Positions 1 to 64,000 of a stretch of 64,000 nt of DNA are shown in pieces. The notes under the pieces are model-generated. The model was not told the origin of the DNA and made no database searches. It worked only from the letters and a program-made list of their open reading frames with translations. The first letter of the stretch is position 1; every line of letters begins with the position of its first letter. The stretch is from Thauera aromatica K172 (lineage in GTDB: Bacteria; Pseudomonadota; Gammaproteobacteria; Burkholderiales; Rhodocyclaceae): positions 2,046,001 through 2,110,000 of the forward strand of contig NZ_CP028339.1 in NCBI RefSeq assembly GCF_003030465.1. Reading direction: 5' to 3'. The position numbers and the translations under genes are program-made.

Positions 1-970
<970 letters not shown>

Positions 971-977
<7 letters not shown>

Positions 978-3310
978 AGATCGAAATCGACGGCAAGCAG
1001 GTCCAGGTCAATGACGGCAGCACTGTGATGGATGCAGCCGTGGTGGCCGGGGCCTACATCCCGCACTTCTGCTATCACAAGAAGCTGTCCATCGCCGCCA
1101 GCTGCCGGATGTGCCTGGTCCAGGTCGAGAAAGCGCCCAAGCCGCTGCCCGCCTGTGCCACGCCGGTGACCAACGGCATGAAGGTATGGACCCACTCCGA
1201 GCAGGCGGTGAAGGCGCAGAAAGGGGTGATGGAGTTCCTCCTCATCAACCACCCGCTCGACTGCCCGATCTGCGACCAGGGCGGCGAATGCCAGCTCCAG
1301 GATCTGGCCGTCGGCTACGGTTCTTCCGCTTCGCGCTACCAGGAAGAAAAGCGCGTCGTGTTCAACAAGAACCTCGGCGCCCTCGTCTCCACCGACATGA
1401 CGCGCTGCATCAACTGCACGCGCTGCGTCCGCTTCACCACCGAAATCGCCGGCGAGATGGAAATGGGCCAGGCCTTCCGCGGTGAGCATGCGGAGATCAT
1501 GCCCTTCATCGAGCGCACGATCGACACCGAACTGTCGGGCAACATCATCGACCTCTGCCCGGTCGGCGCCCTGACCTCGAAGCCGTTCCGCTTCGCCGCA
1601 CGCACCTGGGAGCTGTCGCGGCGCAAGTCGGTGAGCCCGCACGATTCGCTCGGCGCGAACCTGATCGTCCAGACCAAGCACGACGTGGTCAAACGCGTGC
1701 TGCCGCTTGAAAACGAAGAACTCAACGAATGCTGGCTGTCGGACAAGGACCGCTTCTCCTATGAAGCGCTCGCCAGCGAGCAGCGCCTGACCACGCCGAT
1801 GATCAAGCAGGGCGGGCAGTGGAAGGCGGTCGACTGGCAGGCTGCGCTCGAATTCGCCGCCACCGGGCTGCGCGGGATCGCCAAGGATCATGGCGCGGCC
1901 GCCCTCGGTGCGCTCGCCTCGCCGCATTCGACGGTCGAAGAGCTCTACCTGCTGCAGAAGCTGATGCGCGGACTGGGCTCGGACAACGTCGATTTCCGCC
2001 TGCGCCAGGCCGATTTCCGCGCCGACGGCAAAAGGGTCGGGGTCCCCTGGCTGGGCATGCCGGTCGCCGGTGTCGGCGATCTCAACCGCCTGCTCGTGGT
2101 CGGCAGCTTCCTGCGCAAGGATGCGCCGCTGCTCGCCCAGCGCGTGCGCCAGGCGGCGAAGAAGGGCCTGCACGTCAGCGCGATCGGCCCGAATGCCGAA
2201 GAGTGGCTGATCCCGGTCCGGAACCGGGCGCTGGTCGCGCCCTCGGCGATGGTCGCCACGCTCGCCCAGGTGGTGGTCGCGCTGGCGCGTGAAAAGGGGG
2301 GCGAAGTCAGCCCCGCGCTGCTGGGCAAACTGCCCGACACCGTCGCCGACGAAGCGCTGGCGATCGCCCAGAGCCTCGCCAGCGGACGCAAGGTTGCGGT
2401 GTGGCTGGGCAGCCTCGCCGCCCAGCACGGCCGCGCCAGCGAACTGCAGATGCTCGCGCAGGAAATCGCCCGTCTCAGCGGCGGCAGCTTCGGCTTCATC
2501 GGCGAGGCCGCCAACAGCGTCGGCGGCTATCTTGCCGGTGCGGTGCCGGCCGCCGACGGCCTCGATGCCGCAGCGATGATCGAGCAGCCGCGCAAGGCCT
2601 ATGTCGTGCTCGGCGCCGAACCCGACCTGGATTTCGCCAACCCCGCAGCGACGATGGCGGCGATGAGTTCGGCGCAGCTGGTGGTGGGACTGTCGGCCTT
2701 CGATTCCCCTGCGCTGCGCGCAGTCGCCGATGTGTTGCTGCCGATCGCGCCCTTCAGCGAAACTTCGGGCACCTTCGTCAACTGCGAAGGCCGCGTCCAG
2801 AGCTTCACCGCGGTGGCCCGCCCGCTGGGCGAAGTGCGCCCGGGCTGGAAGGTGCTGCGCGTGCTCGGCAACCTGCTGTCGCTCGAAGGCTTCGGCTTCG
2901 ACGATTCCGAAGCGGTCCGGGCCCAGGCCCTGCCGGCCGATCTCGCCGCGGCGCTCGACAACGGCATCGAAGGCGTGGTGGTGTCCTCCGCCGGCGCGGC
3001 GGCGAATGCCCTCGAGCGCGTTGCCGACGTGCCGATCTATTTCGCCGATGCCCTCGTGCGGCGTGCTCCTTCGCTGCAGAAGACGCGCGATGCCGCTGCC
3101 CCGGTGGCGCGCATCGCCCCGGCGACGCTTGCCGTGCTCGGGCTTGCGGCCGGGCAGAAGATTCGAGTCGTCCAGGGAGGCGGGCACGCGGAACTGACCG
3201 TTCAGGCGGACGCGGGCCTTGCCGCTGGCTGCGTGCGCGTCGCGGCGGCGCATCCCTCGACCGCTGCGCTCGGCGCGATGAGCGGTGAACTCAGCGTGGA
3301 GCGTGTCTGA
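971..3310 (+). CDS. nuoG: NADH-quinone oxidoreductase subunit G
   Basis: This is the large iron-sulfur subunit of the peripheral arm of complex I. The 779-residue protein starts MLEIEIDGK at 971, overlapping the end of nuoF by 7 bases; an upstream in-frame ATG lies inside nuoF and was rejected. Cys34/45/48/62 fit the 2Fe-2S cluster, His94-Cys98-Cys101-Cys107 fit the His-ligated N5 cluster, and Cys146/149/152 with Cys196 fit N4. The rest is a molybdopterin-oxidoreductase-like domain that in complex I carries no cofactor. The stop TGA overlaps the nuoH start codon. Length and motifs match the proteobacterial family. Confidence 0.97.
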
Positions 3311-4359
3311 TGGAAGCGATGCTGCAACCTGTCGCCGAATTTTTCGGCCCTGCCTGGAGTGCGGTGTGGACGCTGGCGAAGATCGTCGCGATCATCGCTC
3401 CGCTGATGATCTGCGTGGCCTATCTGACCCTTGCCGAGCGCAAGGTGATCGGCTACATGCAGGTCCGCATCGGCCCCAACCGCGTCGGTCCCAAGGGCCT
3501 GCTGCAGCCGATCGCCGACGGCATGAAGCTGCTGTTCAAGGAAATCATCGTCCCGAGCGGGGCCAACAAGGGCTTGTTCATCCTCGGCCCGATCCTCGCC
3601 ATCGCCCCTTCGCTGGCGGCCTGGGCGGTGGTTCCCTTCGATGACGGCCTGGTGCTCGCCAACGTCAATGCCGGCCTGCTGTTCCTGCTCGCGATCACCT
3701 CGATGGAAGTCTATGGCGTGATCGTCGCCGGCTGGGCGTCGAACTCGAAATACCCCTTCCTCGGGGCGATGCGCGCTGCGGCGCAGATGGTGTCCTACGA
3801 AGTGTCGATGGGCTTCGCCCTGATCTGCGTGCTGCTGATTTCGGCCAGCCTCAACCTCACCGACATCGTCACTTCGCAGGGCCAGGGCCGTTTCCACGAC
3901 ATGGGCCTGTCCTTCCTGTCGTGGAACTGGCTGCCGCTGCTGCCGATGTTCGTGGTGTACGTGATCTCGGGCATCGCCGAGACCAACCGCGCCCCGTTCG
4001 ACGTCGTCGAAGGCGAAGCCGAAGTCGTCGCCGGTCACATGGTCGAGTACTCGGGCATGACCTTCGCGCTGTTCTTCCTCGCCGAGTACGCGAACATGAT
4101 CCTGGTGTCGATCCTGACCTCGATCCTGTTCCTCGGCGGCTGGCTGTCGCCGGTCGGCTTCCTGCCCGACGGCTTCCACTGGCTGGCGCTGAAGACCGCG
4201 TTCATCCTGCTGCTGTTCCTGTGGGCGCGTGCCACCTTCCCGCGCTTCCGCTACGACCACATCATGCGCCTGGGGTGGAAGGTGTTCATCCCGGTGACCC
4301 TGGTGTGGGTGTTTGTAGTGGCGGTGTGGATGATGTCGCCGCTGTCGATCTGGAGTTGA
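3310..4359 (+). CDS. nuoH: NADH-quinone oxidoreductase subunit H
   Basis: This 349-residue integral membrane subunit joins the peripheral and membrane arms and forms part of the quinone chamber of complex I. It has about eight hydrophobic helices. The family signatures [20 protein letters not shown] (near residue 40) and [15 protein letters not shown] (near residue 225) are intact, the latter with the conserved acidic residues of the E-channel. It begins at the ATG overlapping the nuoG stop (TGATG). It is followed after 7 bases by nuoI. Confidence 0.97.
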
Positions 4360-4366
4360 GAAGACC

Positions 4367-4852
4367 ATGGGTGCCAAGGATTACATCGGCAGTCTGTTCC
4401 TGAAGGAACTCGTCAAGGGCATGGCCCTGACCGGACGGCATTTCTTCCAGCGCAAGATCACCGTCCAGTATCCGGAAGAAAAAACCCCGCAGAGCAACCG
4501 CTTCCGCGGTCTGCACGCGCTGCGCCGTTACCCGAACGGTGAAGAGCGCTGCATCGCGTGCAAGCTGTGCGAGGCGATCTGCCCGGCGATGGCGATCACG
4601 ATCGAGTCCGAACAGCGCGAGGACGGTTCGCGCCGGACCACGCGCTACGACATCGACCTCACCAAGTGCATCTTCTGCGGCTTCTGCGAGGAAGCCTGTC
4701 CGGTCGATGCCATCGTCGAGACACGGGTGCTGGAATATCACGGCGAACGGCGTGGCGATCTCTACTACACCAAGCAGATGCTGCTGGCGGTGGGGGAGCG
4801 CAACGAGGCCCAGATCGCGGCCGACCGCGAGCAGGACGCAAAGTACCGCTAA
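4367..4852 (+). CDS. nuoI: NADH-quinone oxidoreductase subunit I
   Basis: This 161-residue protein carries two 4Fe-4S clusters (N6a and N6b) and relays electrons from NuoG towards cluster N2 and quinone. Both ferredoxin motifs are complete: Cys62/65/68/72 ([11 protein letters not shown]) and Cys101/104/107/111 ([11 protein letters not shown]). An amphipathic N-terminal stretch fits membrane-surface docking. It lies 7 bases after nuoH and 30 bases before nuoJ. Confidence 0.97.
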
Positions 4853-4882
4853 GGGGAGGGCGCTGCGGCGCCATTCAGGAAC

Positions 4883-5488
4883 ATGGAATTCAAGACCTTC
4901 GTCTTCTACTTTCTCGCCGCAATCATGGTGCTCGCGGCGCTGAGGGTGATCACCGTCCGGAACCCGGTGCATGCCGCGCTGTTCCTGGTGCTGACCTTCT
5001 TCAACGCCGGCGGCCTGTGGCTGCTGCTGCAGGCCGAGTTTCTCGCCGTTACCCTGGTGATGGTGTATGTCGGCGCAGTGATGGTGCTGTTCCTCTTCGT
5101 GGTGATGATGCTCGACATCAATCTCGATCGTTTGCGCGAAGGCTTCTGGAGCTATCTGCCGGTCGGCGCGCTGGTCGGCATCCTGATGCTGATCGAGATG
5201 ATCCTGGTGCTCGGCGGCCCGTACTTCGGCCTCGACGCGATGCCGGCTCCGCCCGCCGCGGCCGAGACCTACAGCAACACCCGCGAACTGGGCCGCGTGC
5301 TCTACACCGACTACGTCTATCCGTTCGAGCTCGCCTCGCTGGTGCTGCTGGTGGCGATGGTCGCCGCGGTGGCGCTGACGCTGCGCAAGCGCAAGGGGCT
5401 GAAGTCGATCCCGCCGTCCGAGCAGGTCGCGGTGAAGCGCGAAGGCCGCGTCGAGCTGGTGAAGATGCAGGCCGAAAAACAAGACTGA
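4883..5488 (+). CDS. nuoJ: NADH-quinone oxidoreductase subunit J
   Basis: This 201-residue membrane subunit of complex I has five hydrophobic helices. The third carries the family segment [20 protein letters not shown], where a pi-bulge in homologues is linked to coupling of quinone chemistry to proton movement. The charged C-terminal tail ([20 protein letters not shown]) is cytoplasmic or variable in the family. It is the fifth gene in the visible operon. Confidence 0.96.
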
Positions 5489-5546
5489 CGCAGCACGCGA
5501 ACAAGAACCGCGCCGGTCATGCGCCGGCGCGATCAGGGAGTCACAG

Positions 5547-5852
5547 ATGCTTTCGCTTTCCCATTTCCTCATCCTGGGCGCGATCCTGTTCGCGATCAGC
5601 GTGGTCGGGATCTTCCTCAACCGGAAGAACCTGATCGTGCTGCTGATGGCCATCGAGCTGATGCTGCTGTCGGTCAACATGAACTTCGTCGCCTTCTCGC
5701 ACTATCTGGGCGACATCGCCGGCCAGGTTTTCGTTTTCTTCATCCTCACCGTCGCAGCGGCCGAGTCCGCGATCGGCCTGGCGATCCTGATCGTCATGTT
5801 CCGCAACATGCGCACGATCCATGTGGATGATCTGGACAGCCTCAAGGGTTAA
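5547..5852 (+). CDS. nuoK: NADH-quinone oxidoreductase subunit K
   Basis: This 101-residue, three-helix membrane subunit belongs to the proton-translocating path. The conserved Glu of the second helix is visible in [16 protein letters not shown], and a further acidic residue lies in [11 protein letters not shown]. Size is exactly that of the family. A shine-dalgarno-like GGGAG lies about 8 bases upstream of the ATG. It is 58 bases after nuoJ and 12 bases before nuoL. Confidence 0.96.
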
Positions 5853-5864
5853 GGAAGCGTCACG

Positions 5865-7886
5865 ATGACGGACATGCAGACACTTTATCTTCTCGTGCCG
5901 CTGGCGCCGCTCGCCGGGGCGATTCTGGCCGGTTTGTTCGGCAAGACGATCGGGCGTGCCGGGGCGCACATCGTCACCATTCTGGGCGTGGCGATCGCCT
6001 TCGCCCTGTCGGTGGTGATCTATCAGGACGTGGCTGCGGGCAACACCTTCGACGGCACGCTCTACACCTGGATGGTCGCGGGAGGCATCACCTTCGAAGT
6101 CGGCTTCCTGATCGACTCGCTGACCGTGATGATGATGCTGGTGGTGACCTTCGTGTCGCTGATGGTGCACATTTACACCATCGGCTACATGGCCGAAGAC
6201 CCCGGCTACCAGCGCTTCTTCAGCTACATCTCGCTGTTTACCTTCTCGATGCTGATGCTGGTGATGTCCAACAACTTCCTCCAGCTGTTCTTCGGCTGGG
6301 AAGCGGTGGGCCTCGTCTCCTACCTCCTGATCGGTTTCTGGTACGACCGGCCGACGGCGATCTACGCCAACCTGAAGGCCTTCCTGGTCAACCGCGTCGG
6401 CGACTTCGGCTTCCTCCTCGGCATCGGCCTGATCGTCGCCTACACCGGCAGCCTGAACTACGCCGAAGTGTTCGCCCAGGCGCAGGAACTGTCGGTCACC
6501 GAAATGGCCGTCACCGGCTGGCCGTTGATCACCGCGATCTGCATCTGTCTGTTCATCGGCGCGATGGGCAAGTCGGCCCAGGTGCCGCTGCACGTCTGGC
6601 TGCCCGACTCGATGGAAGGCCCGACTCCGATCTCTGCGCTGATCCACGCCGCGACCATGGTCACCGCAGGCATCTTCATGGTGGCGCGGATGTCGCCGCT
6701 GTTCGAACTGTCCGACACCGCGCTCTCCTTCGTCCTGGTGATCGGCGCCACCACCGCGCTTTTCATGGGCTTTCTCGGCATCGTCCAGAACGACATCAAG
6801 CGCGTCGTCGCCTATTCGACGCTGTCCCAGCTCGGCTACATGACCGTGGCGCTGGGGGTGTCGGCCTACTCGGCGGCGGTGTTCCACCTGATGACCCATG
6901 CCTTCTTCAAGGCATTGCTGTTCCTCGGTGCCGGTTCGGTGATCATCGGCATGCACCACGACCAGGACATGCGCAACATGGGCGGGCTGTGGAAGTACAT
7001 GCCGGTGACCTGGCTGACTTCGCTGCTCGGTTCGCTCGCGCTGATCGGCTTCCCCTTCTTCGCCGGTTTCTACTCCAAGGACTCGATCATCGAAGCGGTC
7101 CATGCGTCGACCATCCCCGGTGCCGGCTATGCCCTGTTCTGCGTGCTGCTGGGCGTGTTCGTCACCGCGTTCTACTCGTTCCGCATGTACTTCCTGGTGT
7201 TCCACGGGAAGGAGCGCTTCGGCAACGGGCACGGGCATCATGACCATCACGGCGATCACGACGACGAGGAGCCGTCGGTCGACCATCACCACGGCCTCGC
7301 CCCGGGGCAGAAGCCGCACGAGTCGCCGTGGGTGGTCACGCTGCCGCTGGTCCTGCTCGCCATCCCCTCGGTGCTGATCGGCTTCTTCACCATCGAGCCG
7401 ATGCTGTTCGGTGAATGGTTCAAGGGCGTGATCTTCGTCGGCGACAACCACGTCGGCCTGAAGGAGCTCGAGGCGGCCTTCCACGGTCCGGTGGCGATGG
7501 CGGTGCATGGCCTGCAGACCGCGCCGTTCTGGCTGGCGATGGGCGGGGTGGTGCTGGCCTGGTTCTTCTACCTGGTCCGTCCGGGCATTCCGGCGGCGAT
7601 CCAGCGCACCTTCCGGCCGATCCACAGCCTGCTCGAGAACAAGTACTTCTTCGACCGCTTCAACGAGATCGTCTTCGCCGGCGGCGCACGCCTGCTCGGC
7701 AAGGGTCTGTGGAAGGGGGGCGATCAGGGCCTGATCGACGGCATCGCGGTCAATGGCTCGGCGAAGCTGGTGGGCTGGGTGGCGCAAATGTCGCGCCTGT
7801 TCCAGACCGGTCACCTCTACCAGTACGCCTTCATGATGATCATCGGCGTGTTCGTGCTGCTCACCTACTGGTTCAACCGCGGCTGA
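5865..7886 (+). CDS. nuoL: NADH-quinone oxidoreductase subunit L
   Basis: This 673-residue antiporter-like subunit is the most distal proton pump of complex I and carries the long lateral helix at its C-terminus. The antiporter core is intact, with WEAVGLVSYLLIGFWY, the Lys/His helix KSAQVPLHVWLPDSMEGPTP, and HLMTHAFFKALLFLGAGSVI. Between about residues 452 and 478 there is a His/Asp-rich hydrophilic loop (GHGHHDHHGDHDDEE, then DHHHG) absent from E. coli NuoL. Loops of this kind occur in betaproteobacterial homologues as I recall them, so it is probably a lineage trait. Confidence 0.97.
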   Translation: MTDMQTLYLLVPLAPLAGAILAGLFGKTIGRAGAHIVTILGVAIAFALSVVIYQDVAAGNTFDGTLYTWMVAGGITFEVGFLIDSLTVMMMLVVTFVSLMVHIYTIGYMAEDPGYQRFFSYISLFTFSMLMLVMSNNFLQLFFGWEAVGLVSYLLIGFWYDRPTAIYANLKAFLVNRVGDFGFLLGIGLIVAYTGSLNYAEVFAQAQELSVTEMAVTGWPLITAICICLFIGAMGKSAQVPLHVWLPDSMEGPTPISALIHAATMVTAGIFMVARMSPLFELSDTALSFVLVIGATTALFMGFLGIVQNDIKRVVAYSTLSQLGYMTVALGVSAYSAAVFHLMTHAFFKALLFLGAGSVIIGMHHDQDMRNMGGLWKYMPVTWLTSLLGSLALIGFPFFAGFYSKDSIIEAVHASTIPGAGYALFCVLLGVFVTAFYSFRMYFLVFHGKERFGNGHGHHDHHGDHDDEEPSVDHHHGLAPGQKPHESPWVVTLPLVLLAIPSVLIGFFTIEPMLFGEWFKGVIFVGDNHVGLKELEAAFHGPVAMAVHGLQTAPFWLAMGGVVLAWFFYLVRPGIPAAIQRTFRPIHSLLENKYFFDRFNEIVFAGGARLLGKGLWKGGDQGLIDGIAVNGSAKLVGWVAQMSRLFQTGHLYQYAFMMIIGVFVLLTYWFNRG

Positions 7887-7971
7887 GACCGGTGCGCAGT
7901 GGGCACGCAGGGACGGAAACACATAACAAGATCGAACGCGCCATGCCTGGCGCACTGAACGGAAAGCAACG

Positions 7972-9453
7972 ATGACGGACATTCCTCTCCTCAGTCTGGC
8001 GGTCTGGGTGCCGATTCTCGGCGGCCTGCTGGTGCTGGCCACCGGCTCGGATCGCAATGCCCCGCTGGCGCGGATGCTCGCCTTCGCGGTCGCGGTGGCT
8101 GGCTTTATCGTGACCATTCCGCTCTATACCGGCTTCGACGCCAGCACCAGCGCGATGCAGTTCACCGAGCTGATGCCCTGGGTGCCGCGCTTCAACATCA
8201 ACTACCACCTCGGGGTCGATGGGCTGTCGGTGCTGTTCGTGATTCTCAACGCCTTCATCACCATTCTGGTAGTGATGGCGGGCTGGCAGGTCATCCAGGA
8301 CAAGGTCGCGCAGTACATGGCCGCGTTCCTGATCATGTCGGGGCTGATGAACGGGATCTTCTCGGCGCTCGACGGCGTGCTGTTCTACGTCTTCTTCGAG
8401 GCCTCGCTGATTCCGCTGTACCTGATCATCGGCATCTGGGGCGGCGCCAACCGCGTCTACGCGGCGATCAAGTTCTTCCTCTATACGCTGCTCGGCTCGC
8501 TGCTGATGCTGATCGCGCTGCTCTACCTGTTCATGGAGTCCGGCGGCAGCTTCAGCATCCTCGACTGGCACCAGGTGCCGCTCGCGATCGAGCCGCAGGT
8601 GCTGATCTTCCTTGCCTTCCTGGTCGCGTTCGGGGTCAAGGTGCCGATGTGGCCGGTGCATACCTGGCTGCCCGATGCCCACGTCGAGGCGCCCACCGGC
8701 GGTTCGGTGGTGCTGGCGGCGATCGCGCTCAAGCTCGGCGCCTACGGTTTCCTGCGCTTCTCGCTGCCGATCGTGCCTGATGCCGCGCAGCAGCTCGCCC
8801 CCCTGGTGATCGCCCTGTCGCTGATCGCCGTGGTGTACATCGGCTTCGTCGCCCTGGTGCAGGCCGACATGAAGAAGCTGGTGGCCTACTCGTCGATCTC
8901 GCACATGGGCTTCGTCACCCTGGGCTTCTTCATCTTCAATCCGCTCGGCATGGAAGGGGCGCTGGTGCAGATGATCTCGCACGGTTTCGTCTCGGGCGCG
9001 ATGTTCCTGTGCATCGGTGTGCTCTACGACCGCATGCACTCGCGCCAGATCGCCGACTACGGCGGCGTGGTGCACACGATGCCCAAGTTCGCCGCGTTCT
9101 TCATGCTGTTCGCGATGGCCAACTCCGGCCTGCCGGCGACCTCGGGCTTCGTCGGTGAATTCATGGTCGTGCTCGGCGCGGTCCAGTTCAACTTCTGGAT
9201 CGGCTTCACTGCCGCGATCACCCTGATCCTCGGTGCGGCCTATTCGCTGTGGATGTACAAGCGCGTCGTCTTCGGCAAGATCGCCAACAAGCACGTGGCC
9301 GAACTCACCGACATCAACGGTCGTGAATTCGCCTTCCTCGCGATCCTGGCGCTATGCGTGCTGGCGATGGGCCTGTACCCCTTCCCCTTCACCGAAGTGA
9401 TGCACGCCTCGGTCAACGAACTCCTGCGGCATGTTGCCGTGAGCAAGCTCTGA
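7972..9453 (+). CDS. nuoM: NADH-quinone oxidoreductase subunit M
   Basis: This 493-residue antiporter-like proton-pumping subunit has about 14 hydrophobic helices. The signature FYVFFEASLIPLYLIIGIWG contains the essential acidic residue of helix 5, and KVPMWPVHTWLPDAHVEAPT carries the Lys of helix 7. The 85-base gap from nuoL is the largest in the visible operon and shows no hairpin or promoter that would separate the genes. Confidence 0.97.
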   Translation: MTDIPLLSLAVWVPILGGLLVLATGSDRNAPLARMLAFAVAVAGFIVTIPLYTGFDASTSAMQFTELMPWVPRFNINYHLGVDGLSVLFVILNAFITILVVMAGWQVIQDKVAQYMAAFLIMSGLMNGIFSALDGVLFYVFFEASLIPLYLIIGIWGGANRVYAAIKFFLYTLLGSLLMLIALLYLFMESGGSFSILDWHQVPLAIEPQVLIFLAFLVAFGVKVPMWPVHTWLPDAHVEAPTGGSVVLAAIALKLGAYGFLRFSLPIVPDAAQQLAPLVIALSLIAVVYIGFVALVQADMKKLVAYSSISHMGFVTLGFFIFNPLGMEGALVQMISHGFVSGAMFLCIGVLYDRMHSRQIADYGGVVHTMPKFAAFFMLFAMANSGLPATSGFVGEFMVVLGAVQFNFWIGFTAAITLILGAAYSLWMYKRVVFGKIANKHVAELTDINGREFAFLAILALCVLAMGLYPFPFTEVMHASVNELLRHVAVSKL

Positions 9454-9496
9454 GCGCGGCGCGCGTTCGAGAGACACTTAACGGACTGGTCAGAAG

Positions 9497-10966
9497 ATGA
9501 ATTTCGTCGTCCCCGACTTCTACCCCGCAGCGGCCGAAATCTTCGTCGCCGTGATGGCCCTGGTGATCATGCTGGCGAGCACCTTCGCGCGCGGCATCGC
9601 ACGCGGGCTCGCCTATCACCTCACCCAATTCACCCTGATTGCGGCGGCCTTGATCACCATCTTCACGATGGAAGGCGAGGTCGTCTATACCTTCAGCAAC
9701 CTGTTCATCAGCGACCTGCTGGGCGACTTCCTGAAGCTGATGATCTACTTCTCGACCGCGATCGCGCTGCTCTACGGCCGCGGCTATCTGGCCGACCGCA
9801 AGATCGACAAGCCCGAGTACTACCTGCTCGCGCTGCTGATGACGCTGGGCATGATGGTGATGGTCACTGCCAACCACATGCTGCCGATGTACATCGGCCT
9901 CGAAATGATGTCGCTGGCGCTGTACACGATGGTCGCCTTCGACCGCGACTCCTCGCGTTCGACCGAAGCCGCGATGAAGTACTTCGTGCTCGGCGCGCTC
10001 GCCTCCGGCCTGCTCCTCTACGGCATGTCGATGGTCTATGGCGCGACCGGTACGCTGGAGTTCTCCGGCATCGCTCAGGCGATCTACAGTCAGTCGGCGA
10101 ACCAGACCGTGCTGATGTTCGGCCTCGTCTTCCTCGTCGCCGGGATCTGCTTCAAGCTCGGCGTGGTGCCGTTCCACATGTGGGTGCCCGACGTCTATCA
10201 GGGGGCGCCGACCGCAGTCACCCTGGTGATCGCCACCGCGCCCAAGCTGGCGGCGTTCGCGATGGCGGTGCGCCTGCTGATCTGGGCCCTGTTCGACCTC
10301 GCCGAAGAGTGGCAGGTGATGCTGATGCTGGTCGCCGGGGCTTCGATCGTGCTTGGCAATCTGGCCGCGATCGCCCAGCAGAACATCAAGCGCATGCTCG
10401 CTTATTCGGGCATCTCGCACATGGGCTTCATGCTGCTGGGCCTGCTCGCGGGCGTCGTTGAAGGGGATCGCCACTTCGCCCTCAACGCCTACAGCTCGGC
10501 GATGTTCTACGCCGTGTCCTACGTGATCATGAGCCTGGCTTCGTTCGGCATGCTGATCCTGCTCTCGCGCGCCGGTTTCGAAGCCGAGAACATCGACGAC
10601 TTCAAGGGCCTCAACAAGCGCAGTTCGTGGTACGCGCTGATGATGCTGTTCGTGATGTTCTCGATGGCCGGGGTGCCGTTCTTCATCGGCTTCTTCGCCA
10701 AGCTGTCGGTGCTGCAGGCGGTGGTCGCGGCCGGCTACCTGTGGCTGGCGGTGCTTGCGGTGGTGATGTCGGTGATCGGCGCCTTCTACTACCTGCGCGT
10801 GGTCAAGGTGATGTACTTCGACGAGCCGGTCGATGCCGCGCCGATTCGCGCTCCGGCCGAAGTGCGCGTGATGCTGTCGGCCAACGGCCTTGCGATCGCG
10901 GCTCTCGGGCTCGCACCGCAGATGCTGATGTCGCTGTGCGCCTACGCGCTCCTGGGCTCGCTCTAA
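9497..10966 (+). CDS. nuoN: NADH-quinone oxidoreductase subunit N
   Basis: This 489-residue antiporter-like subunit is the last gene of the nuo operon. Family segments include [16 protein letters not shown], the [15 protein letters not shown] acidic helix, and [20 protein letters not shown] with the channel Lys. The 88 bases that follow contain a palindromic GGCGCC-N5-GGCGCC but no T-run, so a rho-independent end of the operon is not obvious. Confidence 0.97.
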
Positions 10967-11042
10967 CACGCCGGACCGAAGCGGCGCCGGCAAGGCGCCC
11001 AGCCGCCGGCGCTCGTCGGTGGCGCGGCAGGCGCGGGTCGGC

Positions 11043-11048
11043 TAGGAT
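11043..11048 (+). promoter_or_regulatory. -10 box at leaderless distance from nudF
   Basis: TAGGAT is followed by exactly 6 bases and then the ATG at 11055. For a standard sigma-70 promoter this puts the transcription start on the A of the start codon. No Shine-Dalgarno sequence precedes the ATG. A -35 element is not convincing. Inference from spacing only. Confidence 0.4.
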
Positions 11049-11054
11049 CGCAAC

Positions 11055-11618
11055 ATGAGTGCCCCTGACCTCGACGATCCCCTGCACGAGCTCGAGCTGG
11101 CCACCGAATGCGTGTTCGATGGTGCGCTGCTCCATGTCCGCCGCGACCGCGTCCGCCTGCCTGACGGTCGCGCGGGCGTGCGCGAATATATCCGCCACCC
11201 CGGCGCCGTCGTCGTCGTCGCCCGCTGCGACGACGGTACGCTGGTGTTCGAACGCCAGTACCGCTATCCGCTGCGCCGGGCCTTTCTCGAACTGCCCGCC
11301 GGCAAGATCGATGCGGGGGAGGAGCCCCTCGCCTGCGCCGTGCGCGAGCTGCGCGAGGAAACCGGCTACCGCGCTGCCCGCTGGCACCATCTCGGAGTGA
11401 TGCATCCCTGCATCGGCTATTCCGACGAGCGCATCGAGATCTTCTACGCCAGCGGCCTGGAGCAGGTTGGTCACGCCTGGGACGAGGGCGAGTTCCTCGA
11501 AATACTCCATCTTCCGGCCGCCGACGTCGAAGCCCGGATCCATGCCGGCGAGATCACCGACGCCAAGACGATCACCGCTTTCTTTCGTGCCCTGCCGCTG
11601 ATCCGCGGGGCGGAGTGA
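11055..11618 (+). CDS. nudF: Nudix hydrolase, ADP-ribose pyrophosphatase type
   Basis: This 187-residue protein probably hydrolyses ADP-ribose or a related nucleoside diphosphate sugar to AMP and a phospho-sugar. The Nudix box is perfect from Gly83 to Gly104 (G-x5-E-x7-REL-x-EE-x-G, seen in GKIDAGEEPLACAVRELREE). An N-terminal beta-rich segment before the box is typical of the NudF subgroup. It lies 88 bases after nuoN and 79 bases before nadE. This context suggests NAD-related turnover, but substrate cannot be fixed from sequence. The start lacks a ribosome binding site and may be leaderless. Confidence 0.85.
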   Translation: MSAPDLDDPLHELELATECVFDGALLHVRRDRVRLPDGRAGVREYIRHPGAVVVVARCDDGTLVFERQYRYPLRRAFLELPAGKIDAGEEPLACAVRELREETGYRAARWHHLGVMHPCIGYSDERIEIFYASGLEQVGHAWDEGEFLEILHLPAADVEARIHAGEITDAKTITAFFRALPLIRGAE

Positions 11619-11697
11619 CTACCGCCACCGCGATTGCCGCCGTGCCTGCGCAAGCGGGCCGCGCGCGCGGCCGCCGCCCAATAATCGAGATTCCAGA

Positions 11698-13700
<2,003 letters not shown>

Positions 13701-13744
13701 GCCGCCGCTGTCCCTGTATCGCCCCGCCTGTCCCGCCGCGCCTC

Positions 13745-14887
13745 TCAGGTCGGCTCGACCCTGCGCGGTGTGGCATTCCGGGCGCGCAGCAGCACCAGCA
13801 AGGCGCCGCTGCCGCCTTCGTGCGGACCGGCCTGGCAGAAGGCGAGGATCTCCTCGCGCTGGGCCAGCCAGCCGCGCGAGAGCTGCTTGAGGATCGATTC
13901 CTTCCCCGGCGAACCGTGGCCCTTGCCGTGGATCACGCGGATGCAGCGCCTGCCCTGGCTGAGGCTGTCGTGGAGGAAGTGGCCGAGGGCGGCGCGCGCT
14001 TCGTCGCGGGTCAGCCCGTGGAGGTCGATCTGGCCCTGCAGCACCCAGCGTCCGCGGCGCAGGTCGGTGAGCACGCGGCGGGGCAGGCCGGCGCGCAGGA
14101 ACGCGGCCTCGTCGCCCATGTCGAGACGGTCCTCGAAAGTGAGCGGAGCGATCAGCGATTCATCCAGCGCCGCCCGTTCGTCGGCGTCGTGCTTGACCGG
14201 TGCCGGGGCGGGCGCCGGGCGTTCCAGTTCGACCCGGTTGTCGTGGTCCAGCGGCCGGGTGTCGCCGACCACAAGGCGGAACAGCGCCGCCGGATCGCTC
14301 GCCTCGACCTCGGCCGGCAGCACGATCGCGTCCGGACGCTGGATCCGGGCGTCGCTCGCGGTGGCAGGGGCGCGGGCGTGGTGGCGGTGCGCCGTTTCCA
14401 GTTCCACCCGGCCGCGGTCGCGCAGCGGCACGACGCCGGCATAGGCGGCCTGCAACGGGTCGGATTCCGCGCGGCGCGGGGGCGGGGCGAGGTCTTCTTC
14501 GGCGCGCTCCCGACGGCGCGGGACGGGAGCGGGGCGGGGCGGTTCGATTTCGGCCCGGTCGTTGCGGCGCAGCGGGCGGACCGCGCCGAGCGCCTGGCGG
14601 AACAATGTCCGCTCGGCTTCGTCCACCGGCGCCGTGCCGCTACCGTCCGGTGCCTGGACAGCATCGGCGCGTGCGCCGCCGGATGGCGCGGGAGGTATCT
14701 TTTTCGCCGCTGCGCGCCCGCTGTCCGGGGGTGGCGAGGCAGGCGGAACAGCAGGGCGCGTCGCCGCCTCCTGCTGTTCCCGGAGCTGCCGGCGCAGCGC
14801 GGCGAAAGGGCCGTTGCCGGCCTTGCCGCGCTCGCCATCCCCGCCGGTTTTCGCCGCGGAAGTCGGGGTGCGCGGACGGCGGGCCAT
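13745..14887 (-). CDS. Smr-domain protein with three tandem SmrB-like N-terminal motifs
   Basis: This 380-residue protein ends in an SMR domain (about residues 287-370) with the DLHG motif, the HGKGHGSPGKE loop and the LLVLL strand of the endonuclease fold. In E. coli SmrB a short segment (LFRQLMAGTRKIKQ...) in the N-terminal extension precedes this domain, and that extension contacts collided ribosomes. Here three related copies are visible: residues 92-117 (LFRQALGAVRPLRRND), 142-164 (AAYAGVVPLRDRGRVE) and 198-222 (ALFRLVVGDTRPLDHDNRVE). They are separated by Pro/Arg-rich linkers. Homologues usually have one copy, hence the unusual length. It lies 8 bases downstream of trxB and is probably cotranscribed. 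The SMR call is firm; the role in ribosome rescue is inferred. Confidence 0.85.
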   Translation of the reverse strand: MARRPRTPTSAAKTGGDGERGKAGNGPFAALRRQLREQQEAATRPAVPPASPPPDSGRAAAKKIPPAPSGGARADAVQAPDGSGTAPVDEAERTLFRQALGAVRPLRRNDRAEIEPPRPAPVPRRRERAEEDLAPPPRRAESDPLQAAYAGVVPLRDRGRVELETAHRHHARAPATASDARIQRPDAIVLPAEVEASDPAALFRLVVGDTRPLDHDNRVELERPAPAPAPVKHDADERAALDESLIAPLTFEDRLDMGDEAAFLRAGLPRRVLTDLRRGRWVLQGQIDLHGLTRDEARAALGHFLHDSLSQGRRCIRVIHGKGHGSPGKESILKQLSRGWLAQREEILAFCQAGPHEGGSGALLVLLRARNATPRRVEPT

Positions 14888-14895
14888 GGTGGCGT

Positions 14896-15887
<992 letters not shown>

Positions 15888-15968
15888 GCCGAGGGTGCAG
15901 TCCCGATCCCGCAGGCCGCGATCGCGCCGGCTGCACTTTCACGCGGCGGCTCCGCGCCCGGACGGCGT

Positions 15969-16640
15969 TCAGATTTCGCTCAGGCGCTCGCGCAGCACGA
16001 TGCCGTCGGCCCGCTCCTCGATCAGGCCCTGCTGGCCGAGATCCTTCATCACACGGCTGACCATCTCGCGCGAGGCGCCGATCATCTTGGCGATGTCCTG
16101 CTTGGACAGGCGGCGCACGAGCACGGTCTCGCCGTCCACGTCCTCGGCCATCTCGATCAGCAGCCGTGCGACCCGGCCGTAGACGTCCATCAGGGCGAGG
16201 CTCTCGATCTTGCGATCGGCATGGCGCAGACGCTCGGCGAGGTTGCACATGATGCGCCACGAAACGTCGAAGCTGCCCTCCATGATGCGGCGGAAATCCT
16301 GCTTGGCGATCAGCACCAGGTCCGATGGCATGACCGCGACCACCGATGCCGAGCGCGGCTGCTCATCGAACATCGCCATCTCGCCGAAGAGTTCGCCCTG
16401 GCCCAGGATGGAGAGGATCACTTCGCGCCCGTCTTCGTCGCTGACCACGACCTTGAGGCTGCCGGTCAGCACCAGGTAGACATAGTCGGGCCGGTCGCCG
16501 GCGATCAGCGCCGACTGCCCGCGCGCCACACGGCGCATCATCGCCACCTGCGCCACGGCATCCAGCGCCTGGTCGGAAAGTCCGTGGAACAGCGGGAAGG
16601 TTTTCAGGGCGATGACGGAGACGGTGGCGATCCGGGGCAT
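15969..16640 (-). CDS. Crp/Fnr-family transcriptional regulator
   Basis: The 223-residue protein has a cyclic-nucleotide-binding fold (about residues 15-130, with [21 protein letters not shown], a Crp-like phosphate-binding cassette) and a C-terminal winged helix ([20 protein letters not shown]). It lacks the N-terminal cysteine set of Fnr, so it is not an oxygen-sensing Fe-S Fnr; cAMP or another small effector is possible but untested. The start MPRIATVSV at 16640 has GGAG 6-7 bases upstream; the reading frame runs further upstream but into non-homologous sequence. It is divergent from ftsK and upstream of trxB. Confidence 0.88.
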
Positions 16641-16881
16641 GGCGACTCCAGCGTTCGATAGCGGGGCGGCGGGCGGCTCCGCGGGGCGGACGGCAGCGCG
16701 ACGCGAAAGTGTAGTAGACGATTCCGCGGTGAGCCAGCAGCGATTGCACGACAGCCCCCCGGAGCGGCGCGCCGGGGCGGGCCCACACGCCCGCTCCGGC
16801 GCCGGTCCTGCCGCCGCCTGCCGGTGCTGCGGCGTTTGTGAGCAGGCGCAACATCGCGGACGGCAGGACTGGGCGATCCCG

Positions 16882-16887
16882 TATAAT
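16882..16887 (+). promoter_or_regulatory. Probable -10 box of ftsK
   Basis: A perfect TATAAT lies 39 bases before the ftsK ATG in the 286-base region shared with the divergent Crp/Fnr gene. No good -35 hexamer is visible, so an activator-dependent promoter is possible. The rest of this intergenic region is GC-rich and shows no other clear site. Confidence 0.45.
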
Positions 16888-16926
16888 CCCGACGTTGTTC
16901 CACTCCGGCCGCCGCTCCCCCTGTTC

Positions 16927-19211
<2,285 letters not shown>

Positions 19212-19215
<4 letters not shown>

Positions 19216-19874
19216 AGTGGTTCAGTCTGCGCGCGGCGTCCCTGCTGCGCGCTGTAGCGGGGATGGCACTGGCAGCAGCGGCGAGTCTGGCGGTGGCCGC
19301 GGACGGCGTCGCCCAGCTGAAGGCCTTCGTCGCCCGCGCGCGCAGTGCCGAAGGCACGTTCGAGCAGACGGTCGTGGCGAAATCCGGGCGCAAGCCGCAG
19401 CAGGCTGCGGGTCGTTTCGCCTACACGCGGCCGGGCCGCTTCCACTGGGAGTACGACCGCCCGTATCGCCAGCTGCTGGTCGGCGACGGCCAGAACCTGT
19501 GGATCTGGGACCCCGACCTGAACCAGGTCACGGTGCGCGAGATCGGCGATGCGCTGGGCGCCACGCCCGCGGCCATCCTGTTCGGCAGCGGCGCGCTCGA
19601 AGACAGCTTCGAACTCGCCGATGGTGGCGAGCGCGACGGCCTGACCTGGGTGGAAGCGCGGCCACTGCGCTCCGACAGCGGTTTCGAGTCGCTGCGCCTC
19701 GGCCTCGCGGGGGGCGAGCTGCGCCAGATGGAAATGCACGATCCCTTCGGCCAGACCACGCGGATCCATTTCACCCGCCTGGAGCTCGATCCGGTGCTCG
19801 CTGGCGACCGTTTCCGCTTCACTCCGCCGGCCGGTGCGGACATCATCGGCACCGTGCCGGGCCCGGCACGGTGA
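19212..19874 (+). CDS. lolA: Outer-membrane lipoprotein carrier protein LolA
   Basis: LolA is the periplasmic chaperone that takes lipoproteins from LolCDE and hands them to LolB. The 220-residue precursor has a classic signal peptide ([20 protein letters not shown], cleavage near residue 30) and the family segments [27 protein letters not shown] and [13 protein letters not shown]. The start overlaps the ftsK stop (ATGA), an arrangement conserved in many proteobacteria. Confidence 0.94.
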
Positions 19875-19973
19875 GCGGAAACCGGCTTCGATGCCTGCGC
19901 TCGTTCCTCCCGCAGCCGCCGCGCTGGCTGGGGCGCTGAATCCCGGCGTCCGCTTCGGCTTTTGCCGCATCCC

Positions 19974-21341
19974 ATGACCGACCTTTTCGATTCGCTCGAG
20001 CCGCCCCAGGTCCCGCTGGCCGAGCGCATGCGGCCGAAGACGCTGGACGAAGTCGCCGGCCAGGCCCACCTGCTCGGGCCGGGCAAGCCCCTGCGTCTGG
20101 CGTTCGAGTCGCGCCGCCCGCACTCGATGATCCTGTGGGGGCCGCCCGGAGTCGGCAAGACCACCCTCGCGCGGCTGATGGCGCAGGGCTTCGATGCCGA
20201 TTTCATCGCCTTGTCGGCGGTGTTCTCGGGGGTCAAGGAAATCCGCGAGGCGATCGGCCAGGCCCAGGCGGCCAAAGCGCGCGGGCGCCACACGATCCTC
20301 TTCGTCGACGAGGTGCATCGCTTCAACAAGGCCCAGCAGGACGCCTTCCTGCCCTATGTCGAGCAGGGGCTGGTGACTTTCATCGGCGCCACCACCGAGA
20401 ACCCGTCGTTCGAGGTCAATTCCGCGCTGCTGTCGCGGGCCGCGGTGTACGTGCTCGAAGCGCTCGACGGCGAGGCGCTGGCGCGGCTGTTCGAGCGCGC
20501 CCATGCCGCCGCCTGTCCGGCGCTGGTGTTCGAGGACGATGCCCGCGCACGCCTGATCGGCTTTGCCGACGGCGATGCCCGCCGGCTGATGAACCTGATC
20601 GAGCAGGTCCAGATCGCTGCCGAGACCGCTGCCGTGGCCCCGGTCAGCGCCGCCTTTATCGACCAGGCGTTGTCGCGCAAGCTGCGCCGCTTCGACAAGG
20701 GCGGCGAAGCCTTCTACGACCAGATTTCGGCCCTGCACAAATCGGTGCGCGGCTCCGATCCCGATGCTGCGCTGTACTGGCTGTGCCGCATGCTCGACGG
20801 CGGCGCCGACCCGCTCTATCTGGGCCGCCGGCTGATCCGCATGGCCACCGAGGACATCGGCCTCGCCGACCCGCGCGCCCTCGAGATCGCGCTCAATGCC
20901 TGCGCCACCTACGAACGCCTGGGCTCGCCCGAGGGCGAGCTCGCGCTGGCCGAAGCGACTATCTTCATGGCCTGCGCGGCGAAGTCGAACGCGGTGTACA
21001 AGGCCTACAAGGCGGCGCGCGCTTTCGTCGCCCAGGACGATTCGCGGCCGGTGCCGCTACGCCTGCGCAATGCCCCGACCCGACTGATGAAGTCGCTCGA
21101 TTACGGCAAGGCCTACCGCTACGCCCACGACGAACCCGAGGGCTACGCGGCGGGCGAGGACTACCTTCCCGACGGCATGCCCCGTCCCGCCTGGTACCGT
21201 CCGGTGGCGCGCGGCATGGAAGCGAAGATCGCCGAAAAGCTCGCCCACCTGCGCGCACTCGATGCCGCCGCGCGCAGCGACGCGAACGCCACCGGCAACA
21301 GGGGAGGGCGGCTCAGTGGAGCAGGGGATGATCCGCCATGA
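19974..21341 (+). CDS. rarA: Replication-associated recombination protein A (AAA+ ATPase)
   Basis: RarA (MgsA) acts at stalled replication forks and gaps, interacting with SSB. The 455-residue protein has Walker A GPPGVGKTT (residues 56-64), the Walker B region FVDEVHRFNKAQQD and the clamp-loader-like C-terminal oligomerisation domain (YGKAYRYAHDEPEGY). The ATG at 19974 (MTDLFDSLEPP) fits homologues better than a TTG four codons upstream. It runs convergently into the small gene that ends at 21313, overlapping it by 29 bases. Confidence 0.94.
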   Translation: MTDLFDSLEPPQVPLAERMRPKTLDEVAGQAHLLGPGKPLRLAFESRRPHSMILWGPPGVGKTTLARLMAQGFDADFIALSAVFSGVKEIREAIGQAQAAKARGRHTILFVDEVHRFNKAQQDAFLPYVEQGLVTFIGATTENPSFEVNSALLSRAAVYVLEALDGEALARLFERAHAAACPALVFEDDARARLIGFADGDARRLMNLIEQVQIAAETAAVAPVSAAFIDQALSRKLRRFDKGGEAFYDQISALHKSVRGSDPDAALYWLCRMLDGGADPLYLGRRLIRMATEDIGLADPRALEIALNACATYERLGSPEGELALAEATIFMACAAKSNAVYKAYKAARAFVAQDDSRPVPLRLRNAPTRLMKSLDYGKAYRYAHDEPEGYAAGEDYLPDGMPRPAWYRPVARGMEAKIAEKLAHLRALDAAARSDANATGNRGGRLSGAGDDPP

Positions 21342-21576
21342 ACCGGGCGCAGACCGAGGCCGCATGGGCGGCCTTGTCGACATCGCCGTGGGCGTTGGCG
21401 CGCTCGATCAGATCGAGCATGTACCCGGTCAGGACCATCACGCCTTCCGGCGTCTGCACCAAGCCGCAGGCCACCTGGGCAGCGGCCGCATCGGGAATTT
21501 CTTCGTGCTCGGCGATGAGGGCGACCTCATCGTCGGTCAGGTCGCAGTAGTCGAGGCAGTCACGAATCGATAGCAT
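21313..21576 (-). CDS. Small conserved protein of unknown function
   Basis: This 87-residue acidic soluble protein starts MLSIRDCLDYCDLTDDEVAL, with an excellent AGGAG 7 bases upstream of the ATG. A sigma-70-like promoter (21657-21684) lies about 80 bases upstream, so the gene looks genuinely expressed. It has no signal peptide or membrane helix. It is predicted mostly alpha-helical with four Cys residues (two in CLDYC). Similar proteins seem common in betaproteobacteria, but I know of no function. The 3' ends of this gene and rarA overlap by 29 bases tail to tail. Confidence 0.75.
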   Translation of the reverse strand: MLSIRDCLDYCDLTDDEVALIAEHEEIPDAAAAQVACGLVQTPEGVMVLTGYMLDLIERANAHGDVDKAAHAASVCARFMADHPLLH

Positions 21577-21656
21577 GCTGAACTCCTCTTTGCGTAAAAC
21601 CATGGGTGCAGCGCGGCAGGAGCGCGGCTCCCTCCGCGTGCGCAACCGAGACTTTC

Positions 21657-21684
21657 AGGATAAGCGCTGAACGGGTTTTTTCAA
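21657..21684 (-). promoter_or_regulatory. Sigma-70-like promoter of the small unknown gene
   Basis: Read on the minus strand, TTGAAA (21684-21679) is followed by a 16-base spacer and TATCCT (21662-21657). Distance to the ATG at 21576 is about 80 bases. It lies in an AT-richer island between this gene and serS. Confidence 0.45.
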
Positions 21685-21748
21685 GCTCGAATTCGGCTCC
21701 TCAAGTCATTGATTGGAAAAGTTAATTTTTGCGCTGCGGCATTGCTGA

Positions 21749-23140
<1,392 letters not shown>

Positions 23141-23182
23141 AACGCGCCCCGGGCTGCGCCTGCAGTTGAATCACCGGACCCC

Positions 23183-23205
23183 GGGGCGACCCACCGGGTC
23201 GCCCC
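23183..23205. repeat. Left flanking palindrome of the G-rich array
   Basis: GGGGCGACCC, loop ACC, GGGTCGCCCC: a perfect 10-bp stem, 42 bases after the serS stop. The same core recurs at 23643-23671 on the other side of the repeats. It could act as a transcription end for serS, although no T-run follows. Palindromes of this type resemble dispersed REP-like elements. Confidence 0.75.
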
Positions 23206-23220
23206 TACCGCCCGCCCGGG

Positions 23221-23524
23221 CGTCGGGGTGATCCGTGGGGTCGTCGGGTAATCCGCCGGGTCGTCGGGCGATTCGCCGGGGCATCGGGCGATTCGCCGGG
23301 GCGTCGGGTGATTTGCCGGGGCGTCCGGCGGTTCGTCGGGCCGTCGGGCGATTCGCCGGCGTCGTCGGGCAATTCGCCGGGGCGTCGGGCGATGCGCGGG
23401 GTCGTCGGGCGATTCGTCGGGTCGTCGGGGCGATTCGTCGGGTCGTCGGGCGATTCGCCGGGGCGTCGGGGGATTCGTCGGGCCGTCGGGTGATTCGCCG
23501 GCGTCGTTGGGCGATTCGCCGGGG
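23221..23524 (+). repeat. Minisatellite: 15 units of about 20 bp
   Basis: Fifteen head-to-tail units (eleven of 20 bp and four of 21 bp) follow the consensus CGTCGGGCGATTCGCCGGGG with one to several substitutions per unit. Each contains the small palindrome GGCGA-T-TCGCC. No credible gene lies here: an open frame spans the array but encodes only repeat-derived Gly/Arg/Ser-rich sequence, and it lacks a ribosome binding site. Confidence 0.9.
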
Positions 23525-23628
23525 CGTCGGGGCGTCGGGGCGTCGGGGCGTCGGGGCGTCGGGGCGTCGGGGCGTCGGGGCGTCGGGGCGTCGGGGCGTC
23601 GGGGCGTCGGGGCGTCGGGGCGTCGGGG
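23525..23628 (+). repeat. Perfect 8-bp tandem repeat, 13 copies (CGTCGGGG)n
   Basis: Thirteen identical copies of CGTCGGGG directly continue the 20-bp array. The octamer equals the 20-mer with its inner 12 bases deleted, so it probably arose from it by slippage between GGG runs. On the plus strand it gives 13 regularly spaced G4 runs with CGTC loops, a strong G-quadruplex pattern. Copy number is likely unstable. Confidence 0.95.
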
Positions 23629-23642
23629 CGGTTCGTGGGGTT

Positions 23643-23671
23643 GTAGGGGCGACCCGGCGGGTCGCCCCTAC
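23643..23671. repeat. Right flanking palindrome of the G-rich array
   Basis: GTAGGGGCGACCC, loop GGC, GGGTCGCCCCTAC: a perfect 13-bp stem. Its outermost TAG, read on the minus strand, is the stop codon of the lytic transglycosylase gene, so that gene ends inside the palindrome. Core identical to the left copy at 23183-23205. Confidence 0.85.
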
Positions 23672-25050
23672 CGTGGTCGGCCGAGAGAGAGGGCGGGCAG
23701 GTTCAGGGTGGACGAATACGGTGCTTCGAGCCGCATCAGGATGTCGTGGTAGCTGCGCACGTTCTCGGTCATCACCACGGCTTCACCACCCCGTGCCGCG
23801 CCAGATTTCAGGCGCGCGGCGTATTCCGGCCTCGACAGCAGGGGCAGCACCGACTTCAGGTCCCACCATGACAGATCGTCCTTGCCCTGGCTGCGGGCGA
23901 TGCTGCGTGCGCCGCTGAAGTGCCCCATGCCCAGGTTGTAGGCGGCGGTCGCCATCCACGAGCGGTCGGGTTCGGGGGCCTGTTCCGGCAGTTGCTCCCT
24001 GAGCATCGCCAGATAGCGCGCCCCGCCCAGGATGCTCTGGCGCGGATCGAGGCGGTTGGCGACACCGAGGCGATCGGCCGTGTCCGAAGTCAGCATCATC
24101 ATTCCGCGCACTCCGGTAGGGGAGGTGGCGTCCGGGTTCCAGTGCGATTCCTGGTAGGCGACCGCGGCCAGGTAACGCCAGTCGATTCCGGTCTGCGCCT
24201 CGGCCTCGTGGAAAAAAGCCCGGTAGCGCGGCAGGCGCTCGTGGATGCGGACGAGAAAAGTCGTGATGTCGGTGTCGTCGAGTCGGCGCACGTGGCCGAA
24301 ATGGCGGTCGGCCAAGCGCGCCAGCCGGCCGCTGCTGCGGGCCTCTTCGATGAAGGCGTCCACCGCCGCAGCCAGCTCGGGGTTGCCCAGCGGCATCGCC
24401 CAGGAAATCGATGAGCGTCCAGGCAGCTCGCGCACGATTGCCAGCTGCGGATGCACCCGCGAAGCGAAAGCGTAGTGCAGGCGGTCGGTGGCGACGAGGT
24501 CGAGCTCGCCGGCGGCAAGCTCCGCGAGCAGGGTTTCCTCGCCCGATCCGACCGGGAAACGCACGTCCAGGCTCGGCACACGCTTGCGGATCTGCGTCAG
24601 GTGCTCGGCGGCGAGTGAGCCGCGCCGGGCGCTGACGCTGCGGCCGGCGAGCCCGGCCTCGTCATCGATCGCCCCCGCGTCGGCGCGGCCGGCGATCACG
24701 TAATCGACCTCGCGCAGCGCCGCCGACCAGTGCAGCGGCAGGCGCTCGTTACGCCCCAGGCCGGCCGCTGCCAGGTGGGCCCGCCCCAGGATCACCGCAT
24801 CGAGCGCGCGGGTGGCGTCCGGATAGCGATCGAAGCGCACCGGAACCCCGAGCGCCTCGCCGAGCGCGAGCAGCAACTCGTATTCGAAGCCGCCGGCCTC
24901 GCCCTGCGCATCGAGGTGATACGAGATCGCATCGTGACGCGTCGCCACGCGCAGCTCGCCCAGGCTGCGGTAGTCGGCCAGCGGTAGCGCCTGCTGCGGC
25001 CCGCAGGCGGTGAGGAAGAGGGCGACCAGAGCGGTCAGCAGAAGGTGCAA
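23668..25050 (-). CDS. mltF: MltF-like membrane-bound lytic murein transglycosylase
   Basis: The 460-residue lipoprotein cleaves peptidoglycan with formation of 1,6-anhydro-muropeptides. A short signal ends in the lipobox LTAC (Cys16). Residues about 30-260 form a family-3 solute-binding (ABC-type) domain that regulates MltF. Residues about 275-420 form the SLT domain with catalytic Glu in YQESHWNPDATSPTGVRGMM and the AAYNLGMGH motif. The only start that leaves the lipobox near the N-terminus is TTG at 25050, with no good ribosome binding site. The C-terminus ends in a stop supplied by the flanking palindrome. Confidence 0.88.
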   Translation of the reverse strand: MHLLLTALVALFLTACGPQQALPLADYRSLGELRVATRHDAISYHLDAQGEAGGFEYELLLALGEALGVPVRFDRYPDATRALDAVILGRAHLAAAGLGRNERLPLHWSAALREVDYVIAGRADAGAIDDEAGLAGRSVSARRGSLAAEHLTQIRKRVPSLDVRFPVGSGEETLLAELAAGELDLVATDRLHYAFASRVHPQLAIVRELPGRSSISWAMPLGNPELAAAVDAFIEEARSSGRLARLADRHFGHVRRLDDTDITTFLVRIHERLPRYRAFFHEAEAQTGIDWRYLAAVAYQESHWNPDATSPTGVRGMMMLTSDTADRLGVANRLDPRQSILGGARYLAMLREQLPEQAPEPDRSWMATAAYNLGMGHFSGARSIARSQGKDDLSWWDLKSVLPLLSRPEYAARLKSGAARGGEAVVMTENVRSYHDILMRLEAPYSSTLNLPALSLGRPR

Positions 25051-25116
25051 AGTGAGCGGAGATGGCGGACGGAGAGCGGATTCTGCCCGTTGCCCGATCG
25101 GCGGGCAACGGCTGCG

Positions 25117-25581
25117 TCAGGCCCGTCCGTACTTGTCCTCGAAACGCACGATGTCGTCCTCCCCCAGATAGGCGCCCGACTGCACCTCGATCAGCTCGAG
25201 CGGGATCTTGCCGGGGTTTTCCAGCGCATGGAGCTGGCCGATGGGGATGTAGGTGGACTGGTTCTCGGTGACGAGGTAGGTCTTGTCGCCGTTGGTCACG
25301 CGCGCGGTGCCGCTGACCACGATCCAGTGCTCGGCGCGGTGGTGGTGCATCTGCACCGACAGCTTCGCCCCCGGTTGCACGGTGATGCGCTTGACCTGGT
25401 AGCGGTGGCCGGCATCGATCGAGTCGTACATCCCCCAGGGGCGGTACACCTCGCGGTGGTTGATGTGCTCGTAGCAGCCGTTGTCGCGGATCTGCTCGAC
25501 GATCTTCTTCACCTCCTGGCGAGGATGGCTTGTTCGTTTGGAGTCAGCGGCGTTGCAACGCTGCCCCGTCGGAATTTTCAC
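25117..25581 (-). pseudogene. C-terminal cupin remnant of manC/algA (mannose-1-P guanylyltransferase/mannose-6-P isomerase)
   Basis: From about residue 24 the frame matches only the linker and C-terminal type II phosphomannose isomerase domain of the bifunctional ManC/AlgA enzyme. Visible motifs are [15 protein letters not shown], the metal-binding [28 protein letters not shown] and [15 protein letters not shown]. Full enzymes have about 470-480 residues; the nucleotidyltransferase domain is absent. The first 23 residues (from a GTG at 25581) are unrelated, so homology stops near 25515 at the edge of the toxin-antitoxin scar. The cupin domain is intact and could still fold, and free-standing cupins of this type exist, so residual function is possible. 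Confidence 0.7.
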
Positions 25582-25700
25582 CTAACTTTGTATCGTGCGG
25601 GTGGAATGCTTATTACCTACTCCTCGCACGTGGGCTGCGATTCGATGAGCGGGTTGGCGAAATCGATACCGCCGAGGGGGGTGGAAGTCGAGGCGCTGTA

Positions 25701-25737
25701 ATGACAATGCCACTACAAATTGCTATATTAGGCGCCT
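25701..25737 (+). promoter_or_regulatory. tacAT promoter with operator-like palindrome
   Basis: ATGACA (25701-25706), a 17-base spacer and TATATT (25724-25729) make a near-consensus sigma-70 promoter. The palindrome AGGCGCCT (25730-25737), within TTAGGCGCCTGAA, covers the expected transcription start. This is a plausible site for repression by the ribbon-helix-helix antitoxin. AAGGAG precedes the tacA ATG. Confidence 0.6.
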
Positions 25738-25758
25738 GAAACAAAAGGAGCGACGATC

Positions 25759-26537
<779 letters not shown>

Positions 26538-26557
26538 CCTGCGGCGGGTAGTTCCCG

Positions 26558-26733
26558 TTATCTGCTCACCGCGCCCCCACCGAAGCCCCTCTCAGCACCC
26601 GCCGCACCTTCTCCCTCACCAACAACCCCCCCGAACTTCGCATTCGTCACCAGATACCGCTTCCACATCCGGCGCGGTTCCTGGATCACCCGGTACAGCC
26701 ACTCCAGCCCCCGGCGCTGCATCCGACGGCAAG
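26558..26733 (-). pseudogene. C-terminal fragment of a WecG/TagA/CpsF-type glycosyltransferase
   Basis: The frame encodes RRGLEWLYRVIQEPRRMWKR followed by YLVTNAKF. This is the hallmark C-terminus of WecG/TagA/CpsF glycosyltransferases (N-acetylmannosaminuronosyl/N-acetylmannosaminyl transferases of polysaccharide synthesis), followed by a Gly/Glu-rich tail to a TAA at 26558. The remaining roughly 200 residues are missing. At about 26730 the sequence switches abruptly into hepT, read in another frame. With the manC remnant it suggests that a polysaccharide gene cluster once stood here. Confidence 0.7.
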
Positions 26734-27009
26734 GTCGATGGTCCAGTAGCCGTGACTCACCCGGTTTCGCATGGCGTACAGCGCTGCCCAAGGGATCTGG
26801 GGGTTCTGTTGCTCGAATTCCGGTGCATGCAGGCTGACATTGCGTGCGGCCTCGCCGATGATCTCGATGTTGCGGGCGACGGCATCCTGCAGTTGCTCGT
26901 CTGCGGTGAAATCGAGCTGCGATTTGCCGAACGTGTAACGCTGGATGCGATCAGCGGCGTCGCGTATGTGGTGCACGTAGTCGTTCAGCCGCAGGGCCTT
27001 CTTGTTCAT
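26686..27009 (-). pseudogene. HepT-like HEPN toxin, C-terminally truncated
   Basis: The start MNKKALRLNDYVHHIRDAAD and the RNase motif R-x4-H in MRNRVSHGYWTIDLAV match HepT (DUF86) HEPN toxins. HepT is either an RNase or the target of AMPylation by MntA. After residue 95 the reading frame runs into the glycosyltransferase remnant (GCSAGGWSGCTG) and stops at 107 residues, losing the last helix of about 15-20 residues. The upstream MntA partner is broken. It is probably inactive, though the active-site motif itself survives. Confidence 0.75.
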
Positions 27010-27230
27010 ACTGCTTGTGCCTCGTGCAGGATCTGACTGCGGAACTTGGGAGGTAGCGCCGCCGGGGTGAGCACATCCACCGATACGCCAAGCCGGGTTT
27101 CGAGCTCGACCTGAATGTGCGCGAGGTCGAGGAGGGATGCATCGGGCGCCGGGTCGACGAGCAGGAATAGACGGCGCGGTGGGCATCGCCAGGGCCGATT
27201 CGATTCCCTGCAGCAGGACAGCGCAGGATT
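27006..27230 (-). pseudogene. Decayed MntA-type nucleotidyltransferase antitoxin
   Basis: Just upstream of hepT, and overlapping its start by ATGA, one frame encodes FLLVDPAPDASLLDLAHIQV, then LETRLGVSVDVLTPAAL and RSQILHEA. These correspond to the C-terminal half of MntA (MNT-fold) antitoxins. The preceding active-site region survives only in a different frame as GNRIGPGDAHRA, in place of the GS-x-ARG-x-(6)-SDIDLLVD motif. A frameshift lies near 27165-27190 and the catalytic Asp-x-Asp is lost. No start codon for an intact protein is visible. Confidence 0.65.
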
Positions 27231-27339
27231 CGGGCTCGACCGCGACCACGATGCCATCGATGTTGACCATGTCGCAGGCGCCCACTGAGAGGCCCAGGCA
27301 GTGAGCAATGAAAGACCTGACCCCGCCTACCCTCCGCCC

Positions 27340-27741
27340 TCAGGCTGCCCAGTTAGCCAACTGTAATGCTTCCACTCGCTCGAACTCGCCCAAGTTGTTC
27401 GAAACGAGCGTCAGACCCTCGCTACGTGCGTGTGCTGCAATGTGCAGATCATTGACGCCGATTGTCTGCCCGCGAGATTCCAGTTGGGCGCGGATGTTGC
27501 CATAGTGCATTGCTGCTTTCGGGCCGTAGGGCAGCACCTCGAGGCGACAGCAGAAGTCCTCGACAGCGGCAAGCGAACGCGCTGGCGCGTTGCTTTTCTC
27601 GGCGCCGTGCATCAGCTCCGCGAGGGTAATCGACGAGATCGCCAGATGCCCGGCGTTCTCGTTGAACAGCGCAAGTGCCGACAGCGGCCGGCGCTTGATC
27701 ACGCAGATTACGATGTTCGTGTCGAGCAGGTAGCGCAGCAT
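27340..27741 (-). CDS. vapC: VapC-type PIN-domain toxin
   Basis: This 133-residue ribonuclease toxin resembles the Shigella/Salmonella VapC (MvpT), which cleaves initiator tRNA. The acidic active-site residues are in place: Asp7 (MLRYLLDTNI), Glu42 (SITLAELMHGAEKS) and Asp98 (VNDLHIAAHARS), followed by LVSNNLGEFERV. The start overlaps the vapB stop (TGATG), which fixes the ATG at 27741; longer versions run into vapB. The module appears intact. Confidence 0.92.
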   Translation of the reverse strand: MLRYLLDTNIVICVIKRRPLSALALFNENAGHLAISSITLAELMHGAEKSNAPARSLAAVEDFCCRLEVLPYGPKAAMHYGNIRAQLESRGQTIGVNDLHIAAHARSEGLTLVSNNLGEFERVEALQLANWAA

Positions 27742-27974
27742 CAGAGCGCCTCGCGTTCCTGCTGTTCCTGGCTGGCGCGGGTTTCCATGAAATCGTCGGC
27801 AACCTGCGGCCCGTTGATGAAGAACGAATCCCACGTGTGGCCTACCGGCGCGATGATCCGCTCCAACCCGCGGGCCCGGACGTCCACGCGCTTGACGTTC
27901 GCGGGCAAGCGCATGTCTGCCGGCAGTCGCACGGCCTGGCTGCGATTGTTCGTGAAGACGGTACTTGTAGTCAT
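27741..27974 (-). CDS. vapB: VapB-type antitoxin (AbrB/SpoVT fold)
   Basis: This 77-residue antitoxin has the swapped-hairpin DNA-binding N-terminus TVFTNNRSQAVRLPADMRLP. The toxin-wrapping tail carries the family residues TWDSFF and DDFMETRASQEQQEREAL, closely paralleling MvpA/VapB of Shigella. GGAG lies 6-7 bases before the ATG. The inverted repeat GGGATA...TATCCC at 27997-28019 overlaps its probable promoter. Confidence 0.92.
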   Translation of the reverse strand: MTTSTVFTNNRSQAVRLPADMRLPANVKRVDVRARGLERIIAPVGHTWDSFFINGPQVADDFMETRASQEQQEREAL

Positions 27975-27996
27975 GGATGTCTCCAGCTCATGGATT

Positions 27997-28019
27997 GGGA
28001 TACGGCGAAAGTATATCCC
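27997..28019 (-). promoter_or_regulatory. Operator-like inverted repeat and -10 box of vapBC
   Basis: The 6-bp arms GGGATA and TATCCC are 11 bases apart. The minus-strand -10 candidate TATACT (28015-28010) lies within the repeat, and its distance to the vapB ATG (about 35 bases) is ordinary. This fits autorepression by the VapBC complex. Inferred. Confidence 0.5.
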
Positions 28020-28245
28020 ACGCCGCGTCGTGCGCCCGCTCGGAGCCGGTACGTTGCCAGGGCTGTCGGAGCGGCAGCAGCCCCACGCATCACCACCCAG
28101 GCGTGTCCACCCCATACGCCCGCGTATTCCCATGCACCGCCGCGCTCGCGCGCATCTCCGCCGGCCGCCACCAGCGATAGTGCCCGTGCTGCGCCGCGGG
28201 CGGATGCAGACCCCGACTGCCGCTGCTCCTACACCGCAGCACACG

Positions 28246-28431
28246 TATCCGTTCGAGGAGCACGGTTTTACCGACGACTCGGAGACCGACCATGAGGACG
28301 CTCTTGGCCGGATTACCGATCCGGATCCGCTGCAGCGCGATGCGGACGATTCGGCGCAGCTCGTCTCTGCCAGCGAGATCAGGCGGCGGAGAGCCGGCTC
28401 CTGGGGCGTACGGGTTTTGAACGGGATCCAT
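28246..28431 (-). pseudogene. N-terminal fragment of an ATP-binding (AAA-type) protein
   Basis: The first 62 residues (MDPVQNPYAPGAGSPPPDLA, then GRDELRRIVRIAL) resemble a family of stand-alone ATP-binding proteins. The Walker A region reads GLRVVGKTVLLERIR; homologues read GLRGVGKT, so one glycine has become Val. After this point homology ends and the frame runs through unrelated sequence to 28090. The remaining roughly 300 residues are missing. It has AT-rich upstream DNA that may be its old promoter. Confidence 0.55.
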
Positions 28432-28693
28432 GTCTATATCGATATTATGAAAGTTATCTTTTTTCGATAATGTCTATAAGACCAGTTGATATCAAGCGCG
28501 GACAATTGAAGAGGGGTGACCCTTCCGTACGCCGCAGGCCTGTAGTGCGCAAGCGAAGCAGCCATTTGAACGGCTGGGGCAGCGCACCGCCGCAGCCCCG
28601 CTGATCTTCGCCAGCAGAACGGTCGACCGCTTCTGGCCGGCTTCTACCGCGCCCGCCGCCGGCGGCACCCGACCGTCGGCTCCGCCGGAAACA
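28432..28693. other. Gene-free stretch with an AT-rich island
   Basis: About 260 bases without a credible gene. From 28431 to 28490 the DNA is strikingly AT-rich for this genome and contains the palindrome ATATCGATAT (28436-28445) and the imperfect palindrome GTCT-ATA-AGAC near 28473. These are candidate promoter/operator elements of the truncated ATPase gene. From 28500 to 28693 the composition returns to the genome norm and nothing recognisable is seen. Confidence 0.5.
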
Positions 28694-29659
28694 TCACAGC
28701 CATTTCGCTTTCTTGAAGCGCCACCACAGGAAAGCGCTCGTGGCTGCGATCACGGTGATGCCAAAGGGGTAGCCGTACTGCCACTCGAGCTCGGGCATGT
28801 GGGCGAAATTCATGCCCCAGATGCCGGCGAAGGCGGTGGCGACGGCGAAGATCCCGGCCCAGGCGGCGAGCCGCTTGGCGATTTCGGTCTGGTCGATGGC
28901 GACCATCGACAAGTTGACCTGGATCGCGGTGACGATGGTGTCGCGGATGCTGTCGAGCGAGGCGTTGAGCCGGGTCAGGTGGTCGTACACGTCGCGGAAG
29001 TAGTGCCGGCTGTTGGCGCAGACTTCGGGCACGCGGCCGCTGTGCAGCTTGCCGGCGGCTTCCATCAGCGGCGTCACCGCGTGCTTGAGGAGGGTGACCT
29101 TGCGTTTCAGGCGGTACAGCCGGCGGATGCTGGAGTGCGCCGCGCCCTTGGTGAAAATGCGCTCTTCGAGCGCTTCGAGCTCGGATTCGAGGCCTTCGAT
29201 GACCGGGAAGTAGCGATCGACGACGGCGTCCATCAAGGCGTAGAACACGTAGCCCGCGCCTTTCGCGAGCATTTTCGGCTCGCGCTCGCAGCGACGGCGA
29301 ACGTCGATAAAGCCGCGCTCGCTGCGGTTGCGCACCGACAGGATGTAGTTGGTGCCGACGAACACGTGCACTTCGCCGACTTCGAGAGCGTTGTCCTTTT
29401 CCTCGATGAGGTGCATCACCGCGAACAGCTCGTTCTCGTATTCCTCGACTTTCGGGCGCTGGTGGCCGTGGTGGGCATCTTCGACGGCGAGCTCGTGGAG
29501 GGCGAACTCCGCTTTCATCTGCGCGAGTTCCTCGGCCGTCGGGTCCTTGAGCGCGACCCAGATGAAGGTGTCGGCGCGCTGCAGGTAGTCGCTGATCGCC
29601 GCGACCGGGATGTCCGCGAGCTTGCGTCCGTGCTGGTAGGCGGTGCAGTTGATGAGCAT
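28694..29659 (-). CDS. corA: CorA-family magnesium/cobalt transporter
   Basis: This 321-residue pentameric divalent-cation channel has a large cytoplasmic domain and two C-terminal helices. The selectivity signature GMN sits in AGIWGMNFAHMPELEWQYGYPF between the two membrane segments, and the protein ends in basic residues. ATG at 29659 (MLINCTAYQ) gives the family length; the open frame upstream is unrelated. It follows the GGDEF-EAL gene by 26 bases and may share its transcript. Confidence 0.92.
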   Translation of the reverse strand: MLINCTAYQHGRKLADIPVAAISDYLQRADTFIWVALKDPTAEELAQMKAEFALHELAVEDAHHGHQRPKVEEYENELFAVMHLIEEKDNALEVGEVHVFVGTNYILSVRNRSERGFIDVRRRCEREPKMLAKGAGYVFYALMDAVVDRYFPVIEGLESELEALEERIFTKGAAHSSIRRLYRLKRKVTLLKHAVTPLMEAAGKLHSGRVPEVCANSRHYFRDVYDHLTRLNASLDSIRDTIVTAIQVNLSMVAIDQTEIAKRLAAWAGIFAVATAFAGIWGMNFAHMPELEWQYGYPFGITVIAATSAFLWWRFKKAKWL

Positions 29660-29685
29660 GGCGCGCAGGCTCGACAGGGACGACG

Positions 29686-31455
29686 TCAGTGGGCGCGGGT
29701 CGGGGCGTCCGCCGTCTGCGGGCCGGGCGCGGGGGTGATGTCGCGCAGCAGGCGGCCGGGGTTTTCCAGGTCGTCGATGATCAGCATTTCCGCCTGGGCA
29801 GCGGTGACCGGACGCGAATACAGGAAACCCTGGGCGAATTCGGCCCCCAGCCCGCGCAGCAGCGCTTCCTGGGCGGGAAGTTCGACGCCCTCGCAGACGA
29901 CCTCGCGGCCCAGCTTGTGGGCGAGGTTGAGGATGGTTTCGACGAAGCTGCGGTCGGCCGCCCGGTCGTGAACGTGCCGGATGAACGAGCGGTCGACCTT
30001 CAGTGTGTCGATCGGCAGGCGGTGCAGATAGGACAGCGAGGAGTAGCCGGTGCCGAAGTCGTCGAGCATCAGCTTGAGCCGGGTGCGCTTGAGGGCGCTC
30101 ATCAGCTCGATCGCGCGCTCGCCGTCTTCCATCGCCGCACTTTCGGTGATTTCGAGCTTCAGGTGGCGCGGGGAAAGCCCGCTCTCGCGCAGGGTGCGGC
30201 GGATCTCCGGCAGCAGCTCGGGGTGGGTCAGCTGGCGTGCGGAGAGGTTGACGCTGACGGTCAGCGCCGGGCGGCGCGGGAAGGCGAGCTGCCAGCGGCG
30301 CATCTGGGCGCATGCGGTGTCGAGCATCCAGCGCCCGATGGGGACGATCAGGCCGCTGTCTTCGGCCAGGGGGATGAATTCGGCGGGGGAAATGAGCCCG
30401 CGCTCGGGGTGGTTCCAGCGCACCAGCGCTTCGAAGCCGACCAGCCGGGTGTCGCGCAGGCGCACGATTGGCTGGTAATAGGCTTCGAATTGATTGCGCT
30501 CGAGGGCGCGGCGCAGATCGAGCTCGAGGTCGAGCCGGCGCAAGGCTTCTTCGTGCATGCCGCGGTCGAACATCGCGTAGCCGCCGCCGCCCTGGGTCTT
30601 GGCCCGGTTCATCGCCAGGCTGGCGTCGCGGAGCATGACGTCAGGATGGTCGTAGTGGGAATTGTTCATCGTCATTCCCGCCGACATGCTGGCGAAGACT
30701 TCATGTTCGTGCAGACGGAAAGGCAGGACGCAGCTTTCCTGCAGGCGCTTGATGACCCGCACCGGGGAGGTGGGGTCCTTGATGTCTTCGAGCAGGATGC
30801 CGAACTCGTCGCCGCCGAGGCGCGCGATCATGTCGGTCGGCCGGGTGGAGCGGCGCAGCAGGTTGGCGATCTCGATCAGCAGCAGATCGCCGATGCGGTT
30901 ACCGAGGCTGTGGTTGATGACGCTGAAGCGATCGATGCCGCAGTGGATGACGGCGAACTGGAGCTGCTTGTTGCGCTGGGCGCGTTGCATCGCGTGATTG
31001 ACGCGGTCGAGGAACAGACCGCGGTTGGGCAGGCCGGTCAGGCCATCGACGAAGACTTCCGGCAGCCGGGCTTCGTGCTCCGAGAGGTTTACCCCGGTTT
31101 CGTGCGCCGAAGCGTAGAACAGCATGTGGTCGGGGTCGAAGCTGACGCTCCACGCCAGGCCGACATAGGTGCCGTCGCTTCTGCGACAGCGGCACGAAAA
31201 GCGCACCGTCGACAACTCGTCGCCGATGCGGCACAGGCGGTCGATCATGTCCTCGCGGTCGAGTTCGTGCACGACCTCGATGAACGGGTGCCAGCGCAGT
31301 GCGTCCTGACCGAGGCCGAGCACTTCCTGCCATGACTCGCTCATCATCTGGATCACCCAGTTCTCGTCGAGAACCATCAGCAGGGCGCCTGGCAGCCTGA
31401 AGAATGCGCTTTCGGCAGGAAAGGCCTGCGGAGGTTTTCGATAAACGGACATCAT
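29686..31455 (-). CDS. PAS-GGDEF-EAL cyclic-di-GMP protein
   Basis: The 589-residue cytoplasmic protein has a PAS-like sensor (about residues 18-125) and a GGDEF domain with an intact active site (GGDEF at 214-218). An allosteric I-site (Arg205-x-x-Asp208) lies exactly five residues ahead of it. The EAL domain is also intact (GFEALVRW at 340-347, NLSARQL, DDFGTGYSSLSYL). Both synthesis and hydrolysis of c-di-GMP are therefore possible. There is no membrane segment. It lies directly upstream of corA. The start has two consecutive ATGs and a poor ribosome binding site. Confidence 0.9.
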   Translation of the reverse strand: MMSVYRKPPQAFPAESAFFRLPGALLMVLDENWVIQMMSESWQEVLGLGQDALRWHPFIEVVHELDREDMIDRLCRIGDELSTVRFSCRCRRSDGTYVGLAWSVSFDPDHMLFYASAHETGVNLSEHEARLPEVFVDGLTGLPNRGLFLDRVNHAMQRAQRNKQLQFAVIHCGIDRFSVINHSLGNRIGDLLLIEIANLLRRSTRPTDMIARLGGDEFGILLEDIKDPTSPVRVIKRLQESCVLPFRLHEHEVFASMSAGMTMNNSHYDHPDVMLRDASLAMNRAKTQGGGGYAMFDRGMHEEALRRLDLELDLRRALERNQFEAYYQPIVRLRDTRLVGFEALVRWNHPERGLISPAEFIPLAEDSGLIVPIGRWMLDTACAQMRRWQLAFPRRPALTVSVNLSARQLTHPELLPEIRRTLRESGLSPRHLKLEITESAAMEDGERAIELMSALKRTRLKLMLDDFGTGYSSLSYLHRLPIDTLKVDRSFIRHVHDRAADRSFVETILNLAHKLGREVVCEGVELPAQEALLRGLGAEFAQGFLYSRPVTAAQAEMLIIDDLENPGRLLRDITPAPGPQTADAPTRAH

Positions 31456-31520
31456 GGGCAGTTACTCGGTGGTTTTTCCAATGATACGGGGCTGAGCGGG
31501 GTTCAGTGAACGTATGTTCA

Positions 31521-34500
31521 TCAAGTCCGGACCGCTTCGAGCAATTCGCGCACCGCCTTCACCCGCTCTTTCAGATCGGGCAGGCTGGCGCGGCGGACGA
31601 GTTTTTCCGGGCCCGCCATCCTGGTGTTGCGGTCCTTCTGGACCAGAAAGATCACCTTCACCGGGTCGATCGGCGCGTCCTTGGCGAACTGCACGCTGAT
31701 CTGCGCCTCCGAGGCGTCGAGCTTATGCACGCTGAAGGCTTTCACCATCATCCGCAGGCGGTGGGTTTCGATCAGGGCGATGGTTTGCGCCGGCAGTTCG
31801 CCGAAGCGGTCGATCAGCTCTTCCTGCAGCGCGCGCAGGTCCTCTTCCGTTTCGCAGTTGGCCAGGCGCTTGTAGAGCGTCAGCCGCTCCTGGACGTCGG
31901 GGCAGTAGTCGGTGGGCAGCAGCGCGGGCGTGTGCAGGTTGATCTCGGAGACGACGTCCAGTGGCTGTGACAGGTCGGGCTCGCGGCCGGCCTGCAGTTC
32001 CCGGACCGCGCGCTTGAGCATTTCGGTGTACAGGCTGAAGCCGACCTGCTGGATTTCGCCCGACTGGTTCTCGCCCAGGACTTCGCCGGCGCCGCGGATC
32101 TCGAGGTCGTGCATGGCGAGGTAGAAGCCCGAGCCGAGCTCGTCCATCAGCGCGATCGCCTCCAGGCGCTTTTGCGCCTGCGGCGTCGGTTTGGCGCCGG
32201 GCTGGGTCAGCAGGTAGGCGTAGGCCTGGTGGTGGCTGCGGCCGACGCGGCCGCGCAGCTGGTGCAACTGGGCGAGGCCGAAGCGGTCGGCGCGGTTGAT
32301 GATGATGGTGTTGGCGGTGGGGATGTTGATGCCGGTCTCGATGATGGTGGTGCACAGCAGCAGGTTGGCGCGCTGTTGGGTGAATTCGCGCATCACGCGC
32401 TCGAGTTCGCGCTCGGGCAGCTGGCCGTGGCCGACGACGATGCGCGCCTCGGGCAGCAGCTCTTCGAGGTCGTCGCGCATGTTGTCGATGGTGTCGACCT
32501 CGTTGTGCAGGAAATACACCTGGCCGCCGCGCTTGAATTCGCGCAGCACCGCCTCGCGGATCGCGCCGCGGCTCGAAGGCTGGACGAAGGTCTTGATCGC
32601 CAGGCGCTTTTGCGGCGCGGTGGCGATCACCGAGAACTCGCGCAGGCCTTCCATCGCCAGGCCGAGCGTGCGCGGGATCGGGGTGGCGGTGAGGGTCAGG
32701 ACGTCGACTTCGGAACGCAGCGCTTTGAGCGCTTCCTTCTGGCGCACGCCGAAGCGGTGTTCCTCGTCGATGATCACCAGCCCGAGGCGCTTGAATTTGA
32801 CGTCCTTCTGGATCAGGCGGTGGGTGCCGATGACGATGTCCACCTTGCCTTCGCCGAGCAGCCGGAGCGACTCGGCCTGCTCCTTGGCGGACTTGAAGCG
32901 CGAAAGTTCGGCGATCTTGATCGGCCAGTCGGCGAAGCGGTCGGCGAAGGTCTGGTAGTGCTGCTCGGCGAGCAGGGTGGTCGGGCACAGCACCACCACC
33001 TGGCGGCCGTCGGCCACCGCGATGAAGGCCGCGCGCAGCGCCACTTCGGTCTTGCCGAAGCCGACGTCGCCGCATACCAGGCGGTCCATCGGCCGGCCCG
33101 ATTTCATGTCGGTGACCACGGCGTCGATCGCCGCCTGCTGGTCGGGCGTGGTCTCGAAGCCGAAGCCTTCGGCGAAGGCTTCCAGGTCGTGCTGGGTGAA
33201 ATCGAAGCGGTGCCCGGGGCGGGCGGCGCGCTGGGCGTAAAGTGCGAGCAGCTCGGCGGCGGTGTCGCGCACCTGCAGCGCGGCTTTCTTCTTCGCCTTT
33301 TCCCACTGGCCGGAGCCGAGGCGATGCAGTTCCACGCCTTCCGGGTCGGCGCCGGCGTAGCGGGTGATTACGTGCAGTTGCGCCACCGGCACGTAGAGCT
33401 TGTCGCCGCCGTTGTATTCCAGATGCAGGAATTCGGTGTCGCCTTCGCCGAGGTTCATGTGGATGAGGCCGAGGTAACGGCCGATACCGTGCGACGCATG
33501 CACTACCGGGTCGCCGATCTTCAACTCGGACAGATCGCGCAACCAGCCTTCCATGGTCGCCGCCTTGCGGCTGTCGCGGCGGCTGCGGCTGCGGGCGGTG
33601 GCGGCGTAGAGTTCGGCCTCGGTCAGCACCGCCAGCCTGGCCGCCGGCAGCACGAAGCCGCGGGCGAGCGGAGCGATGCCGAGCGCTACCGGGCTGCGGG
33701 CGTCGAGGAAGGCCGCGAAGTCGGCCGTCGGCTCGGGCTTCACGCCGTATTCGGCGAAGAACTCGGCCATCGTTTCGCGCCGGCCGGGCGAGTCGGCGAG
33801 GAGCAGGATGCGGCCGCCGGCTTCGTCGATGAAACCGTCGATGAAGGCCTTGAGCCTGTGCAGCGGGTCGGAGGACTTGCGCTCGACGGCGACCTCGGGC
33901 GCGGGCAGGGCGAGCGCGGCGGCATCGCGATCGGCGCTGTCCACCGTGCCCGCCGCTTCGCCCGCGGCCGTGCCGCTGCCCGCTCCGGCGCCGTGCCTGG
34001 TGTCGCGCTCGGCGCCGATGTCGAGGCGCGGGCGGCGCTTGAGCGCGATGAAGAAGGCCTCGTCGCTGAGAAACAGCTGTTCGGGCGGCAGCACCGGGCG
34101 GCTGCGGTCGCCTTTGAGCAGGTCGTGGCGCGAGCGGGTGTCGCGCCAGAATTCGGCGATCGCCGCAGGAACGTCGCGGTGCAGCAGCACCGGGGTGTCG
34201 GCGGGCAGGTAGTCGAGCAGGGTTGCGGTATCGTCGAAGAACAGCGGCAGGTAGTACTCGATGCCGGCGGGGGCGATGCCGTTGGAAATGTCCTTGTAGA
34301 CCGCCGCGCGCGTCGGGTCGCCCTCGAAGGTCTCGCGGAAGCAGCTGCGAAAGCGGGTGCGCCCGGCATCGTCGAGGGGGAATTCACGCGCCGGCAGCAG
34401 GCGGATTTCCTTCGTCGGGTAGACGGTGCGCTGGGTGTCGGGGTCGAAGGTCTTGATGCTCTCGACTTCGTCGTCGAACAGGTCGATCCGGAACGGCAGC

Positions 34501-35060
34501 GGCGAGCCCATCGGGAACAGGTCGACGAGGCCGCCGCGCACCGAGAATTCGCCGGGGCTGACCACCTGGGTGACGTGGGCGTAGCCGGCCAGTGCCATCT
34601 GCGCCTTGAACCGCTCGCCATCCAGCCGCTCGCCCTGCTTGAGGAAGAAGGTGTAGGCGGCGAGATAGCTCGGCGGCGCCATCCGGTAGAGCGCGGTCGA
34701 GGCCGGTACCAGCACGACATCGGCTTCGCCGCGGCTCAGCGCGTACAGCGTCGCCAGGCGCTCGGAGATGAGGTCCTGGTGCGGGGAGAAGCTGTCGTAG
34801 GGCAGGGTTTCCCAGTCCGGCAGCAGGTGCAGGCGCAAGGCCGGTGCGATCCAGGCGATTTCATCCACCAGGCGCTGGGCATCGAGCGGGTTGGCGGTGA
34901 CCACCAGCAGCATCCGCCCGCGGGCGGCGAGTTGCGCGATCGCGAGCGCGTCGGCGGAGCCGGCCAGCGGCGGTAGCTCGAGGCGGGCGCCGGGCTTGGG
35001 CAGGGGCAGGGTGGCGAGGTGGACGAGGAGGGCGTCGAGCGGGCTTGGCATCGGGAGCAT
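31521..35060 (-). CDS. mfd: Transcription-repair coupling factor Mfd
   Basis: The 1179-residue ATP-dependent translocase displaces RNA polymerase stalled at lesions and recruits UvrA. An N-terminal UvrB-homology module, the RNA-polymerase-interacting CarD-like domain (IGDPVVHASHGIGRYLGL), and the RecG-like motor with GDVGFGKTEVALRAAF and DEEHRFGVRQKE are all visible, followed by the TRCF C-terminal domain. A low-complexity Gly/Ala insert of about 40 residues (HGAGAGSGTAAGEAAG) lies between the N-terminal modules. ATGs at 35060 and 35051 are both possible; neither has a clear ribosome binding site. Confidence 0.95.
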   Translation of the reverse strand: MLPMPSPLDALLVHLATLPLPKPGARLELPPLAGSADALAIAQLAARGRMLLVVTANPLDAQRLVDEIAWIAPALRLHLLPDWETLPYDSFSPHQDLISERLATLYALSRGEADVVLVPASTALYRMAPPSYLAAYTFFLKQGERLDGERFKAQMALAGYAHVTQVVSPGEFSVRGGLVDLFPMGSPLPFRIDLFDDEVESIKTFDPDTQRTVYPTKEIRLLPAREFPLDDAGRTRFRSCFRETFEGDPTRAAVYKDISNGIAPAGIEYYLPLFFDDTATLLDYLPADTPVLLHRDVPAAIAEFWRDTRSRHDLLKGDRSRPVLPPEQLFLSDEAFFIALKRRPRLDIGAERDTRHGAGAGSGTAAGEAAGTVDSADRDAAALALPAPEVAVERKSSDPLHRLKAFIDGFIDEAGGRILLLADSPGRRETMAEFFAEYGVKPEPTADFAAFLDARSPVALGIAPLARGFVLPAARLAVLTEAELYAATARSRSRRDSRKAATMEGWLRDLSELKIGDPVVHASHGIGRYLGLIHMNLGEGDTEFLHLEYNGGDKLYVPVAQLHVITRYAGADPEGVELHRLGSGQWEKAKKKAALQVRDTAAELLALYAQRAARPGHRFDFTQHDLEAFAEGFGFETTPDQQAAIDAVVTDMKSGRPMDRLVCGDVGFGKTEVALRAAFIAVADGRQVVVLCPTTLLAEQHYQTFADRFADWPIKIAELSRFKSAKEQAESLRLLGEGKVDIVIGTHRLIQKDVKFKRLGLVIIDEEHRFGVRQKEALKALRSEVDVLTLTATPIPRTLGLAMEGLREFSVIATAPQKRLAIKTFVQPSSRGAIREAVLREFKRGGQVYFLHNEVDTIDNMRDDLEELLPEARIVVGHGQLPERELERVMREFTQQRANLLLCTTIIETGINIPTANTIIINRADRFGLAQLHQLRGRVGRSHHQAYAYLLTQPGAKPTPQAQKRLEAIALMDELGSGFYLAMHDLEIRGAGEVLGENQSGEIQQVGFSLYTEMLKRAVRELQAGREPDLSQPLDVVSEINLHTPALLPTDYCPDVQERLTLYKRLANCETEEDLRALQEELIDRFGELPAQTIALIETHRLRMMVKAFSVHKLDASEAQISVQFAKDAPIDPVKVIFLVQKDRNTRMAGPEKLVRRASLPDLKERVKAVRELLEAVRT

Positions 35061-35213
35061 GTATCTGCGGCAAGAGGGCGTTCGCCCGCGGCGCGGGGCT
35101 GCGGCGAGGAGCGCAATTATCCCGCAAACCGCGCCTGCGCGCCCTTCGCCACGCGAGGATCGCGGCAATCGAAGCGGTAGCGCGGTTGTTGCCGCGGCAA
35201 GGCTGGGGGGAAT

Positions 35214-36335
35214 TCAGGGGCGACGGTGGATCGCGACCGGAATCCGGCGCGCGCCGAAGGCCTTGTCCACCGCCGCGCCGACTGCGCCGTAGCGCCCCGC
35301 GAGTACGGTGCCGCAGTGCGGGCAGGCACCCCGGGCGTCGAGCCGGTAACTGCGGATCTCATACCAGTCGCGCACGATCAGGGCTTCACCGCAGCCGGTG
35401 CAGCGGGTGGTGTCGCCGTCGATGTCGTGCACGTTGCCGGTGTAGACGTGCTGCAGGCCGCTATCGAGGGCGATGCGCCGCGCGCGACGCAAGGTGTCCG
35501 GTGGGGTGGGCGGGAGGTCGTCCATCTTGAAATCCGGATGGAAGGCGCTGAAGTGCAGCGGTACGTCGGCGCCGAGTTCCCTGCGCACCCAGTTGGACAA
35601 GGCGGTGAGTTCTTCGTCCGAGTCGTTGTGGCCGGGAATCAGCAAGGTGGTGAGCTCGACCCACACTTCGGTTTCGTGCCGCAGCCAGCATAGGGTGTCG
35701 AGCACCGGCTGCAGGTGGGCGCCACACAGCTTGACGTAGAAGTCGTCGGTGAACCCCTTCAGGTCGACATTGGCCGCATCCATCCGCGAAAAGAAGTCCC
35801 TGCGTGCCAGCTCGGTGATGTAGCCGGCGGTGACCGCGACCGTCTTCAGGCCGGCGGCGTGACAGGCGTCGGCGACATCGATCGCATACTCGGCGAAGAT
35901 CACCGGGTCGTTGTAGGTGAAGGCGACGCTGTGGCAGCCCCAGTGCTGTGCGGTGGCGACGATTTCCTGCGGCGAGGCGGCGTCCATCAGCGTGTCGATG
36001 TCGCGCGACTTGGAGATGTCCCAGTTCTGGCAGAACTTGCACGCCAGATTGCAGCCGGCGGTGCCGAAGGAGAACACGCTGCTGCCCGGGTAGAAGTGAT
36101 TCAGCGGTTTCTTCTCGATCGGGTCGATGCAGAAACCCGAACTGCGCCCGTAGGTGGTCAGCAGCATGTCCTTGCCTTCGCGCATGCGCACGAAGCAGGC
36201 GCCGCGCTGGCCGGGATGCAGCTTGCAGTAGCGCGGGCACAGGTCGCACTGGTAGCGGCCGTCGTCGAGCGCATGCCAGTAGCGGGCGGGATGGCGGCTG
36301 CCGGTGTCGGCGGTCGGCAAGGGGGACGTCTTCAT
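35214..36335 (-). CDS. amrS: AmmeMemoRadiSam system radical SAM enzyme
   Basis: The 373-residue radical SAM protein carries the cluster motif Cys95-x3-Cys99-x2-Cys102 (CNLACKFCQNW). An N-terminal Cys-rich segment (CDLCPRYCKLHPGQRGACFVR) and a C-terminal pair of CxxC motifs (CTGCGEAL and CPHCGTVL), typical of the family, suggest extra metal sites. The reaction is unknown. The name comes from its constant association with AMMECR1 and MEMO proteins, both encoded immediately upstream. GGAG lies about 10 bases before the ATG. Confidence 0.9.
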   Translation of the reverse strand: MKTSPLPTADTGSRHPARYWHALDDGRYQCDLCPRYCKLHPGQRGACFVRMREGKDMLLTTYGRSSGFCIDPIEKKPLNHFYPGSSVFSFGTAGCNLACKFCQNWDISKSRDIDTLMDAASPQEIVATAQHWGCHSVAFTYNDPVIFAEYAIDVADACHAAGLKTVAVTAGYITELARRDFFSRMDAANVDLKGFTDDFYVKLCGAHLQPVLDTLCWLRHETEVWVELTTLLIPGHNDSDEELTALSNWVRRELGADVPLHFSAFHPDFKMDDLPPTPPDTLRRARRIALDSGLQHVYTGNVHDIDGDTTRCTGCGEALIVRDWYEIRSYRLDARGACPHCGTVLAGRYGAVGAAVDKAFGARRIPVAIHRRP

Positions 36336-36378
36336 GGACGGGCGCTCCGGCTCGGGTGGGCGCAGGCGGGAAGGGCGC

Positions 36379-36945
36379 TCAGGAATGGGCCTGTTCGCTC
36401 TCCTTCCATTTCTGCACGTGGTAGCGGGCGGCCATCAGTTCGACCACCTCGCGGTTGGTGGGCAGGCCGGCCTTGTGCTTGAGCGCGTTGAGGAAGGCGC
36501 GCGGCTCGGGAAGCTGTTCCCACACCTGGGGCAGGAAGGTGGCGCTGCTGCAGCCCGAGAACAGGATCAGGCCGTCTTCGAAGGGACGCAGCTGGGCGAG
36601 CAGTTCTTCTTCACCGAAAAAGTCGATGAACTCGGGCTCGGACAGCACCGAGACTTCGATCGAAATCCCGCCCAGCTCCTCGCTGGTGAGCGGCGGGAAA
36701 CGCGAATCCTTGCTGGCGGCGGCGACGGCGTTGGTCATGACATCCTCCCCCAGCGGGTGCGAGCGACGCAGGCTGCCGATGCAGCCGCGCAGCCGGCCGT
36801 CCTGCAGCAAGGTGATGAAGGACGCGCCGCGCTCGTGCAGGCGGGCGTCTTGCGGCACCTCGGGCGCCGGGGCGAGGCCCAGATGATGGGCGATCGCCGC
36901 GCGGGCGAGCTTGAGCAGGAGGGGGCCGAGGTCAGTGTCGGGCAT
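36379..36945 (-). CDS. amrA: AmmeMemoRadiSam system protein A (AMMECR1 domain)
   Basis: This 188-residue single-domain AMMECR1 protein has the family signature LRGCIGSLRRSHPLGEDV and the conserved DSRFPPLTSEEL and IEVSVLSEP segments. No biochemical activity is established for the family. The start at 36945 overlaps the end of amrB by 14 bases, so the two are translationally coupled; amrS follows after 43 bases. Confidence 0.9.
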   Translation of the reverse strand: MPDTDLGPLLLKLARAAIAHHLGLAPAPEVPQDARLHERGASFITLLQDGRLRGCIGSLRRSHPLGEDVMTNAVAAASKDSRFPPLTSEELGGISIEVSVLSEPEFIDFFGEEELLAQLRPFEDGLILFSGCSSATFLPQVWEQLPEPRAFLNALKHKAGLPTNREVVELMAARYHVQKWKESEQAHS

Positions 36946-37756
36946 GGTCGGGGAGCTCCGTGTCGGAAAAGGCGATGCTGGTGTAGCCGACGACCCGCGC
37001 ACGGTCGCCGGCGGTATCGCCGGAGTTGCGCAGGTCGAGCAGCTGTGGATGAAGGTGATGACGGCGGGCGGCAAGCAGCAGGCCGTTGATCGGAGTTGCG
37101 CCGCACGCCTGCTCGTGATCGATGCCGTCGTGCAGGGCGAGGACCGCTTCGACGGTGGCCCGGTCGGTCCACTGGGCCTCGCGGTACGGATGGTAATGAG
37201 ACAGGTCCGAGCTGACGACGATCAGGGTTTCCGGCCCGCCCCACAGCGCTTCGAGCAGTTCCGCGACTGCCGCGGCGGGGGCGTCGCCGACCAGCAGCGG
37301 GACGATCTCGAAGCGTTCGAGCACCACCTGGAGGAAGGGGAGCTGGACTTCCAGGCAGTGCTCGAGAGCGTGGGGGCGGTCATCGACCTGCACGTCCGGC
37401 CTGGCCTGCAGCGCCAGCCAGTCCGCTTGGGATAGGGACACTTCGCCCAGCGGCGTGGCGAAAACCTGGGCTGCGGGGAGGGCGAAGCCGCGCACCGCCA
37501 TGCGATGCGTGGGGCCGAGCAGGACCACGCGCCGGATGCGCTCGCGCAGCGGAGCGAGCGAGGTGTAGGCGCTCGCCGCCACTGCCCCCGAATAGATGTA
37601 GCCGGCATGGGGGACGATGATCGCCTTGGGGATAGGCGCGGCTTCGAGCGGCACTGCGGTGGCCAGCAGCTCGGCGAGCTGGGTGCGCAGCACGCGCTCG
37701 TCGTGTGGATAGAACAAGCCGGCAACCGCGGCCGGGCGAATCGAAGCGGCAGCCAT
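36932..37756 (-). CDS. amrB: AmmeMemoRadiSam system protein B (MEMO family)
   Basis: This 274-residue MEMO-family protein resembles class III extradiol dioxygenases. It keeps the putative metal/active-site residues in IVPHAGYIYSGAVAA, LLGPTHR, SSDLSHYHPY and the Cys of ACGATPINGLL. AGGA lies 9 bases before the ATG at 37756, and a TATAAT box lies a further 46 bases up. It is first gene of the amrB-amrA-amrS operon. Confidence 0.9.
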   Translation of the reverse strand: MAAASIRPAAVAGLFYPHDERVLRTQLAELLATAVPLEAAPIPKAIIVPHAGYIYSGAVAASAYTSLAPLRERIRRVVLLGPTHRMAVRGFALPAAQVFATPLGEVSLSQADWLALQARPDVQVDDRPHALEHCLEVQLPFLQVVLERFEIVPLLVGDAPAAAVAELLEALWGGPETLIVVSSDLSHYHPYREAQWTDRATVEAVLALHDGIDHEQACGATPINGLLLAARRHHLHPQLLDLRNSGDTAGDRARVVGYTSIAFSDTELPDHARH

Positions 37757-37801
37757 GTGCGCAATTCCTGCCTTCAAGTCTTCGGGGGAAACGACGATGC
37801 A

Positions 37802-37807
37802 ATTATA
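37802..37807 (-). promoter_or_regulatory. Probable -10 box of amrBAS
   Basis: TATAAT on the minus strand, 45 bases before the amrB ATG, leaves room for the leader and its AGGA ribosome binding site. No clear -35 hexamer. The 37757-37998 region is shared with divergent ispD and shows no other site I can support. Confidence 0.45.
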
Positions 37808-37986
37808 GGATGGTGCTTGCGGGATGCAGGTTCCGCGTCGGGAGCCGGCACCCCAGCGCCATTGTACGTGGTGCGACCGGGCGGAGCGCGGCGTGCCCCG
37901 GCGCAGCCCGCTTGCGCCGGGAGGGGGCGGGGTGAGGTGGCATGGTGAGGTGGCGCGGGGAGCTGCCGCGGTGCGCGCTGCCCGGC

Positions 37987-37992
37987 TAGAAT
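37987..37992 (+). promoter_or_regulatory. -10 box at leaderless distance from ispD
   Basis: TAGAAT, then exactly 6 bases (CGGGCC), then the ATG at 37999. No Shine-Dalgarno sequence is present. The spacing would place +1 on the A of the start codon. Confidence 0.45.
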
Positions 37993-37998
37993 CGGGCC

Positions 37999-38700
37999 AT
38001 GCAGACCTTCCATCCCCGTCACTTTGCCATCGTCCCGGCGGCCGGCAGCGGTTCGCGCATGGGCGCGGCGCGCCCCAAGCAATATCTGCCTCTGCTCGGC
38101 CGGCCACTGATCCACCATGCTCTTGCCACGCTGTGCGCTGCACCGGCGATCGAGCGGGTTTTCGTCGTGCTCTCGGTCGATGATGCCGAGTGGGCGCGGC
38201 ACGACTGGAGCGGACTGGGCTCCAAGCTGGTGCCGCTGTTCTGCGGTGGGGCGACGCGCGCCGACAGCGTGCTCGGCGGCCTGCGGGCGATTGCCGGCGA
38301 AGCGGCGCAGAGCGACTGGGTGCTGGTCCATGATGCGGCGCGCCCTTGCCTGGCCCCCTGGCACATCGACAAGCTGGTGCGCGAACTGGCCCAGGACGAG
38401 GTCGGCGGATTGCTAGCGGTGCCGGTCGCCGACACCCTCAAGCGCGCCGACGAGCATCGGCATGTCGCCGAAACCGTGCCGCGCGACAGCCTGTGGCAGG
38501 CGCAGACGCCGCAGATGTTCCGTTACGTGATGCTGCGCCGCGCCTTGGAGACGGCCAGCGAAGTCACCGACGAAGCAAGCGCGATCGAGATGGCCGGGCT
38601 GCGTCCCCGCCTGGTGCAGGGCGATGCGACCAACCTGAAAGTAACCTATCCGCTCGACCTTCATCTGGCCGAATGGATCCTCCAGCACCGTCGGGGGTGA
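37999..38700 (+). CDS. ispD: 2-C-methyl-D-erythritol 4-phosphate cytidylyltransferase
   Basis: The enzyme joins MEP and CTP in the non-mevalonate isoprenoid pathway. The 233-residue protein has the nucleotidyltransferase motif [28 protein letters not shown] and the C-terminal [17 protein letters not shown]. The stop is 4 bases before ispF, the usual ispDF pairing. Confidence 0.95.
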
Positions 38701-38704
38701 CGCG

Positions 38705-39199
38705 ATGAATTTTCCTTTCCGCATCGGCCAGGGCTTCGATGTCCATGCCCTGGTTCCGGGGCGCCCGCTGATCATCGGCGGGGTGACGGTTCCTTTCGCC
38801 TACGGTCTGCTGGGGCATTCCGACGCCGACGTGCTGTTGCATGCGCTCACCGACGCCTTGCTCGGCGCAGCCGGCCTGGGTGATATCGGCCGCCTCTTTC
38901 CCGACACCGATCCGGCCCATGCCGGGGCGGACAGCCGGGCGCTGCTGCGCGAAGCGTTCGCCCGCGTGCGCGCGGCCGGTTGGGCGGTCGTCAATATCGA
39001 CGCCACGGTGATCTGCAAGGCGCCGCGCATCCTGCCGCACGCACCGCAGATGGTGGCCAACATCGCGGCCGACCTTGGAATCGATGCCGCGGCCATCAAC
39101 ATCAAGGGCAAGACGACCGAAAAGCTCGGCTTCACCGGCCGTGGGGAAGGCATCGCGGCCCAGGTGGTCGCCCTGCTCGCACGCACGGGCGCGGCCTGA
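38705..39199 (+). CDS. ispF: 2-C-methyl-D-erythritol 2,4-cyclodiphosphate synthase
   Basis: This 164-residue homotrimer forms the cyclodiphosphate intermediate of the MEP pathway. The metal ligands are present in GFDVHAL (Asp12, His14), with the [18 protein letters not shown] segment and the C-terminal [17 protein letters not shown] signature. It lies directly after ispD and 11 bases before thpR. Confidence 0.95.
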
Positions 39200-39210
39200 A
39201 CGGACGGACG

Positions 39211-39768
39211 ATGGCCGGGCCGCTCTTGCTCACGTCCGCCCCGCTCCGGCGGCGGGTGTTCTTCGCGCTGTGGCCCGATCACACGGTCGCGGCTGCCCTC
39301 CACGAAACCGCCCGCGGGCTGTGGTCGGCCTGTGGCGGGCGTTTGATGCGCCGCGACACCTTGCACCTGACACTCGCCTTTCTGGGGGAAGTCCCGAACG
39401 TGGCGCTCGACCGGCTGTCGCGTGCGGCGGCGCGGATCGAAGGTGCGCCATTCGTCCTGGAACTGGACCGGGTAGGAAGCTGGCACGGCCAGCGCATCGT
39501 GTGGCTGGCGCCGCAAGAGGCGCCGGCGGCGCTGTCGGCGCTGGCCGGGGATCTCGATGCGGAGCTCGAGGCGGAAGGCTTCGCACTCGAAGCACGCCCC
39601 TTTTCGCCCCATGTCACCCTGCTGCGCAATGCGTGCAGTGCGCCGCCGGCGACCGGGCCTGCCGCCGTGCGCTGGCCCGTCTCCGCTTTCGCCTTGCTCG
39701 AGTCGGTGCGCGGCGTGGGTGTGGCGACTTATCGCGTGCTGGGGTCCTGGCCGTTGGCCGGGAAATGA
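39211..39768 (+). CDS. thpR: RNA 2',3'-cyclic phosphodiesterase (2H superfamily)
   Basis: The 185-residue protein carries the two H-x-T motifs of the 2H fold: His52-Leu-Thr54 (HLTLAFLGE) and His133-Val-Thr135 (HVTLLRN). Family members hydrolyse 2',3'-cyclic phosphates and were first named 2'-5' RNA ligase. A variable N-terminus MAGPLLLTSAPLRRR precedes the conserved VFFALWPD. It probably reads through from ispDF. Confidence 0.9.
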   Translation: MAGPLLLTSAPLRRRVFFALWPDHTVAAALHETARGLWSACGGRLMRRDTLHLTLAFLGEVPNVALDRLSRAAARIEGAPFVLELDRVGSWHGQRIVWLAPQEAPAALSALAGDLDAELEAEGFALEARPFSPHVTLLRNACSAPPATGPAAVRWPVSAFALLESVRGVGVATYRVLGSWPLAGK

Positions 39769-39854
39769 GTCCGCGGAATCCCGGCCCGAAAATGACAAAC
39801 CGCGCCCGGGCAGGCGCATAAAAGGACACCCCAAAGGACGCACCAAAAGGAAAA

Positions 39855-39873
39855 CGGGGCGCATAGCGCCCCG
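39855..39873 (-). terminator. Probable rho-independent terminator
   Basis: CGGGGCGC-ATA-GCGCCCCG is a perfect 8-bp stem. On the minus strand it is followed by TTTTCCTTTT, so it fits the end of the minus-strand transcript that includes the gene at 40032-40472. On the plus strand, after thpR, the following sequence is less T-rich (CCTATTCT). Confidence 0.55.
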
Positions 39874-39904
39874 CCTATTCTGGGCTTGTTCTGCGAACAG
39901 CCCG

Positions 39905-39921
39905 GTCTCCCGGGGGGAGAC
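39905..39921 (+). promoter_or_regulatory. Hairpin covering a Shine-Dalgarno sequence
   Basis: GTCTCCC, loop GGG, GGGAGAC: a perfect 7-bp stem whose right arm is a strong GGGGGAG ribosome binding site for the 16-codon frame beginning 4 bases later. Confidence 0.4.
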
Positions 39922-39924
39922 ATC

Positions 39925-39975
39925 ATGGTGATGAACGTGCTTCAGTCAGCGCGAAGGGTGCATCCTGGTCGCTAG
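39925..39975 (+). CDS. Possible 16-residue peptide
   Basis: ATG-GTG-ATG... encodes MVMNVLQSARRVHPGR and a TAG stop. The ribosome binding site GGGGGAG is ideally placed 5 bases upstream but is sequestered in a perfect hairpin. No homologue is known to me and the frame is short enough to be chance. The location between convergent genes would also suit a small RNA or an extended 3' end. Confidence 0.25.
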   Translation: MVMNVLQSARRVHPGR

Positions 39976-40031
39976 GGTCAAATGCTTCCTCCTCCACAAC
40001 GGGCCGTCGAGGCCCTGAATCGTCGCATGGC

Positions 40032-40472
40032 TCAGAGCAGGATCGCCGAACCGAGGCGGTCGCCGAGCTCGTTCTCGGGGGTCTTGGTGTAGTCCTTTTC
40101 GAAACGGTCGGTGATCAGTTGCGCGGTCGGACCGTCAATGACCGTGTTCAGCATTCCCATGAAGGCCGGCGGAGCGACCAGGATCGCGCGCCTGAACGCG
40201 TTGGCTGCGCGCCCCTGGTACAGCTCCTGGGCGATCTGTTGGGCGAATACCTTGGCTTCGTGCTGCTTGGGCAGGGTCTGCGGCTGCATCGAGCCGCCAC
40301 CCGAACCGTTCGCTGCCATGGCGCCGGAGCGGTCGGTGACGAGTTCGGCGTTTTTCTGTCTGCTCTCGGGGTGGATCAGTTCCTTCACCAGCGTCAGCCC
40401 CTTGTTGGGGCCGAGGTTCGCATAGAGCTTCGCCAGGCTGGCGTTGGCAACCAAAATCCAGGTTATGGCCAT
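40032..40472 (-). CDS. Host attachment protein family (baeRF-like)
   Basis: This 146-residue cytoplasmic protein belongs to the family named after an Agrobacterium protein required for attachment to host cells. The N-terminus TWILVANASLAKLYANLGP and C-terminal LITDRFEKDYTKTPENELGDRL are typical. The fold is thought to be related to archaeo-eukaryotic release-factor domains, and the biochemical role is unknown. GGAGG lies 7 bases upstream of the ATG, suggesting good expression. The roughly 205 bases upstream to mtfA hold nothing else recognisable. Confidence 0.8.
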   Translation of the reverse strand: MAITWILVANASLAKLYANLGPNKGLTLVKELIHPESRQKNAELVTDRSGAMAANGSGGGSMQPQTLPKQHEAKVFAQQIAQELYQGRAANAFRRAILVAPPAFMGMLNTVIDGPTAQLITDRFEKDYTKTPENELGDRLGSAILL

Positions 40473-40677
40473 GTGACACCCTCCATTGCTAGAAAAAACG
40501 CATCACCACGACAATGTGGCGTTGGTGTGCCGGAAGTCGCAGCACTTTCAGCTTAGCCATTCGCCCGTACTCTGCCAATTGCAATTGTTGCCGCATGGTG
40601 GGATCGGTTTTTGCTGGTCGGGAATGCAATCGACCGAAAAATCAGAACATTCTCGTCGGCAGGCACTTCGCGCGCGT

Positions 40678-41457
40678 TCATGTCCGGTCTTCGGGCGGGG
40701 ATCGTGCCGCGGCGGCCGGATCAAGCCCGTAGAACCGGCGTAATTGCTCGTAGATGGCGGGAAAGCGCGCACGCAGGTGGTGCGGGGATTCGAAGAAGGT
40801 TTCCGTAACCACGGCGAAGAATTCGCCCGGATCCTCGGCCGCATAGGGATCGATCGCGGTCTGCGCGCCGCGGTCGACTTCGGCGCGGAAGGCATCGAAG
40901 GCCTCGCTGAACGCCGCCGCCCAGGCGCTGCGTGACATGCCGGCGCGCAGGCGGGGGAGCCCGTCGACGCCGCCGTTTTCCATGTCGAGCTTGTGGGCGA
41001 ACTCGTGGATGACGACGTTCACGCCGGGCGGGTGGGCACCCTCGTTGAACCAGGCCACCAGCACCGGTCCGCCCTCCCAGGCCTCGCCCAGCACTTCATC
41101 CTCGTATTCGTGGACCACGCCGGCTTCGTCGAACTCGCGCCGCGGGATGACGAAATCGCCGGGGTAGACGACGATGCCGACCCAGCCGGCGTATGCCTCG
41201 AGGCCGATGTCGAGCACCAGCAGGCAGGCCTGGAGCGCGATCGACAACAGGATGTCGTCGTCCAGGCGCAGGCCGCGCGCGCCATGGAATTCCTTCGACG
41301 CAAGGAACTCGAGCGCCAGGGCGCGCAGGCGGATGCGCTCGGGCGGGGTCAGAAAATCGAGAAAGGGCAGACCGCGCTCGACTCGGTCCCACTGTGCAGC
41401 GGGAACTTCGGCCGGATTGCGTTCCAGCCCCAGCCAGCGTCGGATCCGTTTCAGCAT
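40678..41457 (-). CDS. mtfA: MtfA-type zinc peptidase
   Basis: This 259-residue protein resembles E. coli MtfA, which binds the repressor Mlc and has zinc-dependent peptidase activity. The zinc motif HEFAHKLD (His151, Glu152, His155) is intact, with downstream AAEDPGEFFAVVTETFFE supplying the third ligand region. MLKRIRRWLG at 41457 fits homologues; ATG at 41469 is also possible and neither has a good ribosome binding site. Divergent from relA. Whether an Mlc-type partner exists in this organism cannot be told here. Confidence 0.87.
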   Translation of the reverse strand: MLKRIRRWLGLERNPAEVPAAQWDRVERGLPFLDFLTPPERIRLRALALEFLASKEFHGARGLRLDDDILLSIALQACLLVLDIGLEAYAGWVGIVVYPGDFVIPRREFDEAGVVHEYEDEVLGEAWEGGPVLVAWFNEGAHPPGVNVVIHEFAHKLDMENGGVDGLPRLRAGMSRSAWAAAFSEAFDAFRAEVDRGAQTAIDPYAAEDPGEFFAVVTETFFESPHHLRARFPAIYEQLRRFYGLDPAAAARSPPEDRT

Positions 41458-41534
41458 GGGAGGGGGCATCGTGCAGGGAATCTGGCCCCGGATGATCGCA
41501 CAGCAGGGCGCGGGCGGGCGGCGGCCCGATATGG

Positions 41535-41540
41535 GATAAT
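41535..41540 (+). promoter_or_regulatory. -10 box close to the relA start
   Basis: GATAAT with a TG three bases upstream (TGGGATAAT) ends 8 bases before the relA ATG. The implied leader is 0-2 bases. No Shine-Dalgarno sequence is present. Inference from spacing. Confidence 0.35.
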
Positions 41541-41548
41541 CCGCCGCC

Positions 41549-43765
41549 ATGGTTTCCGTCACTCATGCGATTTCCCAGGGCGATACCGCGCCCCCGATCG
41601 AACTGCTCGCCGCCGGCCTGGACGAAGTCGAGCGCGGCCGTATCGAGGTCGCGCTCGACTGGATCGCGACCCTCTACGAAGGCAAGGTCCTCGGCACCGG
41701 CGAGTCGACCTGGACCCATGCGATCGGGGCCGCGCTGATCAGCGCCTCGCTGCGCCTGGATGTCGAGACGCGCCTGGCGGCGCTGCTGTTCGCCGTCTGG
41801 GACCTGCTCGAGCATCCGGGCGAAGAGCTCGGCAAACGCTTCGGGCCGGCGGTCGCTGGGTTGGTGCACGGGCTGCACCGGCTCAACGGCCTGCGCGTGA
41901 TCACGCGCATGACGGCGACGGCGAGCGCGCCCGAGATCCGCGCCCAGAACGAAGTGCTGCGCAAGATGCTGCTCGCGATGGTCGAGGACATCCGCGTGGT
42001 GCTGGTGCGCCTGGCTTCGCGCACCCAGACCTTGCGCTACTACGCCGACCAACCCGCCGACCAGCCCGCCGCCGGCTGCATCGAAATCGCGCGCGAGAGC
42101 CTCGACATCTACGCCCCGCTCGCCAACCGGCTCGGCGTGTGGCAGATCAAGTGGGAACTGGAGGACCTGTCCTTCCGCTTCATCGAACCCGGGACCTACA
42201 AGCGCATCGCCAAGATGCTCGACGAGCGCCGGGTCGAACGCGAACAGTTCATCCACGACGCCATCGCGCGCCTCGCCGGCGAGCTTGCCGCGGCCGGAGT
42301 GAAGGCCGAAATCAGCGGGCGGCCGAAGCACATCTACAGCATCTACAACAAGATGCGCAAGAAGCGGCTCGACTTCTCGCAAGTGTTCGACATCCGCGCG
42401 CTGCGCGTGCTCGTCGACGAGATCAAGGACTGCTACACGGTGCTTGGCGTCGTGCACCAGATCTGGCAGCCGATCCCGAAGGAATTCGACGACTACATCA
42501 CCAAGCCCAAGGGCAACAATTACCGGTCGCTCCATACCGCGGTGCTGGCCAGCGACGGCCGCGCGCTCGAAGTGCAGATCCGCACCCATGCCATGCACAA
42601 GCACGCCGAACTGGGAGTGGCGGCGCACTGGCGCTACAAGGAAGGGGCCAGGAGCGGCGGCGACTACGACGAGAAGATCGCGCTGCTGCGCAAGCTGCTG
42701 TCGTGGCGCGACGAGGTTGCCGATGCCGCGCACTGGGCGGAGCAGTACAAGCGCGCTTCGCTCGACGACACGCTGTACGTGCTGACCCCGCAGGGCCGGG
42801 TCGTCGATCTGCCGCGCGGCGCGACGCCGGTGGATTTCGCCTACCGCCTGCACACCGATCTCGGCCACCACTGCCGCGGGGCCAAGATCGACGGCCACCT
42901 GGTGCCGCTCAACACGCCGCTGGAAAACGGGCAGACGGTCGAGATCGTCGCTGCCAAGGAAGGCGGGCCGTCGCGCGACTGGCTCGACCCGCGCCAGGCC
43001 TACGTGGCGACTTCGCGCGCGCGCTCCAAGATCAGGCAGTATTTCGCCCAGCTCGACGAGGAAGAGCTGCTTGCGCGCGGGCGCAGCTTCGTCACCCGGG
43101 AAATGCAGCGCGACGGCCACGCCCAGGCCAACATCGACGGGCTCGCCGAGCGTCTCGGGTTTCGCAACGCCGAAACCCTGTTTCTCGCCGCCGGCCGTGG
43201 CGAAGTCGGCCCGCGTGCGCTGCAGGTAGCGCTGCGCGAAGGCGATGCACCGCCCCCGGAGCCGGCGGCGGAAACCGGTTTTGTCGTCGGCCGCAGCCGC
43301 TCGGGAGACAACTCGGACAAGATCCTGATCGTCGGCGTCGGCAAACTGATGACGTCGCTGTCGCGCTGCTGCAAGCCTGCGCCACCCGATGCGATCGAAG
43401 GTTTCGTTACCCGCGGGCGCGGGATCTCGATCCATCGCATCGACTGTGGTGATTTCCAGCAGCTCGCCCGGGCCCACCCCGAGCGCGTGATCGCGGCCGA
43501 GTGGGGAGAGCAGGGTGCGGACAGCCGCGACGCGCTCTATCAGGTCGACATCAACGTCCAGGCCGGCGACCGTCAGGGGCTGCTGCGCGACATTTCCGAC
43601 GTGCTCTCGCGCGAGAAGCTCAACGTCATCGCGGTCAACTCGCTGACCAAGAAGGGCACGGCCTACATGCGCTTCACCATGGAAGTGCGCGGGATCAAGC
43701 AGGCGCAGCGGGCGATCACGCTGATCCGCGAGGTGCCGGGAGTGATCGACGCCCAGCGCCGCTGA
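41549..43765 (+). CDS. relA: GTP pyrophosphokinase RelA
   Basis: The 738-residue ribosome-associated enzyme makes (p)ppGpp from ATP and GTP/GDP on amino-acid starvation. The N-terminal hydrolase region has lost the HD motif (LLFAVWDLLEHP where SpoT-type proteins have HD-x3-ED). The synthetase domain has KPKGNNYRSLHTAV. It carries the acidic EFDD motif (312-315) typical of RelA rather than the basic RxKD of bifunctional Rel/SpoT. A TGS domain (about 420-480) and a C-terminal ACT domain follow. It is therefore predicted synthesis-only. Confidence 0.95.
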   Translation: MVSVTHAISQGDTAPPIELLAAGLDEVERGRIEVALDWIATLYEGKVLGTGESTWTHAIGAALISASLRLDVETRLAALLFAVWDLLEHPGEELGKRFGPAVAGLVHGLHRLNGLRVITRMTATASAPEIRAQNEVLRKMLLAMVEDIRVVLVRLASRTQTLRYYADQPADQPAAGCIEIARESLDIYAPLANRLGVWQIKWELEDLSFRFIEPGTYKRIAKMLDERRVEREQFIHDAIARLAGELAAAGVKAEISGRPKHIYSIYNKMRKKRLDFSQVFDIRALRVLVDEIKDCYTVLGVVHQIWQPIPKEFDDYITKPKGNNYRSLHTAVLASDGRALEVQIRTHAMHKHAELGVAAHWRYKEGARSGGDYDEKIALLRKLLSWRDEVADAAHWAEQYKRASLDDTLYVLTPQGRVVDLPRGATPVDFAYRLHTDLGHHCRGAKIDGHLVPLNTPLENGQTVEIVAAKEGGPSRDWLDPRQAYVATSRARSKIRQYFAQLDEEELLARGRSFVTREMQRDGHAQANIDGLAERLGFRNAETLFLAAGRGEVGPRALQVALREGDAPPPEPAAETGFVVGRSRSGDNSDKILIVGVGKLMTSLSRCCKPAPPDAIEGFVTRGRGISIHRIDCGDFQQLARAHPERVIAAEWGEQGADSRDALYQVDINVQAGDRQGLLRDISDVLSREKLNVIAVNSLTKKGTAYMRFTMEVRGIKQAQRAITLIREVPGVIDAQRR

Positions 43766-43788
43766 ACCGGGGGCTCCGCTGCCGCGCG

Positions 43789-43812
43789 GCGCAAGACGGC
43801 GCCGCCTTGCGC
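43789..43812. terminator. Possible bidirectional terminator between relA and ppk1
   Basis: A stem of at least 7 bp (GCGCAAG / CTTGCGC) with GC-rich extension in the 63-base convergent gap. There is no T-run on either strand, so it may be only a GC-rich hairpin. Confidence 0.35.
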
Positions 43813-43828
43813 GGCGCAGGGGAAGCGC

Positions 43829-45901
43829 TCAGCTGCTCGCCGCCAGTTCCTTCAGCAGGATCAGCTGCGCCACGCGGCGGATGCTGCGCGGGTGTTTGCG
43901 GCGATAGCTGCCGTCGGGCTGCATGTCCCAGGCCTGGCAGTTGTCGCCCAGGTAGGGGCGCAGCCCTTCCTTCATCACCCGGCGCTTGAGGCGGGGGTCG
44001 AGCACCGGGAAGGCGATCTCGATGCGGCGGAAGAAGTTGCGGTCCATCCAGTCCGCGCTCGACAGGTACATCTGGTCTTCGCCGTCGGCGTGGAAATGGA
44101 AGATGCGGTGATGTTCGAGGAAGCGGCCCACCACCGAGCGCACCCGGATGTTGTCCGACAGTCCGGGCACGCCCGGACGCAGCGCGCAGGGGCCGCGGAT
44201 GATCAGGTCGATCTCCACGCCGGCCTGCGAGGCGGCGTAGAGGGCCTCGATGGTTTCCGGTTCGAGCAGGGCGTTCATCTTCGCCAGGATGCGTCCGCGC
44301 CGGCCCGCGCGGGCGATTTCGGCTTCGCGCCCGATCGCGGCCACGACCTTAGGCTGCAGCGTGAACGGCGACTGCCACAAGTGGCGCAGTTCGGTCGCCT
44401 TGCCCAGGCCGGTGAGCTGCTTGAACACGTCGGCGACGTCCTCGCCGATCTCCTTGTTGCAGGTGAGCAGGCCGAAATCGGAATAGAAGCGCGTGGTGCG
44501 CGGATGGTAGTTGCCGGTGCCCATGTGCACGTAGTGGCGCAGGCCGTCTTCCTCGCGGCGCACCACCATCAGCAGCTTGGCGTGGGTCTTGTAGCCGAAC
44601 ACGCCATAGACGACATGGGCGCCGACGTCCTCGAGGCGGCTGGCGAGGGCGATGTTGGCTTCTTCGTCGAAGCGCGCCATCAGTTCGAGGACGACGGTGA
44701 CTTCCTTGCCTTTTTGCGCCGCACGGGCGAGATGCTCCATCAGCACCGAGTCGGTGCCGGTGCGGTACACGGTCATCTTGATCGCCAGCACCTGGGGGTC
44801 GTCAGCCGCCGCGCGCAGCATCTCGATCACCGGGGCGAAGCTCTGGAAGGGGTGATGGAGCAGGATGTCCTGGCTGCGGATGGCGGCGAAGATCGGCCGG
44901 CGTTTTTCCAGCGCCTTGGGCAGGCCGGGGACGAACGGGGAGTATTTGAGGTCGGGGCGCTCCACCCAGTCCGGGATCTGCATCAGGCGCACGAGGTTGA
45001 CGATGCCCGGGGTGCGATAAAGATCGTCGTTGTCGAGGTGGAAGTGCTGCAGCAGGAATGAAGCCATGTCCACCGAGCAGTTGTCGGCGACTTCGAGCCG
45101 CACCGCGCCGCCGAACTGGCGCTGCTGCAGTTCGCCCTTGAGCGAGGCGCGCAGGTCCTTGACTTCTTCTTCGTCGACGAACAGATCGGAGTTGCGCGTG
45201 ACCCGGAACTGATAGCAGCCGAGCACGTGCATGCCGCTGAACAGTTCGCCGACATGGGCGTGGAGCACCGAGGACAGGAACACGAAACCGTATTCGAGCC
45301 CGCAGATTTCGCGCGGCAGCCGGATCACGCGCGGCAGTGCCCGCGGTGCCTGCACGATGGCCGCACCCGAGTCGCGGCCGAAGGCGTCGCGCCCTTCGAG
45401 TTCGACGGCGAAGTTCAGGCTCTTGTTGAGCACGCGCGGAAAAGGGTGGGCGGGGTCGAGGCCGATCGGCGTCAGCACCGGCATCACTTCGTTGAGGAAG
45501 AACATGCGGATCCAGGCCCGCTGTGCTTCCGTCCATTGGTTGCGGCGCAGGAAGACGATGCCTTCCTGCTCCAGCGCGGGCAGGATGTCTTCATTGAGCA
45601 ACTGGTACTGGCGGGCGATGATGGCGTGCACTTCGCGGCTGACGCGCTCGAGCAGCTCGCTCGGAGAAATGCCGTCCTCGCCCGATTTTCGGCTGCCGAC
45701 GCGGATCTGCTCCTTGAGGCCGGAGACGCGGATCTCGAAAAACTCGTCGAGATTGCTCGAAACGATGCACAGGAAGCGCAGACGCTCGAGCAAGGGCACG
45801 GTCGGATCGGCGGCCTGGGCGAGGACGCGGCGCTGGAACTGGAGCAGGGACAGTTCGCGGTTGATGAAGTGGTCGGCGGGATAGGGGTGGTCGTGTCTCA
45901 T
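43829..45901 (-). CDS. ppk1: Polyphosphate kinase 1
   Basis: The 690-residue enzyme reversibly polymerises the gamma-phosphate of ATP into polyphosphate. The phosphorylated histidine is His440 in GYKTHAKLLMV, and the second catalytic His lies in HRIFHFHADGEDQMYLSSAD. The N-terminal FINRELSLLQFQRRVLAQA is diagnostic. The ATG at 45901 starts MRHDHPYPADHF; the longer frame upstream lies in the promoter region. A Pho-box-like repeat is centred about 60 bases upstream. Divergent from ppx. Confidence 0.95.
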   Translation of the reverse strand: MRHDHPYPADHFINRELSLLQFQRRVLAQAADPTVPLLERLRFLCIVSSNLDEFFEIRVSGLKEQIRVGSRKSGEDGISPSELLERVSREVHAIIARQYQLLNEDILPALEQEGIVFLRRNQWTEAQRAWIRMFFLNEVMPVLTPIGLDPAHPFPRVLNKSLNFAVELEGRDAFGRDSGAAIVQAPRALPRVIRLPREICGLEYGFVFLSSVLHAHVGELFSGMHVLGCYQFRVTRNSDLFVDEEEVKDLRASLKGELQQRQFGGAVRLEVADNCSVDMASFLLQHFHLDNDDLYRTPGIVNLVRLMQIPDWVERPDLKYSPFVPGLPKALEKRRPIFAAIRSQDILLHHPFQSFAPVIEMLRAAADDPQVLAIKMTVYRTGTDSVLMEHLARAAQKGKEVTVVLELMARFDEEANIALASRLEDVGAHVVYGVFGYKTHAKLLMVVRREEDGLRHYVHMGTGNYHPRTTRFYSDFGLLTCNKEIGEDVADVFKQLTGLGKATELRHLWQSPFTLQPKVVAAIGREAEIARAGRRGRILAKMNALLEPETIEALYAASQAGVEIDLIIRGPCALRPGVPGLSDNIRVRSVVGRFLEHHRIFHFHADGEDQMYLSSADWMDRNFFRRIEIAFPVLDPRLKRRVMKEGLRPYLGDNCQAWDMQPDGSYRRKHPRSIRRVAQLILLKELAASS

Positions 45902-45945
45902 GGAGATTCCGGCTGGGGTGGGCGCGAGTCGGTATCGATGATTAT

Positions 45946-45974
45946 GTGACAGTTTTACTTCGCATTCATGACAG
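45946..45974 (-). promoter_or_regulatory. Pho-box-like direct repeats upstream of ppk1
   Basis: Read towards ppk1, CTGTCAT (45974-45968) recurs as CTGTCAC (45952-45946) exactly 22 bases later. A weaker copy GCGAAGT sits midway at the 11-base register, and the 4-base spacers are AT-rich (GAAT, AAAA). PhoB binds 7-bp repeats of consensus CTGTCAT spaced 11 bp. A -10-like CATAAT starts 9 bases after the first two repeats end. This suggests phosphate-starvation control of ppk1. Confidence 0.5.
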
Positions 45975-46078
45975 GCACCGCGCATGAAGATCGACAAAGC
46001 GTATCGTGGCGGCTGCGCGCTGCGCGCGCCGGTGCCGCGGCCGGATCGACGTGCCGGGGAGGGTGTCGCCGATGATGC

Positions 46079-46084
46079 TAAAAT
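46079..46084 (+). promoter_or_regulatory. Possible -10 box of ppx
   Basis: TAAAAT within GCTAAAATCG lies 37 bases before the ppx ATG. No clear -35 hexamer. This motif layout (nTAnAATCG) recurs before other genes in the window. Confidence 0.35.
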
Positions 46085-46121
46085 CGCCCCTTCCGGCGCC
46101 GGCGGCGTCCTCCGAATTGTG

Positions 46122-47624
46122 ATGATGCGAGATCTAATTGCGGCCATCGACCTGGGCTCGAACAGTTTCCGCCTGCAGGTCGGTTGTATCGTCAACGACC
46201 AGATCTACCCGCTCGACGGCCTGAAAGAAGCGGTCCGGCTGGCGGCCGGCCTGTCGCCGGACAAGATGCTCGACCTCGCCGCGCAGCAGCGCGGGGTCGC
46301 GGCGCTGCAGCGTTTTCACGAGCGCCTGCACGCTTTCACTCCGCAACGGGTGCGTGCGGTGGCGACCAACACCTTGCGGGTGGCGAAGAACAGTGCCGAG
46401 TTCCTGATCCGCGCCGAGGCGGCGCTCGGCTTCCCGATCGAGGTCATCGCCGGGCGTGAGGAAGCGCGGCTGATCTACGTCGGCGTGGCGCATACCCTGC
46501 CCGATCCGCACCGCCAGCAGCTGATCGTCGACATCGGTGGCGGCTCGACCGAGTTCATCATCGGCAAGAGCTTCGAGCCGGTGCTGCTGGAGTCGCGCTA
46601 CATGGGCTGCGTCGGCTTCAGCCTGCGCTTTTTCCCCGACGGGCGGATCGACAAGCGCAGCCTGAGGGACGCCGAACTCGCCGCCCGGCGCGAGCTGCAG
46701 ACCATCGTCCAGGCCTACCGGGAAGCCGGCTGGGAAGAGGCGGTGGGCTCCAGCGGAACGGCCAAGGCCTTGCTCGAAATTCTCGAACAGAACGGTTTTT
46801 CCAGCGGCGGCATCACCCGTGACGGGCTCGAGCGGCTGAAGGCCGTGCTGCTGCGCGCGGGGCGGCTCGACGCGCTCGATCTGGCCGGGCTCAAGGGCGA
46901 CCGCCTGCCGGTGATCCTGGGCGGGTTCGCGATCATGAGCGCGGTGTTCAAGGAGTTCGGCATCGAGCGCATGGTCTTCTCCGAAGGCGCGCTGCGCCTG
47001 GGCGTGCTCTACGACCTGCTCGGGCGCTACCACCATCACGACCTGCGTGACGCCACGGTGGCGGCTTTCGTGCGCCGTTACGGAGTCGATACCCGCCAGG
47101 CGCAACAGGTCGCCGACACCGCCTGCCATCTGCTCGGGCAGCTCGCCCCGGAGATGGCCGACCCCGAGCACCTCGACCGGCGCTTCCTGCGCTGGGCCGC
47201 GATGCTCCACGAAATCGGCATTTCGGTGGCGCATTCGAGTTATCACAAGCACAGCGCCTACATCGTCGCCAACGCCGACATGCCGGGTTTTTCACGGATG
47301 GACCAGGCCCGCCTGGCGCGCCTCGTGCTGTCCCATCGCGGCAAGCTCGAGCGGGTCTCTTCGATCGCCGCCGACAGCGTGGACTGGCTGCTGGTCGCCT
47401 GCCTGCGGCTGGCGGTGGTGGTACATCGCGCCCGCGACGCACGCGGCATTCCTCCGATCGAAATGCAGCACGAGGGCAGGGGGTTTTCGGTGAACACTCC
47501 GGCCAGCTGGCTGCAGAAGCGGCCGCTGACCGCCGCGGCGCTCGAGGAAGAGCGCCGCCAGTGGGTCGCGCTCGGGCGCGGACTGTACGTGCGCGCGCTC
47601 GGTGCGCGCAGCGCGGCGGCCTGA
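46122..47624 (+). CDS. ppx: Exopolyphosphatase (Ppx/GppA family)
   Basis: The 500-residue enzyme degrades polyphosphate processively from its ends; some family members also hydrolyse pppGpp. ASKHA-fold motifs are clear: AAIDLGSNSFRLQV at the N-terminus and LIVDIGGGSTEFIIG near residue 140. The C-terminal HD-like domain (WAAMLHEIGISVAHSSYHKHSAYI) is present. Two adjacent ATGs (46122, 46125) lack a ribosome binding site. It faces away from ppk1 and is followed after 15 bases by the lipid-transport operon. Confidence 0.93.
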   Translation: MMRDLIAAIDLGSNSFRLQVGCIVNDQIYPLDGLKEAVRLAAGLSPDKMLDLAAQQRGVAALQRFHERLHAFTPQRVRAVATNTLRVAKNSAEFLIRAEAALGFPIEVIAGREEARLIYVGVAHTLPDPHRQQLIVDIGGGSTEFIIGKSFEPVLLESRYMGCVGFSLRFFPDGRIDKRSLRDAELAARRELQTIVQAYREAGWEEAVGSSGTAKALLEILEQNGFSSGGITRDGLERLKAVLLRAGRLDALDLAGLKGDRLPVILGGFAIMSAVFKEFGIERMVFSEGALRLGVLYDLLGRYHHHDLRDATVAAFVRRYGVDTRQAQQVADTACHLLGQLAPEMADPEHLDRRFLRWAAMLHEIGISVAHSSYHKHSAYIVANADMPGFSRMDQARLARLVLSHRGKLERVSSIAADSVDWLLVACLRLAVVVHRARDARGIPPIEMQHEGRGFSVNTPASWLQKRPLTAAALEEERRQWVALGRGLYVRALGARSAAA

Positions 47625-47639
47625 GCGGCGACGATCGCC

Positions 47640-48758
47640 ATGGCTGCCGGCATCGATCGCGGAATCGTCATCGATCGTGCGGCGGGGACGGTGTGTCTGG
47701 CCGGCGAGTGGACGCTGATGGGGTTGTCCGCCCGGGTCGCGGCGCGGCGGCGCGAGCTGGCGACGGCGCAGGGCTGTGCGCACTGGTCGCTATCCGCGGT
47801 CGATCGCCTCGACAGCTTCGGTGCGCTCTTGCTGTGGCGTGCCTGGGGAGGGCAGTGGCCGGCGCAGGTCGAACTGAGCGAAGCCCACCGCGCCACCATC
47901 GAGCGCGTCGCCCGCGCCGCGGCGCGGCCGCTCGTGCTGGCTCCTTCGTTTACGGTTGCGGACGCGGTCGCGATGCTGGGTGCGGCAATTCTCGGCCTGG
48001 GCGTCCATCTGCGCGATTTCGTCGCTCTGCTCGGCCAGCTCCTGCTCGATCTGCTGCATCTTGCCCGCCATCCGCGCGAATGGCCGATGCTGGAAATTTC
48101 GGCCAATCTCCACAAGGTTGCGGTCAAGGCGATGGCGGTGACCGCCCTGGTGGGTTTTCTGATCGGCGTCGTGCTGTCCTATCTGTCGGCCCTGCAGCTG
48201 AAGATGTTCGGCGCCGACACCTTCATCGTCAATATCCTCGGTCTGGGCATCATCCGCGAACTCGGGCCGGTGCTGGTGTCGGTGCTGGTGGCGGGACGCT
48301 CGGGGTCGGCGATGACGGCCCAGCTCGGCGTGATGCGCGTCACCGAGGAAATCGATGCGCTCGCGGCGATGGGCATTTCGCGCTCGCTGCGCCTGGTGCT
48401 GCCCAAAGTGATCGCACTGACGCTGGCGATGCCGCTGCTGGTGCTGTGGACCTCGGCGGTGGCGTTGCTCGGGGGCTGGCTGTCGGCCTGGATCGAGCTC
48501 GATCTGTCGTTCCGCTACTTCATCGATGCCTTGCCCGATGCGGTGCCGGTGGCGAACCTGTTCATCGGCCTTTCCAAGGGGGCGGTGTTCGGCCTGCTGA
48601 TCGCCCTCATCGCCTGCCATTTCGGCCTGCGCGTGCGGCCCAACACCGAGAGCCTGTCGACCAACACCACGGCGTCGGTGGTGTCAGCGATCACGGTAGT
48701 GATCCTGGTGGATGCGATCTTCGCGATCGCCACCCGCTCGATCGGGATTCCGGGATGA
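47640..48758 (+). CDS. mlaE: MlaE-type ABC permease with fused N-terminal STAS (MlaB-like) domain
   Basis: The 372-residue protein combines a STAS-like domain (about residues 8-105, with the strand-turn AVDRLDSFGALLL) and an MlaE permease (about 125-372, five membrane helices). The permease shows IIRELGPVLVSVLVAGRSGSAMTAQLG and MRVTEEIDALAAMGI, the coupling-helix region. In E. coli the STAS protein MlaB is separate; here both are one chain. It works with the ATPase and MCE protein encoded next in moving lipids between the inner and outer membranes. The end overlaps the ATPase gene (ATGA). Confidence 0.9.
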   Translation: MAAGIDRGIVIDRAAGTVCLAGEWTLMGLSARVAARRRELATAQGCAHWSLSAVDRLDSFGALLLWRAWGGQWPAQVELSEAHRATIERVARAAARPLVLAPSFTVADAVAMLGAAILGLGVHLRDFVALLGQLLLDLLHLARHPREWPMLEISANLHKVAVKAMAVTALVGFLIGVVLSYLSALQLKMFGADTFIVNILGLGIIRELGPVLVSVLVAGRSGSAMTAQLGVMRVTEEIDALAAMGISRSLRLVLPKVIALTLAMPLLVLWTSAVALLGGWLSAWIELDLSFRYFIDALPDAVPVANLFIGLSKGAVFGLLIALIACHFGLRVRPNTESLSTNTTASVVSAITVVILVDAIFAIATRSIGIPG

Positions 48759-49549
48759 GCGCCGGCCGGCCGCAGGGCGCTCCGGTGGTTTCGCTGCGCG
48801 GCGTGGCCACGCGCTTCGGCGCCAACGTGGTGCACCAGGGGCTCGACCTGGACGTCGAGGCCGGGGAGATCGTGGCCCTGGTGGGCGGCTCGGGCAGCGG
48901 CAAGACGACCTTGCTGCGCCACGTCATCGGCCTCACCCGGCCGGCCGAGGGCGAGGTGCGGCTGTTCGGCGAAGCGCTGCACGCCGGCACGGTGCACGAG
49001 CGCATCGCGCGCCAGCGCCGCTTCGGCGTGCTGTTCCAGCAGGGGGCGCTGTTTTCCGCCTTTACCGTGGGTGAAAACATCGCCTTTCCGCTGCGCGAGC
49101 TCGGCATCGTGCACGAGGATGAAATCCGCGATCTCGTCGCCCTGAAGCTGGCGATGGTCGAAATGGAGCCCGAGCACGCGCGGCTGATGCCGGCCGAGCT
49201 CTCCGGCGGGATGGTCAAGCGTGCGGCCCTCGCCCGTGCGCTGGCACTCGAGCCCGAGCTGTTGCTGCTCGACGAACCGACCGCGGGCCTGGACCCCGAC
49301 CGCAGCGCCGCTTTCGTGCGCCTGATCCTGGCGCTGCGCGGCGAACTGGGGCTGACCGTGGTGCTGGTCACGCACGACCTCGATACCCTGGCGGCGATGG
49401 CCACCCGGGTGGCGGTGCTGGCCGACAAACACATCCTGAGCTATGCCACGCTGGAAGACACGCTGAAGGTCGATCATCCTTTCATCGAGCGCTTCTTCCA
49501 CGGCGAGCATGGCCGCCGGGCCCTGGCCCGGGCACAGGGAGACCGCTGA
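48755..49549 (+). CDS. mlaF: MlaF-type ABC ATPase
   Basis: The 264-residue ATPase has Walker A GGSGSGKTTLLRH, Q-loop FQQGALFSAFTVGENI, signature LSGGMVKRAALARAL and Walker B LLLLDEPTAGLD, followed by the H-loop VTHDLDTL. The signature GGMVKR variant is characteristic of MCE-associated ATPases. The start overlaps the permease stop, fixing MSAGRPQGAP at 48755. The MCE gene follows 2 bases after the stop. Confidence 0.93.
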   Translation: MSAGRPQGAPVVSLRGVATRFGANVVHQGLDLDVEAGEIVALVGGSGSGKTTLLRHVIGLTRPAEGEVRLFGEALHAGTVHERIARQRRFGVLFQQGALFSAFTVGENIAFPLRELGIVHEDEIRDLVALKLAMVEMEPEHARLMPAELSGGMVKRAALARALALEPELLLLDEPTAGLDPDRSAAFVRLILALRGELGLTVVLVTHDLDTLAAMATRVAVLADKHILSYATLEDTLKVDHPFIERFFHGEHGRRALARAQGDR

Positions 49550-49551
49550 TC

Positions 49552-50496
49552 ATGGAAAACCGAGCCCACGCCCTCGCCGCAGGCCTGTTCGCACTCATCC
49601 TCGGAGCCGCGTTGCTGGGCGCCCTGTGGTGGTTCTCGAACGAGCGCGAGCCGATGCGCGATCTCGTCCTGGTCGCCCGCGGCGACATCAACGGCCTCGC
49701 ACCCCAGGCCCGGGTGCGTTACCGCGGGCTGGCGGTCGGGACGGTCAGCGCGGTGCGCATCGACCCGCAACCACCGCACGACATCCTGGTCCATGTCCGC
49801 GTCGCCGAGGACCTGCCGCTGACCCGGGGAACGCGCGCCACCCTCGGCACGATGGGAGTGACCGGGCTGGCTTACGTCCAGCTCGACGATCGCGGTGACG
49901 ACCCGACCCCGCTCGACGGCACCGCCGACACCCCGCCGCGGATTCCGCTCGAACCCGGCCTGCTCGACCGGATCGCGGAGCGGGCGCTCGCGGCGGTGGA
50001 CCGCTTCGACATGATCGGCACCCAGGTCGCGCGAATGTTCGACGCCGAAAACGTCGCCCGCCTGCGCGCGACCTTGCAGCGGCTGGAGTCGGCTGCCGAA
50101 GGCATGGATCGCAGCTTCGCCGATGTGCCGGAAACGCTGCGGGCGCTGCGTGCAGTGCTGAGCCCGGCCAACCTCGCCAGCCTGCAGGCGACCCTGGGCA
50201 ATCTCGAGCAGGCCAGCGCCGAGGCCACGCCGGCGGTGGTCGAGTTGCGCGGGCTGCTGGCCCGCATCGAGCACATGACGGTGCGCCTGGACGAGGCCGC
50301 GACGGCGACCAGCAGCGGCCTCATCGACGGCACCCTGCCGCAGCTCAACGAACTGCTGCGCGAGCTCACCACCACTTCGCGCCGGGTCGGACGCCTGGTC
50401 GAGGAGGTGGAGAGCACGCCGCAGGTCCTTCTGACCGGCCGCGCGGCGCGCGAGCCGGGGCCGGGAGAAGCGGGTTTCGAGGCGCTCCCACAGTGA
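49552..50496 (+). CDS. mlaD: MCE-domain (MlaD-like) lipid-binding protein
   Basis: The 314-residue protein has one N-terminal transmembrane anchor (AAGLFALILGAALLGALWW) and a single MCE domain (about residues 38-115, DINGLAPQARVRYRGLAVGTV). A long helical C-terminal region (about 140-300) follows, with repeated Leu/Ala heptads. It is longer than E. coli MlaD (183 residues), so the helices may extend across the periplasm as in other MCE systems. Directly coupled to the ATPase gene. Confidence 0.9.
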   Translation: MENRAHALAAGLFALILGAALLGALWWFSNEREPMRDLVLVARGDINGLAPQARVRYRGLAVGTVSAVRIDPQPPHDILVHVRVAEDLPLTRGTRATLGTMGVTGLAYVQLDDRGDDPTPLDGTADTPPRIPLEPGLLDRIAERALAAVDRFDMIGTQVARMFDAENVARLRATLQRLESAAEGMDRSFADVPETLRALRAVLSPANLASLQATLGNLEQASAEATPAVVELRGLLARIEHMTVRLDEAATATSSGLIDGTLPQLNELLRELTTTSRRVGRLVEEVESTPQVLLTGRAAREPGPGEAGFEALPQ

Positions 50497-50527
50497 GCAT
50501 CCACTTTCGATACGGACGACAAAAACG

Positions 50528-51166
50528 ATGATTTCCGGGCGATCTCCAACAGCCTCCGGCCTGCGCGGCATCGTCGCCGCTCTCGGGATCGCCGCCGCGC
50601 TGGCCGGCTGCAGCGGCCTGAACCTGAAACCCCCGCCGATGGCCTTCTACGATCTGGGCCTGGGCGCGCCGGCCGGGCTCGCCCCCCGTTTCGCACCCCT
50701 GCGGGTCGAGGTCGCGGCGCCGCCCTGGCTGGCAAGCAGCGCGCTGCAGTACCGCCTGCAATGGGACGATCCCCTGCGTCGGCGCAGCTACACCGAAAGC
50801 CGCTGGGTCGCCCAGCCTGCCGACATGCTGGCGCTGGCCTTGGAACGGGCGCTGAAACCGGATGGCAGCGGCAACCGCTGCCGGCTGCGGATCGAGGTGG
50901 ACGAGTTCGTGCAAGTGTTCGACGGTATCGAACGCAGCCGGGTGGAGGTGGTGCTGCGCGCCGGGCTGGTGCCGCCGCGCAGCGACGAGGCTCTGGCGCA
51001 GCGCGAATTCCGCGCCGACGTGCCGGCACCGAGCGCCGATGCGGTCGGTGGCGTGGCCGCATTCCGGGCCGCGGCGGATCGGCTCGCCGGGGAACTGGCG
51101 GGCTGGATCGCCACCCTTCATCGTGCAGGACCGCCCCTGGACGCGGGGATGCGCTGCCGGGGCTGA
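50528..51166 (+). CDS. ABC-type transport auxiliary lipoprotein (PqiC/YmbA-like)
   Basis: The 212-residue lipoprotein precursor has a lipobox ALAGCSG (Cys28) and the family pattern FYDLGLG followed by PLRVEVAAPPWLASSALQYRL. Members partner MCE transporters such as PqiAB and probably receive lipids at the outer membrane. Its presence, and the absence of mlaC, mark this operon as different from the E. coli Mla operon. Confidence 0.85.
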   Translation: MISGRSPTASGLRGIVAALGIAAALAGCSGLNLKPPPMAFYDLGLGAPAGLAPRFAPLRVEVAAPPWLASSALQYRLQWDDPLRRRSYTESRWVAQPADMLALALERALKPDGSGNRCRLRIEVDEFVQVFDGIERSRVEVVLRAGLVPPRSDEALAQREFRADVPAPSADAVGGVAAFRAAADRLAGELAGWIATLHRAGPPLDAGMRCRG

Positions 51167-51209
51167 AGCGGGCCTGATGGCCGCGCATGCGAGAGGAAAG
51201 GAGCCGAGA

Positions 51210-52895
51210 ATGAGCGGGACCGGAAGTTCGCCCTACGATACGGGGCTGGAGCGCAATGCCGCCAATTACGCGGCGCTGACACCGCTGACCTTCATCGAGC
51301 GCAGCGCCGCCGTCTATCCGCAGCGGCTCGCTGTGATCCACGGGCGGCGGCGGTATACCTGGGCCGAGAGCTTCGCTCGCTCGCGGCGCCTGGCTTCGGC
51401 GCTGAAACAGCTCGGCGTCGGCCGCAACGATACCGTCGCGGTGATTCTCAACAACACGCCCGAGATGTTCGAATGCCATTTCGGCGTTCCCGCCTGTGGC
51501 GCGGTGCTCAACACCATCAACACCCGGCTCGACCCCGAGGCCGTCGCTTTCATCCTCGCGCACGCCGAGGCGAAAGTGCTGCTGGTCGATCGCGAATACG
51601 CCGCGGTGGCGAAGAAAGCGCTCGCGCTCGCCGGGCGCAGCGGCCTCGTCGTGATCGATGTCGACGACTCCGAGTACGTCGGCCCGGGCGAACGGCTGGG
51701 GCGGATGGACTACGAGGCGCTGCTCGCCAGCGGCAGCGAGGATTTTGTCTTCGAGTCGCCGGCCGACGAATGGGATGCGATCTCGCTGAACTACACTTCG
51801 GGTACCACCGGCGACCCGAAGGGGGTTGTGTACCACCACCGCGGCGCTTATCTCAACGCCTTGTCGAACATCGTCTCGTGGGGCATGCCGCCGCACGCGG
51901 TCTACCTGTGGACGCTGCCGATGTTCCACTGCAACGGCTGGTGCTTCGCGTGGTCGATGGCCGCCAACGCGGGCATCAACGTCTGCCTGCGCCGGGTCGA
52001 TCCGCGCCTGATCTTCGACGCCATCCGCGCCCATCGCGTCACCCACTACTGCGGCGCGCCGATCGTGCATTCGCTGCTGGCGAGCGCGCCCGCGGCCTGG
52101 CGTGAAGGGATCGACCATACCGTGCATGGCTTGGTCGCCGCCGCGCCGCCGCCGGCCGCGGTGATCGAGGGCATGGCCAGGATCGGCTTCGATCTCACCC
52201 ACGTCTATGGCCTGACCGAAACCTACGGCCCGGCCGCGGTGTGCGCCAAGCACGACGAATGGGCCGATCTGGCGCTGTCCGAGCAGGTCGCCCTCAACGG
52301 CCGCCAGGGCGTTCGCTACCACGCCCAGGAAGCGATCACGGTGATCGACCCGGACACCATGGAGCCGGTCCCGCGCGACGGCCGGACCATGGGCGAAGTC
52401 ATGTTCCGCGGCAATCTGGTGATGAAGGGCTACCTGAAGAATCCGCGGGCGACCGCCGAGTCGTTCCGCGGTGGCTGGTACCACACCGGCGATCTGGGGG
52501 TGCTGCAGCCCGATGGCTACGTCAAGATCAAGGACCGCGCCAAGGACATCATCATCTCGGGCGGAGAGAACGTGTCGTCGATCGAAATCGAGGACGTGCT
52601 CTACCGCCATCCCGCGGTGATGGCCGTGGCGGTGGTCGCGCTGGCCGACGAGAAGTGGGGCGAAGTGCCCTGCGCTTTCGTCGAACTGCGCGACGGGGCC
52701 GAAGCGGACGCCGCGGCGCTGCTCGCCCATTGCCGCGCGCACCTGGCCGGGTTCAAGATGCCGAAGAAGATCGTCTTCGGCGCCTTGCCCAAAACTTCGA
52801 CCGGCAAGATCCAGAAGTTCATGCTGCGCGAACGGGCGCAGTCGGCGGCAGCGTCCGGGGAGGGCGTCCCGCCGCGCGGCGGGGGCACGGAGTAG
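51210..52895 (+). CDS. Acyl-CoA synthetase (AMP-forming)
   Basis: This 561-residue enzyme of the ANL superfamily activates a carboxylic acid to its CoA thioester through an acyl-AMP. The P-loop-like YTSGTTGDPKGVVYHHRG, the A5 motif VYGLTETYGP, the hinge WYHTGDLGVLQPDGYVKIKD and the catalytic lysine in KTSTGKIQKFMLRE are all present. AAAGGAG is ideally placed before ATG 51210. The substrate (medium/long-chain or branched acid) cannot be fixed. Nearby acyl-CoA dehydrogenase and crotonase genes suggest fatty-acid catabolism. Confidence 0.9.
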   Translation: MSGTGSSPYDTGLERNAANYAALTPLTFIERSAAVYPQRLAVIHGRRRYTWAESFARSRRLASALKQLGVGRNDTVAVILNNTPEMFECHFGVPACGAVLNTINTRLDPEAVAFILAHAEAKVLLVDREYAAVAKKALALAGRSGLVVIDVDDSEYVGPGERLGRMDYEALLASGSEDFVFESPADEWDAISLNYTSGTTGDPKGVVYHHRGAYLNALSNIVSWGMPPHAVYLWTLPMFHCNGWCFAWSMAANAGINVCLRRVDPRLIFDAIRAHRVTHYCGAPIVHSLLASAPAAWREGIDHTVHGLVAAAPPPAAVIEGMARIGFDLTHVYGLTETYGPAAVCAKHDEWADLALSEQVALNGRQGVRYHAQEAITVIDPDTMEPVPRDGRTMGEVMFRGNLVMKGYLKNPRATAESFRGGWYHTGDLGVLQPDGYVKIKDRAKDIIISGGENVSSIEIEDVLYRHPAVMAVAVVALADEKWGEVPCAFVELRDGAEADAAALLAHCRAHLAGFKMPKKIVFGALPKTSTGKIQKFMLRERAQSAAASGEGVPPRGGGTE

Positions 52896-52944
52896 GGGAG
52901 GTGGAGTAGGGGGCGTGGAGTTGGGGGCGTAGAGTTGGGCCGGG
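52889..52944 (+). repeat. Four degenerate 14-bp tandem repeats
   Basis: Units GGAGTAGGGGAGGT, GGAGTAGGGGGCGT, GGAGTTGGGGGCGT and AGAGTTGGGCCGGG lie head to tail. The TAG stop of the acyl-CoA synthetase is in the first unit, so part of the array is coding. Like the array after serS, it is G-rich on the plus strand and starts at a gene's 3' end. Confidence 0.7.
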
Positions 52945-53002
52945 AGCGGGCGAGGAGGTACCATGGCGCCGCGCCCGCGCTGATGACCTGGAGCCCCGAC
53001 CG

Positions 53003-53803
53003 ATGGCGATGCCGCCCGACACCACCGCTGAACCCCTGCTGCTGCGCCGCGACGATGCCGGCGTGGCGACGCTGACGCTGAACCGTCCCGCGCGCTTCAA
53101 TCCCTTGTCGCTGGCGATGCTCGAAGCCCTGCTCGAGGCCTTCGACGCCATTGCCCGGGACCCGCAGGTGCGGGTGGTGGTGCTCGCCGGCGCAGGCAAG
53201 GCGTTTTGTGCCGGCCACGACCTGAAGGAAATGCGCGCGACGCCTGCGCTGGGGTTCCAGCAGCGGCTCTTTCGCTTGTGCAGCCGCCTGATGATGAAGC
53301 TCACCGAGCTTCCGCAGCCGGTCATCGCACGAGTGCATGGCATCGCCACGGCGGCCGGCTGCCAGCTGGTGGCGATGTGCGACCTCGCGGTCGCCGCCGA
53401 CAGCGCCCGCTTCGCCGTGTCCGGGATCGATGTCGGCCTGTTCTGCGCCGCCCCGGGAGTGGCGCTGTCGCGCAATGTCGGGCGCAAGCAGGCATTCGAG
53501 ATGCTGGTGACCGGGCGCTTCATCGACGCCCACGAAGCCAGGCGCTGCGGCCTGCTCAACCGGGTGGTAGCCGAGGCCGCGCTCGATGCCGAAGTCGCGG
53601 CGCTCGCCGCCGCCATCGTCGCTCGGTCCGCAGCGGCGATCCGTTCCGGCAAGCAGCTGTTCTACCGGCAGCTCGAGATGGGGGTGGATGCCGCCTATCA
53701 GCTTGCGGCGGAAACCATGGCGCACAACATGATGTACGACGATGCCGCCGAAGGCATCGATGCCTTCCTCGCCAGGCGCCCGCCGATGTTCAAGGGCAGC
53801 TGA
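53003..53803 (+). CDS. Crotonase-fold protein, ECHDC3-like (both catalytic Glu absent)
   Basis: The 266-residue protein has the crotonase fold with the oxyanion-hole segments GKAFCAGHDLKEM and GIATAAGCQLVAMCDLAV. Aligned to rat enoyl-CoA hydratase, the catalytic Glu144 is Gln121 and Glu164 is Gly141. Ordinary hydratase activity is therefore unlikely. The segment GIDVGLFCAAPGVALSRNV matches mammalian ECHDC3, whose function is unsettled. The context (acyl-CoA synthetase upstream, acyl-CoA dehydrogenase downstream) still suggests an acyl-CoA ligand. tatD follows after 13 bases. Confidence 0.85.
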   Translation: MAMPPDTTAEPLLLRRDDAGVATLTLNRPARFNPLSLAMLEALLEAFDAIARDPQVRVVVLAGAGKAFCAGHDLKEMRATPALGFQQRLFRLCSRLMMKLTELPQPVIARVHGIATAAGCQLVAMCDLAVAADSARFAVSGIDVGLFCAAPGVALSRNVGRKQAFEMLVTGRFIDAHEARRCGLLNRVVAEAALDAEVAALAAAIVARSAAAIRSGKQLFYRQLEMGVDAAYQLAAETMAHNMMYDDAAEGIDAFLARRPPMFKGS

Positions 53804-53816
53804 AACCGAGCCTCCG

Positions 53817-54587
53817 ATGCTGATCGACACCCACGTCCATCTCGATGCGGCCGAGTTCGATGACGACCGCGAGGCGGTGATCGCCGCGGCCCGCGCCGCC
53901 GGCGTGGACGGCTTCGTCGTGCCCGCAGTCGGGGCGGACAACTTCGATGCGGTGGCGGCGCTGGCCGCTGCCCGCAGTGATACCGCGTGCGCGCTCGGCA
54001 TTCATCCCCTGTACGTGATGCAGGCCCGCGCGGAAGATCTCGATGTGCTCGACCAGCGTCTGGGCGAGGGAGTCGCGCTGGCGGTGGGCGAGATCGGCCT
54101 CGACCATTTCGTGCACGATGTCGATCCGGCGCGACAGCTCGATTTCTTTGCCGCCCAGCTCGGCCTTGCGCGCAAGCACGGCCTGCCGGTGATCCTGCAC
54201 GTGCGCCGCGCGATCGATCCGATTCTCGGGCAACTGCGCCGTATTGCCGTTCCCGGCGGCATCGCCCACGCCTTCAACGGCAGCCGGCAGCAGGCCGAGA
54301 TGTTCATCGCCCTCGGCTTCAAGCTCGGCTTCGGCGGCTCGATGACGTTTTCCGGCTCGACGCGGATCCGCGCGCTCGCCGCCAGCCTGCCGCTGGATGC
54401 GATCGTACTGGAAACCGATGCGCCCGACATCCCGCCGGCCTGGGGGCAAGGGCAGCGCAATACGCCCGCGAATCTGCGGGCCTATGCCGAGCTGCTCGCC
54501 GAGCTGCGCGCCCTCCCGGTGGAAGAAATCGTCGCCGCCACCGGGCGCAACACCAGCGCCGCGCTCGGCGGCTGGAGGCCGCGCTGA
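53817..54587 (+). CDS. tatD: TatD-family metal-dependent deoxyribonuclease
   Basis: The 256-residue TIM-barrel hydrolase has all family metal ligands: IDTHVHLD (His6, His8), the Glu of VGEIGLDHF, the His of VILHVRRA, the His of GIAHAFNGS and the Asp of LETDAPDIPP. TatD enzymes act as 3'-5' exonucleases or DNases in repair and quality control. ATG at 53817 gives the canonical MLIDTHVH start. Confidence 0.9.
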   Translation: MLIDTHVHLDAAEFDDDREAVIAAARAAGVDGFVVPAVGADNFDAVAALAAARSDTACALGIHPLYVMQARAEDLDVLDQRLGEGVALAVGEIGLDHFVHDVDPARQLDFFAAQLGLARKHGLPVILHVRRAIDPILGQLRRIAVPGGIAHAFNGSRQQAEMFIALGFKLGFGGSMTFSGSTRIRALAASLPLDAIVLETDAPDIPPAWGQGQRNTPANLRAYAELLAELRALPVEEIVAATGRNTSAALGGWRPR

Positions 54588-54596
54588 CTTCCTGGC

Positions 54597-55199
54597 TCAG
54601 CCCGGGGCAGCCATTCTGGCGGTCCCCGAACGTGCGATCAGGTCTGCGATATCGCGCTTGAGCCGGGCGATGTCGCTGTCGAAACGGTCGTAGATCATCA
54701 ACGACACGCCGAACACGTAAGCGTAGAGCAGCATGCAGCGGCTGGATGCTTCCTCCATCGGCACCCCGCAGGCGAGAAACAGCTCGCGGCCACAGCGCAG
54801 GCGGACGTCGTCGACTTCGGCGACGATCGCGGCGGCCTGGGCATCACGGCGCGCCCAGTCGCGCACCGCGAGTTCGATCATCATCCCGCGCCGGCTGCGG
54901 CTGGCGCCGTACACGTCGATGACGTGGTAGATCTGTTCGAGCTCCCGCCCCGGCTGGGTCCGGGTCTGCTTGCGGATGTCGCGGATGCGGCCCTCTTTCC
55001 AGTGGTGGAGCACGCCCATCAGCAAATCGCGGCGATCGCTGAAGTGCCAGTAGAAGCTGCCTTTGGTGACCTTGAGGCGCTTGGCAAGCACTTCGACGCG
55101 CAGCCCGGCGATGCCTTCCTCGGCGAGAACTTCGGTGGCACCCGCGATCCAGGCATCGCGATCGAGCTGCACACGCGGTTTTTTGGCGATGTTTTCCAT
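54597..55199 (-). CDS. TetR-family transcriptional regulator
   Basis: The 200-residue repressor has an N-terminal helix-turn-helix (GLRVEVLAKRLKVTKGSFYWHF) and an alpha-helical ligand domain. It is divergent from the acyl-CoA dehydrogenase gene, which it probably controls, with an acyl-CoA as the likely inducer (inferred). A start at 55229 is possible. I prefer MENIAKKPRV at 55199 because homologues begin near it and because the palindrome at 55197-55212 would then overlap the start as an autoregulatory operator. Confidence 0.87.
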   Translation of the reverse strand: MENIAKKPRVQLDRDAWIAGATEVLAEEGIAGLRVEVLAKRLKVTKGSFYWHFSDRRDLLMGVLHHWKEGRIRDIRKQTRTQPGRELEQIYHVIDVYGASRSRRGMMIELAVRDWARRDAQAAAIVAEVDDVRLRCGRELFLACGVPMEEASSRCMLLYAYVFGVSLMIYDRFDSDIARLKRDIADLIARSGTARMAAPG

Positions 55200-55212
55200 A
55201 CGGTGTAGTATG
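55197..55212. promoter_or_regulatory. Operator-like palindrome at the tetR start
   Basis: CATAC-N6-GTATG overlaps the preferred tetR start codon and a possible -10 (CATACT on the minus strand). Spacing and position suit a TetR dimer. The acyl-CoA dehydrogenase ATG is 136 bases away, so one site could serve both directions. Inferred. Confidence 0.4.
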
Positions 55213-55347
55213 GGTGATTCTTTCTCCATGCGCTACCGTGTACATCCATACCGATCTCCCACCGTCCGGTACCCATCCGATTCGGCGCATGGCTCCCGCC
55301 GCCGGCTGCGGAAATCCGATCCACCCCCATCCTGGAGTGACCCAATC

Positions 55348-57144
55348 ATGAGCAACTACAGCGCGCCTCTCCGTGACATGCAGTTCGTGATGCGCGATCT
55401 CGCCGGCCTCGACGAGGTCACCCGGCTGCCGGGCAACGAGGATGTCACTCCCGACCTGGTCGATGCCATTCTCGAGGAGGCCGACAAGTTTGCCGCCGGC
55501 GTTCTCGCGCCGTTGAACCGCAGCGGCGACCAGCATGGCGCCAGATGGCACGACGGTGAAGTCACCACCGCGCCGGGCTGGAAGGAGGCTTACCGCCAGT
55601 TTGCCGAATCGGGCTGGACGGCCATCGCCTGCGATCCGCAGCATGGCGGTCAGGGCTTGCCGAAGCTGGTGTCGACCGCGGTCATGGAAATGTGGAAATC
55701 GGCCAACATGGCGTTCTCGCTGTGCCCGATGCTGACCACCGGCGCGATCGAGGCCCTGCTGCTGTGCGGCTCCGACGCGCAGAAGGCGATGTATCTGCCA
55801 AAGATGGTCGCGGGCGAATGGACCGGCACGATGAACCTGACCGAGCCCCAGGCGGGCTCCGATCTCGCTGCGGTCCGTACCCGCGCCGAGCCGCAAGCTG
55901 ACGGCAGCTACCGGCTTTTCGGGCAGAAAATCTTTATCACCTACGGTGAGCACGATCTCACCGACAATATCGTCCATCTTGTGCTCGCCCGCCTGCCGGA
56001 TGCGCCCGAGGGGGTGAAGGGGATCTCGCTGTTCGTCGTGCCGAAGTACCTGGTCGATGCCGGCGGCAACCTGGGGGCGCACAACGATGTGCGCTGCGTC
56101 TCGATCGAACACAAACTCGGGATCCACGCCAGTCCGACCTGCGTGCTCGCCTTCGGCGACCAGGGCGGCGCGACCGGAACGCTGGTGGGCGAACCCAACC
56201 GCGGCCTCGAGTACATGTTCATCATGATGAACGAGGCCCGCTTCGCGGTTGGCATGGAAGGCCTGGCCCTATCCGAACGTGCTTACCAGCATGCCTTGCA
56301 GTATGCGAGGGAGCGCGTCCAGGGCACCGAGGCAGGAGTGCGCGGCGGTCCCAAGGTGAGCATCATCCGCCACCCCGACGTGCGCCGGATGCTGATGTCG
56401 ATGAAAAGCCAGACCGAGGCGATGCGCGCGCTGGCTTACGTCGTCGCCGCCGAGACCGACAAGGCGCATCGCCACGCCGACGCCCAGCAACGCGCGCACA
56501 GCCAGGTGTTCGTCGATCTGATGATTCCAGTGGTGAAAGGCTGGCTGACGGAAAATGCGTTCGAGATCGCCTCGACCGGGGTCCAGGTCCACGGCGGCAT
56601 GGGTTTCATCGAGGAGACCGGCGCGGCGCAGCATCTGCGCGACGCCCGCATCACCTCGATTTATGAAGGCACGACGGCCATCCAGGCCAACGACCTGATC
56701 GGGCGCAAGATCGCCCGTGATGGCGGGGCCGCGATCGGCGCCGTGGTGCGGCAGATGGGCGCAGTCGAAACCGAACTCGGTGTCATCGGCGACGAGCCCT
56801 TCGTCGCCATCCGCCGTGCGCTGGGCAGCGGGATCGCTGCGGTCGAAGAAGCCGTGGCTTATATCCTCGCCACCTACGACCGGGACATCAAGGCCGCCTC
56901 GGTCGGGGCCGTTCCCTTCCTCCGGCTGCTCGGCATCGTCGCCGGCGGCTGGCAACTGGCCCGTGCGGCGCTGGCGGCCCGGCGCAGGCTCGAGGCCGGC
57001 GAGGGCGAGGCGGATTTCTACCGGGCGAAGATCGTCAGCGCGCGCTTCTATGCCGACCACGTCATGGCGCAGGCGCCCGGCCTGGCCTACACGGTGGTGA
57101 ATGGGGCGGCAGGCGCGCTGGAACTGGACGATACGCAGTTCTGA
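55348..57144 (+). CDS. Acyl-CoA dehydrogenase, long (about 600-residue) subfamily
   Basis: The 598-residue FAD enzyme introduces the 2,3-double bond into acyl-CoA. Visible motifs are NLTEPQAGSDLAAVRTRA, the FITYGEHDLTDNIVHLVLAR strand, VHGGMGFIEETGAAQHLRDA and IYEGTTAIQANDLIGRK with the conserved YEGT. A C-terminal extension of about 100 residues distinguishes this group (which includes DmdC-like 3-methylmercaptopropionyl-CoA dehydrogenases) from the 380-residue enzymes. GGAG stands 11 bases before the ATG. Chain-length specificity is unknown. Confidence 0.9.
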   Translation: MSNYSAPLRDMQFVMRDLAGLDEVTRLPGNEDVTPDLVDAILEEADKFAAGVLAPLNRSGDQHGARWHDGEVTTAPGWKEAYRQFAESGWTAIACDPQHGGQGLPKLVSTAVMEMWKSANMAFSLCPMLTTGAIEALLLCGSDAQKAMYLPKMVAGEWTGTMNLTEPQAGSDLAAVRTRAEPQADGSYRLFGQKIFITYGEHDLTDNIVHLVLARLPDAPEGVKGISLFVVPKYLVDAGGNLGAHNDVRCVSIEHKLGIHASPTCVLAFGDQGGATGTLVGEPNRGLEYMFIMMNEARFAVGMEGLALSERAYQHALQYARERVQGTEAGVRGGPKVSIIRHPDVRRMLMSMKSQTEAMRALAYVVAAETDKAHRHADAQQRAHSQVFVDLMIPVVKGWLTENAFEIASTGVQVHGGMGFIEETGAAQHLRDARITSIYEGTTAIQANDLIGRKIARDGGAAIGAVVRQMGAVETELGVIGDEPFVAIRRALGSGIAAVEEAVAYILATYDRDIKAASVGAVPFLRLLGIVAGGWQLARAALAARRRLEAGEGEADFYRAKIVSARFYADHVMAQAPGLAYTVVNGAAGALELDDTQF

Positions 57145-57227
57145 AGCACCGCGCCGGCGAAAGACGGCGGCCGCCACTGCCGTCGAGCCGAGCGCCACGC
57201 TGTCGGCGGTACCGGTCTTGCGGCGTC

Positions 57228-57257
57228 GGTCGATCGGCCGGCCGCGGCCGATCGACC
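57228..57257. terminator. Perfect 13-bp hairpin after the acyl-CoA dehydrogenase
   Basis: GGTCGATCGGCCG, loop GCCG, CGGCCGATCGACC. A very stable stem 84 bases after the stop. There is no T-run on either side, so it may stall or protect the 3' end rather than act as an intrinsic terminator. Confidence 0.4.
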
Positions 57258-57274
57258 GCACCAAACAATGAAAA

Positions 57275-57307
57275 CGGCGCCGGACCCGATACCGGGCCCT
57301 GGCGCCG
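57275..57307 (-). terminator. Probable terminator of the ompR-to-ppiC transcript
   Basis: Outer arms CGGCGCC / GGCGCCG and inner CCCG / CGGG form a hairpin 37 bases after the ppiC stop. On the minus strand it is followed by TTTTCATTGTTT. On the plus strand CCTTT follows, so weak bidirectional action is possible. Confidence 0.6.
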
Positions 57308-57343
57308 ATCCTTTACGCTGTGGCGGTAGAAACGCGGCCGGAC

Positions 57344-58126
57344 TTATTCGACCTTGGCCTTCTCGCGCAGCGCCTGGATGTGTTTTTCCACCTTCTGCTG
57401 CTGCAGGCGCTGCTGCAGCTGCGGCTTGACTTCGTCGAGCGGGGGCGGCTGCACGTCGCGCACGTCGTCGAGCTGGATGACATGGTAGCCGAAGTCGCTC
57501 TTCACCGGAGTGGCGGTGTATTTGCTTTTTTCCAGCTTCACCATGGCGTCGGAGAAAGGCTTCACGAACATGCCCGGGTTGCTCCAGCCCAGTTCTCCGC
57601 CGCGATCCTTGGAGCCGGGATCGAGCGACTCCTTGGCGACTTCTTCGAACGGCGTACCGTTCTGCAGGCGGGCGATGATCGCCTTCGCCGCGGTTTCGGT
57701 TTCGACCAGGACGTGGCGCGGCTTGTATTCCTTGCTGCCCAGGCGTGCCTTGATGGTTTCGTATTCGGCCTTGAGTTCGGCATCGGAAACCGGGTTGGCG
57801 CGCACATATTCCTGCAGGTAGGCGCGGATCAGGATCGCCTGGCGGGCCATGTCCATCTGGGCCTGGACTTCGGCCTTCTTGTCCAGACCCTTGCCGGTCG
57901 CGGCCTGGCCCAGGACTTCACGGCGGATCAGCTCTTCCCGGACCGCTTCGTTCAGCTCCTGGCTGTCCGGCGTGCCTTGGGCGCGCTGTTCGGCAAGCAT
58001 GGTTTCGGCGCGCGAGGCCGGAATGGCGACGCCATTGACTTTGGCGACCGGGTCGGCGGCGAGCGCAGGCCAGGCGAGAAAGCCGGCAAGCAGGGTGACG
58101 GCGAGACGGCTCGGAAACAGTTTCAT
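57344..58126 (-). CDS. SurA/PpiC-type parvulin peptidyl-prolyl isomerase
   Basis: The 260-residue periplasmic foldase has a signal peptide (RLAVTLLAGFLAWPALAADP, cleavage after ALA near residue 23). An N-terminal chaperone-like helical region precedes a parvulin domain (about residues 135-230) with HVLVETETAAKAI, GELGWSNPGMFVKPF and DFGYHVIQLDDV. A GAGGAA ribosome binding site stands 7 bases before the ATG. It is last gene of the minus-strand string that starts with ompR. Confidence 0.9.
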   Translation of the reverse strand: MKLFPSRLAVTLLAGFLAWPALAADPVAKVNGVAIPASRAETMLAEQRAQGTPDSQELNEAVREELIRREVLGQAATGKGLDKKAEVQAQMDMARQAILIRAYLQEYVRANPVSDAELKAEYETIKARLGSKEYKPRHVLVETETAAKAIIARLQNGTPFEEVAKESLDPGSKDRGGELGWSNPGMFVKPFSDAMVKLEKSKYTATPVKSDFGYHVIQLDDVRDVQPPPLDEVKPQLQQRLQQQKVEKHIQALREKAKVE

Positions 58127-58136
58127 CGGGTATTCC

Positions 58137-58427
58137 TCAGGGAGTGGAGTGCTTTGCGGCCTCGGTGGCCGAAAAGGCATGGATGGCCAGGGCGTGGATG
58201 TCTTTTTTCATCATCCCGCCCAGTGCCTGGTAAATCATGCGATGACGGGCCACCGTGCCGTGCCCTTCGAATGCGGCGGACACCAGCGTCAGGCGGTAGT
58301 GCCCGCCGCCGTCGCGGGCGCCAGCATGGCCGGCATGCAGCGCGCTGTCGTCGCCGACCTCGATCCGCTCGACCGGGAAGGCGGAACAAAGCGTTGCGCG
58401 GATGCGTTCGGCCACTTCGGCGCTCAT
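58137..58427 (-). CDS. BolA-family protein
   Basis: This 96-residue protein has the BolA fold, with GGHYRLTLVSAAFEGHGTVARHRMIY and the conserved C-terminal His in DIHALAIHAFS, which ligates Fe-S clusters shared with monothiol glutaredoxins. It overlaps yciI by 4 bases (ATGA) and ends 10 bases before the isomerase gene. Confidence 0.9.
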   Translation of the reverse strand: MSAEVAERIRATLCSAFPVERIEVGDDSALHAGHAGARDGGGHYRLTLVSAAFEGHGTVARHRMIYQALGGMMKKDIHALAIHAFSATEAAKHSTP

Positions 58428-58723
58428 GGCAGGACCTTCCTGAACGGGCGGACGGTGGTACGGGCGAACACGCCTTGCCTGGCGTAAGGGTCTTCAGCGA
58501 GCCAGCGCTCGGCGCTGGCGAGCGAATCAAATTCGGCGACGACCAGGCTGCCGGCGAAGCCGGCCGGGCCGGGGTCGGGGGAGTCGATCGCCGGCATCGG
58601 TCCGGCCAGCAGCAGGCGGCCTTCGTCGCGCAGCGCCTCGAGGCGGGCGAGGTGCTCGGCGCGCACCGCGAGGCGGGTTTCCAGCGTCCCCGGCGCGTCC
58701 TCGCCGATCAGGGCGTAAAACAT
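58424..58723 (-). CDS. yciI: YciI-family protein
   Basis: This 99-residue small ferredoxin-like-fold protein has the family pattern [31 protein letters not shown] with the conserved His, and AEFDSLASAERWLAEDPYAR. Function is unknown in most members. GGAG precedes the start, which overlaps the yciB stop (TGATG). The same yciB-yciI-bolA order is found in many betaproteobacteria. Confidence 0.9.
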   Translation of the reverse strand: MFYALIGEDAPGTLETRLAVRAEHLARLEALRDEGRLLLAGPMPAIDSPDPGPAGFAGSLVVAEFDSLASAERWLAEDPYARQGVFARTTVRPFRKVLP

Positions 58724-59331
58724 CAATGGCTCTCCTCTTCGAGATGGCGGGACAGGTAGAACCCCTGGCCCAGCACGAACGCCAGCATCAGGCCGATGCC
58801 GCCAAACAGTTTGAAATCGACCCAGGTTTCCTCGCTGAAGTTGTAGGCCACGTACAGATTGAGCAGGCCCATGGCGATGAAGAAGCTCGCCCATGCCAGG
58901 TTCAGCCGCCCCCAGACCGGATCGGGAAGGCGGATCTGCGCCTCGAGCATGTTGCGGATCAGGTTGCGGTGCAGCAGGGCGGCCGAGCCGAGCAGCACGC
59001 AGCCGAACAGCCAGTACAGGGCGGTGGGCTTCCACTTGATGAATGTGGGGTTATGAAAGAACAGAGTAGCGCCGCCGAACACGGTGATGATCGCCAGGCT
59101 CACCCACAGCATGGTGTCGACCTTGCGGTGGCGCAGCCAGACCAGCGCGATTTGCAGCGCGGTTGCGGCGATGGCGACGGCGGTGGCGATCAGGATCGGC
59201 GCCTGGGTGACAGCGATCCCGTCGCCGAGCCAGCCGCTGAGCAGGGCGTGGGCCGCTTCCGGGTGGGCCCCGCCGAGCTTGTATGCGGCGAAGAAGAGGA
59301 TGACCGGCAGAAGGTCGAAAAGGAATTTCAT
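58723..59331 (-). CDS. yciB: Inner-membrane protein YciB (septation protein A)
   Basis: This 202-residue protein has five hydrophobic helices with the family segments [37 protein letters not shown] and [20 protein letters not shown]. YciB influences cell-envelope synthesis and septation and interacts with elongation and division proteins. The start overlaps the envZ stop by 4 bases (ATGA). Confidence 0.92.
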
Positions 59332-60728
59332 GCGGCAGAATTATAGCGGGTGTCGGTTCCGGCGGAGTCCGGTAGATTGAGGATGGCGCGCAGGCCACCG
59401 CCCGGGCGCGGCAGGAGGTCGAGCCGGCCGTGGTGGGCGCGCATCACCCGATCGACGATGGCCAGGCCGAGCCCCGCGCCCTTGGTGTTGCTGCGCGCCG
59501 CTTCGAGCCGGGTAAAGGGGTGGCGCATGCGCTCCACCTGGTCTTCGGGAATGCCCGGGCCGCGGTCGGCGACTTCGATGCAGGCAAAGTTTTCGCGCCG
59601 GCCGATGTCGATGTCGAGCGGGCTGTCATCGCCGGCGTAGCGCAGCGCGTTGTCGATCAGGTTGGCGAGGGCGCGGCGCAGCGGCAGCACGTGGACCGCC
59701 GCTTCGAGCCGGTCCGCGCCGTGAATGCGGATCTCGATGCCGCGCAGGCGGTAGGATTCGGTGACCTCATGCACGAGCCGCACCAGGTCGAGCGGCTGCA
59801 GCGCCTGCTGCGGCTCGCCCCGGCCGAAATCGAGAAACTGGCCGATGATCCGGTCCATCTCTTCGATGTCGGCGACCATCGCCGAGACTTCGCTCGTCGG
59901 TGCGCCGGACATCTCGATCCCCAGGCGCAGGCGGGCGAGCGGCGTGCGCAGGTCGTGGGACACGCCGGCGAGAATCAGCGCGCGGTCGGCATCGTTGCGC
60001 GCGAGGTCTCCCGTCATGCGGTTGAAGGCACGGGCGACGACGGCGATCTCCTGGGCGCCGGACTCCTCGATCAGCGGTGGCGTGCGTCCGCTGCCGATCA
60101 TGTTGGCGGCGCGCGCGAGCTGGCGCAGCGGGGCGCTGACCCGCGCCACGATCAGGTAGGCGCCGAACAGCGCCGCCATCAGTGCGCCGCCCGCCCAGCC
60201 CAGCCAGCCGAAGGTATCGGGGTTGTCGATACGCTCAGGGGGCAACATCACCCAGTATTCGTCCTCCTCGTCTTCGGGATGAAGGCGGAAGCTGACCCAG
60301 AAGCCTTCGAGCGTCTTCCACTTCGATGCGAAACGGGTGTGCTTGCCGAGCTGGCGACGGACATCGGCCATCAGCAGGCGCAGGGGGCGGGTGTCGTCGA
60401 GGGCGACCAGTTCGTCGCTGGCCTCGGCAGGATAGATGCGGATGCCTTCGAGCGCGGCGAGCTCGATCAGCAGGTCGGTCCGGCGCTCGATGTCGGCGTT
60501 GATCAGCGCGGTGCGGGTCAGGTTGACCACCGAGACCACCATCTGCGCCACATCCCGCGCCCGCGCCGGCTCCTGCATGAAGCGGAAGATCTGCGACCAC
60601 GCTCCGAGAGCCAGGGTCAGTAACAGTGCAACGAGCAGGAAGGTCTGCCACAGCAGCGTGCCGGGCAGCACACGAGCGAGCAGGCGACCCGGCACGGGCC
60701 GGTGGGAAAGGGTCTGGCCCCCGGGCAT
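59328..60728 (-). CDS. envZ: EnvZ-like sensor histidine kinase
   Basis: The 466-residue membrane kinase has helix 1 ([15 protein letters not shown], about 30-45), a periplasmic domain of about 125 residues and helix 2 (about 174-194). A HAMP domain and a dimerisation/phosphoacceptor domain with His258 in [15 protein letters not shown] follow. The ATPase domain has the N-box [17 protein letters not shown] and GAGLGLAIV. It starts 7 bases after the ompR stop and is presumably its partner. The periplasmic part holds an unusual acidic stretch PEDEEDEYW. Confidence 0.92.
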
Positions 60729-60735
60729 CGGACCT

Positions 60736-61497
60736 TCAGTCGCCGGTCGCCGCCGGCTCCTGTCCACCATTCGCCGCGCGCGGATCTTCAGGCACGAAGA
60801 CGTAGCCGAAGCCCCACACGGTCTGGATGTAGCGCGGCTTGGCGGGGTCGTCCTCGACCAGCTTGCGCAGGCGCGAGACCTGGACGTCGATGGCACGATC
60901 GAACACGCCGTACTCCCGTCCGCGCGCCAGTTCCATCAGCTTGTCGCGCGACAGCGGTTGGCGCGGGTGGGTGAGCAGCACCTTGAGCAGGGAGAACTCT
61001 CCGGTGGTGAGCTGGATTTCCTCGCCATTGCGGGTCAGCGAGCGCGTACCCAGGTTCACCGCGACCTGGCCGAAGCGGACGATTTCGTCTTCCGGCGTCG
61101 GCGCCCCGGGCAGGGTCTGCGGTTGGCGCCGCATCACCGCCTGGATGCGGGCGACGAGCTCGCGCGGGTTGAACGGCTTGGCGATGTAATCGTCCGCGCC
61201 CATCTCGAGGCCGACGATGCGGTCGACATCGTCACCCTTGGCCGTGAGCATGATGATCGGGATGGGGTTGTCCGCCGCCCGCAGCCTGCGGCAGATGGTC
61301 AGCCCGTCTTCGCCCGGCAGCATCAGATCGAGCACGATCAGGTCGAAATGTTCGCGGTGCAGGGCGCGATCCATCAACGGTGCTTCGCCGACCGCCTTGA
61401 CGCTGAACCCTTGTTCCTGAAGGTAGCGCGACAGCAGCTCGCGCAGACGCGCGTCGTCATCGACGACGAGGATCCGATAGCGTGTTTTCTGATTCAT
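60736..61497 (-). CDS. ompR: OmpR-like response regulator
   Basis: The 253-residue regulator has a receiver domain with Asp57 as phosphoacceptor (LIVLDLMLPGEDGL), the Lys of DDYIAKPFNPREL, and a C-terminal winged helix (SLLKVLLTHPRQPLSRDKLM through YIQTVWGFGYVFVPED). Identity to E. coli OmpR is visibly high throughout. It is first gene of a minus-strand run ompR-envZ-yciB-yciI-bolA-ppiC in which neighbours overlap or nearly touch. Confidence 0.94.
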   Translation of the reverse strand: MNQKTRYRILVVDDDARLRELLSRYLQEQGFSVKAVGEAPLMDRALHREHFDLIVLDLMLPGEDGLTICRRLRAADNPIPIIMLTAKGDDVDRIVGLEMGADDYIAKPFNPRELVARIQAVMRRQPQTLPGAPTPEDEIVRFGQVAVNLGTRSLTRNGEEIQLTTGEFSLLKVLLTHPRQPLSRDKLMELARGREYGVFDRAIDVQVSRLRKLVEDDPAKPRYIQTVWGFGYVFVPEDPRAANGGQEPAATGD

Positions 61498-61794
61498 GGC
61501 GAGAATCCTACCCTTGCTCCCGCAGCCTTTCCAGCGCTCCGCGACAAAGAGGGCCGGGGCAGTGGGTAACGCTTCGTAAGAGCATCGGCGGGGGGCAATA
61601 TCGACTTACAAAGCGGCGGTGTGCAGGGCACCGGGGGCTACCCATGAAATCCGTATTGCCGTATGTTCGGAAGTAACTTCGGAGGCCTCCCACGGCCCGT
61701 GACCCTTTCACCCGCATCCTGCGCACTCTTTCCACCTTCCCTGGCCTGCCCCCTCTCCTCGTGCATTCCCTCCTCTGACGTTTCCTTCGCCGCC
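61498..61794. other. Intergenic region upstream of ompR
   Basis: About 300 bases between divergent genes. Two adjacent perfect palindromes, GAAGTAACTTC (61670-61680) and GGAGGCCTCC (61681-61690), are candidate regulatory sites. I see no convincing -35/-10 pair for ompR, although TAGGAT 13-18 bases before its ATG resembles the short-spaced -10 boxes seen elsewhere. Confidence 0.4.
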
Positions 61795-62127
61795 ATGCCT
61801 GCCCGTGTCCCTGCCGCCTCCGTCCGCGCCCCTGCTGCGCCCCTCCTGGGAGGGATGTTCGCCGCAGTGTTCGCCATGCTCATCACGATCGTGCCGGCAC
61901 ACGCCGAGCCATTGGAGCGGGAGAGCCCGGGTGCGGAGATCGAAACTTCGGCCCACCCGTCGCGGGGCGGCGATTTGCGCCACGTGCTGAATTCGGGCAG
62001 GGACATCGAAGCGGCACCGCGGAGCCGGCGCCCGAGCAAGGACGAGCGCGAAGCGCTGCATCGTGATCTGCGCAGCGCCATGCAGGACGTTTATGGCGAA
62101 CCGCCGCGCGCGCGCGGCCGGCGCTGA
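61795..62127 (+). CDS. Small exported protein of unknown function
   Basis: The 110-residue predicted periplasmic protein begins MPARVPAASVRAPAAPLLGG and has a signal peptide ending near residue 37 (FAMLITIVPAHAEP, AHA cleavage site). The mature part is charged and ends RRPSKDEREALHRDLRSAMQ-DVYGEPPR, a helix rich in Arg/Asp/Glu. I recognise no family. The start is uncertain: in-frame codons continue upstream to 61663 without a signal-like sequence. Confidence 0.5.
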   Translation: MPARVPAASVRAPAAPLLGGMFAAVFAMLITIVPAHAEPLERESPGAEIETSAHPSRGGDLRHVLNSGRDIEAAPRSRRPSKDEREALHRDLRSAMQDVYGEPPRARGRR

Positions 62128-62154
62128 ACGCGCTGCGAAGCCTCGCCGAGCCGG

Positions 62155-62160
62155 TAGAAT
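62155..62160 (+). promoter_or_regulatory. -10 box close to the tsaB start
   Basis: TAGAAT ends 9 bases before the tsaB ATG, predicting a leader of about 3 bases. No Shine-Dalgarno sequence. Inference from spacing. Confidence 0.35.
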
Positions 62161-62169
62161 ACCGGCACC

Positions 62170-62862
62170 ATGAAAGTACTCGCGATCGAAACCGCCTGCG
62201 AACAGGGAAGCGTAGCCTTGCTCTACGAAGGGGAGCTGCTGTCGCGTCGCATCGAAGGGGCGAAAAACCATTCCGAAGCCGTGCTGCGCGATATCCGCGA
62301 CCTGCTGGGCGAGGCCGGACTGGTTCCGGCGCAACTCGACGCGGTGGCCTTCGGTGCCGGGCCGGGGGCGTTTACCGGCCTGCGCCTGGCGTGCGGTATC
62401 GCCCAGGGGCTCGCACTGGGAGCCGATCTGGGCGTCGCGGCGATCTGCAGCTTGCAGGCGCTCGCGCTGCGCGCCGAGGCCCCGAGGGTGTTCGTCGCCA
62501 CCGATGCCCGCCTGGGTGAGGTCTATCACGCGGCCTTCGTGCACGACGCCGAAAACGAGCCTCAAGCGGTAACCGGGGTCGGCTGCTGTGCCCCCGCGGA
62601 GGTCGTGCTCCCGCCCGGGCGCTGGAGTGCCGCCGGATCGGCGTTCGCGGCGTGGCCGGAAGTCTTGCGCCAGCGTCTCGACGACCGCCTCGACGCCTGT
62701 CTGCCATCGTTGCTGCCCGATGCCGCCGAAGTGGCCCGCCTCGCCGTGCGCAGGGTGGAGCGAGGAGCCTTGCTCGCGCCCGAGCATGCCGCGCCTCTTT
62801 ACGTGCGCGACAAGGTCGCCCTGACCACCGCCGAGCGGCTCGCCCGGGGAGGCCGCGCCTGA
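62170..62862 (+). CDS. tsaB: tRNA threonylcarbamoyladenosine synthesis protein TsaB
   Basis: The 230-residue ASKHA-fold protein is an essential partner of TsaD in making t6A at position 37 of ANN-decoding tRNAs. Family marks are VLAIETACEQGSVAL, HSEAVLRDIRDLL and FGAGPGAFTGLRLACGIAQG. The stop overlaps the next start (TGATG), so tsaB and rimI are coupled. Confidence 0.94.
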   Translation: MKVLAIETACEQGSVALLYEGELLSRRIEGAKNHSEAVLRDIRDLLGEAGLVPAQLDAVAFGAGPGAFTGLRLACGIAQGLALGADLGVAAICSLQALALRAEAPRVFVATDARLGEVYHAAFVHDAENEPQAVTGVGCCAPAEVVLPPGRWSAAGSAFAAWPEVLRQRLDDRLDACLPSLLPDAAEVARLAVRRVERGALLAPEHAAPLYVRDKVALTTAERLARGGRA

Positions 62863-63326
62863 TGGCGCTGTCGCAGGCGCGGCTGCGCCCGATGCGGGGC
62901 GAGGACCTCGACTGGGTCTGCGCATGCGAAGCCGAACTCCACGCTTTCCCGTGGACGCGGGGCAATTTCAACGATTCACTGGCGGCCGGCCACGAGCTGT
63001 GGGTCTGGGAAACGGAGAATGGCCCGGAGGCGGCGCCGCTCGGTTATGCGGTGGTGCAGCGCGTTGCCGACGAAGCCGAACTGCTCGACATCGGCGTGGC
63101 GCATCACGCTCAGCGCCGGGGAGTGGGGCGCGCGCTGCTTGCGCGTCTGATCGATCATGCGTGCGAACACGGTGCGACCCAGTTCTTTCTCGAAGTGCGG
63201 CCGTCGAATGTCGCCGCGCTTGCCCTGTATCGGAGCGCCGGCTTCGAGACGGTCGGCCGCCGGCGCGGCTATTACCCCGCCACGCAAGGGCGCGAGGACG
63301 CCCTGGTGATGAGGCTCGCGCTGTGA
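62862..63326 (+). CDS. rimI: Ribosomal-protein-alanine N-acetyltransferase RimI
   Basis: The 154-residue GNAT enzyme acetylates the N-terminus of ribosomal protein S18. The acetyl-CoA loop is HHAQRRGVGRALLARLIDHA, followed by FFLEVRPSNVAALALYRSAG and the C-terminal GRRRGYYPATQGREDALVM, all typical of RimI. The tsaB-rimI-uracil glycosylase order is common in proteobacteria. The stop overlaps the next ATG (TGATG). Confidence 0.94.
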   Translation: MALSQARLRPMRGEDLDWVCACEAELHAFPWTRGNFNDSLAAGHELWVWETENGPEAAPLGYAVVQRVADEAELLDIGVAHHAQRRGVGRALLARLIDHACEHGATQFFLEVRPSNVAALALYRSAGFETVGRRRGYYPATQGREDALVMRLAL

Positions 63327-64000
63327 TGGCCGGGCGGGCGCCTTCGCGCCGTGCCGCGGTGCTGCGCGAGATGGGGCTGGGGCCGCTGTGGCGGTTGCGC
63401 ACGCAGGGCGCGCAGCGGCTCGATGAGGAGGTCGGGGAAGGGGGCTGGGAAGGGGGCGGCGAGAGGGGCGCTGAAGCGCCGCCCGGCGCTGCCCTGGCGG
63501 GGGTGGAGGCGGCTCATGTCGTCCCCCGTCCGCTCGTGGCGGACGCCCCGTCGCCGTCTGCCGCCGCCGCTTCGTCCCCGGCGCTCACTGTGCACGGATT
63601 CCCGGAACAGCGCCCCGCCGGGCGCCGGAGTGCAGAGGCCGCTGCCGGCGACATCGCTCCGTACGCCGATTCAGCGCGCAGTGCGCGCATCGCCACGCTG
63701 GGATGGGACGAACTCGAAGAGGACATCCGCCAGTGCCGTGCCTGCGTGCTGTGCGAGCGGCGCCGGCAGGCCGTGCCCGGTGTCGGTGATCGGCAGGCGC
63801 GCTGGATGCTGGTCGGAGAGGGACCGGGGGCCGAAGAGGATCAGCGCGGCGAGCCTTTTGTCGGCCAGGCCGGCCGCTTGCTCGACAACATGCTGGCGGC
63901 GATCGGCCTGCGGCGGGGAGAGGATGTCTATATCGGCAATGCGGTGAAGTGCCGCCCGCCGCACAACCGCACCCCGGAGCGGGCCGAACTGGCCGCCTGC
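63326..64000 (+). CDS. Family-4 uracil-DNA glycosylase (3' end outside window)
   Basis: The visible 225 residues start at an ATG overlapping the rimI stop and run to the window end. After an Ala/Pro-rich N-terminal linker (about residues 30-125) comes the Fe-S glycosylase core. It has CRACVLCERRRQAVPGVGD (first two cluster cysteines), LVGEGPGAEEDQRGEPFVGQ (uracil-recognition motif) and NAVKCRPPHNRTP. The second half, with the remaining Fe-S cysteines, lies beyond 64000. The enzyme excises uracil from DNA. The long N-terminal linker is variable in betaproteobacterial homologues. Confidence 0.92.
   Translation, partial: MAGRAPSRRAAVLREMGLGPLWRLRTQGAQRLDEEVGEGGWEGGGERGAEAPPGAALAGVEAAHVVPRPLVADAPSPSAAAASSPALTVHGFPEQRPAGRRSAEAAAGDIAPYADSARSARIATLGWDELEEDIRQCRACVLCERRRQAVPGVGDRQARWMLVGEGPGAEEDQRGEPFVGQAGRLLDNMLAAIGLRRGEDVYIGNAVKCRPPHNRTPERAELAAC

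Follow-up and report, generated by a model that had tools for sequence, protein, structure and literature searches.

GTAG-tagged REPs are short, GC-rich, dispersed palindromes with a GTAG end, often arranged as inverted pairs, with sites between convergent genes and also inside genes, where they have been reported from other species, uvrA included (PMC3733652). The GTAG-1 family of Thauera sp. MZ1T was noticed by means of a tandem-repeat database and forms arrays (PMC3733652). REPINs are REP doublets that form a hairpin, two inverted REPs enclosing a short spacer; the doublets of SBW25 are commonest at 71 and 110 bp, and what is repeated in the tandem clusters reported there is the whole REPIN or REP (PMC3116915). 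Bacterial minisatellites (VNTR loci) are built from imperfect head-to-tail units with nested higher-order repeats, and usually have no assigned origin. Dispersed families of quadruplex heptamers (GGGNATC) are described from Xanthomonas and Nostoc (PMC4692102).

In Thauera aromatica K172 (GCF_003030465.1), we analysed a stretch of 64,000 nucleotides (the window; contig NZ_CP028339.1, positions 2,046,001 to 2,110,000), in which a G-rich tandem array lies between two REP-type palindromes just after serS. We consider it likely that this locus is a lineage-specific, REP-bracketed minisatellite, that is, a REP doublet whose linker was amplified and now contains a younger, nested 8-bp burst. The sequence-only reading was confined to the array; the flanking palindromes lie outside its coordinates, and they define the element.

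The serS gene (21848..23140, + strand; Pfam PF02403 and PF00587) encodes a seryl-tRNA synthetase with relatives 80-96% identical, and 42 bp separate its stop codon from the left palindrome (GGGGCGACCCACCGGGTCGCCCCTAC, 23183..23208, - strand). This copy has GTAG/CTAC at its inner, array-facing end only, the outer end being CCCC, and its hairpin of -12.7 kcal/mol was equalled by none of 200 shuffles. The right palindrome (GTAGGGGCGACCCGGCGGGTCGCCCCTAC, 23643..23671, + strand) is perfectly symmetric, with GTAG/CTAC at both ends and the GTAG paired with the CTAC. The two stand inverted to each other, 434 bp apart, with their GTAG ends inward. A convergent mltF-like gene (23668..25050, - strand), encoding a solute-binding domain and an SLT lytic transglycosylase domain, ends inside the right palindrome, its TAG stop being the CTA at 23668-23670. 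Its product terminates in LSLGRPR* here, against LRLGxxD* in most congeners.

All the traits given above for GTAG-tagged REPs recur here, down to the sites between convergent genes and in uvrA, and both copies are palindromes within the 20-40 bp of this class, with a GTAG end and hairpins of 10-13 bp. The GTAG is unpaired outside the stem in the left copy; the pairing of GTAG in the right copy is unlike classical GTAG REPs and counts against the REP-doublet reading, as does the spacing of the pair, which far exceeds that of known REP doublets. Compared with described families, the palindrome is also of greater length (13-bp stem), its symmetry is perfect and its copies are few, being dispersed over 20 sites when 100 or more are usual, and here it is the linker, not the REP, that forms the tandem unit. 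The enclosure of a spacer by two inverted REPs is shared with REPINs, although at 434 bp this spacer is not short and is tandemly repetitive. With VNTR loci, the array has in common the imperfect 20-bp head-to-tail units and the nesting of repeats, and it differs from them in being bracketed by REP palindromes, one of which is in register with it. An assignment to the CGTC-type REPs was rejected: the unit starts with CGTC, but its stem has 4-5 bp instead of 8-9 bp.

Between the palindromes, TRF on the window returned a 20-mer in 14.6 copies with 83% matches (23238-23531) and a perfect 8-mer in 13.9 copies (23520-23630). By hand parsing, the 20-mer units start at 23221 and the CGTCGGGG octamers number exactly 13. 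The array thus comprises about 15 imperfect units of 20-21 bp (CGTCGGGCGATTCGCCGGGG, 8+4+8) at 23221..23524 and 13 perfect octamers at 23525..23628, both on the + strand, which agrees with the roughly fifteen 20-bp units and thirteen identical octamers described in the sequence-only reading. A final 21-bp unit (CGTCGGGGCGGTTCGTGGGGT, 23621..23641, + strand), whose initial 8 bp are the 13th octamer, directly adjoins the GTAG end of the right palindrome. In fixed register, the 20-mers show a mean pairwise identity of 83% (65-100%), whereas the octamers are 100% identical; since the octamers are identical while the 20-mers have diverged, the octamer block should be younger or recently homogenised, and the slippage with recent homogenisation previously proposed fits the sequence. 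It had also been proposed that the octamer is the 20-mer minus its central 12 bases. Given as a description this is literally so, the unit being built as CGTCGGGC GATT CGCCGGGG (8+4+8), but a deletion step is unnecessary: the unit junctions at 23294, 23375, 23456 and 23517 already hold a near-identical octamer pair (the 8-bp near-tandem CGCCGGGG.CGTCGGGG), and slippage there would suffice. Doubled CGTCGGGG was not found in the rest of the window or in a 400-kb sample, taken as spaced stretches of the same genome (67% GC). A coding function was rejected, since neither period (20 or 8) is divisible by 3 and any ORF through the array is repeat-dependent. Elsewhere in the window, at 52881-52939, there is a short G-rich tandem repeat (GGAGTAGGGGACGT, 3.6 copies).

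The octamer block is the 100-bp G4Hunter maximum of the window and the 400-kb sample (1.96 vs 1.71), and the predicted folding of the octamer RNA reaches -85.9 kcal/mol with quadruplexes against -66.6 without. The quadruplex potential claimed earlier is borne out in silico, where the predicted potential is strong; it is potential, not function. Unlike the heptamers of Xanthomonas and Nostoc (PMC4692102), the repeat is an octamer with G4 runs, is bracketed by palindromes and, in the window and the 400-kb sample, has one locus rather than forming a dispersed family. The G4Hunter maximum and the folding in favour of RNA quadruplexes, together with a 20-mer region that folds more strongly than its shuffles (z -2.98), would suit a regulatory element maintained by selection at the 3' end of serS, acting as a quadruplex transcription barrier, a terminator or an mRNA stabiliser. 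The array would also be well placed for such a role, on the sense strand 3' of serS, where the G-rich repeats of Xanthomonas are likewise enriched (PMC4692102). We find this explanation improbable, however, as all congeners with a readable serS 3' end manage without the array, the array region has no Rfam match, no promoter-like site and no intrinsic terminator-like site, and the octamer was not found at the other palindrome-side tandem units of this genome. The suggestion in the sequence-only reading that the array acts as a transcription barrier or as a serS 3' end is left unsupported on these grounds.

Less credible still is a phase-variable length element, in which the number of octamers would shift fast and alter the expression of serS or its neighbour. 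The thirteen identical octamers do indicate recent, probably ongoing, slippage, but the array lies downstream of serS and of its neighbour alike and contains neither a start nor a promoter-like site. As serS stops ahead of the palindromes and the neighbour stops within one, a change in length shifts no frame. The array is probably genome clutter with quadruplex potential and not a conserved serS control element. Most likely the element has no conserved function, and a putative local attenuation of transcription is possible. What this means for serS is that a supposed control element is removed.

The stop-to-stop gap between serS and the mltF-like gene measures 7-42 bp in the ten congeners that keep the convergent pair and 527 bp here. 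Neither array nor palindrome was found at the serS 3' end in any congener whose serS 3' end was readable, one of which is a weaker witness to absence than the others, its record (L050) stopping 88 bp past serS. The sister species (G041), whose SerS is the most similar (96% identical), likewise has neither palindrome nor array at its serS. Judged from these sequences, the palindrome/array insertion at serS is restricted to one species. In the sister species, most of the mltF-like gene downstream of serS has been lost, leaving a 68-bp remnant (L086).

The palindrome core has 20 exact sites in this genome, frequently paired, and allowing up to 3 mismatches gives 24 to 25 matches per strand. Among 28 congeners searched, it occurs six times in the sister species and once in G005, and was not found in the other 26; a further 368 genomes of the class gave no match at up to 1 mismatch. 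A plasmid or phage origin of the element was rejected, no match being obtained. The uvrA frame contains two palindromes, a 6.7-copy 21-bp array and one further palindrome, and it stays open across all of them (L034, G000:C1:77700-78360). Two of the sites that bear tandem units here, the one in uvrA and one near flagellar genes, have orthologues in the sister species, where the palindrome is single and no array accompanies it. Palindromes are dense among flagellar and repeated nuclease-transposase-like genes (L035 and L036, G000:C1:378000-399000), and several of the nuclease-transposase-like genes in this cluster carry it at the same end.

The locus could instead be an ordinary minisatellite, born independently by slippage, with the palindromes adjacent by coincidence. 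G-rich octamer arrays of the same sequence, with at least 4 copies, do occur in 35 other, unrelated DNA stretches from other species, mostly Actinobacteria, and none of the 35 contains this palindrome; a common origin with them was rejected for that reason. Nevertheless, three arrays of at least 5 copies are found within about 16 kb around palindromes, against a single weak one, a 13-mer, in the 400-kb sample (at least 5 copies and period of at least 8), and the Poisson probability of three arrays is 0.0003 even with the background set at 3 per 400 kb. Three further palindrome sites in this genome bear tandem units, and unit-like sequences (up to 3 mismatches) are palindrome-adjacent only throughout the genome, bar one match with 3 mismatches. 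Moreover, at four junctions (one in the window, two in L035 and one in L038) the units keep register with the palindrome's GTAG end, this register being the best rotation at three and tied best at the window junction, with the two L035 junctions possibly of shared descent. Similarity alone makes a weak case for the 20-mer as a decayed palindrome, since its score is reached in 68 of 1000 shuffles, and for this reason we used the register evidence alone. Congener G008 also presents the same architecture with a different REP. On all these counts, a coincidental neighbourhood seems unlikely to us.

For the REP doublet with an amplified linker, which we prefer, we suggest that an inverted pair of REP-type palindromes, GTAG ends inward, either arrived between serS and the mltF-like gene or arose there, the palindrome presumably being mobilised by a RAYT-type HUH transposase. 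The linker would have been amplified in tandem, initially as 20-21-bp units, and an 8-bp slippage burst nested in the final units would have been a later step. Tandem growth may have taken place by replication slippage on single-stranded DNA, aided by hairpins and quadruplexes. A RAYT-like transposase ORF is present at L038:4881-5570 (3.37 Mb), adjoined by transposition-type genes with an integrase core and an AAA ATPase. Its protein scores 64 bits, the NCBIfam cut-off being 80, and had no match among solved structures. A palindrome lies in frame (GATRRVAPT) and interrupts the protein, and 3' of the ORF an 8.3-copy 18-bp array runs into a second palindrome. The RAYT-like gene was not found in the sister species, which has palindromes, and co-occurrence of the two across congeners was not clean. 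The position of the ORF beside a palindrome with its own array supports the preferred reading; the low score, the interruption and the missing gene of the sister species speak against it.

A tandem of CGTMGGG with a period of 17-21 was found at three loci in 29 congeners, namely the window, L038 and one in G008; two of them abut this palindrome and one is bracketed by another REP. In G008, the array consists of 17 copies of a 19-bp G-rich unit and is flanked by inward-facing copies of that other REP (GTAGGAGCGCCGGCAGGCGCGAA), which numbers about 900 in the genome and resembles the described Thauera GTAG-1 family (5-bp stem; PMC3733652). Over 800 kb of G008, the linkers of inward-facing REPs cluster at 24-30 bp and then at about 54-65, 73-89, 99-108, 150 and 340 bp, whereas those of outward-facing REPs stay at 42-49 bp. 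Lengthened linkers are seen in 35 of 84 inward-facing pairs against 1 of 72 outward-facing ones, counts that are not independent events, as the REPs are clustered and copied, so that the Fisher value overstates independence. Many of the long linkers are internally repetitive, which their shuffled versions are not, and some of the lengthened ones may hold decayed REPs. Over the first 400 kb sampled from G008, no minisatellite of at least 4 copies is fully enclosed by REPs, and just one array, a small one, adjoins a REP; with so few REP-side arrays in the sample, strong expansion appears to be rare, which counts against the preferred reading.

Inward-facing REP pairs might then act as minisatellite nurseries, their linker being amplified stepwise in a manner tied to orientation, either by RAYT cleavage or as replication passes the doublet. 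We advance this tentatively, as an idea that deserves mention and that we would not yet favour. Just as speculative is the corresponding ladder, which would begin with single linkers and lead up to long G-rich arrays, the window locus being an extreme. The linker of a REP doublet could be a possible origin for some VNTR loci, and the orientation effect in G008 would be a clue to the action of RAYTs or replication on REP pairs, about which little in vivo evidence exists. Also in G008, REP doublets with 56-bp linkers are repeated at L233:9693-10650, where seven identical ones form a 150-bp tandem array. Finally, the second contig (G000:C2, 54 kb) starts with 12 kb of plasmid backbone (trfA and trb genes) that conjugative plasmids of E. 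coli and uncultured bacteria carry in identical form.
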